In this document: one piece after another, positions 1 through 54,293 of the stretch | Numbering within the stretch: position 1 is the stretch's first letter | Layout of the letters: the number at the start of each line of letters is the position of its first letter | Origin: Gammaproteobacteria bacterium | GTDB taxonomy: Bacteria; Pseudomonadota; Gammaproteobacteria; UBA5861 | Reading direction: 5' to 3' | Length of the DNA stretch: 54,293 bases | Assembly: GCA_022360445.1 (NCBI GenBank) | Contig: JAKSCV010000089.1 | Location: 1-54,293 of the forward strand | The notes under the pieces: generated by a model | Seen by the model: the letters and a program-made list of their open reading frames with translations, nothing else | What the model was told of the DNA's origin: nothing | Databases searched by the model: none | Position numbers and translations under genes: made by a program

Positions 1-788
1 CCGACACTGACGCCGCGCTGGAATGTGTTAAACAATTTTCCGAAACGGCCTGCGTCATCGTCAAACATGCTAACCCCTGTGGTGTCGCAACAGGAGAGTC
101 ATTACTTTCAGCGTACGAGCGCGCCTACACCACGGATAGCGAATCGGCGTTTGGGGGCATCATTGCCTTTAACCGCACACTGGATGCAAAAACGCTTCAA
201 GCCATTGTCGACAGGCAGTTTGTTGAAGTCATTATTGCACCTGCGGTCGAAAATGAGGCCATTGATGTGGCCGCACAAAAAAAGAATTTGCGCCTGCTAA
301 GCTGCGGACAATGCAGCGAACCTGTGCCACGTTTCGATTATAAAAAAGTCACCGGTGGTCTCTTGATCCAGGACGCAGACCTGGCACTCTACAAGGATTT
401 GGAAGTCATCACTGATCGCCCCCCCTCAGCCCAGGAGATGGAAGACTTGTTATTCAGCTGGCGTGTCGCCAAGTACGTGAAATCCAATGCGATTGTTTAT
501 GCTAAAAACAGTATGACCATTGGCGTCGGTGCAGGCCAGATGAGCCGGGTTAACTCCGCCCGTATTGCAGCCATAAAAGCCAAGCAGGCTGGCCTGGAAG
601 TCAATGGTGCGGTCATGGCGTCAGATGCCTTTTTTCCCTTCAGGGACGGCATCGACAATGCCGCAGAAGCCGGCATCACAGCCGTTATCCAGCCAGGCGG
701 TTCCGTTCGCGACAAGGAAGTGATCGCCGCTGCAAATGAGCACGGATTAGCCATGATCCTAACCGGCATGCGCCACTTCAGGCATTAA
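1..788 (+). CDS. purH: Bifunctional AICAR transformylase/IMP cyclohydrolase, 3' part
   Basis: This is the C-terminal half of PurH, which performs the last two steps of de novo IMP synthesis; the window starts inside the gene, so the cyclohydrolase domain is missing. The reading frame is open from base 3. It contains the transformylase signature KHANPCGVA, whose Lys-His pair lies in the folate-dependent active site, followed by [11 protein letters not shown], the NAMTIG-like stretch [15 protein letters not shown], and the family ending [10 protein letters not shown]...QPGGS.RD...[18 protein letters not shown]. The gene stops 3 bases before the end of the convergent short-chain dehydrogenase gene. 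purD usually follows purH in gammaproteobacteria, but here it does not. Confidence 0.96.
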
Positions 789-791
789 CAA

Positions 792-1574
792 CTAATAGGC
801 AAACGCTCTTGCGCTAGCCCCGCCATCAATTGTGACCACCGTGCCACTGATATAGCCAGCACGGGGGGAAACAAGAAACGCCGCCAGCTCAGCAACCTCC
901 TCGGGCTTAGCAGCACGGGCAAAGGGCAAGTGTTGCAACAGCTCCCGCCAGCGTGAAGCATCACCCAACTGCGTTTGAGCACGCGCTTCCATGATCGTGA
1001 TCATTCTGTCTGTCGCCACTAAGCCCGGATTAATACCCACAACCCGAACCCCCTCATCCGGTGCCTTGGCACCCAATGCCTTGGTAAAGGCCATCAACCC
1101 GGCGTTGCCCATACTCCCTGCAATATAACCCGCATCTGGGCGCTCTCCAGCCAGGCCGATAATATTCACGATGACCCCCGATTGTCGGGATATCATGGTT
1201 CGGTAAATCGATCGGGTGAGATTGATATACCCAAACACCTTTAAATCCCATGCTTCCCGCCAATGGGTGTCCTCAATATCTAATATACTGCCCGCTGGTA
1301 TTGCGCCGGCATTATTCACGAGGATATCCACACCATGACAGGACGAGACCAATGTCTCCCGGTTTTCAGGTACGGACAAATCTGCAGCAAACACTCCCAC
1401 CTTCACGTCGTATTTTGACTCCAGGACCTCTTTCACGTGTTGAAGATTCGATTCACTCCGAGCTGCCAATGTCATGTTGCAACCTTCAGAAGCCAGCAAC
1501 TCAGCAATTGCTCGACCAATGCCCCGCGAAGCTCCCGTGATCAGGGCATGCTTGCCCCGCAATTGAAGATCCAT
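792..1574 (-). CDS. Atypical short-chain dehydrogenase/reductase (SDR) family protein
   Basis: This is a 260-residue Rossmann-fold SDR. The dinucleotide-binding motif TGASRGIG is at residues 13-20, the structural NNAG motif at 87-90, and the family ending SGTVVTIDGG is present. The canonical catalytic YxxxK is absent: the equivalent stretch reads GYIAGSMGNAGLMAFTKALG (150-167), where the usual Lys aligns with Asn157 and the usual Tyr with Gly153. The sequence resembles the SDR group that NCBI models as PRK06125, which I recall sharing this YxxGSxGNA variant. The substrate is unknown. Its start codon overlaps the stop of rarA by one base (TAATG), so translation is probably coupled. NAD(P) binding is likely; ordinary SDR chemistry is doubtful. 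Confidence 0.88.
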   Translation of the reverse strand: MDLQLRGKHALITGASRGIGRAIAELLASEGCNMTLAARSESNLQHVKEVLESKYDVKVGVFAADLSVPENRETLVSSCHGVDILVNNAGAIPAGSILDIEDTHWREAWDLKVFGYINLTRSIYRTMISRQSGVIVNIIGLAGERPDAGYIAGSMGNAGLMAFTKALGAKAPDEGVRVVGINPGLVATDRMITIMEARAQTQLGDASRWRELLQHLPFARAAKPEEVAELAAFLVSPRAGYISGTVVTIDGGASARAFAY

Positions 1575-2902
1575 TACTTCCCCCTGGTTGTTTTACGCAA
1601 ACGATCAAGTTTTTGTTTTATTTTTATCTCCAGCCCACGATCAACCGGCTGGTAAAAAATCGACTCCCCGATAGTGTCAGGAAAATAGGTTTGCCCGATG
1701 GATTCCGCATTTTGCTCATCATGTGCATAACGATAATCCTCACCATACCCTTGATGCTTCATAAATTGCGTCGGAGCATTGCGTAAATGCAAAGGAACTT
1801 CCGCGTTACCGTACCGCGTCACAGCTTCTTTCGCGGCATTAAAAGCAGTATAAGTCGCATTGCTTTTTGCGGCGCAAGACAAGTAAATAATCGCTTGGGC
1901 GATCGTCAGCTCACCTTCCGGGCTGCCCAGCCGTTCGTATACCTGCCAGGCCTGCAAAGCCAGCTGTAACGCACGAGGATCCGCATTGCCAATATCTTCA
2001 GAGGCCATTCGAACAACGCGCCGGGCAATGTACAAAGGGTCACAGCCGCCATCGAGCATACGGCAATACCAATAGAGCGCGGCATCCGGGTTAGAGCCCC
2101 GAACAGATTTGTGCAAAGCGGAGATCTGCTCATAAAAAATATCACCACTTTTATCAAACTGGCGCAGGCTTTCCCGTGTGACTTCTGCCACCACTTCATC
2201 GGTAATCACACGCACTGAGTCTTCGGTAACAACCAGATCTGCCGCTAATTCGAGCAACAACAACCCGCGCCTGGCGTCACCACCAGCCGCCTGTACCAGC
2301 TGGTCTTGTAACTCAGGTGCAATCTGTATGTCCCATTGACCGAGCCCGGCCACTTTGTCGTTCAGCGCCCGGTCGATGATGGCGCGAATGGCCTTAGAGT
2401 CTAGCTGCTTGAGCACATAAACTCGTACGCGTGAAAGCAAGGCATTATTGAGGGCAAACGAGGGATTTTCGGTTGTTGCACCAATAAAATAAACAACGCC
2501 CTCTTCAATGTGGGGTAAAAAGGAATCTTGTTGGGATTTATTGAACCGGTGCACTTCATCGACAAATAAAACGGTCCGGCGCCCTTCGGACTGACGGATG
2601 GCTTTTGCATGGTCAATGGCAGCACGAATATCCTTAACGCCAGCCAACACAGCCGAAAGCGAAATGAATTCAGCATCACACTGAGCAGCAATGATACGCG
2701 CCAACGTGGTTTTACCGGTTCCCGGTGGCCCCCAAAATACCATGGAATGTAAATGGTTACGTTCAATCGCTTGCCGCAGGGAGCTCTGGGGACCTAATAC
2801 GTGAGACTGGCCATAGAAGTCGGATAAATTTTGGGGCCGCATCCGGTCCGACAAAGGTCGGTGATCCTGTTTTTCCTCACATTCCACCGGCGGCTTCATC
2901 AC
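1574..2902 (-). CDS. rarA: Replication-associated recombination protein A (AAA+ ATPase)
   Basis: RarA (MgsA) is a AAA+ ATPase related to clamp loaders and to eukaryotic WRNIP1, and acts at stalled replication forks. The 442-residue protein has Walker A GPPGTGKT (58-65), Walker B LFVDEVHRF (about 113-121) with the family's FNKSQQD continuation, and sensor stretch IGATTENPSF. The C-terminal MgsA-type tetramerisation region includes DGGCDPLYIARRVVRMASEDIGNADP and ends near YFPD. The length is normal for the family. It lies 25 bases downstream of gatB on the same strand and is probably cotranscribed with the gat genes. In many gammaproteobacteria rarA instead follows lolA. Confidence 0.95.
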   Translation of the reverse strand: MMKPPVECEEKQDHRPLSDRMRPQNLSDFYGQSHVLGPQSSLRQAIERNHLHSMVFWGPPGTGKTTLARIIAAQCDAEFISLSAVLAGVKDIRAAIDHAKAIRQSEGRRTVLFVDEVHRFNKSQQDSFLPHIEEGVVYFIGATTENPSFALNNALLSRVRVYVLKQLDSKAIRAIIDRALNDKVAGLGQWDIQIAPELQDQLVQAAGGDARRGLLLLELAADLVVTEDSVRVITDEVVAEVTRESLRQFDKSGDIFYEQISALHKSVRGSNPDAALYWYCRMLDGGCDPLYIARRVVRMASEDIGNADPRALQLALQAWQVYERLGSPEGELTIAQAIIYLSCAAKSNATYTAFNAAKEAVTRYGNAEVPLHLRNAPTQFMKHQGYGEDYRYAHDEQNAESIGQTYFPDTIGESIFYQPVDRGLEIKIKQKLDRLRKTTRGK

Positions 2903-2927
2903 ACTCGTTTCCCCATGCTGGGTTCGG

Positions 2928-4388
2928 TTATTCTTTTAATTTGGCATTGAGCAAAGCATTAATCTGCTGGGGATTAGCTTTGCCTTTTGACGCTTTCATG
3001 ACTTGCCCGACAAAAAAACCCATGACTTTCGCTTTACCTGCCTTGAACTGCTCGACCTGCTCTGGGTTAGCCGCAATCACCTCATCAACCATCGCTTCAA
3101 TGGCGCCTTCATCGGTTATCTGTTTGAGCCCCTGAGCTTCAATGATTTCATCTGGCGACTCCCCACTCTGCCACATAACATCAAACACCTGTTTGGCAAT
3201 TTTCCCAGAAATAGTGTTGTCTGCAATACGCCTGACGAGTTCGCCCAACTGAATTGCAGCGACGGGTGATTCACCCAGTGATTTATCTTCTTTATTCAGC
3301 CGGCCTGTGAGTTCGGTGGTCAACCAGTTGCTGACCAGTTTGGCCTGCCCGCCACTGGTCTTTACGGCACTCTCAAAGTAATCAGCCATTTCCCGGCTCG
3401 CTGTCAGCAGATCTGCATCCGTTTCCTGCAGGGCGTAATCAGCCATGAACCGTTGACGTTTAGCGTCGGGTAGTTCCGGCAATGTTGTCTGAATTTGCGC
3501 AATGAAGGCATCATCCAACTCAACCGGAAGCAGGTCCGGATCAGGGAAATAGCGGTAGTCGTTTGCTTCCTCTTTCGTCCGCATGGAACGGGTTTCATCG
3601 AGATCCGCATCATACAAGCGGGTTTCCTGTACGACTTTACCACCCGCTTCCAGCACATCAATCTGCCGCTCAACTTCGAAGTTAATAGCGCGTTCAAGAA
3701 ACCGGAAAGAATTGACATTTTTGATCTCGGTACGCGTGCCCAACGCATCCTCACCCCGCAAACGAACCGAGACGTTGGCATCCACGCGAAAGGATCCCTC
3801 TTGCATATTGCCATCGCAGATCTGTAAGTATTGGACTAAGGAATGAATTTTGCGGGCATAGGCGACCGCCTCTTTGGCCGAGCGCATATCCGGTTCTGAA
3901 ACAATTTCCAACAAAGGGGTTCCAGCGCGATTGAGGTCAATACCCGTCATGCCATGGAAGTCTTCATGGAGTGACTTGCCAGCATCTTCCTCAAGGTGGG
4001 CCCGTGTGATTGCAATGCGCTTAGGTTCCGCGACATCAACCCGAATATCAATGCTGCCTTTCCCGACAATCGGTAACTCAAACTGACTGATTTGATAGCC
4101 TTTAGGCAAATCCGGATAAAAGTAATTCTTACGGGCAAAAATAGAACGCATGCCAATTTCTGCATTCACGGCCAGGCCAAACTTAACGGCCATCTTCACC
4201 GCTTCCTGGTTCAAAACCGGTAAAACGCCCGGCAAGCCTAAGTCGACGGCACAGGCTTGTGTGTTTGGCTCGGCACCAAATGCGGTGGATGCGCCTGAAA
4301 AGATTTTGCTATTAGTGGCCAGCTGTGTATGAATTTCCAGCCCGATGACTGTTTCCCACTGCATAAATGATTGCTCTCCGTCACTCAT
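2928..4388 (-). CDS. gatB: Asp-tRNA(Asn)/Glu-tRNA(Gln) amidotransferase subunit B
   Basis: GatB is the kinase and tRNA-binding subunit of GatCAB, which converts mischarged Glu-tRNA(Gln) and/or Asp-tRNA(Asn) into the correct aminoacyl-tRNA. The 486-residue protein opens with the family signature [13 protein letters not shown] and keeps LPGVLPVLN, the [10 protein letters not shown] stretch, [20 protein letters not shown], and the YRYFPDPDL signature. The C-terminal helical tail (GatB/YqeY domain, about residues 330-486) binds the tRNA elbow. The listed ATG overlaps the end of gatA by 8 bases; an internal ATG at residue 9 (MQWETVIG) is an alternative start. Confidence 0.97.
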
Positions 4389-5838
4389 AATCGGCTGGCA
4401 TTCGCTTATGCCAATCCGTCACTTGCTGGTATTTGTGCGCGATATTTAACAAACGGGACTCCATGAATGCCGGCGCTATCATTTGTAAGCCAATAGGGAG
4501 CCCATCGGCAAACCCGCAGGGTACGGATATACCCGGCAAGCCTGCCAGATTGGCCGAGATGGTGTAGATGTCATTGAGATACATGGAAACCGGGTCTTTG
4601 GATTTTGCGCCCAACTTAAACGCTGGCTCAGGTGTGGTCGGCCCCATGATTAAATCGACCTGATCAAAGGCTTTTTTGAAGTCGTCACTGATCAGATGGC
4701 GAATCTGCTGCGCTTTCAAATAATAAGCATCGTAATACCCTGCCGATAAAACATAGGTGCCAATCATGATCCGGCGTTTGACCTCGTTGCCAAAGCCTTC
4801 GCCGCGTGAACGCTTGTACATATCTTCAAGATCAATCGGATTCTCGCACCGGTAACCAAACCGAACACCATCGTAACGCGATAAGTTCGACGAACACTCC
4901 GCCGGTGCCACCACGTAGTAGACAGGGACGGCCAGATGCTGGTTCGGCAGAGAAATTTCTTTAAACTGAACGCCTAATTTACCGAGTTCATCGATAGCGG
5001 TATCAAGCGATTGCGCAACATTGGCATGAATCCCTTCTTGAAAATATTCAACGGGCAAACCTATTGTCATGCCTGCCAGCGACTGTTCTAATGCAGCGGT
5101 AAAGTCCTCAGGCGTATTATCAATACTGGTTGAGTCCCGCTCATCAAAACCAGCCATAACATTCAATAGTCGTGCACAATCTTCTGCTGTCTGAGCCATT
5201 GGCCCAGCCTGATCCAGGCTAGAGGCAAAAGCGATCATTCCATACCGGGAAACCCTACCATACGTTGGCTTAAGCCCGGTAATGCCACACAAGGCTGCGG
5301 GTTGCCGGATTGATCCACCGGTATCTGTACCAGTCGCAACGGGGGTGAGCCGAGCACTCACGGCCGCAGCTGAACCTCCAGAAGACCCACCTGGCACACA
5401 GGTATTATCCCAAGGGTTTTTAACAGCACCATACCAGCTGGTTTCATTGGACGAGCCCATCGCAAATTCGTCCATATTGGTTTTTCCCAACATGACAGCG
5501 CCTGCTGTTTTAAAACGAGCCACCACACTGGCATCGTATGGTGAAATAAAATTGTCCAGCATACGAGAGCCACACGACGTCTTTACCCCTTCCGTACAAA
5601 AAATATCTTTGTGCGCAAGCGGCAAGCCAAGTAGAGGCCCTGTCTGGCCTTGAGTAAGCCGGGCATCAGCGACTTTGGCCGCCTGTTCAGCCCCCTCACG
5701 GTCCACACTGATAAACGCATTCAATGTCGTGTTTGAGGCTTCAATACGGTCCAGAAAAAGTCGGGTTAGCTCCAAGCTACTGATCTGCCCTTTTTGTAAT
5801 TCTGCCGCGAGTTCTGACAAAGTTTTACGGTACATCAA
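4381..5838 (-). CDS. gatA: Asp-tRNA(Asn)/Glu-tRNA(Gln) amidotransferase subunit A
   Basis: GatA is the amidase subunit that releases ammonia from Gln or Asn for the transamidation carried out with GatB. The 485-residue protein has the amidase signature: Lys77 in AHKDIF, cis-Ser152 in [10 protein letters not shown], and nucleophile Ser176 in [11 protein letters not shown]. These are offset by two from the well-studied Staphylococcus enzyme. The [12 protein letters not shown] stretch of the family is also present. The N-terminus could begin at Met1 or Met2. The gene overlaps gatB by 8 bases. It is separated from gatC by the DUF2780 gene and a structured spacer, which is unusual because gatC, gatA and gatB normally adjoin. 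Confidence 0.97.
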
Positions 5839-5858
5839 ACATTCCTAACTGTTCACTT

Positions 5859-5938
5859 TTGAAGGCCTGTCCCGATTTAGATGCATTGAATATGAGTGCA
5901 TCCATTCTTTTGAGGAAAACCATCAGAAAGGCCTTCAA
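5859..5938. repeat. Nested inverted repeats between gatA and the DUF2780 gene
   Basis: A perfect 10-bp inverted repeat, TTGAAGGCCT (5859-5868) and AGGCCTTCAA (5929-5938), encloses a second perfect 6-bp repeat, GATGCA (5880-5885) and TGCATC (5897-5902). It lies in the 116-base spacer upstream of gatA on the transcribed minus strand. As RNA it could fold into a long imperfect stem with an inner hairpin. There is no T-run, so it is not a standard terminator. It may be an RNA processing or stability element, or a small palindromic repeat inserted with its neighbour. Confidence 0.6.
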
Positions 5939-5954
5939 CAGCATTTCAACCTTT

Positions 5955-6437
5955 CTATTGAAGTGCTCCACTGAGCAATTGCATAACTTTTGCTCCACCT
6001 TCAAGCCGCGCATACTGCAGAATAATAGGGATAAACTTTGTCACCATATCTGCATCCAACCCCAGAGATGAAAAAGCACCACCGAGCGCCGAGACAACAC
6101 CCAACGTCGTGGTTCCTTTGCTGCCCCCCAGAGCACTGCCCATGCTACCCAGCGCACCACCCAAGCTGCCTTTTTCACTGGATGCTTCCGGTTTTGAGCC
6201 AATCAGGCCGGAAACAATGGGTAAAGCATTCGAAACCGTGCCGAAATCATCCACACTGAGTTGCCCTTTGGCGTAATCAAAAATAGCACCTGCCCCGCCC
6301 TTGGCCTGCGCCTCGGTGACACCCAGCTTACCGCTTAGCATGCCAACGAGATCATTCCCACCGGCATGAGCCTGGGTGAACATTGACAAAGCTATCAAAA
6401 GTACACTGGTTGTCAGAAAAGAGAACTGTTTTTTCAT
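5955..6437 (-). CDS. DUF2780 family secreted protein
   Basis: This 160-residue protein has a cleavable signal peptide of about 25 residues (MKKQ, hydrophobic core, then TQAHAGG), so it is probably periplasmic or surface exposed. The mature part fits DUF2780: LGVTEAQAKGGAGAIFDYAKGQLS near its start, a Gly/Ser-rich central linker (SLGGALGSMGSALGGS), and a C-terminal helical part ending KFIPIILQYARLEGGAKVMQLLSGAL. The biochemical role of the family is not known. It sits between gatC (38 bases upstream) and gatA on the same strand, where no tRNA-related function is expected. Confidence 0.85.
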   Translation of the reverse strand: MKKQFSFLTTSVLLIALSMFTQAHAGGNDLVGMLSGKLGVTEAQAKGGAGAIFDYAKGQLSVDDFGTVSNALPIVSGLIGSKPEASSEKGSLGGALGSMGSALGGSKGTTTLGVVSALGGAFSSLGLDADMVTKFIPIILQYARLEGGAKVMQLLSGALQ

Positions 6438-6475
6438 TGCGTTTTTCCTTAACGTTAATGGGTCAAGCGGTTATT

Positions 6476-6763
6476 TTAATCGATAACTTTTGGCACCAGG
6501 TACAACCCGTCCTCCGTCGCTGGCGCCTGATGCTGAAATTTCTCCCGTTGGTCGGTTTCCGTGACGACATCGGGCCGGAGCCGTTGAGTCGCATGATGAG
6601 GATGAGCCATCGGGACAACATCTGTTGTGTCAATAGAGCGCATGACTTCGACAAAATCAAGAATTGTCGACAGCTCTTCCGTATAGTGGCCTCGCTCTTC
6701 ATCCGTCATTGATAACCGTGCAAGATGCGCAATCGACCGAACATTGTCCTCGTTTAATGCCAT
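6476..6763 (-). CDS. gatC: Asp-tRNA(Asn)/Glu-tRNA(Gln) amidotransferase subunit C
   Basis: GatC is the small subunit that wraps around the GatA/GatB interface and stabilises it. The 95-residue protein shows the family pattern: N-terminal VRSIAHLARLSMTDEE, the STILDFVEVMRSIDTTDVVPMAHPH core, RLRPDVVTETD, and the ending APATEDGLYLVPKVID. It is preceded by a strong ribosome binding site (AAGGGAG, 6-8 bases before the ATG). It is the first gene of the minus-strand run and is divergent from mreB across 151 bases. Confidence 0.95.
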   Translation of the reverse strand: MALNEDNVRSIAHLARLSMTDEERGHYTEELSTILDFVEVMRSIDTTDVVPMAHPHHATQRLRPDVVTETDQREKFQHQAPATEDGLYLVPKVID

Positions 6764-6839
6764 AGCCGCTCCCTTTTTGATTTTCGCTTATAAAAAGCGC
6801 AGACTAGCATAGTTTGGCCCAGTACGGGATGGATGCTCG

Positions 6840-7961
<1,122 letters not shown>

Positions 7962-7990
7962 TCCCGTCTAGCCAGTAAGCTACTGTCCCC

Positions 7991-8881
7991 ATGGAGTCTC
8001 TCTTTCAGCGTAGTGCCGGTTACAACCTTAAGCTCGCCTTTTTGTGCATCCTATCTATCACGCTGATGACTGTTGACCACCGCTTCAATCATCTTCGGTT
8101 TATTCGCTCCTTATTACGCGACGCCATTTATCCCATTGAATACCTAGTGAATGTTCCATCTACTGTAATGGACACGATCGCAGAAAATGCAAAAACACAA
8201 ACCATGCTGCGCCATCAGGTTGAACGCCTCCAAAGTGAAAACCAAACATTCAAAGTCCAACAACAGCGCATGGACATGCTGATTGCCGAAAATAAGCGCC
8301 TCAGGCAACTCCTCGGTTCTGCAGAAAGACTACAACACCAAGTCTTAATCGCTGAGCTTTTATCGATCGACCTTGACCCCTTCCGCCAGCAGGTGCGTGT
8401 CAACAAAGGGACATCCTCAGGCGTCTACATCGGACAGCCGGTAATTGATGCTTCCGGCATTATGGGTCAAATTACCGAGGTGTCTTCCCTGTCCTCAATG
8501 GCTCTGTTGATCTCCGATCCTAGTCACGCAATTCCCGTAGAACTCGTTCGCAATGGGTTGAGAAGCATCGCAGAAGGAACGGGACAGCCCGACCAGCTGA
8601 GCTTGCTCTACTTGCCTCAAAATGCCGATGTCCGCGTGGGAGACCGCATCATTTCATCAGGATTAGGCGGAATCTTTCCACGAGGCTACCCTGTCGCTGT
8701 GATCCACGACATACAATACCCACCTGCCCAACCATTTGCGACGGTTTATGCCAGACCAACGGCCTTACTCGACCGAAGTCGAGAAGTTTTGTTGATTGCC
8801 GTACAAAAAAAACTATCGGCAACAGAAACAGAATCACCCGAGAAAACGCGCCTTTCTCCGAAGGTAGGTGACGTTGACTAA
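7991..8881 (+). CDS. mreC: Rod shape-determining protein MreC
   Basis: MreC is a bitopic inner-membrane protein whose periplasmic part organises the elongasome (PBP2/RodA, MreD). The 296-residue protein has one N-terminal membrane segment (about residues 13-29), a coiled coil (about 60-110, LRHQVERLQSENQTFKVQQQ), and then the two-barrel MreC domain with VNKGTSSGVYIGQPVID and DRIISSGLGGIFPRGYPVAVI. The charged tail after about 270 is variable in the family. It follows mreB by 29 bases and overlaps mreD. Confidence 0.96.
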   Translation: MESLFQRSAGYNLKLAFLCILSITLMTVDHRFNHLRFIRSLLRDAIYPIEYLVNVPSTVMDTIAENAKTQTMLRHQVERLQSENQTFKVQQQRMDMLIAENKRLRQLLGSAERLQHQVLIAELLSIDLDPFRQQVRVNKGTSSGVYIGQPVIDASGIMGQITEVSSLSSMALLISDPSHAIPVELVRNGLRSIAEGTGQPDQLSLLYLPQNADVRVGDRIISSGLGGIFPRGYPVAVIHDIQYPPAQPFATVYARPTALLDRSREVLLIAVQKKLSATETESPEKTRLSPKVGDVD

Positions 8882-9359
8882 CCTAAGAAATGTTTGGGTA
8901 ATTCCAGGCTCGCTGATTTGCGCCCTAGCTATCACAATGCTCCCATTGCCAGACTGGGCCAGACCTTTCCGCCCGGACTGGGTGACACTGGTTGCCATTT
9001 ATTGGGCCATGGCCACGCCCCGCCTCTTCGGGATGGCATTTGCCTGGATTGTGGGCCTGATTCTTGATGTCAGCCAAGGCACATTGCTGGGACAGCATGC
9101 GCTGGGACTGGTGCTTATTACTTATATCATTACATTACAATATCAACGCATCCGGATCGCCCCACTGGGGCAACAAGCACTGATCGTGACAGCCCTACTG
9201 ATTTTGAAGCAAACGATTGTACTTTGGGCAAACGGCCTAGTTAACCGATTACCTGAGCACCCTCTGATTTTTTATGCACCGTGCTTATTTGGGCTTTTTT
9301 TGTGGCCGTGGATTTTTATCATTCTGCGTGACATTCGCCGCCGGTTCAGCATTACGTGA
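8868..9359 (+). CDS. mreD: Rod shape-determining protein MreD
   Basis: MreD is a polytopic inner-membrane partner of MreC in the elongasome. The 163-residue product is strongly hydrophobic with about five membrane segments. It contains the family pattern PDWARPFRPDWVTLVAIYWAMA near the N-terminus and a GLILDVSQGTLLGQHALGLVLITYI core. The GTG at 8868 overlaps mreC by 14 bases; an in-frame TTG at 8874 lies at better spacing from the AAGG at 8861-8864 and could be the true start. Confidence 0.95.
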   Translation: MTLTNLRNVWVIPGSLICALAITMLPLPDWARPFRPDWVTLVAIYWAMATPRLFGMAFAWIVGLILDVSQGTLLGQHALGLVLITYIITLQYQRIRIAPLGQQALIVTALLILKQTIVLWANGLVNRLPEHPLIFYAPCLFGLFLWPWIFIILRDIRRRFSIT

Positions 9360-9369
9360 GTTTTAGTGT

Positions 9370-10356
9370 ATGACAAACACCTACCAACCGAAGGTCGTAT
9401 TTCTTGATCAGGCATCGTTTGGTGAACGGATCGACTTTAAGGTTTTATCCAGTATTACACCTCGTTTCTCCAGCTTTGAGGAAACAGTAAAAGAAGATGT
9501 ACTGGAACGCTGCAAAGAGGCCCATATTGTGATCACAAACAAAGTCTCCATTGATGGCAAGACCATTGCAGCAGCCAAAAAACTGCAACTGATTTGCGTC
9601 GCAGCCACGGGTACAAACAATGTCGACCACAACGCAGCCTCCGCTCGGAATATTCCAATTTGCAACGTCACACACTACGGCACCCCTTCCATCACGCAGC
9701 ATGTATTTGCTCTGATTCTGGCCTTAACCACCAAACTTTTCGAATACGATACGGCTGTCAAACAAGGCGACTGGGCGCGCAGCACACAGTTTTGTCTCTT
9801 GGAGTATCCGACCTACGAGCTGGCTGGAAAAACGATAGGTATCATTGGTTATGGCGAACTGGGGAAGCGGGTCGCGGCCTTAGCAGAGGCTTTTGAAATG
9901 AATATCCTCATTGCCCCAAGTCATGATCCCACTGCCTCCACGCTCGGGCGAACGTCGCTAAATACGCTATTACAACGCTCGGATGTTGTCACCTTGCACT
10001 GCCCCCTTACAGAGCAAACAAGAAATTTGATCGACCAAGCCGAACTGTCGCTGATGAAACCAAGCGCATTGCTGATCAATGCTGCTCGGGGGGGCATTGT
10101 CAACGAGCAAGCCTTAGCCACAGCCCTAAAGCAAAGAGTGATCGCCGGCGCAGGTGTTGATGTACTTAGCACCGAGCCCCCCAAAGCTGACCATCCACTA
10201 CTGGCTGGGCCAATCCCTAATTTGATTGTGACCCCTCATGTAGCTTGGGCAGCAGACGAATCCCGCCAGAGGATTATCAATCAAACACGGGACAATATCG
10301 TTAGTTTCATGAATGGTCAGCCACGAAACGTTGTCAATTTAGCCAGAACGACCTAA
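9370..10356 (+). CDS. D-2-hydroxyacid dehydrogenase (glycerate dehydrogenase-like)
   Basis: This NAD(P)-dependent D-isomer-specific 2-hydroxyacid dehydrogenase has 328 residues. The nucleotide-binding GxGxxG is G160-Y-G-E-L-G165. The catalytic trio is visible as Arg240 (NAARGGIVNE), Glu269 (STEPP) and His290 (TPHVAWAA). VVTLHCPLTEQTRNLI is the second family signature. It most resembles hydroxypyruvate reductase/glycerate dehydrogenase (HprA-type), suggesting glyoxylate, hydroxypyruvate or a related 2-oxoacid as substrate, but the substrate cannot be fixed from sequence. It follows mreD by 10 bases and may be read through from the mre operon. Confidence 0.9.
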   Translation: MTNTYQPKVVFLDQASFGERIDFKVLSSITPRFSSFEETVKEDVLERCKEAHIVITNKVSIDGKTIAAAKKLQLICVAATGTNNVDHNAASARNIPICNVTHYGTPSITQHVFALILALTTKLFEYDTAVKQGDWARSTQFCLLEYPTYELAGKTIGIIGYGELGKRVAALAEAFEMNILIAPSHDPTASTLGRTSLNTLLQRSDVVTLHCPLTEQTRNLIDQAELSLMKPSALLINAARGGIVNEQALATALKQRVIAGAGVDVLSTEPPKADHPLLAGPIPNLIVTPHVAWAADESRQRIINQTRDNIVSFMNGQPRNVVNLARTT

Positions 10357-10381
10357 GCGGCCAAGCGATATTTAGCGCAAC

Positions 10382-10483
10382 TCACAGCAAAACGACGAAC
10401 ACCATCCAGCAGACAGCAATAGCTACCATCAGCTTAACAAGGATGCGCAGGTAAAGGCGGCGCATGCGGCGGTTCGTTTGCAA
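10382..10483 (-). CDS. Possible 33-residue single-pass membrane protein
   Basis: A short frame begins at a TTG preceded by a good ribosome binding site (AGAGGA, 7-8 bases upstream) and encodes 33 residues. A basic N-terminus (QTNRRMRRLYLR) is followed by one hydrophobic helix (ILVKLMVAIAVCWMVFVVLL). The same frame stays open upstream through an acidic, helix-like stretch (ADCLESAVYDLRYELKATVEE) to the end of the phzF-like gene but has no ATG or GTG there. It may instead be the tail of a decayed longer gene. No homologue is recognised. Confidence 0.3.
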   Translation of the reverse strand: MQTNRRMRRLYLRILVKLMVAIAVCWMVFVVLL

Positions 10484-10563
10484 CGAAACTTCCTCTACAG
10501 TTGCCTTGAGTTCGTAACGTAAGTCGTAAACGGCACTTTCAAGACAGTCAGCATAATGTGACC

Positions 10564-11502
10564 TTACGCAAGCATTTCCTCGGGAATATCAAGAGCACCC
10601 TCAGCGACCATAACAGCCTCACCACCCACCCTCAGTGTCAGCTCATCAGAATTTTCATTATCCATTTCAATGTTCAAAACACTGCGACGGCACTTGCTGT
10701 CTCCACGATCAACGCGATAGGAATGTGTCCCTGACTGGACGTGATCAAAAGAGCATAAGTACGCTGCGAACGCCGGCATGGCGCTACCGACGGGCGGGTC
10801 TTCCGTCACACCAACCCTCGGCCCCACAAGACGTGCGTTGAAGTCTGCATCCTGGAAGGGGTTCCGATCTGAAAATAGAAGAATCTCCTGAGCCGCGGTT
10901 TGTGGCGCTGAAGTTTGGCTCCAGGCCGTGGCATCAAAGACGGCAGATCGCACAGCTTCATAGCTTTTTACAGGCACAATCAGATAGGGGTGAGCACCGC
11001 TGGATACTAAGCGCGCGGAATAGCTTTTGCTGGCAATGTCTTTAGGCTCCAAAGACAATAACCGAGCTAACTCATAATCAGTTGGTGCAAACAGGTCAAC
11101 CGTTGAAGAAAAGCGCCGACTGAACTGAACAAACGAAGGTTGCTTGTCTTTTCCCGATATATTGACTTCAATAGCCCCAATGTTTTGTTCCAGCAGTACG
11201 GAAGTATAGGGCTGTCCCAATGTTACCTTGCCACAATGGGCCAGTGTGTAAGCCGTTGCAATAATGGGGTGCCCTGCAAAGTTCATTTCACCTTGCGGAG
11301 AGAAAGTTCGTACGCGCCATTGATTTTGACTTGAGGGACTCTCTGTCACAAAAACGGTTTCAGAAAGATTCAGTTCTCGTGCGACAAGTCCCATCAACCG
11401 TGTATTCAGCCCGGCGGCATCAGGGAAAACAGCAATCTGCGCACCATTGAATGGTTCGCTTGTGAAGACATCCGCAATATAGTACTCGTAGTTTTTCCCC
11501 AT
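10564..11502 (-). CDS. PhzF family protein (isomerase-like)
   Basis: This 312-residue protein belongs to the PhzF/diaminopimelate-epimerase-like superfamily. The N-terminus YIADVFTSEPFNGAQIAVFPDA matches the family opening. NLSETVFV carries the catalytic Glu position, NFAGHPIIATAY is the GHP signature, and GVTEDPPVGSAMPAFAAYL is the C-domain counterpart. Most chromosomal PhzF homologues have no known substrate and phenazine genes are absent here. The gene follows nirD by 3 bases on the same strand and is probably transcribed with nirBD, a link I cannot explain. Confidence 0.9.
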   Translation of the reverse strand: MGKNYEYYIADVFTSEPFNGAQIAVFPDAAGLNTRLMGLVARELNLSETVFVTESPSSQNQWRVRTFSPQGEMNFAGHPIIATAYTLAHCGKVTLGQPYTSVLLEQNIGAIEVNISGKDKQPSFVQFSRRFSSTVDLFAPTDYELARLLSLEPKDIASKSYSARLVSSGAHPYLIVPVKSYEAVRSAVFDATAWSQTSAPQTAAQEILLFSDRNPFQDADFNARLVGPRVGVTEDPPVGSAMPAFAAYLCSFDHVQSGTHSYRVDRGDSKCRRSVLNIEMDNENSDELTLRVGGEAVMVAEGALDIPEEMLA

Positions 11503-11505
11503 ATT

Positions 11506-11838
11506 TTACGCCTGTATTTCAACACGATGATTGTTAAGACGGACAGCGTACACATCAACAGCAACCGACTCATCTTCCAGACACTGACCTGTTTTCAGGC
11601 TATAGTGCTCTTTGTAAAGTGGCGATGCAACGACAGGTTCACCACTCAACGAACCGATAATCCCTCGAGAAAGGACATTGGCTTTACCAATGGGATCATA
11701 GTTGTTTAATGCAAAAACTGTTTGTTCCGTCTCGTGCTTCAAGTAAAACAGTGCAATCTGCTTTCCCTCCACTAGACAACATACACCTGAATTTTCTTGT
11801 AAATCATCAATACTACAAACATCAACCCATTCGGGCAT
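11506..11838 (-). CDS. nirD: Assimilatory-type nitrite reductase small subunit
   Basis: NirD is the small subunit of cytoplasmic NADH-dependent nitrite reductase. The 110-residue protein has the Rieske-like fold pattern of the family (WVDVCSIDDLQENSGVCCLVEGKQIALFYL; SRGIIGSLSGEPVVASPLYKEHYSLKTGQCLED). The Rieske CxH and CxxH cluster ligands are absent, as is usual for NirD, so it should not carry an iron-sulfur cluster. It lies one base downstream of nirB. Confidence 0.94.
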   Translation of the reverse strand: MPEWVDVCSIDDLQENSGVCCLVEGKQIALFYLKHETEQTVFALNNYDPIGKANVLSRGIIGSLSGEPVVASPLYKEHYSLKTGQCLEDESVAVDVYAVRLNNHRVEIQA

Positions 11839-11839
11839 C

Positions 11840-14374
11840 TCACACTCCTACTGCTTTAATATGTGCGCGTTCTTCTTCCCGTGCGGGGCGAATCTGTCCG
11901 CGTTCTTCGATGAAGACGACGTTATCGTCTGCTTGATCACTATTCACAAAGAAACGAAAACGTTTCACTTTCTCTTCGTCCTCAACTGTTGTTTTCCATT
12001 CACATTGGTATGTATTTACAACATGATTCATTTGCGCCTCAAGTTCATCACAAATACTCAGTTTGTCATCAATCACAACCGATTTAAGATAATCCAAACC
12101 ACCTTCCATATTTTCCATCCATACAGAAGTCCGCTGTAACCTATCCGCTGTTCGCACATAAAACGACAAAATGCGATCAATGTATTTTATGAGGGTTTCA
12201 TCGTCCAGCTCTGTCGCAAACAGGTCTGCATGCCGGGGACGCATTCCACCATTCCCACAAACATAAAGATTCCAGCCTTGCTCTGTCGCGATAACGCCGA
12301 TGTCTTTACTTTGCGCTTCAGCACACTCGCGTGTACAACCCGAGACGGCAAATTTAATTTTGTGCGGCGCACGCAAGCCTTTGTAACGATTTTCGAGTCG
12401 AATGGCCATACCGACACTGTCATCCACGCCATACCGGCACCAGGTACTGCCGACACAAGATTTTACCGTCCTTAGCGACTTACCGTAGGCATGCCCGCTT
12501 TCGAAGCCGGCATCAACCAAATCTTTCCATATCAAGGGAAGTTGTTCCAGACGTGCACCAAAAAAATCAATCCGTTGACCACCTGTGATCTTGGTATACA
12601 AGCCATATTTTTGTCCGATTTGCCCCAAGGTCACAAGATCGCTGGCTGAGATTTCCCCCCCAGCAATACGTGGAACGACCGAATAAGTACCATCCTTTTG
12701 CATATTCGCCAGGTAGGTGTCATTTGTGTCCTGCAGTCCTACGTGCTCCTTTTTAAGGATGTAGTCATTCCAGCACGACGCCAGAATAGATCCGACGGCA
12801 GGCTTACAAATTTCACAACCGTACCCTTTCCCATGTTTAGCCAATAACTCATCAAATGACTTTATTTCGCCGACCCTGACCAGGTTATATAAGTCCTGAC
12901 GGGTATAGGGGAAGTGTTCACAAAGATCGGTATTGACCTCAATGCCCATTTTTTCCAGCTCGCAGTCCATGACTGACTTGAGCAGCGCGGCACAGCCGCC
13001 ACATCCGGTACTTGCGGATGTTTCGGCTTTTAGTGCCGGTAATGTGTTACAGCCTGACTCTATCGCCTGGCAAACATCCCCTTTGGTCACGTCATAACAA
13101 GAACAGATTTGTGCACTCATCGGCAATGCATCCGGTCCAAGTCCAACGGACTCGCCTGAGCGGGCAGGCAAAATCAGTCTGTCAGGTTCATCGGGTAACT
13201 CAATGCCATTCAAACAGTATTGCAACAACGTGCTATAGCCCGAAGCGTCCCCGACCAATACCGCGCCTAATAATTGCTTTTTATCTTGGCTGACAACAAT
13301 GCGTTTGTAGACTTCATCCGAACCGTTTTGATAGGTGTAGACCAGTGCGCCCTGACTTTGTGCATGCGCATCACCGATGCTGGCCACATCCACACCCATC
13401 AGTTTCAACTTGGTGCTCATATCCGCACCTGTAAAACTCATATCACCACCTGCCAACTGCTCAACGACCGTCCTGGCCATTTGATAGCCGGGCGCAACCA
13501 GCCCAAAAATCCGGCCACCCCACAAGGCGCACTCGCCGATAGCGTAGATGTCTGGATCAGAAGTTTGGCATTGATCATTGATCACAATACCACCTCGTTG
13601 GCCCACGTCCAGACCACACTCCCGTGCCAATTGATCCCGTGGCCTGATACCGGCTGAAAAAACAATCACGTCGGTTTCTAATGCCGAGCCATCGGCAAAA
13701 CTCATCTTGTGAAAACACTGTTCACCATCATCAATACTTTGTGTATTTTTATTGGTATGAACAGTCACTCCGATCTCTTCAATTTTGCTGCGAAGCATGG
13801 CACCGCCACCATCATCAACCTGCACGGCCATCAACCGCGGTGCAAATTCCACCACATGTGTTTCGAGCCCTGAATCTTTGATGGCCTTCGCCGCTTCCAA
13901 GCCAAGTAGTCCACCGCCCACAACCGCACCTACACGACCATTTTGCGTGGCTGTGCTGATGGCTTCCAAGTCTTCAATCGTACGATAAACAAGGCAGTTT
14001 TTGCGGTCATAACCTGGAATCGGTGGTACAAAAGGATAAGAGCCGGTCGCCATAACAATTTTGTCGTAAGCGATACGGGTACCTTGCTGTGATTGGATAA
14101 CTTTGTTTTCTCGATCAATTTCCACAACGGCATCATTCAGATGCAATGTCATTTCATTTGAATCAAAAAAGTCCCCTTCTACCAGCGACAACTCTTCTGC
14201 CGAGGTACCTGAAAAGTAACTGCTTAAATGAACCCGATCGTACGCAACTCGCGGCTCCTCACAAAAAACGACAACCTGGTATTCTTTTGCGGCTGTGCTT
14301 TCCGCTAAGCCTTCCAGAAAATTTTGCCCAACCATGCCATTACCGATGACAACCAGTGTTTTCTTGTTCATCAC
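11840..14374 (-). CDS. nirB: NADH-dependent nitrite reductase large subunit
   Basis: NirB reduces nitrite to ammonium in the cytoplasm with electrons from NADH. The 844-residue protein has an N-terminal FAD domain (VVIGNGMVGQNF at 8-19), an NAD domain (VVGGGLLGLE at 151-160), and a BFD-like [2Fe-2S] domain with Cys424, 426, 458 and 461. The C-terminal nitrite/sulfite reductase domains have the [4Fe-4S]-siroheme ligands Cys640, 646, 680 and 684 in C-x5-C and C-x3-C. Length and order match the family. A GAGGT ribosome binding site precedes the ATG. It is probably anaerobically induced through the FNR-like site upstream. No nirC or siroheme synthase gene is nearby. Confidence 0.97.
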   Translation of the reverse strand: MMNKKTLVVIGNGMVGQNFLEGLAESTAAKEYQVVVFCEEPRVAYDRVHLSSYFSGTSAEELSLVEGDFFDSNEMTLHLNDAVVEIDRENKVIQSQQGTRIAYDKIVMATGSYPFVPPIPGYDRKNCLVYRTIEDLEAISTATQNGRVGAVVGGGLLGLEAAKAIKDSGLETHVVEFAPRLMAVQVDDGGGAMLRSKIEEIGVTVHTNKNTQSIDDGEQCFHKMSFADGSALETDVIVFSAGIRPRDQLARECGLDVGQRGGIVINDQCQTSDPDIYAIGECALWGGRIFGLVAPGYQMARTVVEQLAGGDMSFTGADMSTKLKLMGVDVASIGDAHAQSQGALVYTYQNGSDEVYKRIVVSQDKKQLLGAVLVGDASGYSTLLQYCLNGIELPDEPDRLILPARSGESVGLGPDALPMSAQICSCYDVTKGDVCQAIESGCNTLPALKAETSASTGCGGCAALLKSVMDCELEKMGIEVNTDLCEHFPYTRQDLYNLVRVGEIKSFDELLAKHGKGYGCEICKPAVGSILASCWNDYILKKEHVGLQDTNDTYLANMQKDGTYSVVPRIAGGEISASDLVTLGQIGQKYGLYTKITGGQRIDFFGARLEQLPLIWKDLVDAGFESGHAYGKSLRTVKSCVGSTWCRYGVDDSVGMAIRLENRYKGLRAPHKIKFAVSGCTRECAEAQSKDIGVIATEQGWNLYVCGNGGMRPRHADLFATELDDETLIKYIDRILSFYVRTADRLQRTSVWMENMEGGLDYLKSVVIDDKLSICDELEAQMNHVVNTYQCEWKTTVEDEEKVKRFRFFVNSDQADDNVVFIEERGQIRPAREEERAHIKAVGV

Positions 14375-14448
14375 TTACCTCACCAAAACGAAAACGCGGA
14401 CTACGACCACGTATACTTCATAAATTTCCGCAGACAACCATCCAAAAG

Positions 14449-14489
14449 ATTGTAAGCCTTAAGAGATACTTCAGATTGACCAACCTCAA
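14449..14489 (-). promoter_or_regulatory. Candidate FNR/ANR-type class II promoter of nirBD
   Basis: On the minus strand TTGAGGTTGGTCAA (14489 down to 14476) matches the FNR box TTGAT-N4-ATCAA at 8 of 10 positions, keeping both TTGA and TCAA. A -10 element TACAAT (14454-14449) follows 21 bases later. If transcription starts near 14441, the box is centred at about -41.5, the classical class II activator position. The 5' leader would be about 67 bases. An FNR-dependent nirB promoter is well known in enteric bacteria. Confidence 0.6.
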
Positions 14490-14841
14490 AGGAAAATGCA
14501 CCAAATCGATACGCCTCGTTAAAGACGTGCATGAAGCTGGTGCAAAAAATGTCACTGAACAACGTAAGGGCTTGTCTACGTTTGCTTATGCCACTAGCTA
14601 AGCAAAAAGTGATCCATCCGGGACCTAAAGAGAGGAGCACACCTAAACCCATCTATAAACTTCCCGTAATTGAAAACAGAGAGGGACGGGAGGCTTAAAA
14701 TGGCCACTCAAATTCATAAGCATGTACAGGTGTTTGCATGAGATGAAAAACAAAGGGTTGATAATTGGCTAGGCCTTCTAAAAATACAAGGCCAGCAAAA
14801 CTCACGCTATTAGATCCAATTCACCCATACCGCCGAAATAA
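14490..14841. other. Intergenic stretch upstream of nirB, no convincing gene
   Basis: About 350 bases lie between the nirB promoter and the thiolase terminator. A GGGAGG ribosome-binding-like sequence precedes a 13-codon frame on the plus strand (14700-14741; M A T Q I H K H V Q V F A), and CTTCCCGT/ACGGGAGG (around 14670-14693) forms an imperfect inverted repeat just before it. Longer frames here have no recognisable content. I see no RNA gene. Confidence 0.4.
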
Positions 14842-14874
14842 AAAAGCGGTGTGGGAAAACCCCACACCGCTTTT
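14842..14874 (-). terminator. Rho-independent terminator of the thiolase operon
   Basis: A perfect 14-bp stem (AAAAGCGGTGTGGG at 14842-14855 pairing with 14861-14874) with a 5-base loop is followed on the minus strand by TTTTTTATTT when the stem's own T-run is included. It lies 24 bases past the thiolase stop codon, where the minus-strand operon should end. Confidence 0.92.
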
Positions 14875-14898
14875 CCATCGGAACAGTTTGTGCTTGAG

Positions 14899-16083
14899 TT
14901 AACCTAGTTCGTTCCCGACAATGGAGACAAAACTCACACAACGCCCTGGCTGCCCCCCTAGGTTATGTGTCATGCCTAATTTGGGGTTATTAATCTGACG
15001 CTCGCCCGCTTCACCACGCAATTGAAGAAACATTTCGTACATCATGCGCAAGCCGCTGGCCCCAATGGGGTGCCCGAAGCTCTTCAAGCCACCGTCAACA
15101 TTGACAGGTTGTGCACCGTCCCCATCGAAACGACCTTCTTCACAATCTTTCCATGCCTGACCACGCTCAGAAAAGCCCATGTCTTCCATCAAAACCAGCT
15201 CTGTAGCCGTAAAACAGTCATGCACTTCGGCCATGCTGATTTCTTCCCGCGGGTTCGTCACACCGGCTTGCTGATATGCGTCGCTGCATGATGCAACCAC
15301 TTCCTGGAAGGTTGTAAAGTCATAATCCTGGTTCATAAACCCTTCATTCGGGCCAGCAGCAACGGACATTGCCTTCAGGAAGATGGGCTTGTCTGTGTAC
15401 TTGTAAGCATCTTCAGCACGACACAATATGGCCGCTGCAGCGCCATCGCTGACACCTGAGCAGTCAAACACACCAAACATCCCGGCGATGGGCGGTGAAT
15501 TCTTAATCACCTCGAGCGGAACTTCTTTACGAAACTGTGCTTTGGGGTTTTTCGCACCATTGACATGGTTTTTCCAGGCAATCCGGGAGATGACGTCCTT
15601 CATTTTTTCCTCATCGACACCGTACTTTTCGCAGTACGCCGGACCCAGTAACGAAAACATCGCCGGTGCAGTCATGCTGGATTCTGTGCCATCACTGGGC
15701 GGGGTAGGAATCACCAGTCCGGAGTAACCTGAATCTTTAAGCTTTTCGACGCCCACAGCCATGACCAGATCAAATGCACCACTGGCAACCGCATAAGCGG
15801 CATTGCGGAAAGAGTCACTGCCCGTAGCGCACATATTTTCAAGCCGCGTCACGGGCTTATAATCCGTTTTAAGTGCTTCGGAAAGTGTCAAACCGGCCAA
15901 ACCACTGAACATAGTGCCCAGCCAATAGGCGTCCACATCTTTTTTCTCAACACCTGCTGAGCTCATCGCGTCAGTGGCGGCTTCAACCAATAAGTCACTT
16001 GCGCTACGATCAAAGTGCTCACCAAACGCGGTACAGCCCATCCCAACGATCGCAACTTTATCTTTAATTCCTCTACTTGCCAT
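14899..16083 (-). CDS. SCP-x-type thiolase / acetyl-CoA acetyltransferase family protein
   Basis: This 394-residue thiolase-fold protein is of the SCP-x/lipid-transfer class. The nucleophilic Cys is Cys85 in LENMCATGSDSFRNA. His288 lies in AEVHDCFTATEL and His338 in GGLKSFGHPIGASG (331-344). The second catalytic Cys of ordinary thiolases (CxGGGxG) is not conserved; the tail reads THNLGGQPGRCVSF, as in SCP-x-like thiolases that often pair with a DUF35 protein. It lies 12 bases downstream of the HMGCS-like/DUF35 fusion gene. By analogy with archaeal thiolase/HMGCS/DUF35 complexes and steroid-degradation thiolase/DUF35 pairs, it should act together with that protein. The substrate is unknown. 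Confidence 0.92.
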   Translation of the reverse strand: MASRGIKDKVAIVGMGCTAFGEHFDRSASDLLVEAATDAMSSAGVEKKDVDAYWLGTMFSGLAGLTLSEALKTDYKPVTRLENMCATGSDSFRNAAYAVASGAFDLVMAVGVEKLKDSGYSGLVIPTPPSDGTESSMTAPAMFSLLGPAYCEKYGVDEEKMKDVISRIAWKNHVNGAKNPKAQFRKEVPLEVIKNSPPIAGMFGVFDCSGVSDGAAAAILCRAEDAYKYTDKPIFLKAMSVAAGPNEGFMNQDYDFTTFQEVVASCSDAYQQAGVTNPREEISMAEVHDCFTATELVLMEDMGFSERGQAWKDCEEGRFDGDGAQPVNVDGGLKSFGHPIGASGLRMMYEMFLQLRGEAGERQINNPKLGMTHNLGGQPGRCVSFVSIVGNELG

Positions 16084-16095
16084 TGTATTAATCTC

Positions 16096-17475
16096 CTAGC
16101 GCTGCGGACGCGCTTTCCAGAAATAGTTATGAACACCGCTGCCGGTATACAACCGGCGGAACGTCATTTCCAGTTGGTCACCAATTTTCACACTGGCGGG
16201 GTCAACATCGGCCATTTCGCACGTTAACCGACCGCCGCCTTCAAAATCCACAACAGTTGAAACCACGGGCGGTTGAAGGGTATAGGCAAGGTGATCAAAA
16301 GTGTATGTTTTGATTTTACAGGGCACATCAGCAAAAGCTTCTTCTTGCATTTTGTTAACCGCCCCACAGGTTAAACAAACTTGTTGCGGGGGTAAGTAGC
16401 CCGAGTGACACTCTGTACACCGGGACCCATAAAAGCCATATTTCCAGTGCTGGTTCCGTTGCATGGGTGGTGCTGCCGGGCGATCCAGATCCGGCCGACG
16501 TGGGGGTTCAAAGGGCAAAATTTCGCGCCATTTGAGGTACGTATTGTAAGGGATATCATTCCGTGCCGAGGCCATCCAACGGTCAACCGAACGTTTGGGC
16601 CGTCCTGTCGTGATTTTATCGGTCACTTCAAGCACGGCTGCATCACAACCATCACACGTAGAGACCACGAGAATTTTGTCGCCAGGATTCGCTGAATCCA
16701 GCACGCGCGCCAATACCAGGCCGGCATGAGCAGCACCGGCACGACCGATATTCGCTTCCAGCATATCGGCGAGTTGCTCTTTTTGTAGCCCCAATGCGCG
16801 TGGAATACCAGCCACGTCACGCTTATTCGTCGCATCAAGTACCACTGCAGCCAAATCGCCCGGCTGAGTGCCAGCATCTTCAAGGGCACGCTTAGCGGTA
16901 TCGTTACTGATAGGTCCGAGAATTTCAGCCCCAAAACGCTCTTCCCACTGGTTAGCGAATTTTTCTCCTGGCAGGCGCCAAACATCCAAAAGCTCCGTTG
17001 TAGCAGAAGCTTGTCCGATCAAACGGACAATGGCTTCATCATCCGGGCCGGTCACAAATGCGACAGCGGCATCGCCACCACCTTTTTCTCTCGAACCACC
17101 CGGCGCACCGACGACGACATCACTAGTACACACCAAGGCATGTCGCCCCGCTGCCGCTGCATCCATACCCATCAACAATGCCCCTAGCCCCATACGGCTA
17201 CTTGAGCCTATCTCTGTTGAACGAATCGATGACGGCAGGCTTAAAGCCGCCGCAATCGCTGCCGCGTTAAGTTTTTCTGCATAAGGTGGACTGGTTGTTG
17301 CGAACAGAAGTGTATCTACTGCGCTTAAATCCGCATCCCGAGAAGCTTCCACGGCCATAGAAACAGCGTCTTCGTCAAAGCTCGCAATGGCACGCTCACC
17401 TTTACCACCTCCCATCGCTTTCCGAGTTAATCGATAATAGGGCACATAAGCCCCGTAACTAGTTATGCCAGGCAA
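16096..17475 (-). CDS. HMG-CoA synthase-like protein fused to a zinc-ribbon/OB-fold (DUF35) domain
   Basis: The 459 residues form two parts. Residues 1-about 320 have the thiolase-like fold of HMG-CoA synthases (ITSYGAYVPYYRL at the N-terminus, EDAVSMAVEA, GGGDAAVAFV). Residues about 340-459 are a DUF35 module, with a zinc ribbon C353-x2-C356...C367-x2-C370 and then a predicted OB-fold. The acyl-accepting Cys expected in HMGCS is not seen; the region reads TEIGSSSRMGLGALLMG (about 87-103), and no catalytic His motif is evident. It may therefore be a scaffold or CoA-binding partner of the adjacent thiolase. The ATG has a strong ribosome binding site (TAGGAGGAAAG). Confidence 0.85.
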   Translation of the reverse strand: MPGITSYGAYVPYYRLTRKAMGGGKGERAIASFDEDAVSMAVEASRDADLSAVDTLLFATTSPPYAEKLNAAAIAAALSLPSSIRSTEIGSSSRMGLGALLMGMDAAAAGRHALVCTSDVVVGAPGGSREKGGGDAAVAFVTGPDDEAIVRLIGQASATTELLDVWRLPGEKFANQWEERFGAEILGPISNDTAKRALEDAGTQPGDLAAVVLDATNKRDVAGIPRALGLQKEQLADMLEANIGRAGAAHAGLVLARVLDSANPGDKILVVSTCDGCDAAVLEVTDKITTGRPKRSVDRWMASARNDIPYNTYLKWREILPFEPPRRPDLDRPAAPPMQRNQHWKYGFYGSRCTECHSGYLPPQQVCLTCGAVNKMQEEAFADVPCKIKTYTFDHLAYTLQPPVVSTVVDFEGGGRLTCEMADVDPASVKIGDQLEMTFRRLYTGSGVHNYFWKARPQR

Positions 17476-17594
17476 TGTCTTTCCTCCTACAGTCTAATAA
17501 AAGATCTTTTTGACTTCTTCAAGCCTTGCGTTCGACAGGCCTCCGCATTTTAAAAGCATGCCAAACTTTATTGGCTGTTATTGTACGCCTACAC

Positions 17595-18278
17595 TCAAAA
17601 ATTAACACCCAAAGCCAAGCCTAAATCGATTTCTCTTTCAATAAGATCGAGCTGTAAATGGGACTCAATAGAATGCATATGCTCCTCAGTCAATGCAATG
17701 GCAATATCCACGTTCTTGTCGATCAATGCTTGCGCTAACCGTTGGTGCTCTTCCAACGCACACTTCACATCGGTTGTCTCCTGGTATAGCGCGATAATCA
17801 ATGACGTTCGAGTAATCAAGCCTTCAAGCAATTCGGTCATGACACGGTTACCACTGATCTGAGCGATGAGCTTGTGGAACTCGCCAGACTCACGAATCAT
17901 CCGTTGACGATCATTGGCGCGTATCGCCTGCGCCTCTTTTTCTAACTGTTTAAGCAGGGCATTGGCTTTAGCCGGAGTCATTTGTACAACCGCTTGCTCC
18001 ACAACGGCCTTCTCCAGCACTAACCGCGCGCTGAACACATCTTTAGCTTCATCCCGGCTGGGCTGCGCGACCCGCGCACCTTTGTTCGGCACAAGCGAAA
18101 TCACCTTAATTTCAACCGCCAAACGACGTAAAGCCGCTCGAACATGGTTACGGTTCGCTTCCAACAAGCCTGCGATGACTTCTTCTTTAAGCCGAGTGCC
18201 AGGTGGCAGGCGATGCTCGACAATGGCACTCGTTAATACCGACATAATGCGTGTAATTTCTTTTTCAGCGTGACTCAC
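17595..18278 (-). CDS. GntR-family regulator, FCD (FadR-like) ligand domain
   Basis: This 227-residue protein has an N-terminal winged helix (about 8-72; LPPGTRLKEEVIAGLLEANRNHVRAALRRLA) and a C-terminal all-helical FCD domain (about 78-215). His135, His178 and His200 sit where FCD proteins bind a metal that contacts a carboxylate effector, so an organic acid ligand is likely. GTG start with AGGAG 6 bases upstream. It is divergent from the ABC transporter operon. Copies of the palindrome ATTGTTAACAAT occur both in its own promoter and at the ABC gene start, so it probably represses both. The HMGCS-like and thiolase genes lie 119 bases downstream on the same strand and may also be in its regulon. 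Confidence 0.9.
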   Translation of the reverse strand: MSHAEKEITRIMSVLTSAIVEHRLPPGTRLKEEVIAGLLEANRNHVRAALRRLAVEIKVISLVPNKGARVAQPSRDEAKDVFSARLVLEKAVVEQAVVQMTPAKANALLKQLEKEAQAIRANDRQRMIRESGEFHKLIAQISGNRVMTELLEGLITRTSLIIALYQETTDVKCALEEHQRLAQALIDKNVDIAIALTEEHMHSIESHLQLDLIEREIDLGLALGVNF

Positions 18279-18303
18279 ACAGTACTCCTAACTGTCAGAC
18301 CAT

Positions 18304-18315
18304 ATTGTTAACAAT
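18304..18315. promoter_or_regulatory. Operator palindrome in the gntR promoter
   Basis: The perfect 12-bp palindrome ATTGTTAACAAT begins 26 bases upstream of the gntR GTG. On the minus strand a consensus -35 TTGACA (18334-18329) lies 13 bases upstream of it, so the palindrome would overlap the -10 region. TTGT...ACAA half-sites are typical of FCD-type GntR regulators. This suggests autorepression. Confidence 0.7.
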
Positions 18316-18530
18316 TTACCTTCATAGCTGTCAATTTAAATCTCATAAAATTTTCCAATAGACGCACCACCAAAGCACAAACAATCAAAAATCCGCTCTT
18401 TTACGAAGCATTTCTCAGGAGAAATGGAGAAATAACTTGATAAAATTTAATGACTATTTTATGAAATTACAGATAACCCTCTGTAAATCATAAACTCTTT
18501 CGAATCACTTAAAGCCCGGCATAAACCTTG

Positions 18531-18559
18531 TATAACTCATTTAAAAAATTGTTAACAAC
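18531..18559 (+). promoter_or_regulatory. ABC operon promoter -10 with overlapping operator
   Basis: TATAAC at 18531-18536 is a likely -10 element; no good -35 is visible. The second copy of the operator, ATTGTTAACAAC (18548-18559, 11 of 12 bases identical to the gntR copy), follows by 11 bases, spanning the expected transcription start and early leader. A repressor bound there would block initiation of the transporter operon. Confidence 0.6.
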
Positions 18560-18571
18560 TTGATTTTTGTG

Positions 18572-19657
18572 ATGAAGAAAGGCGCTATCGAACTGGTTTG
18601 TATCAATAAAGCTTATGGCAATAAAGAAGCGATTAAGGATATCAGCCTGTCCATTGCTCCGGGCCATTATTGCTGCTTGCTCGGACCAAGTGGCTGTGGA
18701 AAAACGACGACGCTGAAGATCATTGCCGGGCACGAAGCCCCCACCAATGGTGACGTTCTGCTCGACAACCGGAATGTCACAAACTTACCGCCGCGAAAGC
18801 GCGGTACGGCTTTAATGTTTCAGAATTACGCACTCTTTCCCCACTTAAATTGCGTAGACAACACGGCATTTAGTTTGAAAATCGCAGGTGTGGCAAAAGC
18901 CTCACGCCGCGCGCAAGCGATTGAGATGCTCAAATTAGTCAATATGGAGAGCTATGCCGATGTCCTGCCTGACCAGTTATCCGGTGGGCAACAACAGCGA
19001 GTGGCATTAGCGCGCGCACTGATCAATCAACCTGACGTCATCCTTCTCGACGAGCCTCTGTCAGCACTCGACCCTTTCTTACGTGGCAAAATGCGCGTCG
19101 AGCTCAAGCGGATTCAACAACACTTGGGCATCACGTTCGTGCATGTCACTCATTCACAGGAAGAAGCATTCGCCCTATCAGACCAAGTTGTGTTGATGCA
19201 CGATGGCGTGATCGAACAACAGGGCACACCCAGGGAGATTTTTCAGCAGCCAAAAACCGCGTTTGTGGCCCATTTTATTGGTGGACATAATGTCCTGGAC
19301 GGTCAGATCCACCAAAACGAATTTCATACCGGTTCGATACGCGTGAAAGGCCTTACACAAGCACTCAGCAGTGTACCGCGAGACCACTGGCCACAACAAT
19401 TTTCTCTCAGATTTGACCGTATCAAAGCCGCCCCGCAGCCTGACAAAGGACTGCATACACAAGCATTCACGGTAGATGCCGTGGAATACCAGGGAGCCGT
19501 TATTCAGATTCAGGGGCACTATCAAACAGGGCCTGAATTATCGGTCTACGTGAGCGATAAAGCGTTTTTTGCGCACCCGTTTCAATCAGGCCAAGAAATT
19601 TATCTGGGCTGGGAGGCGCACGATCTCAACCCTTTACAACCACCTGTACATTCATGA
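18572..19657 (+). CDS. ABC transporter ATP-binding protein, PotA-like
   Basis: This 361-residue ATPase drives a spermidine/putrescine-type importer. Walker A GPSGCGKT is at 38-45, Q-loop Gln84, signature LSGGQ at 136-140, Walker B VILLDEP at 156-162, and the switch His in VHVTHSQEEA. A C-terminal TOBE-like domain (about 235-361) follows. The frame is open from a TTG at 18560, but ATG at 18572 gives the normal family N-terminus; no clear ribosome binding site precedes either, so a short leader is possible. It is first in a four-gene ABC operon with a racemase-family gene at the end. Homology to polyamine transporters does not fix the substrate. Confidence 0.92.
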   Translation: MKKGAIELVCINKAYGNKEAIKDISLSIAPGHYCCLLGPSGCGKTTTLKIIAGHEAPTNGDVLLDNRNVTNLPPRKRGTALMFQNYALFPHLNCVDNTAFSLKIAGVAKASRRAQAIEMLKLVNMESYADVLPDQLSGGQQQRVALARALINQPDVILLDEPLSALDPFLRGKMRVELKRIQQHLGITFVHVTHSQEEAFALSDQVVLMHDGVIEQQGTPREIFQQPKTAFVAHFIGGHNVLDGQIHQNEFHTGSIRVKGLTQALSSVPRDHWPQQFSLRFDRIKAAPQPDKGLHTQAFTVDAVEYQGAVIQIQGHYQTGPELSVYVSDKAFFAHPFQSGQEIYLGWEAHDLNPLQPPVHS

Positions 19658-19678
19658 CCCACCAAAGGAGAGCACCAA

Positions 19679-21010
19679 ATGAGCCAAGATGACCTGACAC
19701 ACACCAGTGAAGTCCCCCCCTCCGACAACACGTCCCCTGAAAACCCAAGCAGGCGAACATTGATCAAAGCTGCTGGCGCAGCCAGCGGACTGGCTTTAGG
19801 GTCTGGCGCAATAACCGGTTTTCCAATGGTTTGGTCTCAAAACATCAAGAATGTGACGTTGAGGCAATTTGGCACGGGTGTCTCAAACATCAACGCCATC
19901 GCTGAAAAAGCGAAAGAAGATTTAGGGATTAACCTGCAATTAACGGCGCTGGATTCAGATGCCGTCGCCCAACGGGCTGTGACGCAACCAAAATCTTACG
20001 ATATTGCCGATATTGAATACTGGATTGGCAAAAAGGTTTTTCCAGCCGGCGTGATGCAACCACTGGACATTTCACGCCTCAAAAATTTTGACAAAATTTC
20101 CTCACTGTTCGTCACAGGAAAGCTGACAGAGGATTCCACCATCGCTCAGGGGACAGCACCCCACACTGTTGGCTTTGTTGAAAGTAAAGACTCGACCAAG
20201 TTCGCCACAGAGCCCACCAATTGGATGACACTGATCCCCACGATTTACAACGCTGACACCCTGGGTATTCGCCCCGACCTGATCGACCGGCCAATCAAAA
20301 ACTGGAAGGACATCATGGATCCGGCCTTTAAAGGCAAAACCTCGATTCTCAACATCCCTTCAATCGGCATCATGGATGCGGCCATGATTTGTGAATCCAT
20401 GGGTGAAATCCAATATGCCGACAAAGGCAATATGACCCGGGAAGAAATTGACAAGACCATCGACATCCTTAAAGAAGCCAAAAAATCCGGTCAATTTCGC
20501 GCTTTCTGGAAAAGTTTTGATGAGTCTGTGAACTTGATGGCCTCGGGCGAAGTGGTCATTCAATCCATGTGGTCTCCCGCTGTAGCAGCGGTACGCGCCA
20601 AAGGCATTCCCTGCATCTACCAACCACTGGAAGAAGGTTATCGTTCCTGGGGAGGCGGCATTGGCCTGGCCAAACACCTCTCAGGCCTTGAGCTGGACGC
20701 CGCCTATGAGTACATCGACTGGTACCTGTCAGGCTGGGTGGGCGCTTACTTGATGCGCCAAGGCTACTACAGCGCGGCACCTTCAACATCCAAAGCTTTT
20801 ATGTCCGAAAACGAGTGGAACTTCTGGATGGAGGGTAAACCCGCAACAGCAGACATTCTCAGCCCCGAAGGTAAGCTCATGGAAAAAGCCGGGGCCGTGC
20901 GCGACGGCGGATCTTACATGGAACGCATGGGGCACGTGGCCTGCTGGAATTCCGTCATGGATGAAAACAAATATATGATACGCAAATGGAACGAATTCAT
21001 TGCGTCCTGA
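19679..21010 (+). CDS. ABC transporter substrate-binding protein, PotD-like, Tat-exported
   Basis: This 443-residue extracytoplasmic binding protein has a twin-arginine signal: the SRRTLIK motif (Arg25-Arg26) followed by a mild hydrophobic stretch (AAGAASGLALGSGAITGF). The mature part resembles PotD/PotF-type proteins (NWKDIMDPAFKGKTSILN; WSPAVAAVRAKGIPCIYQPLEEGYRSWGGG). Binding-protein residues for amine recognition cannot be assigned with certainty. Export in folded form by Tat is unusual for polyamine binding proteins but common in this wider group. It lies 21 bases after the ATPase gene with a clear AAAGGAG site. Confidence 0.9.
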   Translation: MSQDDLTHTSEVPPSDNTSPENPSRRTLIKAAGAASGLALGSGAITGFPMVWSQNIKNVTLRQFGTGVSNINAIAEKAKEDLGINLQLTALDSDAVAQRAVTQPKSYDIADIEYWIGKKVFPAGVMQPLDISRLKNFDKISSLFVTGKLTEDSTIAQGTAPHTVGFVESKDSTKFATEPTNWMTLIPTIYNADTLGIRPDLIDRPIKNWKDIMDPAFKGKTSILNIPSIGIMDAAMICESMGEIQYADKGNMTREEIDKTIDILKEAKKSGQFRAFWKSFDESVNLMASGEVVIQSMWSPAVAAVRAKGIPCIYQPLEEGYRSWGGGIGLAKHLSGLELDAAYEYIDWYLSGWVGAYLMRQGYYSAAPSTSKAFMSENEWNFWMEGKPATADILSPEGKLMEKAGAVRDGGSYMERMGHVACWNSVMDENKYMIRKWNEFIAS

Positions 21011-21066
21011 TAAAAACCGAGGGCGCTCTCTGCCCCTCTTCTAATGACAATCGTGACAATTGATCC

Positions 21067-21924
21067 ATGAACATATCCGTACGCACACTCCGCAGCTATT
21101 GGCAAATCACGCCACTCAGCCTCGTCCTACTGTGCTTTTTGGTTTTTCCGATTCTCACGATTGTAATCGTCAGTTTTTGGGACTTTAACGCCTATCAACT
21201 GCTACCGGATTTCACGTTCGATAACTACGCCTATTCACTCACATCAGACGTCACACTCAAAGCTTACATAAATACCTTTTTTTACGCCATTGCAACCTGG
21301 TTAATCACACTGACCCTTGGGTTTACCGTCGCCTACTACCTGGCCTTTCACATCGAAAGTAATTTGATGAGAAATTTGCTTTTCATCTTGTGCACCATCC
21401 CCTTTCTAACCTCTAATATCATTCGCATGATTTCGTGGATCCCTCTGCTGGGCCGCAACGGTCTGGTCAATGGCTTGCTCACTGGCAGTGGCATGGTAGA
21501 TCACCCGGTAGAATGGCTTTTGTACAGCGACTTTTCCGTCATTCTGGCGTTTGTCCATCTGTATACCCTTTTCATGGTGGTGCCCATCTTCAACGCCATG
21601 ACCCGTATCGACAAAAAGTTGATTGAAGCCGCTATGGATGCCGGTGCCAGCACCTTACAAACCATCTTTCTGGTTATTGTGCCGCTTTGTAAATCCGGGA
21701 TCGTCGTTGGCACCGTGTTCATACTCACCCTGGTTATGGGAGACTTTATTACTGTACGTTTGATGAGTGGAGGACTGAGCGCTTCCGTCGGTGTGCTGAT
21801 TTATAACGAGATTTCCCTCTTGCAATACCCCGCTGCTGCTGCGGATGCGGTGATTCTGCTGATGACCATCCTGACTATCTTCAGTATTTTGTTCCGTTTT
21901 GTCGATATCAAAAAGGAGCTCTAG
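21067..21924 (+). CDS. ABC transporter permease, PotB-like
   Basis: This 285-residue inner-membrane permease has about six membrane segments. The EAA loop that contacts the ATPase reads KLIEAAMDAGASTLQTIFLVIVPLCKSGIV (about residues 180-209). The N-terminus has the PotB/H-type QITPLSLVLLCFLVFPILTIVIVSFWDF stretch. It forms the channel with the following permease. The gap of 56 bases after the binding-protein gene holds no obvious terminator. Confidence 0.92.
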   Translation: MNISVRTLRSYWQITPLSLVLLCFLVFPILTIVIVSFWDFNAYQLLPDFTFDNYAYSLTSDVTLKAYINTFFYAIATWLITLTLGFTVAYYLAFHIESNLMRNLLFILCTIPFLTSNIIRMISWIPLLGRNGLVNGLLTGSGMVDHPVEWLLYSDFSVILAFVHLYTLFMVVPIFNAMTRIDKKLIEAAMDAGASTLQTIFLVIVPLCKSGIVVGTVFILTLVMGDFITVRLMSGGLSASVGVLIYNEISLLQYPAAAADAVILLMTILTIFSILFRFVDIKKEL

Positions 21925-21926
21925 TG

Positions 21927-22757
21927 ATGGCAACCGGTCAACGAAAACGCGGTTTTATCCCACTCACCCTCCTGTTCAGCGCTTTTCTTGTTTTTTTATA
22001 TGGCCCAACCTTAACCATCGGCATCTTGTCATTTCAGGGCCCCGATGGGGGTTTGACATTTCCCATGAACGGTGTCTCTATCCATTGGTTTAAAGCACTG
22101 TTTGAAGAGCAGCGCGTCGGAGACTTTGGTGGTTCACTGGGCCGCTCACTTCTCTTGGGACTGTCTGTAACAATGCTCAACACCGTATTTGCTTTACTTG
22201 CTGCGCTAGGGTATCGGCGCGCCTTTAAGGGAGCCAATCTGATCTTTTACCTGTCCCTAATCAGTTTAATTCTGCCATCAATCCTGATCAGCTTAGGTAT
22301 CGGAATTATGTTTGATCGACTGGGCCTATCACCCCACTGGTATACCTCCGCTTTCGGTGCCCATATGACCTGGACACTGCCCTTTGGCCTGCTCATTATG
22401 TTCGCAGTTTTCAATCGATTTGATAAAGCCTATGAAGCTGCTGCTGCCGACATGGGTGCCACAAACTGGCAAACGTTCAAGTATGTAGTATTGCCCCTGG
22501 TTTTACCGGGCCTCATCGGCGTCAGCTTATTCAGTTTTACGCTGTCTTTCGACGAATTTAGCCGAACTATCATGACTTCGGGCACATTTAACACGCTACC
22601 ACTGGAAATCTTTGGCATGACCACCAATGTCACAACGCCCGTGCTTTACGCACTGGGCACGTTCACAACAGCTTTGTCCTTTTTAGCCATTCTGACCAGC
22701 CTATTACTCATTGCAGCAAATCGCCATCGCCAATCGCGCCGGGCAGACACGCCATGA
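21927..22757 (+). CDS. ABC transporter permease, PotC-like
   Basis: This 276-residue second permease subunit has about six membrane segments and the EAA loop YEAAAADMGATNWQTFKYVVLPLVLPGLIG. SFTLSFDEFSRTIMTSG follows, as in PotC/PotI-type subunits. ATG at 21927 lies 3 bases after a possible GTG start at 21924; AAAAGGAG at 21911-21918 fits the ATG best. It begins within 3 bases of the previous stop and overlaps the racemase gene by 4 bases (ATGA). Confidence 0.92.
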   Translation: MATGQRKRGFIPLTLLFSAFLVFLYGPTLTIGILSFQGPDGGLTFPMNGVSIHWFKALFEEQRVGDFGGSLGRSLLLGLSVTMLNTVFALLAALGYRRAFKGANLIFYLSLISLILPSILISLGIGIMFDRLGLSPHWYTSAFGAHMTWTLPFGLLIMFAVFNRFDKAYEAAAADMGATNWQTFKYVVLPLVLPGLIGVSLFSFTLSFDEFSRTIMTSGTFNTLPLEIFGMTTNVTTPVLYALGTFTTALSFLAILTSLLLIAANRHRQSRRADTP

Positions 22758-23449
22758 AGATCATGGTCATCAACCCCAATGAAAGTCAGGCGATGACAGC
22801 TATGATTGAAAAAACGTGTGCCGCCTACCTATCGCCAGACACTCAACTGTACGTCCGCTATGGCGGCGCGGGAATGAACAGCATTGAAGGGTTCTATGAT
22901 GGCGCACTGGCCACACCGGGAGTCCTTCGCCATATAGAATACGGCGAAAAAGATGGGATAAACGCTTACATCATCGCTTGCGCGGATGACACCGGTCTTG
23001 ATGCCGGGAGGGAAATCGCCACAGGTCCTGTTGTGGGTATTGGGCAGGTAGCCATGCATGCTGCCAGCATGCTCGGCGCTCAGTTTTCTCTGTTAACGGC
23101 ACAAAGAAAATCGATTCACGTTTTAAAAAGCAACGCCCGGCGCTACGGCTTTGCCAACCAGTGTGCTGGCGTCCATGCCTTGGACATCCCCGTGCTTGAC
23201 CTTGAAGCTGATGATGCCGATCTCAATGAAGCCATTTCACAGCACGCCCAACACATTGTTCATACAGATGCCGCAGAAGTTCTGGTACTCGGTTGCGCAG
23301 GGCTGAGCCGCTATCGAAAACAGCTTGAAGTGTACTTAAACCTGCCAGTCGTAGATGGCCTGGCTGTCGCAATCACCTTTGCCGAAGGCCTGTTCAAAGC
23401 CGGGTTATCAACCAGTAAAGCCAATACCTATCGACGAGCGGCCCGCTAG
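22754..23449 (+). CDS. Asp/Glu/hydantoin racemase family protein
   Basis: This 231-residue protein is of the cofactor-independent Asp/Glu racemase superfamily, close to the hydantoin/allantoin racemase branch. It opens MKIMVINPNESQAM. The two active-site cysteines are Cys76 in IIACADDTGLD and Cys181 in LVLGCAGLSRYRKQL. The superfamily also includes maleate isomerases and arylmalonate decarboxylases, but these have other surrounding motifs. Its 4-base overlap with the permease gene argues that it acts on the imported compound. Its stop codon overlaps that of the convergent hydrolase gene in a shared CTAG. Confidence 0.88.
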   Translation: MKIMVINPNESQAMTAMIEKTCAAYLSPDTQLYVRYGGAGMNSIEGFYDGALATPGVLRHIEYGEKDGINAYIIACADDTGLDAGREIATGPVVGIGQVAMHAASMLGAQFSLLTAQRKSIHVLKSNARRYGFANQCAGVHALDIPVLDLEADDADLNEAISQHAQHIVHTDAAEVLVLGCAGLSRYRKQLEVYLNLPVVDGLAVAITFAEGLFKAGLSTSKANTYRRAAR

Positions 23450-24129
23450 ACCAGTGAAAATGTCAGCTCGGCGAGGCCTTCAACCCGTGCTTCCAGCCGG
23501 TCCCCGCTCTGCACGGCACCGACCCCCGACGGAGTACCTGTAAAAATCAAATCGCCCGGTTGCAAAGTATAAAGGCTGGACAGAATCGAAATCACTTCTG
23601 CGACCGACCAAATCATCTCATGAATACACCCTGCCTGCCGCCGCACGCCATTCACATCTAGTGAAATCAGGTTCTGAAAGGGGTGCCCGCACACACCAAC
23701 CGGTACCAGCTTGGAACACGGTGCCGACTGATCAAATCCCTTACTGGTATCCCAAGGACGGCGTTGGGCTTTTGCCGCGCTCTGTAAATCTCTGCGTGTA
23801 AGATCAACCCCAACCGCGTAAGCAAATACATGGGATAAGGCTTGATTGACAGGGATATCCTGCCCACCTGTTCTCAGAGCAACAACCAGTTCCACTTCAT
23901 GATGCAAGTCCGCTGTTGCAGGTGGATAACGAATCTCTGGTGCACAAATCGCCGCATCCGCCGGTTTGGAAAAGAAAAAAGGCGGTTCCCGACTAGGGTC
24001 ATCACCCATTTCCCGTGCATGTTCGACATAATTGCGGCCCACACAGTAGATACGGTGAACGGGGAAAAACGCTTCACTCCCTGTCACAGGAAGTGCGGTT
24101 CGCGGGGGGGGGTCAAAAACGTATTGCAT
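23446..24129 (-). CDS. Fumarylacetoacetate hydrolase (FAH) family protein
   Basis: This metal-dependent C-C hydrolase or decarboxylase family protein has 227 residues from ATG 24129. Signatures are CVGRNYVEHAREMG, PPFFFSKPADA, DLHHEVELVVAL (the metal-binding Glu region), YAVGVDLTRRDLQ, KGFDQSAP and FTGTPSGVGAVQSGD. Compact members of this size include acylpyruvases and oxaloacetate decarboxylases (FAHD1-like), so a 2,4-diketo acid or acylpyruvate substrate is plausible. The frame extends to 24168, but the ATG at 24129 gives the usual N-terminus. It lies on the opposite strand to the transporter genes on both sides and is divergent from the TRAP operon. Confidence 0.9.
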   Translation of the reverse strand: MQYVFDPPPRTALPVTGSEAFFPVHRIYCVGRNYVEHAREMGDDPSREPPFFFSKPADAAICAPEIRYPPATADLHHEVELVVALRTGGQDIPVNQALSHVFAYAVGVDLTRRDLQSAAKAQRRPWDTSKGFDQSAPCSKLVPVGVCGHPFQNLISLDVNGVRRQAGCIHEMIWSVAEVISILSSLYTLQPGDLIFTGTPSGVGAVQSGDRLEARVEGLAELTFSLV

Positions 24130-24234
24130 CAAATTCACTCTCATCGAATGCATGACCACAGGGGGCAAAAATTGTTAGGATGCCACTTTTGAGCACAACC
24201 ATCCGTAACACGCATACGCAAGGTACAGCATAAC

Positions 24235-25272
24235 ATGATCATCAGAAAAGCCTTTTTGGCATTCGCTTCCATACTACTATTAACAACCGCATCACTCGGC
24301 AACACGGCAGAAATCACGCTCCGAGCGCACCACTTCCTACCCGCAACATCCACAGTTCATACCGTACTGGTTGAACCTTGGGCCAAAAAGGTGGAAGCCG
24401 AATCGAAAGGGCGCATCAAAATCGAACTTTACCCCTCCATGCAACTCGGCGGGAAACCACCCCAACTGTTTAATCAGGTGAGAGACGGTGTTGTCGACAT
24501 TGTTTGGACGCTGCCAGGCTATACTGCTGGGCGCTTCCCAATCATTGAAGTGTTTGAATTACCCTTTGTGTCGGGCAGTGCCAAGGCCACCACACTCGCC
24601 ATGCAGGCATTCGCCACGCAATACTTGCAAGACGAATTCAAGGCGATCCACCCCATTTTATTTCATGCCCATGCCCCCGGCACCTTCCATATGAAAGGCC
24701 AGTCGATTCAAGCCCTCGAAGACCTGAAAAAACTCAAGATCCGCGCACCAACCCGGGTGACCAACAACTTGCTAACCTCTCTGGGCGCCACTGCGATTGG
24801 CATGCCTGTACCTGCCGTACCCCAGGCCTTATCCAAAGGAGTGATTGACGGCGCCCTGCTGCCCTACGAAGTCACACGCTCTCTTAGGGTTCATGAACTC
24901 ACGGACAGCCACACAGCCATTGCCGGCAGCCGGGGAATCTATACCGCCGCCTTTCTTTTTGCCATGAATAAAGCGCGCTATGAATCGTTACCTGATGACC
25001 TGAAAAAAGTCATTGACAACAACTCCGGCTCAAAAATCGCCGCAGCGATTGGCACCGCCTGGGACAAAGCAGAGAAACCCGGTCTGGAGGCTGCTAGAGC
25101 TCTGGAACATGCCTTTTTTGAAATACGTGATGAAGAACTGGATCGTTGGAAAGCCGCAACACAACCGGTAATCAATACCTGGGTTCAAGACATGGATAAA
25201 AAAGGCTATCCAGGACAGGCAATACTGGACACGGCTCGTCAGCTTGTTGAGCGTCACTCAACACCGAAATAG
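24235..25272 (+). CDS. dctP: TRAP transporter substrate-binding protein
   Basis: This 345-residue periplasmic binding protein is of the DctP family, with a Sec signal peptide of about 25 residues (hydrophobic core AFASILLLTTASLGNTA). Family features are a LRAHHFLPATSTVH start, GRIKIELYPSMQLGGKPP, DIVWTLPGYTAGRFP, and LKIRAPTRVTNNLLTSLGATAIGMPVPAVPQAL, which carries the conserved Arg that contacts the ligand carboxylate. An organic acid ligand is therefore likely. It is first in a dctP-dctQ-dctM operon. Confidence 0.94.
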   Translation: MIIRKAFLAFASILLLTTASLGNTAEITLRAHHFLPATSTVHTVLVEPWAKKVEAESKGRIKIELYPSMQLGGKPPQLFNQVRDGVVDIVWTLPGYTAGRFPIIEVFELPFVSGSAKATTLAMQAFATQYLQDEFKAIHPILFHAHAPGTFHMKGQSIQALEDLKKLKIRAPTRVTNNLLTSLGATAIGMPVPAVPQALSKGVIDGALLPYEVTRSLRVHELTDSHTAIAGSRGIYTAAFLFAMNKARYESLPDDLKKVIDNNSGSKIAAAIGTAWDKAEKPGLEAARALEHAFFEIRDEELDRWKAATQPVINTWVQDMDKKGYPGQAILDTARQLVERHSTPK

Positions 25273-25288
25273 TATAGGCCAAAACGCC

Positions 25289-25783
25289 TTGTCCCCGATC
25301 ACGCGACTCGCAAACGGCGCAGCCGTCTGCGGCGGGATCATACTGATTTTGCTGGCACTGATGACACTTGTCAGCATTCTTGGGCGGGCATTGTTTTCCA
25401 TGCCCGTTCCAGGTGACTACGAACTGATGGAAACAGGCTGTGCGATCGCAGCGTTTGCTTTTTTACCCTATGCGCAAGTAACCGGCCACCACATTATTGT
25501 GGCATTTTTTTCCCGTCACTGGCCTGCCCCGCTTTGCCACTTTCTTGATACGGTCGCTCACCTGACCTTCTCACTCATTGCAGCATTACTTTTCTGGCGC
25601 GCGGCACACGGTGGACTGAATTTTTATCGCGATGGCGACACTAGCATGATTCTGGCCATACCGGTTTGGTGGGCTTTTCCCACTATCGTCTTTTGTCTGG
25701 CCATTTTGATACTCACTTGTCTACAAAGTGCGTACCGCAGTTGGCAGCAACTCAAGGCACAGCCTGCAGGAAACTCGCGATGA
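25289..25783 (+). CDS. dctQ: TRAP transporter small membrane subunit
   Basis: This small permease subunit with four predicted membrane segments has the DctQ pattern GRALFSMPVPGDYELMETGCAIAAFAFLPYAQVTGHHIIVAFF. There is no ATG at the N-terminus. The frame is open from a TTG at 25244 inside dctP; TTG at 25289, after the dctP stop and 10 bases past an AGG, gives a normal-length protein of 164 residues and is preferred. It overlaps dctM by 4 bases. Confidence 0.9.
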   Translation: MSPITRLANGAAVCGGIILILLALMTLVSILGRALFSMPVPGDYELMETGCAIAAFAFLPYAQVTGHHIIVAFFSRHWPAPLCHFLDTVAHLTFSLIAALLFWRAAHGGLNFYRDGDTSMILAIPVWWAFPTIVFCLAILILTCLQSAYRSWQQLKAQPAGNSR

Positions 25784-27090
25784 GCCTGTTATTAATCGGT
25801 GTTCTCGCCTTCCCGGTGCTGTTTATCTTTATGTTATTAAGAGTGCCTATCGGGCTGGCCATGTTACTGGTGGGGGGGCTGGGTTACTTGTCGATTCGAG
25901 GCGGGGGGCCGCTGCTTGCTTACCTGCAAACGGGCCCGTTTTATACCTTTTCCAATTACTCGCTGTCAGTGATTCCTCTGTTTTTGCTCATGGGCCAGTT
26001 TGCAACACAGGCCGGATTAAGCCAGGCTTTGTTCAACGCCGCACAAAGTTGGCTGGGCCATCGCCGAGGAGGACTTGCAATGGCCACGATTGCCGGGTGC
26101 GCCGGGTTTGGTGCTATTTGCGGCTCGTCACTTGCCACAGCGGCCTCGATGGGCCAAGTCGCCCTCCCCGAGATGCGCCGCCACCGTTATGCCGGTGGAC
26201 TGACCACCGGAGTCCTCGCTGCTGGCGGCACGCTGGGTATTCTCATCCCCCCTTCAATTATTTTAATTATTTATGCCATTTTGACGGAACAAAATGTCGC
26301 CAGCATGTTTGTCGCCGCCCTAATCCCGGGCCTCTTGGCCGTCGCAGGATACATCGTGGCCATTCACATCATTGTGACGCTGTCCCCCAGTGCCGGACCT
26401 GTTACGGTAAAAGCCAGCCGCTCCCAACGGATCAAGGCACTGTATGAAACCTGGCCAGTCTTATTCATTTTTAGTCTCGTCATTGGTGGCATTTATGCTG
26501 GTATCTTTACGCCCACGGAAGGAGCCGCTGTAGGGGCTGTTTGCACAGGGCTTCTGGCTTATGCTCGTGGCCGATTGGACAAAACAACATTAATCGCGGC
26601 GATTCAAGGCACTGCGGGTGCCTCCGGCATGATTTTCCTGATTCTGCTCGGTGCCGACGTTTTCAACAGTTTTTTGGCCCTCACACAACTACCCGTTACA
26701 GCAGCTGACTTTGTTGAGGCAATGGCGTGGTCACCTTTTGTTGTTCTGATGGCTATCTTAGGACTGTATTTGTTGCTTGGTTGCATGATGGACAGCTTGT
26801 CGATGATTTTGCTCACGATCCCAGTATTTTTCCCCATCATTGCTCAGTTAGACTTCGGCTTAACCCCGGACGAGACCCTGATCTGGTTTGGCATTCTCGC
26901 TCTGATTGTCGTTGAAATGGGGTTAATTACGCCGCCCGTAGGCCTGAATGTTTTTATCATTAGCACGCTGGCAAAAGATATTTCGATGGCGGAGACTTTC
27001 AAAGGCGTGCTGCCCTTTTTATTGAGCGACATCATACGAGTTGGTTTGCTTATTGTCTTTCCATCACTGAGTTTGGGGTTACTCCGCTAA
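25780..27090 (+). CDS. dctM: TRAP transporter large permease subunit
   Basis: DctM is the sodium-coupled transport subunit, with about 12 membrane segments in 436 residues. Family stretches include RVPIGLAMLLVGGLGYLSI, VIPLFLLMGQFATQAGLS, GFGAICGSSLATAASMGQVALPEM, GGTLGILIPPSIILIIYAILTEQNVASMFVAALIPG, FTPTEGAAVGAV and MGLITPPVGLNVFI. The open frame extends to 25666 but the ATG at 25780, overlapping the dctQ stop as ATGA and 8 bases after AGGA, is the real start. Confidence 0.95.
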   Translation: MSLLLIGVLAFPVLFIFMLLRVPIGLAMLLVGGLGYLSIRGGGPLLAYLQTGPFYTFSNYSLSVIPLFLLMGQFATQAGLSQALFNAAQSWLGHRRGGLAMATIAGCAGFGAICGSSLATAASMGQVALPEMRRHRYAGGLTTGVLAAGGTLGILIPPSIILIIYAILTEQNVASMFVAALIPGLLAVAGYIVAIHIIVTLSPSAGPVTVKASRSQRIKALYETWPVLFIFSLVIGGIYAGIFTPTEGAAVGAVCTGLLAYARGRLDKTTLIAAIQGTAGASGMIFLILLGADVFNSFLALTQLPVTAADFVEAMAWSPFVVLMAILGLYLLLGCMMDSLSMILLTIPVFFPIIAQLDFGLTPDETLIWFGILALIVVEMGLITPPVGLNVFIISTLAKDISMAETFKGVLPFLLSDIIRVGLLIVFPSLSLGLLR

Positions 27091-27116
27091 ACACCAGATA
27101 ACTAAAGAGGCCTGCC

Positions 27117-27476
27117 ATGTCAACCACACCACTCGCCTTGGCCATGCAGTATTTGGATATTTTTTATTCGGGTGAGAATCTTCACCACCTCAGGAATATT
27201 CTAGATGGCCGCTGTCGGTTTACAGGGCCTTTTATAGACTGCCACTCTGCTGATGAGTATGTGCAGGCATTACTGTCAGACCCGCCTGCATCACTCAACT
27301 ACACCGTATTACAAACTTACGAACAGCTTGACTCAGCCTGTGTGATCTACCAATTTGAAAAAGACGACGTTTCAACCCCCATGGCCCAACTGTTCGAAAC
27401 CAACGGGAGTAAAATCAAGCGTATCCTGTTAATTTTCGATTCAGCCGCCTTCGCCGCACAAGCCATAACCACCTGA
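27117..27476 (+). CDS. NTF2-like (SnoaL-type) protein of unknown function
   Basis: This 119-residue protein has a predicted cone-shaped alpha+beta NTF2-like fold. An N-terminal helix pair (LALAMQYLDIFYSGENLHHLRNIL) leads into strands such as CRFTGPFIDCHSADEYVQALL, then CVIYQFE and paired strands. Such proteins are enzymes or ligand-binding proteins for small molecules; the reaction cannot be told from the sequence. It follows dctM by 26 bases on the same strand, so it may be the enzyme or sensor for the TRAP substrate. Confidence 0.75.
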   Translation: MSTTPLALAMQYLDIFYSGENLHHLRNILDGRCRFTGPFIDCHSADEYVQALLSDPPASLNYTVLQTYEQLDSACVIYQFEKDDVSTPMAQLFETNGSKIKRILLIFDSAAFAAQAITT

Positions 27477-27491
27477 AAAAGTGGGCCTGCC

Positions 27492-28037
27492 TCACCACAT
27501 TAAATCATCAGGCACCTGATAGTCCTTGTACGCGTCTTCCTCATCAGGCAGTTCAGCCGATGACGTGTTGATAAGAACAATGTAAGCGGGATCCCGCTGT
27601 ATAATTTTATCTGCGGCGCCGCGCGGAATGACCGTGAAACCATCATCTAATCTCGCAATACAAAAAGCCCCGGAAACCAGCTTGCGTTGAGTCGCCTTAT
27701 CCACCTGTAAGGTTTTAATTTTCTTGTCTACCTCAAAACTGAAAGCCAGCGTTTGCTCCTCAGAGTCAATGGCGTTCATCTGAATCAATTGCCGGATTTG
27801 GCTATCAATGGCTTTTGCTTTTAATTTTTCTTCTCTGGAGCGGTTGAGCGCCCGGTCTTTTTCCACTTTATCCCGAGCCGCCTGCATGGCTTTTTGCTTA
27901 TTCTCATCCGCAGGAGTGATATGCCCCTTTTCCTGCTTTCTCGCCTTTTTTTTCTGTGCTTTTTGTACCTGTTTAACTTTTTTATTATCGGTTAAACCTG
28001 CCTTTAAAAACTGTTCCTGAAATGGATTACTCATCAT
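27492..28037 (-). CDS. DUF2058 (YaiL-like) protein
   Basis: This 181-residue protein is of the DUF2058 family found in gammaproteobacteria (E. coli YaiL, described as nucleoprotein-associated). The N-terminal NPFQEQFLKAGLTDNKKVKQ and a long Lys-rich helical segment (about 20-75) are followed by a globular domain (IRQLIQMNAI...FSFEVDKKIKTLQVD...FCIARLDDGFTVIPRGAADKI). The basic helix suggests nucleic acid or ribosome association; the function is not established. Met1 or Met2 could be the start. It is convergent with the NTF2-like gene, 15 bases apart. Confidence 0.9.
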   Translation of the reverse strand: MMSNPFQEQFLKAGLTDNKKVKQVQKAQKKKARKQEKGHITPADENKQKAMQAARDKVEKDRALNRSREEKLKAKAIDSQIRQLIQMNAIDSEEQTLAFSFEVDKKIKTLQVDKATQRKLVSGAFCIARLDDGFTVIPRGAADKIIQRDPAYIVLINTSSAELPDEEDAYKDYQVPDDLMW

Positions 28038-28120
28038 AAACCCCGGTTATTGTCCCATTAAGCCGACATGGTTCCAGCGGCCTTCTCTGGATTCCGTGTG
28101 CGTTCATTTGGCATCATTGA

Positions 28121-29614
28121 TCACTCAATGATAACACTGACATCCAACACCTGTTTGCCTCGCCTGATCTTCAGAGGGACGTCTGTACCCGGGCTAAAGT
28201 TGGTGATGGGTACCCAAATGGATCGCAAGCTCCGTACTTTTCGGTGCGCAAACTCCAGCAAATAGTCCCCTTGCCTAACTCCTGCCTTGGCAAAGGGGTA
28301 ACCTGCGAAAGCTTTGATGACTTCTATACCTTGCCCAGCATTTTCCTTGCCTACCCTCAGCCCAATTTTGTAACGGTGTTGACTGCCTTCCAGGCCTGAC
28401 TCCAGAATTTCTTCGTAGCGAGCCGACCGCTGAATATTCGCAAGCAAGCGACGGACAGCGTGTGACTCCTCCTCCCCCTGAGCTTCCAGAACTTGAGCAA
28501 AAAGATCCAGCTGCTCAGCATTGGAAAGCTTATTGTAACGACCCAATACCGATCGCAGCAGGTCCTCTGCCTCGGTATAACGGCCGGTGGCGTGGAAAAG
28601 CTTTGCCGCCACGATTTTAAAGTGCCGGTCGGTCCCTGTTTGTTGCAGAATAAAATCAACATAGTCCATACGCTGCTGCAAACTCAGCCCGTAGAAGTCA
28701 GTCCCGCTGATACTGGTGGCGTCATCGGCTTCTCGCAAGGTACGCCGCAATTCACCTGTCGCCAGGTTGACCGCTCGAATACCCTGAAGATCTTGCTGCT
28801 GGTCTTTCAACACCACTGCTTTGCGGAACGAAGCAAGCGCAGCGGAATAATCACCCGCCTTACGTTGCTGACGCCCCAGACCAAATCGGTAGAGCGACTT
28901 TTCCGGTGCAAGTGCAACAGCCCGCTGAATCAGTTCGACCCCTCTGGGGTTATCGCGATCCTGATGCACCAGCCGTTCACCATACCAATAAGCAATCCAG
29001 TCGCTATCGGGTTCCAACGCCAAAGCACCTTCAAACAACTCATCAATCGCACCAGGCGTTTGCCACTGACGATCATATTGCAGCAAACGCGCCAGTGAGC
29101 CCTGCAAGACGGCCTGCTGCCCCCGAGGAAAAGACCGATGCATAAGACTAAAACCACTACGGATCAGCTCAGGGATGCTATCCAGATAGGAGTCTGGTAA
29201 CCTGGCACCATAGTAATCTAGCTCGCGTAACATATTTTCCGATCGGAGAAGAAAGTAACGCAGCCGCAAAGACTGATCATTCGGGCTGAGCGCCAGTGCT
29301 TCTTTCAGACTTGACTCTGCATATTCCAGGTTATCCAGGCTGATGAAGCGCTCGGCAGCTGACATATGGGCCGCAAACATATCCCGTTGTTGCTGACGTT
29401 TTTCGATATAGAAGTAACCTTCTTTGAGACCATAAAAGAGACTCAAAATCGCCGTTGCCACCCCCACAAAAGCCACTGTTTTTTTGACGACCAATTCCGC
29501 TCGGGACCGTCGGCTGAGCTGCTCATGGCAATGGGGGCACTTGCTCGCAGAAATATGCACGGGTCCATAGCAAAACCGGCAGAGTGTGTCTGATTTTGTC
29601 TGCACTTCATCCAT
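28121..29614 (-). CDS. Zinc-ribbon / transmembrane / TPR / PDZ protein of unknown function
   Basis: This 497-residue protein has a clear modular layout. A short N-terminal zinc ribbon (Cys12-x2-Cys15 and Cys26-x2-Cys29) is followed by a basic stretch and one membrane segment (about 46-63), a long TPR-like helical region (about 80-400; e.g. FISLDNLEYAESSLKEALALSPNDQ, GLGRQQRKAGDYSAALASFRKA), and a C-terminal PDZ domain (about 405-497) with AKAGVRQGDYLLEFAHRKV. With a cytoplasmic zinc ribbon, TPR and PDZ would lie in the periplasm. I know no named protein with exactly this order. It stands alone between the dsbD operon and the DUF2058 gene, on the same strand as both. Confidence 0.85.
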   Translation of the reverse strand: MDEVQTKSDTLCRFCYGPVHISASKCPHCHEQLSRRSRAELVVKKTVAFVGVATAILSLFYGLKEGYFYIEKRQQQRDMFAAHMSAAERFISLDNLEYAESSLKEALALSPNDQSLRLRYFLLRSENMLRELDYYGARLPDSYLDSIPELIRSGFSLMHRSFPRGQQAVLQGSLARLLQYDRQWQTPGAIDELFEGALALEPDSDWIAYWYGERLVHQDRDNPRGVELIQRAVALAPEKSLYRFGLGRQQRKAGDYSAALASFRKAVVLKDQQQDLQGIRAVNLATGELRRTLREADDATSISGTDFYGLSLQQRMDYVDFILQQTGTDRHFKIVAAKLFHATGRYTEAEDLLRSVLGRYNKLSNAEQLDLFAQVLEAQGEEESHAVRRLLANIQRSARYEEILESGLEGSQHRYKIGLRVGKENAGQGIEVIKAFAGYPFAKAGVRQGDYLLEFAHRKVRSLRSIWVPITNFSPGTDVPLKIRRGKQVLDVSVIIE

Positions 29615-29739
29615 GATTTCTCACTCCCCACCCGCTTGAACGTCACCGACTTTGAGTGTGTATTTTACGGTAAAACCGCGACATGTGAGCCGCTTAGTCT
29701 CAACGAGACTGTTCGGTGAGCACGGCCAGTTAAGTCACA

Positions 29740-29763
29740 AAAAAGCACGCTATTAAGCCTTTT
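29740..29763 (-). terminator. Possible terminator of the cutA-dsbD-tlpA operon
   Basis: On the minus strand AAAAGGCTTAATAGCGTGC followed by six T lies just past the tlpA stop. AAAAG can pair with CTTTT and an inner GC with GC. The stem is short and bulged, so the call is tentative. Confidence 0.3.
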
Positions 29764-29766
29764 ACA

Positions 29767-30357
29767 TTAAGGGCGACTCGCGAGCTGCTGGATGATGATG
29801 TCCTTTTTTAATTCACCGGCGTGAACACCGCGAACAATCCCATTTTTATCAACAAAAACCGTATAAGGCAGGGTGGTATATTGATTACCGAGGGTACGGG
29901 TCAGCTCAATCGCATCCATTCCTCCCACCAATAAGGGGTAATTGATCTGGAAGTCCTCGGCAAATGCCTGAACCTTCTCCGGCTTATCCAGCGCAATGCC
30001 AATGACTTGCACTTGATCACCCAACCAGTCTTTTTGCCCCTCAATCAGCAAGGGAATTTCCCGGACACAAGGCGGGCACCAGGTCGCCCAGAAATTGATT
30101 AATAATGTTTTACCTTGCCACGCTTTGATTGTCTTTTGCTCGCCCTCCAATGTGCTCAAAACGAAGTCAGGCAGGGCGTCGCCCACTTGCACGACATCCA
30201 CCGGTTTGAGCGCCAGCTCATCTTGCGCCACGGGTGACTCCGACATGGTGAGGGAAAGCCACTTTTGATCCACAGTTTGCTGAAAGAAGAAGCCGCCTAC
30301 GCCCGATGCCACAAGCAAAAGCCCGATCACAAATCCTCTACGCTGATTAAAAGCCAT
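29767..30357 (-). CDS. TlpA/ResA-like thiol-disulfide oxidoreductase
   Basis: This 196-residue membrane-anchored thioredoxin-fold protein has one N-terminal membrane segment (about 8-25) and a periplasmic AhpC/TSA-type domain. Its active site is WCPPC (Cys94 and Cys97), with FWATWCPPCVREIP and the cis-Pro region TLPYTVFVDKNG. Such proteins reduce target disulfides, for example in cytochrome c maturation or general protection, with electrons from DsbD. It overlaps dsbD by 11 bases, which makes DsbD its probable reductant. Confidence 0.92.
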   Translation of the reverse strand: MAFNQRRGFVIGLLLVASGVGGFFFQQTVDQKWLSLTMSESPVAQDELALKPVDVVQVGDALPDFVLSTLEGEQKTIKAWQGKTLLINFWATWCPPCVREIPLLIEGQKDWLGDQVQVIGIALDKPEKVQAFAEDFQINYPLLVGGMDAIELTRTLGNQYTTLPYTVFVDKNGIVRGVHAGELKKDIIIQQLASRP

Positions 30358-32629
30358 AAATCCTTCTCACGTGGCTGATGAATGCACTGGCCTCCACAAA
30401 CCCATAAACACGTGCCTCTGGTAACTCCAAGCCATTCCTGTCAAAGAATAAGATCGCAGGGGGGCCGTAGATGTTAAATTTTTTCATCAACGCTTGGTCT
30501 TCGTCGTCATTTTTGGTCACGTCTGCCTGCAACCAAAGCGTGTTGCTCAGCACACTTTTGACACCGGCATTAGAAAAGGTAAAAGCCTCCATTTCTTTAC
30601 ACGTGACACACCAGTCGGCATAAAAGTCCAGCATAACGACCTGCCCCTGCTCACGGGCATCGGTCAGCGCCTGTTCCAACCCATTGATACCTTTGATATG
30701 ACGGAAGGGTAATGTGTCAACCGGGGCTAATTGTGTGCCGGACTTTACGGCTGCAATCTGGCCCAAACTTGCCAACGGTTTGAGGAAGCTGGGCTTGCCT
30801 GTCATGACTGAAATAAACAGAATGACTCCGTACAACAAGAGCAGAACCCCAATGCCCTTAGCCAGCTTCCGCCAGCCTGACGACTGGGCTGGCACGGCGT
30901 CCAGGGCACTGAGATAGACGGCCGTTACAATCAGCAAAGCAGCTGAGAGAAGAAGCGTAACGGCACTGGGCACGATGCGATCAAGCATCCAAATCGCCAA
31001 CGCCAGCATAAGGACGCCAAAAAACGCGTTGGTGGCATCCATCCATACTCCCGCTTTTGGTAATAGCCGACCCGCCGAAACACCGACCACAAGCAGAGGT
31101 ATACCCATGCCCATGCCCAGTGCGAATAATGCCAACCCTCCCATAACCGCATCGCCGGTTTGACCTATATAGACTAACGCAGCCACCAGTGGGGCCGTAA
31201 TGCACGGGCCCACAATCAACGCTGACAGCAGCCCCATGACGGCAGCCCCCTTCAACGTTCCGGACGTTTGGCGGTTGCTGACAGCAGTAAGGCGATTCTG
31301 AATTACCTGCGGCATTTGCAGCTCATAAAAACCGAACATAGCCAATGCCAGCAGCACAAAAAGCGCGGCAAACACACTAATGACCCAAGGATTCTGGAAC
31401 CAAATTTGGATATTCTCACCTGTCAGACCAATGATGACACCAGCTATGGTGTAAGTCAGCGCCATTGCCAATACGTAAACAAACGACAATTGAAACGCTC
31501 TGAACGTTGTGATGCGGCCTTGGCCCACGATCAGGCTCGATAAAATCGGCACCATTGGCAGCACACAAGGGGTAAAGGTCAACAAAAGCCCCAAACCAAA
31601 GAAAATAGAGATAATCAACCAGATGCTGCCATGAGCCAGGGTTGCCGCCAGGCGGCCTTGTTCAGAGGTGGAGACCGTTGTAACCCCTGCTGTTTCTCCA
31701 ATAACCGATGCGGCTTGTGTGGGCGTAAAGTTCACTTTTACATCGCGTGTGATCGGTGGGTAACAAATCCCCTCATCCGCGCACCCTTGATACGTCAGAG
31801 ACAACACCGCCTCTGTTGCTTCATTCAAACCTGTTAACAGCAGCTGAGTCTCAAAAGTGTTTCTGAGGATGGCGGTACGGCCAAAATAGGGGTCATCTTT
31901 AATGTCTCCCGGCGGTATTTCGACCTGACCGATGGCAACCCCATAGGCTTCCTTAAGAGTAAACTCAAACTTTTCACGGTAGAGAAAGTAGCCTTTGGCC
32001 ACTTTCCAACGAATAGGCAACGCATGATCCACCTGAGGCAGGATTTCATACGAAAAGGCTTCACCGGGCGATAAAAACTCCTCGCCAAGATTCTCTGAAC
32101 TGGCAACAGGCGGGTTCTCTACTGAGAGCTCTTTTTCAGGCGGAGCATCCGGTAACAAAGACTTAAGCAAACTGATGCCAAGGCTACCTTGAGAGACTGT
32201 CAGCTGATGGGTAAACGGAGGATAACAAACGCCGATATCCGCACACCCCTGAGAGGTGGCTGACAAAACCCAGCGATCGATTGGCTCGCCTTTATAACTG
32301 ATCGGGAGCGTCAACAAAAGGCGGTTTCGATGCGTTTGTACTTCTCCAAAAAAAGGATCCTGCTTCTTTTTGCCCAGTGGAATTCCCGGTGTCCCTATAA
32401 CCACCTCGGGCGTTAACGCCTTGAACTCAAATTTTTCGCGATAAAGAAAGTAATCCTTTGCAATCGTATATTCGACCTGAATAGCACGGCTATCCACATC
32501 CACAATTTTGGCTTGAAATGCTTCCTCTGGCGGCAGCAGATCTTCCGCATTCATGGCGTAGGCAAATGGTCCAGAGACAATCCCCAAGACCAAGGTGCAC
32601 AAACAGATGAGATACTTCAAAAACGGCAT
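30347..32629 (-). CDS. dsbD: Thiol:disulfide interchange protein DsbD with duplicated alpha domain
   Basis: DsbD moves electrons from cytoplasmic thioredoxin across the inner membrane to periplasmic thiol proteins. This one is 760 residues, roughly 200 longer than the E. coli protein. After a signal peptide come two N-terminal alpha domains in tandem, about 30-145 and 185-300. Each has YFLYREKFEF, a DPFFG or DPYFG motif, and the redox pair in QGCAD-x-G-x-CYPP (Cys129/Cys135 and Cys283/Cys289). The beta domain (about 330-600, eight membrane segments) has Cys355 in FTPCVLPMVPI and its partner in LIVGPCITAPL. The gamma thioredoxin domain ends the protein with DWCVTC. It follows cutA by 6 bases. 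Confidence 0.95.
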   Translation of the reverse strand: MPFLKYLICLCTLVLGIVSGPFAYAMNAEDLLPPEEAFQAKIVDVDSRAIQVEYTIAKDYFLYREKFEFKALTPEVVIGTPGIPLGKKKQDPFFGEVQTHRNRLLLTLPISYKGEPIDRWVLSATSQGCADIGVCYPPFTHQLTVSQGSLGISLLKSLLPDAPPEKELSVENPPVASSENLGEEFLSPGEAFSYEILPQVDHALPIRWKVAKGYFLYREKFEFTLKEAYGVAIGQVEIPPGDIKDDPYFGRTAILRNTFETQLLLTGLNEATEAVLSLTYQGCADEGICYPPITRDVKVNFTPTQAASVIGETAGVTTVSTSEQGRLAATLAHGSIWLIISIFFGLGLLLTFTPCVLPMVPILSSLIVGQGRITTFRAFQLSFVYVLAMALTYTIAGVIIGLTGENIQIWFQNPWVISVFAALFVLLALAMFGFYELQMPQVIQNRLTAVSNRQTSGTLKGAAVMGLLSALIVGPCITAPLVAALVYIGQTGDAVMGGLALFALGMGMGIPLLVVGVSAGRLLPKAGVWMDATNAFFGVLMLALAIWMLDRIVPSAVTLLLSAALLIVTAVYLSALDAVPAQSSGWRKLAKGIGVLLLLYGVILFISVMTGKPSFLKPLASLGQIAAVKSGTQLAPVDTLPFRHIKGINGLEQALTDAREQGQVVMLDFYADWCVTCKEMEAFTFSNAGVKSVLSNTLWLQADVTKNDDEDQALMKKFNIYGPPAILFFDRNGLELPEARVYGFVEASAFISHVRRIYGF

Positions 32630-32635
32630 GATGGT

Positions 32636-32956
32636 TTATCCGGTGTGCTGATCAATCCAGCTTAAATATTCAGGCAGGCCCGCTTGAATTGAGACCGCAA
32701 TAATTTCCGGTAGTTCATAAGAGTGGAGAGCTTTGAGACGCGCTTCAAGTTCGGCATAACGCGCTTGACGTGTTTTGATGAACAGCAGGTGCTCCTCGTC
32801 TCGGCAAATCTTGCCTTCCCAACGATAAAGGGATGTACACCCTGGCAGAATATTGACACAGGCAGCCAGACTTTCTGCCAGGATAACTTCGGCAATACGC
32901 TCGGCTTCTTTGAGACTCGAAATCGCGCTGATCACCACAATAGGTTCTGAATCCAT
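32636..32956 (-). CDS. cutA: Divalent-cation tolerance protein CutA
   Basis: This 106-residue trimeric, ferredoxin-like CutA1 family protein shows ERIAEVILAESLAACVNILPGCTSLYRWEGKI, EEHLLFIKTR, and the ending YELPEIIAVSIQAGLPEYLSWI. CutA has been linked to copper tolerance, but its mechanism is unsettled. It leads the cutA-dsbD-tlpA operon, an arrangement also known in E. coli, where cutA adjoins dsbD. The AT-rich region just upstream (around 32965-33000) contains TATATT on the minus strand as a possible -10. Confidence 0.95.
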   Translation of the reverse strand: MDSEPIVVISAISSLKEAERIAEVILAESLAACVNILPGCTSLYRWEGKICRDEEHLLFIKTRQARYAELEARLKALHSYELPEIIAVSIQAGLPEYLSWIDQHTG

Positions 32957-33097
32957 TTCACGGCTGCCAAATATAAAAAGATAGCTTTTTATTAAAACAC
33001 AAGCGGTGGCGGCAAGCAGTAAGACATCGATTACAAATCAAACAGGTAGAAGGCGCTGGAAACCCCAGACCTCCGCAACGGAGCTTCACAGCCAGGG
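32957..33097. other. Intergenic region between cutA and the HDOD gene
   Basis: This 141-base gap holds an AT-rich inverted repeat (AAAAAG-ATAG-CTTTTT around 32978-32993), which could be a weak terminator for the HDOD gene or part of the cutA promoter, and a small hairpin CTCCG-CAA-CGGAG (33071-33083) without a T-run. No coding sequence or known RNA is recognised. Confidence 0.4.
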
Positions 33098-33955
33098 CTA
33101 ATGACTGGAATGACTAGTCAGCAGTTGTTTAACCTGATGAATTTCGTTTTGAGCTTCGTTCAGAATAGCCAGGCTTTCATCAGACTGGAAACTTAACTCG
33201 GCTAATTTCTCATAAGCAGGTACCGCGCAAATACCGGGGTATTTATGACCATCACCTGAAGCCGCTAGACTGTGTAACCGGGCAACCACCACAAGATCGG
33301 CCAATGAGGCTTCTTCCCGCTTGTCGCGATACCAGTCACCGCGACTTTCAACCACTTCAATCAACTCAGCATCCAAGCCCCAGTGGCGCATTAACATCGC
33401 CCCGAGCTTTTTGCCGTGTGCTTCACAAATAATTTCGAGCGTTTTAGGGTATTTCAGGTTCTTGAGCACACTGTCCAGGCGCGTCAATAACAACATCGAG
33501 CCAATGTTTTGCAGCAGCCCTGCCAACATTGCCCGGTCAATTGAAAAAGGAGGCGTTCGTTTAGCAATGGCTGCACTGACAGCTGCAATATCGACACTCT
33601 CCTCCCACACATCGCTCATATAGCTGGCAATAACCGGATTTTGTGCCCGGAATGAATTCTGCACCAACATTAACAGCGTTACATTTTTGGTAGCATTCAA
33701 GCCAATTCTCACCACAGCGTCCCGGACTGTTGTGATACCCCCTGCCGCGCCATACAAAGGACTATTCGCCAACTTAATCAACCGTGCCGTCAAAGCTGGG
33801 TCAAATAAGATTAATTTTGTGAGATACTCTAACCCATGCTGTCCACCTGTAAGTGCTTTTTCGATTTGAATCACCACTTGAGGAGGAGACGGCAAATCAA
33901 CATGGTCGCTAATAATCTGCTCAATGGTATCTTTCACCAAGTTTGCTTTTGACAC
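33098..33955 (-). CDS. HDOD domain signalling protein
   Basis: This 285-residue protein is essentially one HDOD domain (about 15-215), related to the HD phosphohydrolase fold but without the catalytic HD pair. Typical stretches are LPSPPQVVIQIEKAL, LILFDPALTARLIKLANSPLYGAAGGITTVRDAVVRIGL, and MLAGLLQNIGSMLLLTRL. Such proteins act as signalling adaptors in motility, biofilm and stress control, often next to chemotaxis genes as here. GTG start with GAGG 6-7 bases upstream. A sigma-28-like promoter lies 32 bases upstream, suggesting it belongs to the motility regulon. Confidence 0.92.
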   Translation of the reverse strand: MSKANLVKDTIEQIISDHVDLPSPPQVVIQIEKALTGGQHGLEYLTKLILFDPALTARLIKLANSPLYGAAGGITTVRDAVVRIGLNATKNVTLLMLVQNSFRAQNPVIASYMSDVWEESVDIAAVSAAIAKRTPPFSIDRAMLAGLLQNIGSMLLLTRLDSVLKNLKYPKTLEIICEAHGKKLGAMLMRHWGLDAELIEVVESRGDWYRDKREEASLADLVVVARLHSLAASGDGHKYPGICAVPAYEKLAELSFQSDESLAILNEAQNEIHQVKQLLTSHSSH

Positions 33956-33986
33956 AGTTTGCCTCTAAAACAACATGACGCTTTCG

Positions 33987-34013
33987 TTAGCGGCAATCAT
34001 GCGTTTTTTTTGA
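33987..34013 (-). promoter_or_regulatory. Candidate sigma-28 (FliA) promoter of the HDOD gene
   Basis: On the minus strand TCAAAAAA (34013-34006) and GCCGCTAA (33994-33987) are separated by 11 bases. The -10 matches the FliA consensus GCCGATAA at 7 of 8 positions. The -35 keeps TCAA, as in the Pseudomonas version TCAAG, but not the rest. Transcription would begin about 25 bases before the HDOD start codon. Confidence 0.45.
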
Positions 34014-34021
34014 GAATGAAC

Positions 34022-34249
34022 ATGAACAATAAGCACCCGGACCAAGCGCCTTGGCATGACCCCCAAGGCAACCTGATTTCTTGTACAGAGAAAGTCAAAG
34101 TCCTCACTGAGAATCATCGCGAGATGCGAGAAATGCTACAGGATTGCTTTGAAGATGCCCTGCTCATGGGGTGTGATGAAGAGCAATTCCGCCAAATACT
34201 AAAAGGGCTCATCGACGAACTCGAGAACCCCTATCATGACCTGGACTGA
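34022..34249 (+). CDS. Small conserved protein of unknown function
   Basis: This 75-residue soluble acidic protein contains DQAPWHDPQGNLISCTEKVKVLTENHREMREMLQ, then CFEDALLMGCDEEQFRQILKGLIDELENPY, which is predicted to form helices. I have seen similar small proteins of this pattern in other gammaproteobacteria but know no function. The frame extends to 33959; ATG at 34022 with GAGAA upstream is preferred, with ATG at 34016 as an alternative. It is divergent from the HDOD gene and convergent with cheA, and is the only plus-strand gene between 27.5 and 51 kb. Confidence 0.65.
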   Translation: MNNKHPDQAPWHDPQGNLISCTEKVKVLTENHREMREMLQDCFEDALLMGCDEEQFRQILKGLIDELENPYHDLD

Positions 34250-34290
34250 ATTGTTCTGTCAGCCGTCGCTTTTACTCTAAAAGAGGTGCA

Positions 34291-36441
34291 TTATCGTAAT
34301 TGCGCATTATTCGCACGCAACAAACTAGGAATATCCAATATCAATGCGACCTTACCGTCACCGGTAATGGTTGCCCCTGCCAACCCCGGAACACCTTGGA
34401 GCCCGGCACCCAGTGGTTTAATAACAACTTCTTCCTGACCCACAACCTGATCAACCACAAAACCCGCTGTCAAATTACCAATTTGCACCATCACCACCTG
34501 CCCCGGGCAATTGGTTTGTTCCATATTACAAACATCCAAAAGCCACCGGTTTAAAAAGAAGAGAGGGGGGGCCTTACCCCGGTTATGTACAACGGTTTGA
34601 CCATCCACGACATTGGTTTTTTTCGTGCCCAGTTCAAAAATTTCATTAACCATGGACAACGGCAGTGCAAACATCCTGCTCCCAATGACGACCATCAATG
34701 TGGGCAAAATAGCTAACGTCAACGGTACCTTAATAGAAATGGTCGTGCCTTTGCCTAACTGGGAGTCAATGTCAATGGAACCGTTCAGCTGGGTAATTCG
34801 TGTTTTGACTACGTCCATCCCAACGCCACGACCTGAAACATCAGATATGGCCTCTTTTGTTGAAGCCCCGGGTAAAAAAATCAGATCATAGCATTCTTTA
34901 TCTGTCAACCTCGACGCTGACTCTTCATCCATAATCCCTTTTTTGACGGCCATTTTGCGCAATTTCGCAGGATCCATACCGCCGCCATCATCAGAGATTG
35001 TCAGCAGGATATGATCTCCTTCCTGCTCAGCCGAAAGGATGACCGTACCGCATTTATCTTTCCCGGCAGCTTCACGGACATCCGGGGCCTCGATACCATG
35101 ATCCACTGAATTACGTACCAAGTGAATGAGCGGATCAGCGAGGGCTTCGACCAAGTTCTTGTCAAGATCCGTCTCTTCACCATGCAAAACTAATTGAACT
35201 TCCTTGCTCAAATTGCGCGCCAAATCTCTCACAACACGGGGAAAACGGCCGAACACTTTTTTGACCGGTTGCATCCGTGTTTTCATCACGGCCCCCTGCA
35301 AATCAGACGTAACAATATCTAAATTTGCCACGGCCTGAGCCATATTTTCATCATTGATGGTTTCACGAAGTGACGTCAGCCGGTTTCGCGCCAAAACCAA
35401 TTCGCCAACCAGGTTCATAATGTCGTCCAACCGCCGTGTGTCGACACGAACCGTCGACTCCGCCTGAGGAGCCGGAGATGATGCCGGTGATGTGCTGGCT
35501 TTGATTTTCGGCGCTGGGCCCGAGGCCTGACTTTTATTGGCAGGTGCGTTAGCCGAGTCTGGTGGCGTACTGCTCCGAGCCGCTTCTGAGTCAGCACTTA
35601 CCTTTGTGGGACCCTGCCCTTTACCATGCAGTTGATCCAGCAATGCATCAAACTCATCCTCTGTAATTCCATCAGCTCCACCCGGTACCTTGGTTTCAGC
35701 CTCGGAAGTGGAGGCCTCTGTCTGATGGGCAGGTGCTTGAGTATTGGTGTGTTTGTTGGATGTTGCGCTGTCTTTAGCCTCGGCCTCCACCTTGCTCGGC
35801 ATGCCTTGATGCTGGCCTTTGCCATGTAATTGATCCAGCAAAGCCTCAAACTCATCATCGGTAATGTCATCCGCATTCTGGGCGCTAATCGCTGTATCAC
35901 CAGCTGGGGCTTCCTTTGAGTTCTCTTGCTCAGCACCCTCATCACTGAGCACATTGATCATGGAATTAAACTCATCGTGGGTCAGGTCATCGACACCAAC
36001 AGAACTCGAATCAGCCACAGGCGCTTCCTGACTGGCCGAGTTGTCTGAATGGTCACCTTCCGCGACATTAACCAGTTCTTGTAGCAAAGCAGCATCAGCC
36101 GGTTGAGGCTCTTGACCCGCTTTAAGATCCTCAAACATGTTGTTGATCACGTCCAAAGCACGCAGCACAACATCCATCAAACTGGCATTAATGCTCAGCT
36201 CGCCCTGTCTGAGCAGATTAAACAGGTCTTCTGTGTTGTGTGCAATGTCAACCATTGCGGTCAAATTAAGGAAGCCCGCTCCGCCTTTAACGGTATGAAA
36301 CCCACGGAACACGGCATTCAACAATTCCTGATCCTCAGGATTGTTCTCCATTTCAATCAGCTGCTCACCCAGATTTTCGAGTATTTCTCCAGCTTCGACG
36401 ACAAAGTCTTGCAGGATTTCATCATTAAGATCGATACTCAT
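34291..36441 (-). CDS. cheA: Chemotaxis histidine kinase CheA
   Basis: This 716-residue kinase of the chemoreceptor complex phosphorylates CheY. The HPt domain has phosphorylated His49 in FHTVKGGAGFLN. The dimerisation helices follow at about 330-400 (RRLDDIMNLVGELVLARNRL), then the ATPase domain with LVRNSVDHGIE, DDGGGMDP and GRGVGMDVVK, and a C-terminal CheW-like domain (about 580-716). Between HPt and dimerisation the usual P2 domain is replaced by a long acidic linker with three copies of a DxxTxDEFxxLLDQLHGKGQ-like motif (about 149-166, 189-210, 255-276). The ATG at 36441 has ACGGAG upstream; an in-frame TTG at 36459 is less likely. Last gene of the flagellar block. Confidence 0.96.
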   Translation of the reverse strand: MSIDLNDEILQDFVVEAGEILENLGEQLIEMENNPEDQELLNAVFRGFHTVKGGAGFLNLTAMVDIAHNTEDLFNLLRQGELSINASLMDVVLRALDVINNMFEDLKAGQEPQPADAALLQELVNVAEGDHSDNSASQEAPVADSSSVGVDDLTHDEFNSMINVLSDEGAEQENSKEAPAGDTAISAQNADDITDDEFEALLDQLHGKGQHQGMPSKVEAEAKDSATSNKHTNTQAPAHQTEASTSEAETKVPGGADGITEDEFDALLDQLHGKGQGPTKVSADSEAARSSTPPDSANAPANKSQASGPAPKIKASTSPASSPAPQAESTVRVDTRRLDDIMNLVGELVLARNRLTSLRETINDENMAQAVANLDIVTSDLQGAVMKTRMQPVKKVFGRFPRVVRDLARNLSKEVQLVLHGEETDLDKNLVEALADPLIHLVRNSVDHGIEAPDVREAAGKDKCGTVILSAEQEGDHILLTISDDGGGMDPAKLRKMAVKKGIMDEESASRLTDKECYDLIFLPGASTKEAISDVSGRGVGMDVVKTRITQLNGSIDIDSQLGKGTTISIKVPLTLAILPTLMVVIGSRMFALPLSMVNEIFELGTKKTNVVDGQTVVHNRGKAPPLFFLNRWLLDVCNMEQTNCPGQVVMVQIGNLTAGFVVDQVVGQEEVVIKPLGAGLQGVPGLAGATITGDGKVALILDIPSLLRANNAQLR

Positions 36442-36468
36442 CACTCCATGCTCCGTCAAACAATTCCC

Positions 36469-37227
36469 TTAAAAGCCCAAGCTCGCCAGCAGATCATCTA
36501 CTTCATCCTGGCCTTTTGCAACACCTTCTTTCGTACTGGGCAGCGCTGGGCCTTCACCCTTGGTATTGGGATCACTCCCACTCTGCTGTGTTGTTTGGTC
36601 AGGAGGGCTTTGTCGATCACTGGCGGCAGCAATGAGCTCAACCAGGCTGTCTTCCACATTCTCAACCAGAGTAATCACACGCTTAATCATTTGCCCGGTC
36701 AGGTCCTGGAAGCCTTGAGCTAACAGCACCTCATTCAATTTGCTACTGAGTTGCACAGACATGTCAATTGAGTAATCCAGATAATCTTCGATGTCATTGC
36801 TCAATTGCTTAAATTCGTTCAGCGTTAATTTACGGGACCGCAAATCTCCCCAGCGCCTTCTTAGCTCATTGCCTCGATTTTCAATGTTTTCCGACAGTGG
36901 AATGGTCTCCTCGACCACGGTTAAAGTGGTGTTTGCAGACTCTTCTGTCATTTGAATAACATAGTTCAAGCGCTCAAGCGCGTCGGGAAACTCTTGTTGG
37001 TCAATATTAGAAAATTTGCTCAGTACGGTGTCGTCAAAAAAATCGGATACCGTGTCATGTAAATTGCGGGTCAATTTTCCAATACCCTGGAACAGCTCTC
37101 TTTCCTTCATCACCGACAACTCATCAATTAACTCAGAAGCGGCCTTATCGTTTCCAGCCTCTAGCTCTTTAAGCAGAGCTTGAGCCCGCGGTATGACATC
37201 CTTCTGCTTAAGGTTCGACTTCTCCAT
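36469..37227 (-). CDS. cheZ: CheY-P phosphatase CheZ
   Basis: CheZ is a 252-residue helical dimer that dephosphorylates CheY-P. The catalytic region is QGFQDLTGQMIKRVI, with Asp175 and the catalytic Gln179 at the positions of E. coli Asp143 and Gln147. The extreme C-terminus QDEVDDLLASLGF is the helix that binds CheY, joined by a flexible Ser/Pro/Gly-rich linker (about 200-235). It lies between cheY (10 bases upstream) and cheA, the usual order in Pseudomonas-like genomes. Confidence 0.96.
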   Translation of the reverse strand: MEKSNLKQKDVIPRAQALLKELEAGNDKAASELIDELSVMKERELFQGIGKLTRNLHDTVSDFFDDTVLSKFSNIDQQEFPDALERLNYVIQMTEESANTTLTVVEETIPLSENIENRGNELRRRWGDLRSRKLTLNEFKQLSNDIEDYLDYSIDMSVQLSSKLNEVLLAQGFQDLTGQMIKRVITLVENVEDSLVELIAAASDRQSPPDQTTQQSGSDPNTKGEGPALPSTKEGVAKGQDEVDDLLASLGF

Positions 37228-37237
37228 GATGACCCCC

Positions 37238-37624
37238 TTATCCCGTCATACGTTCAAATATTTTGTCAATCTTCTCTTTCAATGTGATCGCGGTAAATGG
37301 CTTAACCACATATCCATTTACCCCAGCCTGCGCGGCTTCGACGATTTGCTCGCGCTTCGACTCCGCGGTCACCATCAAGACAGGTAGGTGCGACAAACTG
37401 TCATCCGCTCGAACGGCTTTCAAAAGTTCGATGCCACTCATACCGGGCATATTCCAGTCGGTGACTAAAAAGTCGAACTCGCCTCCCTTGAGCATTGTCA
37501 AAGCGCTTGCGCCATCTTCGGCTTCTTCCGTATTTGATAAGCCAAGCTCTTTCAGGAGGTTTTTGACAATCCGACGCATCGTGGAAAAATCATCCACAAC
37601 GAGTATTTTCATGTTTTTGTCCAA
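37238..37624 (-). CDS. cheY: Chemotaxis response regulator CheY
   Basis: This 128-residue single receiver domain binds the flagellar switch protein FliM when phosphorylated. Residues seen are the acidic pair Asp11-Asp12, phosphoacceptor Asp56 in [11 protein letters not shown], Thr86 in VTAES, and Lys108 in [23 protein letters not shown] is the typical flagellar CheY pattern. It follows fliA by 64 bases and precedes cheZ. Confidence 0.97.
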
Positions 37625-37688
37625 TGTTAGTGCCTCCGGTAGAAAATATTACAACTTGCCACGTACAGCCTCTTTACTTTCAGTAAGT

Positions 37689-38420
37689 TCACTCATTAAT
37701 CCAGTCTGACATTCGGGTTCTCAAGCGCACAATAGCTTGCCCGTGTATTTGACAAACTCGGGACTCACTCACCCCTAAAATCTCACCAATCTCGCGTAAA
37801 TTAAGTTCATCGTTATAATAAAAACTCATAACCAGGCTTTCCCTTTCTGGCAAACGTTTAATTTCCTCTGCCAGATTTTGTTGGAAACGTTCGTTCTGAT
37901 TTTTAATCGAGGGCGGTGGTTCTGGGCTTTCGAGTGCGGGAAACCCTTCCATTTCAGGGTCGTCGGAAGGTTGGTCGTAACTAAAAATTCTGGCCGAAAG
38001 GCTTTCTCGTAATATCTGATGATACTCACTCAGCATAATACCCATTTCGTCCGCCACTTCTTTATCGGTGGCATCACGACCGGTTCGCTGCTCAACCTCG
38101 CGCATCGCTTCTGACGCGTCCCTGGCTTTACGATGAACGGACCGAGGTGTCCAGTCTGAACGACGAATTTCATCCAACATCGCACCTCGTATGCGGATAC
38201 CGGCATAGGTTTCAAAGCTCGCGCCTTGGGAGGCATCATAGTGCCGGGAAGCATCGAGCAACCCAATCATTCCGGCTTGTATCAAATCTTCAGCCTGAAC
38301 ACTGGGAGGTAGGCGGTTCAGTAAGTGAAACGCAATCCGTTTCACCAGGGTGACATGCTTTGTCACCAGATCATTCTTGTCCGAGCCTTGTATCTCGCTA
38401 TACATCGCGTGAGCACTCAT
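37689..38420 (-). CDS. fliA: Flagellar sigma factor sigma-28
   Basis: FliA is the 243-residue sigma factor for late flagellar and chemotaxis genes. Region 2 includes LIQAGMIGLLDASRHYDASQGASFETYAGIRIRGAMLDEIRRSDW and region 3 RDATDKEVADEMG. Region 4 ends with REIGEILGVSESRVCQIHGQAIVRLR, the helix-turn-helix that reads the -35. The start overlaps the flhG stop by 4 bases. Its partner FlgM is not in this window. Confidence 0.97.
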   Translation of the reverse strand: MSAHAMYSEIQGSDKNDLVTKHVTLVKRIAFHLLNRLPPSVQAEDLIQAGMIGLLDASRHYDASQGASFETYAGIRIRGAMLDEIRRSDWTPRSVHRKARDASEAMREVEQRTGRDATDKEVADEMGIMLSEYHQILRESLSARIFSYDQPSDDPEMEGFPALESPEPPPSIKNQNERFQQNLAEEIKRLPERESLVMSFYYNDELNLREIGEILGVSESRVCQIHGQAIVRLRTRMSDWINE

Positions 38421-39307
38421 ACTATCCCTACTCCATTGCTTGCGCTGAAACGAATGAGCCGTTCAATGAAAAATTCCAAATTTCCATCAGCTTTTACAGG
38501 TTGCGGCCAAGATGCCATCTTCTGAACCAATTTTTTTATTGAGAGTGCAGAAGGGCTCCCCGGGCTAAACTCAACCACCGGCTTTTGGTGGCTGACCGCA
38601 CGCCGCAGTTGCTCATCGAAGGGGACAGCCCCCATATATTGCAACGTAACGTCAAGATAGTGATCGGCCACACGCAGCAATTTCTGAAATAATTCTTTCC
38701 CATGTTGAGCAGAACGCGTCATATTAGCCAGAACATGAAAATGCTGGACTTGGTAGTCCCGGCTCATCACCTTAATCATGGCATAGGCATCGGTGATGGA
38801 GGCAGGTTCATCACAAACTACGACAACCACTTCCTGGGCAGCGCGAACAAAGGTTGTGACACTGTTAGACAAGCCAGCCGCGGTATCAACAATCAAAGTA
38901 TCCAGGGGGTGGGCCAAATCGCTGAAAGCCCGTACTAGGCCAATATTCTCAGCCGGCGTTAATTCGGACATCCGCTGAACTCCGGAGGATGCGGGAACGA
39001 TCATGATCCCGGCTGGACCTTCGACAACGATTTCTTCCAACGAACGCTCACCGGTAATGACATGAGACAAGTTATACTGAGGACGTAACCCCAGCAACAC
39101 ATCGATGTTTGCCAATCCCAAATCTGCGTCCAAAACCATGACATCTTGACCACTGCGCGCCATTGAAACGGCCAGGTTGACGGATATATTGGACTTTCCA
39201 ACACCGCCTTTACCACTTGTAACCGCAATGACCCGAACAGGCCGCGGGCTGTTTAACAGACGCCTCAGGCCAGCGGCCTGATCAAAACCAATATCAGGCA
39301 TGTGCAT
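38417..39307 (-). CDS. flhG: Flagellar number regulator FlhG (FleN), MinD-like ATPase
   Basis: This 296-residue ParA/MinD-type ATPase limits flagellar number and stimulates the FlhF GTPase. The deviant Walker A is SGKGGVGKS at 31-39. The N-terminal DQAAGLRRL (9-17) is the activator helix that contacts FlhF. MVLDADLGLANIDVLLGLRPQYNLSHVI and LIVDTAAGLS are family signatures. It overlaps flhF by 14 bases and fliA by 4. In Pseudomonas and Vibrio the equivalent (FleN) also restrains the master regulator FleQ. Confidence 0.96.
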   Translation of the reverse strand: MHMPDIGFDQAAGLRRLLNSPRPVRVIAVTSGKGGVGKSNISVNLAVSMARSGQDVMVLDADLGLANIDVLLGLRPQYNLSHVITGERSLEEIVVEGPAGIMIVPASSGVQRMSELTPAENIGLVRAFSDLAHPLDTLIVDTAAGLSNSVTTFVRAAQEVVVVVCDEPASITDAYAMIKVMSRDYQVQHFHVLANMTRSAQHGKELFQKLLRVADHYLDVTLQYMGAVPFDEQLRRAVSHQKPVVEFSPGSPSALSIKKLVQKMASWPQPVKADGNLEFFIERLIRFSASNGVGIV

Positions 39308-40808
39308 TATTACGTGCTCCTCTCAATTTAGCTGCGAGCACATCCGGCTCTAGTTCTTCCGCCTTCTGAGCACTCCCTCCGCTGTTCAAGGCCCGGCTAA
39401 TCAAGCGGTGGGCCCTGGCAGGCTGCAAATCCTCTGGGACTCGCTGCCCAACACCCACGTATGCGACCGGCAAGTGATGCCGGATTGCCACTGTCATAGG
39501 GGCACCAATAGCCGAAGCTTCATCCAGTTTCGTGATGATGCAACCTGTCAGGTCAACTCGGCTGAAGGCTTTGACGGTTTCATCCAGCGCGTTCAGGTCT
39601 GTAGTCGCCGACATCACCAGGTACGACTTGATTAACGGACTACTCCCCTTTAATGTGGCAAATTGTTCACTCAAACGAAGGTCTCTCTGGCTCATACCTG
39701 CTGTATCAATCAATACGAGTTTTCGATCCATTAAACCCGCCAAAACCCGGCCTAACTGTTCGTTGTTATCCGCCGTTTGCATCGGCACGCCAAGAATCCT
39801 GGCATAGTGCAGCAGCTGTTCATGAGCACCGATACGGTAATTATCTGTGGTCACAATAGCGACATTCCGCTGTCCATGAGTCATGGCGTAGCGAGCCGCT
39901 AATTTGGCAACTGTGGTGGTTTTACCCACACCGGTCGACCCAACCAACGCAACGACCCCTCCATAATTCAGGATTTCATCATCCATCACGGGCAGCTGTC
40001 GGCTCAAAATTTCCAGGGCCATACGCCATGCCCGCTCAGGGTCGCGTTCTTCGTTGACTTGCCCCACAATCTGCTTTGCAAGATCGATGTCTAAACCAAG
40101 GTCTGATAACCGATTGAGCAAATTGACACGAACAGGGTGACGGCGTGCCGCCCCTTCCCACTCAAAAATGGAAAACTGACTTTCCATTAATCCACGTAAA
40201 GATTTCAGTTCATGTTGAAGGTCTTGGATGAGCATATCTTGACGAGCGGGTTTTTCACCCGACAGACTTGCCTCAAATACCTCATTCGTACTGGTGGCTT
40301 TCCCGGCAAATCCGGTATCGTTCATAAAATCCGTCAACCGTTCAGGCTGACCTTCTTGTATGCTCGGCTTTCTCGCAGGTGGCTCTGGAGCACGAGTGCG
40401 TGAGGCATTCTTGATCAGCGAAGCCGCCTGATGGCCGGACGATGACGAGGTAGGATGCTGATGATGCGTCTCAGGGATAGAAACCCGGTCTTCCGCCAGC
40501 TGGAAGTGCGCTTGCCGCTCATTTTCTGCATGTATATCTTGCGCTAACTGCGCGTATTCCGAGGCAGCGGCCGTCCCAGGTTTGTTTGAGGAAGGTGTGA
40601 CAGGCGCCGGAGAAACTGTGACTTCATTCGGTCCGGCGGCGTCACTTTGCTCGTATAATTTTTCGGCGTCATAATCCAGCGCAGAGATAATCTCTACGCC
40701 CTGATCAACTTTACGATTCGCGAGGATCACGGCGTCGGGGCCAAGCTCTTCCCGTACTTTCCTAATAGCCGTCCGCATATCTCGCGCAACGATTCTTTTA
40801 ATTTTCAC
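39294..40808 (-). CDS. flhF: Flagellar placement GTPase FlhF
   Basis: This 504-residue signal-recognition-type GTPase sets the site and number of polar flagella. The N-terminal B domain (about 1-60, MKIKRIVARDMRTAIRKVREELGPDAVIL) is followed by a long low-complexity linker (about 80-180) and an N domain. The G domain (about 275-490) has GSTGVGKTTTVAKLAARYA, TTDNYRIGAHEQL, LIDTAGMSQRD and TKLDEA. The gene points to a polar flagellum. It lies 66 bases after flhA and overlaps flhG. Confidence 0.96.
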   Translation of the reverse strand: MKIKRIVARDMRTAIRKVREELGPDAVILANRKVDQGVEIISALDYDAEKLYEQSDAAGPNEVTVSPAPVTPSSNKPGTAAASEYAQLAQDIHAENERQAHFQLAEDRVSIPETHHQHPTSSSSGHQAASLIKNASRTRAPEPPARKPSIQEGQPERLTDFMNDTGFAGKATSTNEVFEASLSGEKPARQDMLIQDLQHELKSLRGLMESQFSIFEWEGAARRHPVRVNLLNRLSDLGLDIDLAKQIVGQVNEERDPERAWRMALEILSRQLPVMDDEILNYGGVVALVGSTGVGKTTTVAKLAARYAMTHGQRNVAIVTTDNYRIGAHEQLLHYARILGVPMQTADNNEQLGRVLAGLMDRKLVLIDTAGMSQRDLRLSEQFATLKGSSPLIKSYLVMSATTDLNALDETVKAFSRVDLTGCIITKLDEASAIGAPMTVAIRHHLPVAYVGVGQRVPEDLQPARAHRLISRALNSGGSAQKAEELEPDVLAAKLRGARNNAHA

Positions 40809-40874
40809 TGTCTGTTTACCTCAAGCAATCGCGGTTATTCCCGCTGTAAACACCTTCCAATCCGTCTTCATCCA

Positions 40875-42980
40875 TTAAGCGCCTATGGACGCCATAATTC
40901 GGATCTTCCTGTCTGATGGCACTTCGTTATAACTGAGTACCATTAATGACGGCAGGCTACTTCGCAGCCATCTCGCGATGCCAGCGCGTATCAATGCCGG
41001 CGTGAGTAATACGGAGGGCTCGCCTTTCAACTCCTGCTGCTGACATAAGTCCGCCAGGGAGGTGTGTAGCCGCTCGGCCAACCCAGGCTCAATCCCCATA
41101 CCCGTATCACTCGTGGCTTGTAATGATTGGAGCAATATCTGTTCCAGGGAAGGATCAAATGTAAAAACCGGTAATTCTTCATCTAACCCCACGATTTTCT
41201 GAACAATTTGTCGCCCCAGCGCTGAACGGACAACACTGGTCAGAACGTCGGGGTCTTGACTCTTCGGACCGTTTTCCGCCAGGGTCTCGGCAATCGTTCG
41301 CATATCGCGGAGCGAAATTTCCTCTTGCAGCAGATTTTGCATGACTTTGACCACCACGCTCAGCGGTAGAATGTCCGGCACCAGGTCTTCAACCAGCTTG
41401 GGTAATTTAGTACCCAGAATTTTCAACAGTTGCTGGGCTTCTTCATGGCCAAGCAACTGACTGGCATGCGTTTTCAAAATCTGGCTGAGATGTGTAGCGA
41501 TCACCGTGCTCACATCCACCACGGTATATCCCAGGGTTCTCGCATGGTCAGCACTACTGGGCTCAATCCACAAAGCATCCAGCCCAAAGGTGGGGTCTTT
41601 GGTTTTAATACCTTCAATATCTCCGTATACCGAACCCGGATTAATTGCCAGGTCTTTGCCGGCATGAACGGTGGCCTCCCCCATCGGAACGCCATGTAGG
41701 CAAATCCGGTAGGTGTTAGGGTCCAGGGCCAAGTTATCTTTGATGTGGACACTGTGAATTAAAAAACCCAGGTCTTGTGAGAGTTTTTTACGTACCCCTT
41801 TGATTCGGCTCATCAGCTGTCCGCCCTGATTGGCATCAACTAACGGGATCAGGCCATAGCCGATTTCAAGTCCAACGACATCCACAGGCGAGACATCATC
41901 CCAGCTCAGCTCCCGGTTTTCAGGGCTGACTTCTTCCGTTTTTATCTCTTCAGCAGCTGACGCCCGCTGAGCTTTTTGCCGACGCTGAACCATCCAGAAA
42001 GCTACCCCCGCAGCCACAGAGGCCAGCGTTAAAAAAGCAAAATGCGGCATGCCGGGGACCAAACCAATAATGGCCAATATGCCTGCCGTCACAATCAAAG
42101 GCTTTGGGTTATTGAACAGTTGGGTAGTGACCTGCGCACCCATATCCTCAGCGGCAGAAACCCGAGTAATAATGATGGCCGATGCGGTTGACAATAGCAG
42201 CGATGGAATCTGGGCAACCAACCCATCTCCAATGGTCAACAGGGTATACCGCTCAACTGCTGTCGAAAAGTTCATGTCGTGCTGAGCCATGCCGATCGCC
42301 AGGCCGCCAACCATGTTGATCAACAGAATAATGATTCCCGCAACCGCATCCCCTCGAACAAACTTACTGGCACCATCCATGGCACCGTAAAAATCGGCCT
42401 CCCGGCCCACTTCTTCGCGCCGTGTGCGCGCTTGCTCTTGGGTGATGATACCCGCATTCAGGTCCGCGTCGATGGACATCTGCTTGCCGGGTAAAGCATC
42501 CAACGTGAAACGTGCGGTCACTTCCGAAATACGGCCCGCACCTTTGGTCACAACAACAAAGTTAATGATCACCAGAATGGAAAACACCACCAGACCCACC
42601 ACATAGTTGCCGCCAATCACGACCTCACCAAAGGCTTCGATCACCTTGCCCGCCGCATCGGAATCTTCATGCCCCTGGAGCAATACAACCCGTGTTGAGG
42701 CAATGTTCAGTGCCAGCCTCAACAAAGTGGCTACCAGCAGGATAGTGGGAAAGGATCCAAACTCGAGAGGCCGATTCACATAGACAGTCACCAGCAAAAT
42801 GATTAACGCCAACATGATGTTGAAGGTGAACGACATGTCCAGCATGATGGCCGGCAAAGGCAAAATCATCATCACCAGAATCGCGATGACTAATAGTGGT
42901 GCTCCTAGCCCGCCGCGTGCAAACAACTTGAACTGGTTAAAAACAGTGGGTAAATCCGTCGGCAGTGATTTAGGGGTCAT
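40875..42980 (-). CDS. flhA: Flagellar export gate protein FlhA
   Basis: FlhA, 701 residues, forms the nonameric gate of the flagellar type III export apparatus. The N-terminal half has about eight membrane segments with the FHIPEP-type signature region RISEVTARFTLDALPGKQMSIDADLNAGIITQEQARTRREEV and GAMDGASKFVRGDAVAGIII. The C-terminal cytoplasmic half (about 350-701) forms the substrate-docking ring. It overlaps flhB by 4 bases. Confidence 0.97.
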   Translation of the reverse strand: MTPKSLPTDLPTVFNQFKLFARGGLGAPLLVIAILVMMILPLPAIMLDMSFTFNIMLALIILLVTVYVNRPLEFGSFPTILLVATLLRLALNIASTRVVLLQGHEDSDAAGKVIEAFGEVVIGGNYVVGLVVFSILVIINFVVVTKGAGRISEVTARFTLDALPGKQMSIDADLNAGIITQEQARTRREEVGREADFYGAMDGASKFVRGDAVAGIIILLINMVGGLAIGMAQHDMNFSTAVERYTLLTIGDGLVAQIPSLLLSTASAIIITRVSAAEDMGAQVTTQLFNNPKPLIVTAGILAIIGLVPGMPHFAFLTLASVAAGVAFWMVQRRQKAQRASAAEEIKTEEVSPENRELSWDDVSPVDVVGLEIGYGLIPLVDANQGGQLMSRIKGVRKKLSQDLGFLIHSVHIKDNLALDPNTYRICLHGVPMGEATVHAGKDLAINPGSVYGDIEGIKTKDPTFGLDALWIEPSSADHARTLGYTVVDVSTVIATHLSQILKTHASQLLGHEEAQQLLKILGTKLPKLVEDLVPDILPLSVVVKVMQNLLQEEISLRDMRTIAETLAENGPKSQDPDVLTSVVRSALGRQIVQKIVGLDEELPVFTFDPSLEQILLQSLQATSDTGMGIEPGLAERLHTSLADLCQQQELKGEPSVLLTPALIRAGIARWLRSSLPSLMVLSYNEVPSDRKIRIMASIGA

Positions 42981-44131
42981 ACATCATTTCCTTGGCGGCG
43001 CAGAAAATCCAGAAAATCCTCCGGAATATCTGGGCGGGGAGCTTTAGGCTTGGCCTCTCCCCGCGCACGCGCCGTCTTAAGTTGGTAAACAAAAGCCATA
43101 ATTTGAGCCACCGCCAAATACAGCGGGGAAGGAATTTCCTTTTGCAACTCGGTGCTGGCATACAAGGCCCGGGACAGTTGTGGCGAAGAAATCACCGCAA
43201 CACCATGCTCTGCGGCCAGCTCACGAATTCGGAGCGCAATCAAGTCCACACCTTTGGCAACGACAACCGGTGCCTTCATCGCATTCTGCTCATATTTCAA
43301 CGCTACGGAGTAGTGCGTTGGGTTAGTGATGACAATATCGGCATCCGGTACGTTATCCATCATCCTGGCCTGAGCCAGTTGTTGTTGCAGGCTGCGGATT
43401 TTGCTTTTCACCTCTGGCTTACCTTCGGTGTCACGCAACTCCTGTTTGACCTCCTGACGTGACATCCGCAGTTGCTTGCGGTGCTGCCAGACCTGAAAGG
43501 GCACATCCACCGCTGCGATGATTACCATGCCCAGCGAAAGCGCAATGAACGATCCAAAAATGTACCATCCCGCCGCTTCAAACCCGGCAAAGACGGACAC
43601 GGCTCCCAAGGCTAAAAATTCATCACTCAGAAAATAAAATAGAATGGCGGCAATCCCGCCAACGATGAGAAATTTACCTAAAGCTTTGAGTAGTTCAACC
43701 AGACCTTTCAACGAAAAAATGCGTTTAAAGCCAGCCACGGGATCAAGCTTTTTTATATCGGGCACCAAGGCTTTGGTACTAAAAATCCAACCACCCAGAA
43801 TCAGCGGTGCGGATAATGCCGCAAACAGCATTAATGCTAAAAAAGGCATCAGCAGCCACAAAGCATCCAGAAATACCTGGGCTAAAAAGATCAGTACATG
43901 GTGCTTATCCATCAGTGCTTCGCGTTCAAGCAGGAGCCCTTTTTTGAAGATTTCCATCAAGCCCTGGATCAGGTCCGGCCCCATCAGAATCAACCCAAAA
44001 GCCCCCAGTAACATAATTGCTGTCGCATTTAAGTCTTTGGAACGCGGTGCCTGCCCTTTCTCACGGGCATCCTGCAGCCGTTTCGCGGTCGGTTGTTCAG
44101 TTTTTTCCTGGCCGTTCTCATTTTCTGCCAT
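42977..44131 (-). CDS. flhB: Flagellar export switch protein FlhB
   Basis: FlhB sets export specificity, switching from rod/hook to filament substrates when FliK measures the hook. The 384-residue protein starts at MAENENGQEKTEQPT, has four membrane segments (about 35-215), and a cytoplasmic domain with the self-cleaving motif Asn270-Pro-Thr-His273 in ITNPTHYSVALKY. The open frame continues upstream into fliR sequence, but the ATG at 44131, 2 bases past the fliR stop, is the true start. It overlaps flhA by 4 bases. Confidence 0.97.
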   Translation of the reverse strand: MAENENGQEKTEQPTAKRLQDAREKGQAPRSKDLNATAIMLLGAFGLILMGPDLIQGLMEIFKKGLLLEREALMDKHHVLIFLAQVFLDALWLLMPFLALMLFAALSAPLILGGWIFSTKALVPDIKKLDPVAGFKRIFSLKGLVELLKALGKFLIVGGIAAILFYFLSDEFLALGAVSVFAGFEAAGWYIFGSFIALSLGMVIIAAVDVPFQVWQHRKQLRMSRQEVKQELRDTEGKPEVKSKIRSLQQQLAQARMMDNVPDADIVITNPTHYSVALKYEQNAMKAPVVVAKGVDLIALRIRELAAEHGVAVISSPQLSRALYASTELQKEIPSPLYLAVAQIMAFVYQLKTARARGEAKPKAPRPDIPEDFLDFLRRQGNDV

Positions 44132-44133
44132 AG

Positions 44134-44907
44134 TTACCTCTGCAATAAGACCGGGATCAGCTGAAAACCATCCAACAGGAGCTGCTGGAAACGGCTCGAA
44201 AAACCTTCCAGCGTCAGCAGCATGGCGAGAAAGCCCAGCATGAGCGTGACGGGGAAACCGACAGAAAAAATATTGAGCTGTGGCGCGGCACGGGTCATAA
44301 CGCCCAGAGCCACGTAGGCCAATAACAAAATCGATACAATAGGCACCGCGATCAGCACTGCCCCGATAAACATGTGAGACCCCCACGTCACCAAAGTCCA
44401 CCAGGCATCCTTGCCCAGTAGATCAATCCCCACCGGCAAAAGCTGGAAACTCTCTAGCAACAAGTGGGTGAGCAGTAACAGGCCATTCAGTGCCAAAAAT
44501 AACAGCGTGGCCACAATGACATAAAATTGCGAAACCACCGGCACATTGACCCCATTGGCCGGGTCCACCAGAGAAGCAAAACCGAGCCCCATGGACATGG
44601 CAATGTACTCACCGGCCATAACCAGCGCGGAAAAAACCATCTGTAAAACAAACCCCATCACCAAGCCCGCCAGCAGCTGTTGAATAGCGGTCAACACACC
44701 GGTCAATGAGATGATGTCGATATCCGGGGAAGCGGGAAGAACCGGGGCAATCACCACGGTGAGCACCAAGGTCAGCATGATACGAATCCGCACGGGCATC
44801 ATGCGCGTACCAAATACCGGAATGGCAAACAGCATCCCGCCAATGCGTAAAAATGGCCACAGGTAGATCCCGAGCAAGCCGCCGATTTCTGCACTCGATA
44901 GCTGCAT
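44134..44907 (-). CDS. fliR: Flagellar export protein FliR
   Basis: FliR is a 257-residue inner-membrane component of the FliPQR export channel, hydrophobic with about six membrane segments. It contains LWPFLRIGGMLFAIPVFGTRMMPVRIRIMLTLVLT and GEYIAMSMGLGFASLVDPANGVNVPVVSQFY. The distal ARAAPQLNIFSVGFPV and the tail near LLLDGFQLIPVLL are typical. It follows fliQ by 6 bases. Confidence 0.96.
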   Translation of the reverse strand: MQLSSAEIGGLLGIYLWPFLRIGGMLFAIPVFGTRMMPVRIRIMLTLVLTVVIAPVLPASPDIDIISLTGVLTAIQQLLAGLVMGFVLQMVFSALVMAGEYIAMSMGLGFASLVDPANGVNVPVVSQFYVIVATLLFLALNGLLLLTHLLLESFQLLPVGIDLLGKDAWWTLVTWGSHMFIGAVLIAVPIVSILLLAYVALGVMTRAAPQLNIFSVGFPVTLMLGFLAMLLTLEGFSSRFQQLLLDGFQLIPVLLQR

Positions 44908-44913
44908 GATCCG

Positions 44914-45183
44914 TTACCTGAGAGCCATCGGGATGCTCTCGAACAGCTCGCGCGTGTAGCTCAACAGCAACTCCAACATCCAGGGGCCAGCAAGAAACAA
45001 GGAAACGACGAGGATGATCAGCTTGGGGATAAAGCTCAGCGTTGATTCATTAATCTGTGTTGCCGCCTGAAACATGCCAACCAGCAAACCAACAGCCAGA
45101 GCTGAGAGGAGAATAGGTGCCGAGATCAACGATGTGACCCGCAAAGCCTGTCGGCCCATTTCAATCACCATATCCGGGTCCAT
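44914..45183 (-). CDS. fliQ: Flagellar export protein FliQ
   Basis: FliQ is an 89-residue subunit of the export channel with two membrane helices. The family pattern GRQALRVTSLISAPILLSALAVGLLVGMFQAATQINESTLSFIPK and the amphipathic LSYTRELFESIP tail are visible. It lies 68 bases after fliP. Confidence 0.96.
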   Translation of the reverse strand: MDPDMVIEMGRQALRVTSLISAPILLSALAVGLLVGMFQAATQINESTLSFIPKLIILVVSLFLAGPWMLELLLSYTRELFESIPMALR

Positions 45184-45251
45184 AACAATCTCCCTTTAAC
45201 CCCTTATCCTCAAAGCAACCGGAGCGACGCACCACATACCTAGCGCAGACG

Positions 45252-46001
45252 TTACGGTGCAATCCCATAAAAACTGGCAGCCAAGGTACCCATTAACAAG
45301 CTCCAGCCATCAATCAACACAAACAGCATGATTTTGAACGGCAAGGAGATAATCATGGGTGAAAGCATCATCATCCCCATGGCCATCAACACACTGGCCA
45401 CCACCAGGTCGATCACGACAAAAGGAATAAAAATAAAAAATCCAATCTGAAAAGCCGTTTTCAACTCGCTGGTGACAAAAGCCGGCATCAGCACAGAAAA
45501 GGGGGTATCACTGGGCGTCTGAATATTGTCGTAACCGGCGATTTCAGCAAACATGGCGATGTCTGACTCACGGGTCTGCCCGAGCATAAAGGCGGCTACC
45601 GGTTCTCGAGCCAGGGACAGCGCCTGTTCCTCTGTCAATTGTTCATTGAGATACGGTTCAATCGCATTGCCATAAACCTGCTCTATCACCGGCGCCATCA
45701 CAAAAAAGCTCAGAAACAACGCCAGACCTAATAGAATCTGGTTGGAAGGTGTCTGTGCGGTCCCCATCGCCTGCCGCAGAATCGCCAGCACAATGATGAT
45801 TCGGGTGAAGGATGACATCATCAACAGTGCTGTGGGCAACAGCGTCAATGCCGTCATTAACGCCAGAATTTGCAAAGTCAGGGTATAGGTTTGACTGCCC
45901 TCTGCGGTGGATTCAACCGTGACTGCAGGCAAGCCTGCCGCCCATGCCCCCATGGGTAAGAATAAGAGGAGCGTGCCGGCCAGATAAGACCTTTTACTCA
46001 T
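45252..46001 (-). CDS. fliP: Flagellar export protein FliP
   Basis: FliP is the main channel-forming subunit of the export apparatus, 249 residues with a cleavable N-terminal signal ([11 protein letters not shown]) and four later membrane segments. Diagnostic stretches are [42 protein letters not shown] and [44 protein letters not shown], followed by [14 protein letters not shown]. It overlaps fliO by 8 bases. Confidence 0.97.
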
Positions 46002-46446
46002 GACCTTCTCTCGCCTCTTTTTTGTTCAACAAGCCTTCCAGGCGTTCAACAAAACTTTTGCTGTCCAGTGTTTCACCCGGACCCAACGCGACCGGTGTTT
46101 GCAGAACATAAAGGCTGTTTACCTGGCCTGGGGCCACGCCCACCAGTACTTGTGCCTCGCCGACTTGCGCCAGAACAATTCGCTCTCGCTGACCCACTGC
46201 AAGGCTTCCCAGTACTTTCATGTCAGCCTGCCCGGCTGGCTTAAGAAACCGGGTACGCTTCATCAGCCAGAACAGTAAAACCATGACCAACAGCACAACA
46301 AGTAATCCACCACTCACTCGCAAGAGCGAGTCGAAGGCCAATGTATTGGAGTTCACAGCAGACGAAACAGGTGGTTCACTCGCCCAGGCCGGCTCGAACC
46401 AAACGAGCACCATTCCAATCAATAAACACCAGGCCATGAGTTTCAA
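45994..46446 (-). CDS. fliO: Flagellar assembly protein FliO
   Basis: FliO is a 150-residue helper for assembly of the FliP ring. It has an N-terminal hydrophobic signal-like stretch, a membrane segment ([20 protein letters not shown], about 50-70), and a small cytoplasmic domain with [32 protein letters not shown]. It overlaps fliN by 4 bases and fliP by 8. Confidence 0.93.
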
Positions 46447-46955
46447 GTGAGATTCCTGATGCGCTCAGCGGGGCTGATAATATCTGTCAGACGAATGCCA
46501 AACTTATCGTTAACGACCACCACTTCGCCGTGGGCAATCAAAGTTCCATTGACGGTCACATCCAGTGGATCACCCGCCATTCGATCCAACTCCACCACAG
46601 ATCCCTGATTCAGCTGCAGCAGATTACGGATACTGATTTCTGTTTTGCCCACCTGCAGGCTGATTGTGAGGGGAACGTCCAAAATGGCATTGATGTTGAC
46701 ATCATGCCCTGGTGCTTTCGGGCTCACGCTTTCCAGTTCGGCCATTTCAGCCGGTTTCGCAGCATCGTCAACCTTGGCGACAGGCGCTTCACTCGCTGCT
46801 TGTTCTTCCATAGCGTCCGCCCAGGGGTCTTCCTCTCCACTGGCGGTTTCTTCCTGTTGATGGGTTTCTCCTTCAGACTGTTCCTTCAGCGCATCACCCC
46901 ACTCATCGCCCACATCGGGCGTATCGGTGCTTTGATCTTCGGTTTCGTCACTCAT
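46443..46955 (-). CDS. fliN: Flagellar switch protein FliN
   Basis: FliN is a C-ring protein involved in torque switching and export. The C-terminal SpoA domain (about 88-168) reads NAILDVPLTISLQVGKTEISIRNLLQLNQGSVVELDRMAGDPLDVTVNGTLIAHGEVVVV. The N-terminal half is an acidic, Glu/Asp-rich extension (about 1-85) that gives a 170-residue protein, as in several polar-flagellated gammaproteobacteria. Confidence 0.96.
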   Translation of the reverse strand: MSDETEDQSTDTPDVGDEWGDALKEQSEGETHQQEETASGEEDPWADAMEEQAASEAPVAKVDDAAKPAEMAELESVSPKAPGHDVNINAILDVPLTISLQVGKTEISIRNLLQLNQGSVVELDRMAGDPLDVTVNGTLIAHGEVVVVNDKFGIRLTDIISPAERIRNLT

Positions 46956-47995
46956 GGCGTATTCTCCTTAACAACCAGGGTTCGATTCGGTTCGACCGGT
47001 CCTTCCGATTCCCCGGGCGGTGTAAAAGTCAACTGATCCACGGCAATAGCCGCCTGTCCTTTGGCCGATTTGCCATACTTTCCTCGCAGCACAGGAATGC
47101 CCTCAACAGTCGCCAACACAAGGCCCGGCTCGTCGATCGCCAAAATATCGCCTGCTTTCAGATTCGCGAGCTGACGAACCGTCATTTCCAATTCCGCCAG
47201 TTTGCAATCCATTTCAACTTCGACCTGCTTCAGTTCCTGGCGTAATGCTTCATTCCAACGGTCATCTGTGTCGGCCCGGTCACTTTGTATACCGGCGTCC
47301 AGCTTGTCCCGAATGGGTTCAAGCAATGAAAATGGCAGGGTGATCTGCAGTGGTCCGCCACCGCCATCAAGCTCCACACTGAAGGAGCTGACCACAACAA
47401 TTTCGTTAGCGTTGACAATTGTCGCCATATTGGGGTTGACCTCATGGGAGAGGTACTCAAAGTTGAGAGGATGTACCGACTCCCAGGATCGCTGCATGTC
47501 ACCAAAGATACAATCCACAACCAAGCGGATGACTCGGTGTTCAGTGGGCGTGAAGTCACGTCCCTCGATTTTGTTGTAGTAGCGCCCACTGCCACCAAAA
47601 AAGTTATCTACCATCGAAAACACCAGCTTCGGATCAATCATAATCAAGCCAGTACCCCGCAATGGGTGAGCCTTGATGAGACTCAGGCTGGTGGGGACAA
47701 AAAGCCCCTGGTTGTACTCACCATATTTGACCATCGATACCCCTTCGGGGTTAACCTCGATGGGTTTACGGATCATGTTATAAATACTGGTTCTGAAATA
47801 ACGAACAAACCGTTCATTAATCATTTCCAGCGTTGGCAGGCGCCCGCGAACAATTCGGTCCTGATTGGCAAAATCATAAACCTTGATTTCTGACGTATCG
47901 ATATCGACCGGCGCATCGGTTTCGGACTCGACATCGCCGCTATCCACGCCATGGAGCAGCGCATCAATTTCGTCTTGACTGAGGATATCCTTCAC
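46952..47995 (-). CDS. fliM: Flagellar switch protein FliM
   Basis: FliM, 347 residues, binds CheY-P and sets rotation direction. The N-terminal LSQDEIDALLHG is the CheY-binding peptide. The middle CheC-like domain has RTSIYNMIRKPIEVNPEGVSMVKYGEY and FFGGSGRYYNKIEGRDFTPTEHRVIRLV, and the C-terminal SpoA domain follows from about 250. It overlaps fliN by 4 bases and follows fliL by 15. Confidence 0.97.
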   Translation of the reverse strand: MKDILSQDEIDALLHGVDSGDVESETDAPVDIDTSEIKVYDFANQDRIVRGRLPTLEMINERFVRYFRTSIYNMIRKPIEVNPEGVSMVKYGEYNQGLFVPTSLSLIKAHPLRGTGLIMIDPKLVFSMVDNFFGGSGRYYNKIEGRDFTPTEHRVIRLVVDCIFGDMQRSWESVHPLNFEYLSHEVNPNMATIVNANEIVVVSSFSVELDGGGGPLQITLPFSLLEPIRDKLDAGIQSDRADTDDRWNEALRQELKQVEVEMDCKLAELEMTVRQLANLKAGDILAIDEPGLVLATVEGIPVLRGKYGKSAKGQAAIAVDQLTFTPPGESEGPVEPNRTLVVKENTP

Positions 47996-48010
47996 AGATC
48001 CACCACAAAC

Positions 48011-48544
48011 TTACTGCATGACGAACTTGGTGAAAAAGACGTTGTCGATATCAACCTTGACGCCATTTTCTTCAAACACGACGCGAATTTCTTCGAGCAC
48101 TTTTTGCCTGAACGCCATGCGGCCCTCTTCTGAGCGGACTTCATAATAATTTTGACTGCCAATCAGCAAAATCATACGGCTGCGCAATTGCGGCATATAG
48201 TTGAAAAATGCTTTTTCCGTTTCGGGGTAATAGGTTAAAACAGAGAGACCGACCTGAATAAACCGCCGATGATCATGATCAAGGTTGACCGTAAAGTCCT
48301 CAAACTCGATATACACCGCATCACTCTTTGCCGGCTCAGGCGGTCCACTTTCGGTGGTCTGCGGCGTACCACCACCCGACGAAGACAGGAAAAACCAGGC
48401 TCCTGCTCCCCCCATCGCCAGCAGCAGCACCACCAAAATAATGATAATAATGAGCAGTTTCTTTGAACCGCCGGACTTCGACTCATCACCCTCAGTCGCG
48501 CCTTTCCCTTTTTGAGCCTTTTTGTCTTTTTTGCCTTTTGCCAT
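48011..48544 (-). CDS. fliL: Flagellar basal body protein FliL
   Basis: FliL, 177 residues, is a stator-associated inner-membrane protein. The Lys-rich cytoplasmic N-terminus is followed by a membrane helix (about 30-52, LLIIIIILVVLLLAMGGAGAWFFL) and a periplasmic domain with DFTVNLDHDHRRFIQVGLSVLTY and the ending DIDNVFFTKFVMQ. The frame opens at 48553, but ATG 48544, 9 bases after AAGGA, is preferred. First gene of the fliLMNOPQR-flhBAF run; preceded by a sigma-54 promoter. Confidence 0.95.
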   Translation of the reverse strand: MAKGKKDKKAQKGKGATEGDESKSGGSKKLLIIIIILVVLLLAMGGAGAWFFLSSSGGGTPQTTESGPPEPAKSDAVYIEFEDFTVNLDHDHRRFIQVGLSVLTYYPETEKAFFNYMPQLRSRMILLIGSQNYYEVRSEEGRMAFRQKVLEEIRVVFEENGVKVDIDNVFFTKFVMQ

Positions 48545-48593
48545 GGCCTGCATTCCTTGCTGTTACGATTAACATCACGTCTTGTCTCAATTT

Positions 48594-48610
48594 AGCAATA
48601 CGTGTGCCAC
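48594..48610 (-). promoter_or_regulatory. Sigma-54 promoter of fliL operon
   Basis: On the minus strand GTGGCACACGTATTGCT matches the sigma-54 consensus TGGCAC-N5-TTGCW with no mismatch, keeping the -24 GG and -12 GC 10 bases apart. Transcription would start near 48583, about 40 bases before the fliL ATG. Flagellar operons of Pseudomonas and Vibrio are known to use sigma-54 with FleQ or FlrC. Confidence 0.85.
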
Positions 48611-48683
48611 CTCGTAAAAAATTGTTTATTGAACAAAATCAGATGGTTAAAAAAATAGACGTCACAGAGAGGTGCTCTGGCTT

Positions 48684-48697
48684 GTCAAAAATTTGAC
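48684..48697. promoter_or_regulatory. FleQ-box-like palindrome upstream of fliL
   Basis: GTCAAAAATTTGAC has perfect 6-base arms (GTCAAA/TTTGAC) and fits the published Pseudomonas FleQ box GTCANTAAATTGAC at 12 of 14 positions. It is centred about 107 bases upstream of the predicted fliL transcription start, a fitting distance for a sigma-54 enhancer-binding protein. No fleQ gene is in this window. Confidence 0.55.
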
Positions 48698-48699
48698 CG

Positions 48700-48907
48700 C
48701 CTGGCCAGTCACATAGCCCTGGCGACGAAGAAACATCACCAATGGGTATCTGGTGTTTTTGGATCGACGGACTGCAGGAAAAACACATCACATTTTGGGT
48801 TGCCTACCGTCAAAAACAAGGCAAGAGTTGATGCGCACTCAAGTAGGGTTACGCGGTAAGGCCGACTCTCACTGTAGCCGGCTTACAATAGAAGGGGCGC
48901 TGCTCTA
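48700..48907. other. Spacer between fliK and fliL control region
   Basis: About 200 bases downstream of fliK hold no gene that I can support. An imperfect inverted repeat, GTAAGGCCGACT (48856-48867) with AGCCGGCTTAC (48876-48886), lies 22 bases past the fliK stop. There is no T-run on either side, so it is not a standard terminator but could stabilise the fliK mRNA end. Confidence 0.4.
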
Positions 48908-50782
48908 TCAGGCGTAGATATCAACCCCATCCTGAATCGTGCCTGGAATTACGGGAGCCGACTCGACAGCAAGCTGCTCATCAACGCCCCCATCTCGTGT
49001 ACTGGGACCCGTGCCTGGCGATCGATTGCTATCGCGCTCAGCCAACTCTGATTGAGCCTGCCCCTTGTTCTGTCCAACACCGACATCCAACTGCTGAAAG
49101 CCAGACTCATTCATCATATCTCTCAGACGAGGCAACGCGTTGTCCAGTGCTTCTTTGGCTTGAGCATGCTCCACATTAAAAATAACCCGCGCCTCTGGTC
49201 CTGAGATATCAATTTGTACGTCTACTTTGCCCAGTTGGGGCGGGTCCAATCGGATTTCAGCCTGATTCACACTGTTGCTCGCCAGCCATTGCACACGCTG
49301 GGAAAAAGCGTCTGACCAGGCTTTATGATTCACAGAAACCGGCAGGTTAAAGTGGGGGACCCGTTGTGTGTCGCTCCGAGTACTGCCGATTTCACTCAGG
49401 CTATCGTTCACCTTGCCTGACCCAAGGCTGCTCAGACTGTCCAAGGAAGCCGGCTGCGAGACAGACCTGGCCGACTCATGGGCTGTTGCGCGCAGATCAG
49501 TATTGACTTTGTCAACATCGAAAACAGATTGACTGGCATTATCAGCCGTCAACCCAGAAGCGGAATGACCCGGCTGATTATGATCAGGTCCTGTCGACAC
49601 CAATTGAGAACCGTTTTGATTGATATACGATTGGGCTTGTGGCGATTCTGGCATCCGAGCCACATTTTGTGCAGCAGCGACTGGCTCAGCGGCACCATTC
49701 ACAGGGTTCCCTGTGGGGATGATCTGACGAAAGCCTGGCTCCCATCCCGCTGAAGTTGGGCGATCTCCGGAAAGGGGCACACTGTTCGCTGTATACTCAG
49801 GCTGCCCCGCTTTCATCATACTTTCGGGCAACGCCACAGTGACGCCAGATGTGGCTGGGGTATTCGTCGCCCCCGGTCCACCCGGTTGCCTCGGCCTGGC
49901 AAGCGATTCGGCGGGGTGCTCACGGCCTATCTCAGCCTGAGTCGTCTCGGCTGATATATCGGGCGGTATCGCCACTCCCCGTGCAGCATTCTGACGATTG
50001 GCCGTAGGTGCCTCGGTCACCGGTACCGCACGATGGGCCTGATGACTTTGAAAAGGCGCTTCTATTCGAGTCTCCGCTTCTGTCAAACCGGAAGCCACAT
50101 TCCCCTGAACGGCTACCTGTACTCCTGGAAGTGGGGCTTTGGCCTCTGTCTGGTTGTTCATCTGGTAGTTCAGTGACTCCACATCCGCCGTCTGCCGACT
50201 GACCGATTCGTTGAGCAAACTCACCTGAGCTGCGCTCATACCAGAGTCAGAGGCAGGAGAAACCACTTGAGTTGGCACATTCTGTTCTGTCACGGAACGT
50301 GGACTGACTGACGGACCCGGTTGTCCAGTGCTTTGCGGGTGTAGCAAGGCTGACCCTGCTCCTGGACCCAGCACTCGATACGCCTCAGATAATATTGGAG
50401 ACTCATTTGTCTGCAAGCTTTGTTGTGCGGGCGGCAAGAGACTTCCGCTCGCGTTTAAGGCCACCTCCATCGTTGAAGGTGTTCTCTCAGTGGCATAAGA
50501 CAGCCTCTGCTCATCAACCCCGCCCGGCTTGTTAAGGTCTGTAACGGGTGATTGCTGCGGGGTATGCGCATTCCAATCAAACCCCAGATCAACCTTATCA
50601 AGTTGTTGATGATATTTAACTTCCAGGCCCTCTTGTGAGTACCCTTGGGAAGAAATTGCCTGATTAAGCAAATGACTGAAAAAGGCGCTACCTTCCGAGC
50701 CCGGAAAGGATTCCTGTGCCAACGGTGGCATCAAGAAACCCGGTAAGGCGTGATTTGTTATTGTTGACGCACCTTCTTGCAT
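48908..50782 (-). CDS. fliK: Flagellar hook-length control protein FliK
   Basis: FliK is the secreted ruler that measures the hook and triggers the FlhB switch. The start is ATG 50782 (MQEGASTITNH), 7 bases after an AGGGAG site; the open frame extends further upstream but that part is not typical. The 624-residue protein has a long Gln/Ser/Pro/Thr-rich disordered region (about 1-500) and a conserved C-terminal domain (about 500-600) with WLASNSVNQAEIRLDPPQLGKVDVQIDISGPEARVIF. The low-complexity part makes length and sequence variable among relatives. It lies upstream of fliL on the same strand with its own sigma-54 promoter. Confidence 0.93.
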   Translation of the reverse strand: MQEGASTITNHALPGFLMPPLAQESFPGSEGSAFFSHLLNQAISSQGYSQEGLEVKYHQQLDKVDLGFDWNAHTPQQSPVTDLNKPGGVDEQRLSYATERTPSTMEVALNASGSLLPPAQQSLQTNESPILSEAYRVLGPGAGSALLHPQSTGQPGPSVSPRSVTEQNVPTQVVSPASDSGMSAAQVSLLNESVSRQTADVESLNYQMNNQTEAKAPLPGVQVAVQGNVASGLTEAETRIEAPFQSHQAHRAVPVTEAPTANRQNAARGVAIPPDISAETTQAEIGREHPAESLARPRQPGGPGATNTPATSGVTVALPESMMKAGQPEYTANSVPLSGDRPTSAGWEPGFRQIIPTGNPVNGAAEPVAAAQNVARMPESPQAQSYINQNGSQLVSTGPDHNQPGHSASGLTADNASQSVFDVDKVNTDLRATAHESARSVSQPASLDSLSSLGSGKVNDSLSEIGSTRSDTQRVPHFNLPVSVNHKAWSDAFSQRVQWLASNSVNQAEIRLDPPQLGKVDVQIDISGPEARVIFNVEHAQAKEALDNALPRLRDMMNESGFQQLDVGVGQNKGQAQSELAERDSNRSPGTGPSTRDGGVDEQLAVESAPVIPGTIQDGVDIYA

Positions 50783-50824
50783 GGTACAACTCCCTGTATC
50801 CATTATTTTTCTTAGCGGGAAAAA

Positions 50825-50841
50825 AGCAATTATTAAGCCAG
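50825..50841 (-). promoter_or_regulatory. Sigma-54 promoter of fliK
   Basis: On the minus strand CTGGCTTAATAATTGCT carries TGGC at -24 and TTGCT at -12 with the required 10-base spacing between GG and GC. Transcription would start near 50813, about 30 bases before the preferred fliK ATG, which supports that start over the longer frame. No FleQ-like palindrome was seen nearby. Confidence 0.75.
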
Positions 50842-51067
50842 CTTGAAAAATCCAGAGACTGAGGTACCCGAAAGCTTGTGCAACTGGCATGATAGAAAAA
50901 TAAAAACAACGTTAGAGCCTTTGCTTTGGCCACCACAACGGGACCGCTGTCTGACCCAAGGCTTTAACCTCTACTTAAAAATCGTTTAGCCGTGCACTGC
51001 ACGTTCGCGCCCTAAATCACAGGGGCTCACATCACCCGCTGGCACAGGCGGGTCCACTGGAGGACAT

Positions 51068-52309
51068 GTGTCATTACTTAGCTTGGTTCAACGCCGTCTC
51101 AGTATTGTGATGATTCTGATTGCAGGCGGTATTCTTGCCCAGGTACTCAGGACATCCACTGCCGCCATCGCGCCGGATTTAATGCGTGATATTGGCTTCT
51201 CCCCCGATGCGCTCGGGGTTTTAACAGGTGTTTTTTTCCTCACCCAGGCCTTGATGCAAATCCCGGTTGGCATTCTCATCGACCGCTTTGGTGGGCGTCT
51301 GACGATCAGTGGGCTTTACACCATTGCCGTTGTCGGCGCACTGATTTTTGCGGTCTCAGAAACGTTTAGCGGGTTGACGCTGGCCCGTGTGTTAATGGCA
51401 ATCGGTATTTCCGGGGCAATCATTGGCGCTTTTGTGGTCCTGGAGAGCTGGTTTTCCAGCGATAAGCTTCCACAAATGGCCGCCTTGCAGATTTCTGCCG
51501 GACAAATCGGTGTGCTGTTGGCAACCGCACCACTGGCCTTTGCTTCTGAACTCTTTGGCTGGCGCAATGTATTTCTGGGCTTATCCATTATCACGGCGGT
51601 TATGGTGCTGTCGATTTTTTCCATCCTCAGGGATGCGCCACCAGATCACCCCATCAGCGCCTCTAAGCAGGAGTCCCTCAAAGAAAATCTGAATGGCGTG
51701 CTGGCGGTTTTTCGCAACCGCTATGCCCCATTTTTCTTTGTAATGGTGTTTGTTGCTAATCCCGTTGTGGTCTGTGTCTTGACATTACTGGGAGGACCTT
51801 TTTTGTTTGACACCTATCAACTCGGCGCAGTGGAGCGTGGCCATGTGCTCTTTGGCATGGGAGCCACCGCAATGCTTTCGCCTTTGCTGTTTGGCCAGCT
51901 ACAACGGTGGTTCAGCATTCGGCAGTTAGTACGAGGGGGAGCCGTTTATGCGGCCGCCATCTGCCTGGGATTGGCACTCATACCTTCCGCCCCTTTGTGG
52001 CTGACAAGCCTGCTGATGATTATGCTCGGCTTTTCAGGGGGCTACGCTGTTCTGATTTTTACCGATGGCCGCCGCTACTTTCCCGCTCATTTAGCCGGGC
52101 GCTCAATGACAGCCTTGAATATGGCCCAGATGTCAGGCATGGCGGCTATTCAGTTTGCCGCCGGCTTTTTTCTCAGCTTATTCCCATTGACGGGTGGCCA
52201 CCCCTCGCTGTTGGCGTACCGGGCAACCTTTACACTCCTGGCCGTGATCGTGTTATCCGCTTACCTGATCTACCGGCGTATTCCGCCTCTGACAACCAAC
52301 TCCGGCTAA
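51068..52309 (+). CDS. Major facilitator superfamily transporter
   Basis: This 413-residue transporter has 12 predicted membrane segments. The MFS loop 2-3 signature appears as GILIDRFGGRLTISGL, and the N-terminal TSTAAIAPDLMRDIGFSPDALGVLTGVFFLTQALMQIPVG is typical of the nitrate/sialate-like and drug-efflux-like MFS branches. The substrate is unknown. The GTG start follows GGAGG by 5 bases. It ends overlapping the convergent luciferase-like gene by 4 bases (CTAA). Confidence 0.9.
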   Translation: MSLLSLVQRRLSIVMILIAGGILAQVLRTSTAAIAPDLMRDIGFSPDALGVLTGVFFLTQALMQIPVGILIDRFGGRLTISGLYTIAVVGALIFAVSETFSGLTLARVLMAIGISGAIIGAFVVLESWFSSDKLPQMAALQISAGQIGVLLATAPLAFASELFGWRNVFLGLSIITAVMVLSIFSILRDAPPDHPISASKQESLKENLNGVLAVFRNRYAPFFFVMVFVANPVVVCVLTLLGGPFLFDTYQLGAVERGHVLFGMGATAMLSPLLFGQLQRWFSIRQLVRGGAVYAAAICLGLALIPSAPLWLTSLLMIMLGFSGGYAVLIFTDGRRYFPAHLAGRSMTALNMAQMSGMAAIQFAAGFFLSLFPLTGGHPSLLAYRATFTLLAVIVLSAYLIYRRIPPLTTNSG

Positions 52310-53322
52310 CCCCGTGTGATTTGCTGTAAGGCCTGGATCATCTGCTGTTTGGCTTCACCTTCGGCAAAATTAAAGTCGCCCGATGTTCGGTCAATCACAT
52401 CACCATAGCGTTTTTTAATGCCCGCCACGACGTCACCAGGCTCTGCAACGATAGCAATCTTGTTCAGCAAAGCCTCCTCAATCTGTCCGCCCATTTCATC
52501 CCATAATCCTTTTTTGGACATGGCATTCAGTTCACCTTGCAGACCCGGGTAACCTTCGATTTCTAACACGCCTTCGTAGGCGGGCGTGGAGGCATAAAAC
52601 GCGATGCGCTTGCAGGCGGCCACTCGGTTTTGTTGAAACTCATCCTCATTACGGCCGGAGATCACAAAAGGGTTAAACGCAATTTCAAACTGTGCTCGCG
52701 TGCGGCCACTGACAGCCAGGCCCTTTTCCAGGTTTGGGAGGGTCACTTCACGCATGTATTTTTCGGTGGTAAATGAGTGAGCGATCACCCCATCAGCCAC
52801 TTCGCCGGCAGTTTGACACATCAGCGGACCTACCGCCGCGATGACGATGCGGGGCTTCCCGTAGGGAGAAGCTGGCGCAGAGAACATGGGTGTCATTAAA
52901 GTATGCGTATAAAACTCGCCTTGGAAGTCCAGTGGCTTGCCAGCATACCAGCTATCCCAAATGGCATGAATGGCCTGGAGCAACTCTTTCATTTTCCGAG
53001 CCGGGGCGCCCCAAGGCATGCTGAAACGCTTGGTGATATGCGCCTTGACTTGTGATCCCAAGCCCAATGTAAAACGCCCTTGGGAAAAGACATTCAAATC
53101 ATGCGCAACACTGGCCAACGTCAGTGGGCTGCGGCCGAACCCAACAGCAATGCCCGTACGTAATTCCAGTTTTTTACTGTGCTCTGCAACCAGTGTTAAG
53201 GGTAAAAAAGGATCGTTGTAAAGCTCCGTACTGCGAATACCATCAAATCCCATGTTTTCGTAATAAGTTGCACCGTCCAATGCCGTGGCTAGTTCATTAC
53301 TCAAATCACCATCAACCTTCAT
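52306..53322 (-). CDS. Luciferase-like (LLM class) flavin-dependent oxidoreductase
   Basis: This 338-residue TIM-barrel oxidoreductase is of the bacterial luciferase/F420-dependent superfamily. Typical stretches are GFDGIRSTELYNDPFLPLTLVAEHSKKLELRTGIAVGFGRSPLTLASVAHDLNVFSQGRFTLGLGSQV, PRIVIAAVGPLMCQTAGEVADGVIAHSF, and SGRTRAQFEIAFNPFVISGR. It resembles the TIGR03617-type group first defined in F420-using actinobacteria. Whether this one uses F420 or FMN cannot be decided from the sequence; no F420 biosynthesis gene is in the window. The substrate is unknown. Confidence 0.88.
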   Translation of the reverse strand: MKVDGDLSNELATALDGATYYENMGFDGIRSTELYNDPFLPLTLVAEHSKKLELRTGIAVGFGRSPLTLASVAHDLNVFSQGRFTLGLGSQVKAHITKRFSMPWGAPARKMKELLQAIHAIWDSWYAGKPLDFQGEFYTHTLMTPMFSAPASPYGKPRIVIAAVGPLMCQTAGEVADGVIAHSFTTEKYMREVTLPNLEKGLAVSGRTRAQFEIAFNPFVISGRNEDEFQQNRVAACKRIAFYASTPAYEGVLEIEGYPGLQGELNAMSKKGLWDEMGGQIEEALLNKIAIVAEPGDVVAGIKKRYGDVIDRTSGDFNFAEGEAKQQMIQALQQITRG

Positions 53323-53484
53323 CTCCGCCCTCTTAATGTTTATCCGTCGTAATAATTTTTTTAAAAGACTAACGCAAAACAGATCGGCTTGGAAACCACT
53401 GACTCAACCCACAATGCTGTGTATTTGAGATAAAATTCAATCACTGATTACACCGAAAAGCCCGGACCGAGCACGCCCTAAACC

Positions 53485-54293
53485 ATGGTAAAACGAAAAA
53501 TTATTCATATTGATATGGATGCCTTTTTTGCTTCGGTTGAGCAACGCGATCATCCACAGTACCAGGGCAAGCCGCTGATTGTCGGTGGGCGTCCCGACAG
53601 TCGGGGCGTGGTGGCGGCTTGCAGTTACGAGGCCAGAACATTCGGGATTCATTCGGCCATGCCTTCCTCTCAGGCTTACCGTCTCTGCCGGCAGGCTATT
53701 TTTGTCAAACCTCGTTTTGATGCGTACGTCGAAGCGTCTAATCTTATCCGTGAAGTGTTCCTAAGCTACACCCCAGATGTAGAACCGCTCTCGCTGGATG
53801 AAGCTTATCTGGATGTTTCCACCTGCACACAATGCCAAGGTTCCGCCACACTGATCGCCCAGGAAATTAAGCAGGCGATTTTTGAAAAGACTCGGCTGAT
53901 CGCCTCCGCAGGCGTTTCCTATAATAAGTTCTTAGCAAAGATTGCCTCGGATATGGATAAACCAAACGGACTTTTTGTCATCAAGCCACACGAAGGGCCT
54001 GAGTTTGTCTTAAAGCTCCCTATCCGCAAGTTTCATGGCATTGGCTCTGCAACAGAAAAGAAAATGAACGCACTGGGCATTTATACCGGCCAGGATTTGC
54101 GCAAATGGCCCTTGGATGATCTACAAAAACACTTTGGAAAATCCGCGCATTACTTTTTCCAGATTGCACAGGGGATTGATGATCGAGCGGTGATCAATCA
54201 CCGTGAGCGGAAATCCATTGGTGCCGAAACCACCTTTTCCCACGACATTGATAACCTCGACGAACTCGTCCAACAATTACAACGGCTGGGCAA
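53485..54293 (+). CDS. dinB: DNA polymerase IV (Y family), 5' part
   Basis: DinB is an error-prone translesion polymerase. 269 codons lie in the window before it runs off the right end. The catalytic carboxylates are in the N-terminal HIDMDAFFASVEQRDHP and in PLSLDEAYLDVS. AACSYEARTFGIHSAMPS and GVSYNKFLAKIASDMDKPNG are palm and thumb signatures, HGIGSATEKKMNALGI is the helix-hairpin-helix, and the little-finger domain begins near KSIGAETTFSHD. No convincing LexA box precedes it; TAAAAT at 53431-53436 could be a -10. No strong ribosome binding site is visible. Confidence 0.96.
   Translation, partial: MVKRKIIHIDMDAFFASVEQRDHPQYQGKPLIVGGRPDSRGVVAACSYEARTFGIHSAMPSSQAYRLCRQAIFVKPRFDAYVEASNLIREVFLSYTPDVEPLSLDEAYLDVSTCTQCQGSATLIAQEIKQAIFEKTRLIASAGVSYNKFLAKIASDMDKPNGLFVIKPHEGPEFVLKLPIRKFHGIGSATEKKMNALGIYTGQDLRKWPLDDLQKHFGKSAHYFFQIAQGIDDRAVINHRERKSIGAETTFSHDIDNLDELVQQLQRLG

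Follow-up and report, generated by a model that had tools for sequence, protein, structure and literature searches.

In the archaeal complex of thiolase, HMG-CoA synthase (HMGCS) and DUF35 protein, the synthase uses up acetoacetyl-CoA and is thought thereby to pull an uphill condensation. In PhlABC, the chemistry is performed by residues of PhlC only; PhlA is without the Cys and Glu, its cavity lies next to the active site of PhlC, and the whole operon with all three subunits is required for function (PMC6392133). An HMGCS-like partner without the Cys is already known, therefore, from PhlA (PMC6392133) and also from MucA. The BktB and PhaA thiolases of Haloferax contain an OB-domain subunit that is indispensable, with specificity being set by the thiolase subunit (PMC7137286). 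The edc cluster of Novosphingobium tardaugens includes EGO55_13555, an annotated 'HMG-CoA synthase' gene, which was one of two estrogen edc genes given no step and which the authors of that study doubted to condense anything (PMC7793797).

The DNA analyzed here, termed the window, is a stretch of 54,293 nucleotides from a gammaproteobacterium. The initial annotation described an HMGCS-like/DUF35 fusion without a visible catalytic Cys, an SCP-x thiolase encoded 12 bases downstream and an FCD-type GntR regulator ahead of both genes, and proposed that the fusion had either lost synthase chemistry and become a CoA-channeling partner or was using another residue. Among the papers searched, none names or describes the HMGCS-like/DUF35 fusion. 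What looks new is that the two parts are fused, that the fusion is widespread and that it occurs in operons for acyl-CoA catabolism.

The fusion gene and the adjacent thiolase gene

The fusion gene is located on the reverse strand at positions 16096 to 17475 and encodes 459 amino acids from a TTG start codon, with a ribosome-binding site, AGGAGG (17483 to 17488), 7 bases 5′ of this codon; all of the elements of the pair described below are on the same strand. Residues 1 to 322 (16510 to 17475) form an HMGCS-like domain of the thiolase superfamily, as judged from a fold match to 6et9_I, and a Pro/Arg-rich linker with a conserved PPRRPD motif (residues 323 to 339; 16459 to 16509) connects this domain to a DUF35 unit (residues 340 to 459) consisting of a zinc ribbon and an OB-fold. 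The zinc ribbon spans residues 348 to 372 (16360 to 16434), with its CxxC...CxxC cysteines at positions 353, 356, 367 and 370, and the OB-fold (PF01796) region spans residues 376 to 459 (16099 to 16350).

The HMGCS-like part was matched by NF003274 over residues 3 to 320 (3.2e-47; 161.3 bits, below the curated cut-off of 244) and by TIGR00748 (4e-30; 105.2 bits, below the curated cut-off of 353.35), with a score of 103.8 bits, again under the cut-off, in a search of the organism's own genome. The best solved relative by sequence was PDB 6esq_I. For the DUF35 part, PF01796 scored 34.9 bits, above the gathering cut-off of 27.1, and matched all 64 of the family members scanned, DUF35 being fused in every one; zf-ChsH2 (PF12172) was sub-threshold in the window protein, at 16.5 bits, and was detected in 56 of the 64. 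The pattern is not a product of chance, as a pattern scan of species genomes detected 290 loci with the fusion. The best 80 of these were kept and are skewed to close relatives because the scan utilized peptides from the window protein. Each of the four zinc-ribbon cysteines was retained in 76 of these best 80 loci, while all eight residues of a C-terminal motif, GVHNYFWK (residues 447 to 454; 16114 to 16137), were present in 80 of 80 close relatives and YFWK in 100 of 100 members of a wider set. Such near-absolute conservation at the DUF35 C terminus is unusual in a scaffold tail, and this motif may extend to the thiolase or the CoA site.

An AlphaFold2 model of the fusion, generated from an input that included 64 family members, had a mean pLDDT of 91.4 and a pTM of 0.92, and the sole stretch with a pLDDT below 50 was residues 327 to 334 of the linker. 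The best match of this model was 6et9_I, the HMGCS of the archaeal complex (Z 42.9; rmsd of 1.9 Å over 321 residues), followed by PhlA (Z 41.2 and 39.9) and MucA (Z 38.0); stand-alone HMG-CoA synthases reached at most Z 35.3. As modeled, the fusion most resembles, among solved folds, the synthase-like subunit of each of three thiolase/DUF35 complexes. The profile matches and the predicted fold agree, in line with the initial annotation, that HMGCS-like and DUF35 parts are present in one protein.

The spacer between the fusion stop codon and the thiolase ATG was confirmed as exactly 12 bases (16084 to 16095), and the AGGAG of the thiolase gene (16093 to 16097) overlaps the fusion stop codon, an arrangement that suggests translational coupling. 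The thiolase gene (14899 to 16083) encodes an SCP2-thiolase-like 'acetyl-CoA acetyltransferase' of 394 amino acids, which scored 604.9 bits with NF004810 (curated cut-off, 403), contains HDCF and GHP motifs and has Cys85, His288, Cys290 and His338, all four of which were invariant in the thiolase alignment. No SCP2 domain was detected in a Pfam scan of this protein, in contrast to SCP-x proper, which has such a domain at its C terminus. A model of the thiolase was weaker than that of the fusion (pLDDT 73.9) and had SCP2-thiolase and 6esq_A as its top matches (both Z 44.2), followed by BbsB, PhlC and MucC; Ltp2 (Z 37.3), Sal (Z 36.3) and classical thiolases (Z of 33.5 or less) were more distant.

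Loss of the synthase residues

Alignment to 6esq placed the catalytic Cys114 at Ser93 of the window protein, the catalytic Glu at Thr61 and the catalytic His at Asp214. Ser93 is part of EIGSSSRMG (residues 88 to 96; 17188 to 17214), the sequence that the initial annotation had picked out as occupying the position of the HMGCS Cys, and is followed by a near-invariant Arg94. The alignment check for a conserved active-site Cys was extended to 104 fusions from bacteria and haloarchaea (100 bacterial, three haloarchaeal and one further bacterial), and none had a Cys at this column. Among the 100 bacterial fusions, the column was occupied by Thr (29), Ser (20), Val (18), Gln (10), Ile (7), Pro (5), Leu (4), Ala (3), Arg (2) and Gly (1), with one gap, and ranked 38 of 322 for variability. 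Other positions were retained: a DED motif (residues 34 to 36), common to the fusions, 6esq, PhlA and MucA, and Arg180 were both present in 104 of 104 fusions and Arg94 in 100 of 104. In a comparison with L004, a relative from the same genus, dN/dS was 0.063 for residues 1 to 322 and 0.036 in the surroundings of the former active site, the thiolase having a value of 0.023, indicating that the HMGCS-like domain is under strong purifying selection and is not decaying.

The initial proposal that synthase chemistry had gone gained in strength: the whole family is devoid of the Cys and Glu and does not conserve the His, and this chemistry has very probably been lost from the fusion. It is exceedingly unlikely that the protein remains a synthase with another nucleophile, for example, Ser93 or a different Cys. 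While the window protein does have a Ser, Ser93, at the Cys column and both the fold and the domain are well preserved, this column contains Val, Ile, Gln, Pro, Leu, Ala or Arg in about half of the relatives, and a Ser nucleophile is improbable at a column that varies so freely. Furthermore, the catalytic Glu was present in none and the catalytic His in only 2 of the 100 bacterial fusions, and no conserved Cys was found anywhere in the HMGCS-like domain, the best candidate, Cys277, being kept in 37 of 104 fusions. The suggestion that another residue had replaced the Cys was, hence, not borne out.

Distribution and genomic surroundings of the pair

The best 80 of the 290 loci were mainly from Gammaproteobacteria, Acidobacteriota, Myxococcota, Binatota, Actinomycetota, Rokubacteria and Chloroflexota, with the addition of a Bacillota genome. 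In 76 of these 80, a thiolase gene started within 320 bp of the fusion; of the other four, two had a thiolase within 2.2 kb, one was located at the end of its contig and the last, L015, had none nearby. A search of 398 Pseudomonadota genomes gave matches in 10, including that of the window, and the other nine contained ten fusions (31 to 36% identity), all without the Cys and eight with an adjacent thiolase. Annotated plasmid regions from 14 bacterial relatives all had an 'acetyl-CoA acetyltransferase' gene next after the fusion; in three haloarchaeal plasmids (L119 to L121), the order was reversed, with the thiolase preceding the fusion in every case. The pair is, thus, spread over many bacterial phyla and some archaea. 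One of the haloarchaeal loci (L120) has its Cys-less fusion near phenylacetate-degradation and UbiD genes.

Pairwise identities of the fusion and the thiolase were correlated (r = 0.94 over 96 pairs), with shared species history contributing to this value. In a tree obtained by a short search with one archaeal synthase as the reference, a branch with an SH-aLRT of 97 separated the fusions from PhlA, MucA and 6esq, a topology consistent with a single fusion event. No natural three-part protein with the thiolase joined to the fusion was seen among the loci read. Close relatives had no conserved operon partner besides the thiolase, the other common neighbors being housekeeping or lineage-specific genes. 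Conserved gene order, parallel distances and folds drawn from thiolase/DUF35 complexes all support the initial view of the fusion as the partner of the adjacent thiolase.

The two proteins could instead be co-expressed and physically separate enzymes, with the fusion being an acyl-CoA-binding protein with a role of its own. In its favor, a role in the delivery of acyl-CoA has been suggested for DUF35 (PMC2954200). This explanation is very unlikely, however, as the thiolase is the only fixed neighbor of the fusion and DUF35 mediates the contact with the thiolase in solved complexes (PMC12329534, PMC6392133). A complex is less easily reconciled with the fusions of L015 and of a distant relative, L141, for which no recognizable thiolase was detected, 5.8 kb downstream being read for L015 and 5.8 to 7.8 kb across the two loci.

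In the 14 plasmid regions, the pair was surrounded by genes for CoA ligases, acyl-CoA dehydrogenases, enoyl-CoA hydratases, MaoC and SDR proteins and, often, ring-hydroxylating oxygenases. Gammaproteobacterial relatives near the window had no conserved catabolic neighbors around the pair; hence, the degradative direction rests on the more distant relatives. A synthetic or non-thiolase function, such as C-acylation as in PhlABC, tetramate acylation as in MucABC or retro-aldol side-chain cleavage as in Ltp2 and Sal, has to be considered since these four systems have the same thiolase-like plus DUF35 plan and all appear in the fold lists, and since Sal relies on a YDC motif and not on thiolase chemistry. 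We regard such a function as unlikely: the window thiolase has HDCF and no YDHF or YDCY aldolase motif, Cys85 and His338 are kept, and the annotated neighbors of the pair are beta-oxidation enzymes, with no biosynthetic clusters.

The gene order in Novosphingobium sp. ES2-1 (L112) corresponded, gene for gene, to that of the edc OpA operon of N. tardaugens, with a Cys-less HMGCS-like/DUF35 fusion, and then a thiolase, at the position of the 'HMG-CoA synthase'. EGO55_13555 is presumably also a Cys-less fusion, as judged from operon order. The ES2-1 plasmid p3 (L112, 1 to 19365) was observed to carry, in addition to the fusion pair in this estrogen-type edc operon, a second pair composed of a lipid-transfer protein and a DUF35 protein.

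The genome containing the window had 9 matches to DUF35 and 11 to the thiolase C-terminal family. The eight other DUF35 proteins (L084 to L091) were short, had no HMGCS-like domain and were encoded beside SCP2-type thiolase-like genes, indicating that DUF35 alone usually suffices; the HMGCS-like part presumably contributes something particular to this pair. Eight stand-alone DUF35 genes is a seemingly large set for a genome of 3.5 Mb. A role in the mevalonate pathway was also considered, and a search of the genome gave no HMGCS-like gene besides the fusion. Elsewhere in the window (52306 to 53322), an F420-dependent LLM oxidoreductase of the TIGR03617 family (406.8 versus 278 bits) was detected.

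The FCD-type GntR gene noted initially is real (17595 to 18278, reverse strand; FCD domain PF07729, 3e-20), and 119 bp lies between its end and the fusion gene downstream. It was rejected as a candidate regulator of the pair: this adjacency was restricted to the window's own genus (L004, L102 and L125), and the more distant GntR relatives that were read had neither the fusion nor ABC genes alongside. The link to the pair is probably incidental and is no guide to function; the regulator, located immediately upstream of an ABC operon with divergent orientation, may serve that operon. Positions 17595 to 27090, containing the GntR gene, the divergent operon of spermidine/aminoethylphosphonate type, an Asp/Glu-racemase-like gene, a gene of the fumarylacetoacetate-hydrolase family and a TRAP transporter, seem to make up a distinct unit for uptake and catabolism, whose synteny with L004 extends at least as far as the racemase-like gene. 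Promoter-like sites were at chance level (4 versus 5.0 expected).

A putative degradative thiolase complex and its relation to known systems

The two genes probably encode a degradative thiolase complex, with the fusion contributing DUF35 as a clamp and a catalytically inactive domain as a wall of the cavity; a physical complex, a thiolytic direction and the cavity role are all features that we infer by analogy. In this heteromeric enzyme, the SCP2-type thiolase would be the sole catalyst, taking the acyl group onto Cys85 with the assistance of His288, Cys290 and His338. The fusion would represent the two non-catalytic parts of the archaeal type of assembly joined together, with the DUF35 domain clamping the thiolase and the dead HMGCS-like domain still shaping a shared cavity for CoA and the acyl group or, at least, serving as a scaffold. 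As catabolic thiolysis would be downhill and need no pull, the synthase residues could have become dispensable while the domain stayed. The substrates across the family are most likely unusual fatty-acid-like, aromatic or steroid-like molecules.

A broader interpretation, to which we would give slightly less than an even chance, is that the pair represents an ancient class of two-gene degradative thiolases, with a dead synthase as a cavity wall that admits bulky aromatic, alicyclic or steroid acyl-CoAs. If true, this would account for the estrogen-degradation 'HMG-CoA synthase' that was left without a function. Current annotations of the fusion ('HMG-CoA synthase', '3-oxoacyl-ACP synthase III C-terminal domain', 'OB-fold protein' and 'hypothetical protein') suggest anabolism, and reading it as a dead thiolase partner would correct the annotation at several hundred loci. 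The fusion would also provide a natural case of a pathway enzyme becoming a structural subunit once the reaction that it served ran in the opposite direction.

Among known systems, the archaeal complex (6esq, 6et9) has all three types of part in common with the window pair and provides the nearest fold match to the fusion (Z 42.9) and a joint best match to the thiolase (Z 44.2), but its parts are three separate proteins and its synthase is active, with Cys114 and Glu82, whereas in the window two parts are fused and these residues are gone. The Haloferax BktB and PhaA alpha/beta thiolases are similarly encoded by two genes and have an indispensable OB-domain subunit but, unlike the window thiolase, have reported Ser-His-His catalytic residues. 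Ltp2-ChsH2, Sal-Shy and BbsAB resemble the pair in having a catabolic SCP2-type thiolase-like enzyme, in their case bound to DUF35, but have no HMGCS-like domain, and Ltp2 and Sal are aldolases. EGO55_13555 of the edc cluster (PMC7793797) shares the operon order of the ES2-1 locus and is likened to the fusion by this order. PhlABC (5M3K, 9SKH) has, like the window pair, an HMGCS-like subunit without Cys and Glu (the Cys column of PhlA being Gly), a DUF35 protein and one active thiolase, but it is composed of three separate proteins and performs CoA-independent C-acylation in antibiotic biosynthesis. MucABC (9VBO) likewise has an HMGCS-like subunit that lacks the Cys, with Glu in this column by alignment, and keeps DED, but it is an acyltransferase complex of separate subunits from Streptococcus macacae with 20 to 21% identity. 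The fusion, therefore, has the traits of the PhlA and MucA type, namely, loss of Cys and Glu, retention of DED and a thiolase encoded alongside, but departs from this type in the fusion of DUF35 (64 of 64 members) and in its separate placement in the tree.

Follow-up and report, generated by a model that had tools for sequence, protein, structure and literature searches.

Two N-terminal alpha domains in a gammaproteobacterial DsbD: occurrence, divergence and association with the number of candidate clients

Why should a thiol:disulfide interchange protein carry two copies of the domain through which it delivers electrons to its partners? The question is raised by a dsbD gene (30347..32629, minus strand) in a 54,293-nucleotide stretch of contig JAKSCV010000089.1 from a Gammaproteobacteria bacterium (UBA5861), the whole of which is referred to here as the window. 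In E. coli DsbD (PMC7347389, PMC3961690), electrons pass from thioredoxin to the membrane domain, on to the gamma domain and then to the alpha domain, a hub that reduces CcmG, DsbC and DsbG.

The open reading frame starts with ATG and encodes 760 amino acid residues, which match the NCBIfam model PRK00293 at 701.7 bits against a cut-off of 330 (residues 182-756 on model positions 27-571). All of its features lie on the minus strand. Residues 1-25 (32555..32629) form a putative signal peptide, read from the sequence as probably cleaved after AYA; the full-length model places a low-confidence helix at residues 3-14. Pfam analysis reveals two DsbD_N (PF11412) matches worth 185 bits together, each of which alone exceeds the 25-bit cut-off (95.1 bits at 32195-32545 and 98.8 bits at 31733-32083). 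These are alpha1 (residues 30-145; 32195..32542), with Cys129/Cys135 and the cap loop D91-P-F-F-G95, and alpha2 (residues 184-299; 31733..32080), with Cys283/Cys289 and the cap loop D246-P-Y-F-G250. They are followed by the beta (membrane) domain (residues 336-553; 30971..31624; PF02683, DsbD_TM), which possesses Cys355/Cys476, and by the thioredoxin-fold gamma domain (residues 650-730; 30440..30682; PF13899, Thioredoxin_7), which possesses Cys674-V-T-Cys677 and matches E. coli cDsbD (2fwe) with an E value of 1.5e-32.

The two alpha copies are 43% identical over 120 residues (E 5e-28), a value that rules out chance likeness, and each contains the string YFLYREKFEF (residues 60-69 and 214-223). 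AlphaFold models gave a block pLDDT of mostly 91-98 for both. VIA-align of these models reveals that alpha1 matches Neisseria meningitidis nDsbD (6dps_F) at Z 17.4, and alpha2 aligns with E. coli nDsbD (5nhi_B) at Z 15.3. The initial annotation had proposed homologous repeats at residues 30-145 and 185-300, each with that string and an intact Cys pair, and this description is confirmed; its reservation that one copy might lack the DsbD alpha fold does not apply, since both possess it. One DsbD thus contains two complete alpha domains, each with an intact Cys pair; the DsbD hallmark of an N-terminal immunoglobulin-fold unit bearing the Cys103/Cys109 pair and a cap loop occurs twice. Among the features tested, only its count of alpha domains sets the protein apart from other DsbDs of the E. 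coli type.

The interdomain linker (residues 146-183; 32081..32194) is predicted to be disordered, and in the full-length model residues 149-183 (pLDDT <50) and 307-318 are disordered. Its length of 38 residues is close to the median of 35 (range 22-85) among 101 tandem proteins. A two-domain model of alpha1 and alpha2, computed as a monomer, reached a pTM of 0.50 and predicted no contact between them. Because the linkers are modeled as disordered and the pTM is 0.50, no fixed arrangement of the two heads is predicted. A short hydrophobic motif (for example LGxxLGL or LKxNLF) is found just before alpha2 in 42 of 101 linkers, versus 7.7 in shuffled linkers, and the same motif occurs in 20 of 101 linkers between alpha2 and the membrane domain; that of the window's protein was not modeled as a helix.

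Directly upstream of dsbD, on the same strand and separated by a 6-base gap, lies cutA (32636..32956, minus strand; PF03091). Downstream, a TlpA/ResA-like thioredoxin-fold gene (29767..30357, minus strand; PF00578, PF08534) shares its first 11 bases with the end of dsbD; its product has an N-terminal hydrophobic stretch and a WCPPC motif, and matches the NCBIfam ResA-like and TlpA-like models below their cut-offs. It is probably a client of this DsbD, so that the initial annotation's proposal to this effect remains plausible. As a mark of the tandem, however, the adjoining TlpA-like gene has to be rejected: where the flanking sequence was long enough, it lies downstream of tandem dsbD in 16/19 and 51/70 loci, and 24 of 51 single-alpha loci have the same neighbor. 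Similarly, cutA precedes tandem dsbD in 19/21 and 57/71 such loci and single-alpha dsbD in 32/59, and the cutA-dsbD order is also found in E. coli K-12. From these neighbor counts we conclude that the gene order is old and is not specific to the tandem. Just past the TlpA-like gene, at 28121-29614 of the window, is a TPR protein whose C-terminal part contains a PDZ domain and whose N-terminal part includes a zinc-ribbon-like stretch; no full-length family match was found for it among the Pfam and NCBIfam models.

The domain search and phylogeny recommended in the initial annotation show the tandem to be widespread in the class. A DsbD_N match is present in 51 of 56 relatives, and 20 carry the tandem in one frame. 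An even draw of 185 genomes from the class, searched with a profile of the tandem, gave matches in 163 and none in 22; the tandem is present in 64, and the other 99 match without it, some of these "single" genomes perhaps lacking a full-length DsbD; a few, G112 and G149 among them, have alpha-only frames. The figure of 64 is a hand count made up of 61 rows spanning both domains, G124 (cut by a contig end), and G122 and G147, where the two domains lie in one frame as separate matches and were counted as tandem; G017, whose row spans 4-278 in only 354 bases, was left out. A script check of the tandem labels on 137 genomes gave no disagreement, the label of G124 having been set by hand. In a draw of 80 genomes from the phylum, 60 fall outside the class; one of these has a short single match and all lack the tandem. 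Among the 20 class members of this draw the tandem is found only in the window's genome and in G013. Named carriers include Xanthomonas, Stenotrophomonas, Luteimonas, Methylomonas, Thiobacillus, Hydrogenophilus, Halochromatium, and Thiothrix. A further 80 loci were retrieved by a tandem query and are uninformative on prevalence; 79 have the tandem in one frame. In the remaining one, L111 (Candidatus Thiothrix singaporensis), alpha1 and alpha2-beta-gamma lie in different frames, owing to a frameshift in the sequence or the gene or to a true split.

The tandem-alpha DsbD is, then, common in the class and not a local oddity. The statement that a typical DsbD has one alpha domain holds for E. coli, but 64 of 185 genomes of the class show the duplication, which is therefore no rarity there. 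The initial annotation had also asked whether close relatives share the duplication with a described function: they share it, but in the titles and abstract openings of a mainly open-access full-text literature no description of a DsbD with two alpha domains, and no described function, was found. The tandem segment of a genome of the same genus (G001) is 95% identical to that of the window. Because the two copies are 43% identical and other families of the class possess a comparable tandem, a recent duplication can be rejected.

The four alpha cysteines are invariant in all 101 tandem proteins, a set in which at least two species are present in both collections (L093/L182, L064/L188), and the eight redox cysteines of the alpha, beta, and gamma pairs are invariant in the 58 full-length tandem proteins aligned. 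That both alpha Cys pairs are invariant rules out a dead second domain. In E. coli nDsbD the cap loop (residues 68-72, with F70) covers the active site (PMC7347389); its Asp (E. coli D68) is kept in 101/101 alpha1 and 98/101 alpha2 domains. HMM profiles of alpha1 and alpha2 assigned held-out domains correctly in 99/101 and 91/101 cases, respectively, in a five-fold test that is optimistic because near relatives are spread across the folds. The largest differences between the heads fall at E. coli positions 78, 113, 100, and 106, the last three of which neighbor C103/C109 along the chain. At position 78, 86/101 alpha1 domains have Arg and 77/101 alpha2 domains have His, Phe or Tyr, and the cap-loop residue F70 is Phe in 66/101 alpha1 versus 23/101 alpha2. 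In the window's protein positions 70, 100, 106, and 113 differ between the heads, but position 78 is Arg in both; alpha2 here resembles alpha1 at this marker, a point against the sharing of clients proposed below. Judged by sequence, alpha1 and alpha2 form two recognizable subfamilies, most of whose differences are located near the active site. The invariant alpha cysteines and the separability of the subfamilies indicate that both heads have long been kept.

The 60 lone alpha domains, which include the alpha2 part of the split L111, were compared with the two types by thirds: 21 are alpha2-like throughout, 5 are alpha1-like throughout and 34 are mixed. The clearest alpha1-type single, L137, is so in all three thirds and nests among tandem relatives in a tree of the beta-gamma part. 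The E. coli alpha domain scores about equally with the alpha1 (115 bits) and alpha2 (112 bits) profiles, and the ancestral single domain may have been of such an intermediate type. In the alpha-domain tree, 36 of the 66 inner branches were drawn open, the domain being too short for most forks; 12 of 20 alpha1 domains, among them the window's, form a supported set with one single, and the alpha2 domains are intermixed with single alphas. The alpha1 and alpha2 of L012 group together, which points to some later re-duplication or gene conversion. The beta-gamma tree covers 137 of the 163 matching genomes (63 of the 64 with the tandem, and 74 single), the rest being incomplete or not fetched. It demands at least 20 changes of state, 7 of them by supported branches, versus 45.5 in shuffles; the tandem state is therefore inherited, yet has often been gained or lost. 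In our reading the duplication is old and was followed by losses of one head or the other, with re-duplication or conversion in some cases.

Several unusual forms were encountered. L184 (G013), L125 (Xanthomonas), and L119 (Stenotrophomonas) have a highly diverged beta-gamma part (branch length 6.5) and have kept both alphas. The place of dsbD in G112 and G149 is taken by alpha-only genes of 175 and 165 residues (L173:2746-3273 and L174:2908-3405), which lack beta and gamma domains and lie after cutA and before genes reading as aroQ, accB, and accC; L175 consists of an alpha domain and a short membrane stretch. G053, which also has a tandem-alpha DsbD, encodes a stand-alone DsbD-alpha protein of 156 residues with a putative lipoprotein signal (L056:3575-4045); its gene immediately follows those for a ClpB/ClpV-type AAA+ protein and TssG in a type VI secretion cluster. 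An alpha domain linked to secretion was unexpected.

The window's genome has one DsbD_TM-family protein and 8 matches to the CcmG/DsbE profile; the CcmG at C63 exceeds the cut-off, and the neighboring TlpA-like protein is another of the matches. A DsbA-like gene stands directly before the CcmG gene (C63:109660-110686). Across the class, the median number of CcmG/TlpA/ResA-like proteins is 9 in the 64 tandem genomes versus 4 in the 99 matching genomes without the tandem (Mann-Whitney p 1.4e-17), at most 17 TIGR00385 candidates being scored per genome, most of them below the curated cut-off and thus relatives rather than proven clients. The number is higher with the tandem in all five genome-size classes (p 0.003, 0.002, 1.7e-5, 1.1e-4, and 0.038). 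Phylogenetic regression on the beta-gamma tree, a DsbD gene tree used in place of a species tree, gave t 5.1 (p 1.1e-6), with t 4.9 without nine long branches and t 4.7 at a completeness of at least 95. As a control, the number of DsbA-family proteins in 48 relatives (20 tandem, 28 single) yielded t 0.34 versus t 4.74 for the TlpA-like number. Supported branches provide 7 independent pairs, of which 3.4 change the same way, 0.1 the other way and 3.5 not at all (median p 0.25); with only 7 pairs this test is too weak to confirm the link. Exceptions are G138 and G140, single with 14 and 9 TlpA-like proteins, and G041, tandem with 3. The link between the tandem and client number is a correlation, and it holds after genome size, phylogeny, and cytochrome c number are taken into account. 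DsbC was rejected as the reason for a second head in this organism, as neither the window's genome nor G001 has a DsbC_N match; across the sample this domain is present in 17/20 tandem versus 18/28 single genomes (p 0.19).

What, then, might two heads accomplish? We lean towards a DsbD in which two partly diverged heads, loaded through a single channel and a single gamma domain, share an enlarged set of clients. Electrons from cytoplasmic thioredoxin would pass through beta (C355/C476) to the single gamma (C674/C677), which would reduce either alpha head, both presumably strung in tandem on flexible linkers at the N-terminus, on the periplasmic side. Once reduced, each head would in turn reduce CcmG/TlpA/ResA-type periplasmic clients, the neighboring TlpA-like protein included. 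The second head would stem from the old duplication, the heads having since diverged beside the active site, and they would differ in their clients rather than merely double the capacity. That the heads differ near the active site, and that the tandem goes with more candidate clients, favors sharing over plain doubling without proving it. A more specific version is possible if somewhat doubtful, namely that alpha1 and alpha2 have specialized for different groups of CcmG/TlpA/ResA-like clients, in step with the set of periplasmic reductases since an early gammaproteobacterial duplication, with repeated later loss of either head. It is unlikely, in our estimation, that the heads are equivalent, do not divide the clients between them, and provide only more reduced alpha locally or a longer reach from the membrane. 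Their catalytic residues are the same and most lone alphas (34/60) are of mixed type; moreover, single-alpha relatives interleave with tandem ones on the tree (at least 20 changes, 7 forced), so one head often suffices. Yet mere copies should drift otherwise than alpha1 and alpha2 have done, which stay distinct across the class with their differences beside the active site.

The initial annotation had suggested either delivery to different partners or a relay. Several partners is the better supported of these, and a relay from gamma through alpha2 to alpha1 and thence to clients appears improbable, even though the order alpha1-alpha2-beta-gamma and the long linkers would permit it and both Cys pairs are always kept together (101/101). 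In known complexes the alpha domain meets thioredoxin folds, and we know of no exchange between alpha domains. The two-domain model predicts no alpha1-alpha2 contact, although a monomer model at this pTM cannot settle the matter. Lone alpha1-type DsbDs exist (5/60, L137 lying among tandem relatives), and it therefore appears that gamma can reduce alpha1 directly; these relatives make an obligatory relay less likely. There is equally little to recommend the idea that the second head meets, via CcmG, a heavier demand for cytochrome c maturation. Tandem genomes do have more cytochrome c domains (median 19 versus 9, with at most 26 PF00034 candidates scored per genome), but with both numbers in the model, the PF00034 regressions using the unscored first-look number, cytochrome c falls to p 0.32 and the TlpA-like number keeps its association with the tandem (t 3.89, p 1.6e-4).

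Most work on how DsbD serves its many partners has used the E. coli protein, which has one head. The widespread natural variant whose two heads have diverged offers a direct genetic test of partner choice, and the relation of head number to client number is a measurable prediction on how reducing power is shared in the cell envelope.

Among known systems, the DsbDs of E. coli and Neisseria (alpha-beta-gamma, PRK00293; nDsbD structures 1jpe, 1l6p, and 6dps) resemble that of the window in each alpha domain, in the Cys pair of beta, in the CXXC of gamma and in the cutA neighbor. E. coli DsbD has one alpha domain, whereas the window's has two, joined by the 38-residue linker; the classical single-alpha architecture is absent here, and the PRK00293 model demands no single alpha. 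ScsB, which is related to DsbD and likewise has a larger periplasmic region at its N-terminus, is organized in a manner similar but not identical to DsbD (PMC4460558). The structure of the N-terminal domain of Proteus mirabilis ScsB (6c29) aligns with alpha1 at Z 11; against DsbD alpha structures both N-terminal units of the window's protein score higher (Z 15-17), and both pass the DsbD_N model. CcdA belongs to the same membrane channel family (PF02683) and lacks an alpha domain, consisting of the membrane domain only (PMC4460558). What appears to be new, in the literature searched, is the form with two alpha heads, in what is otherwise a known DsbD.
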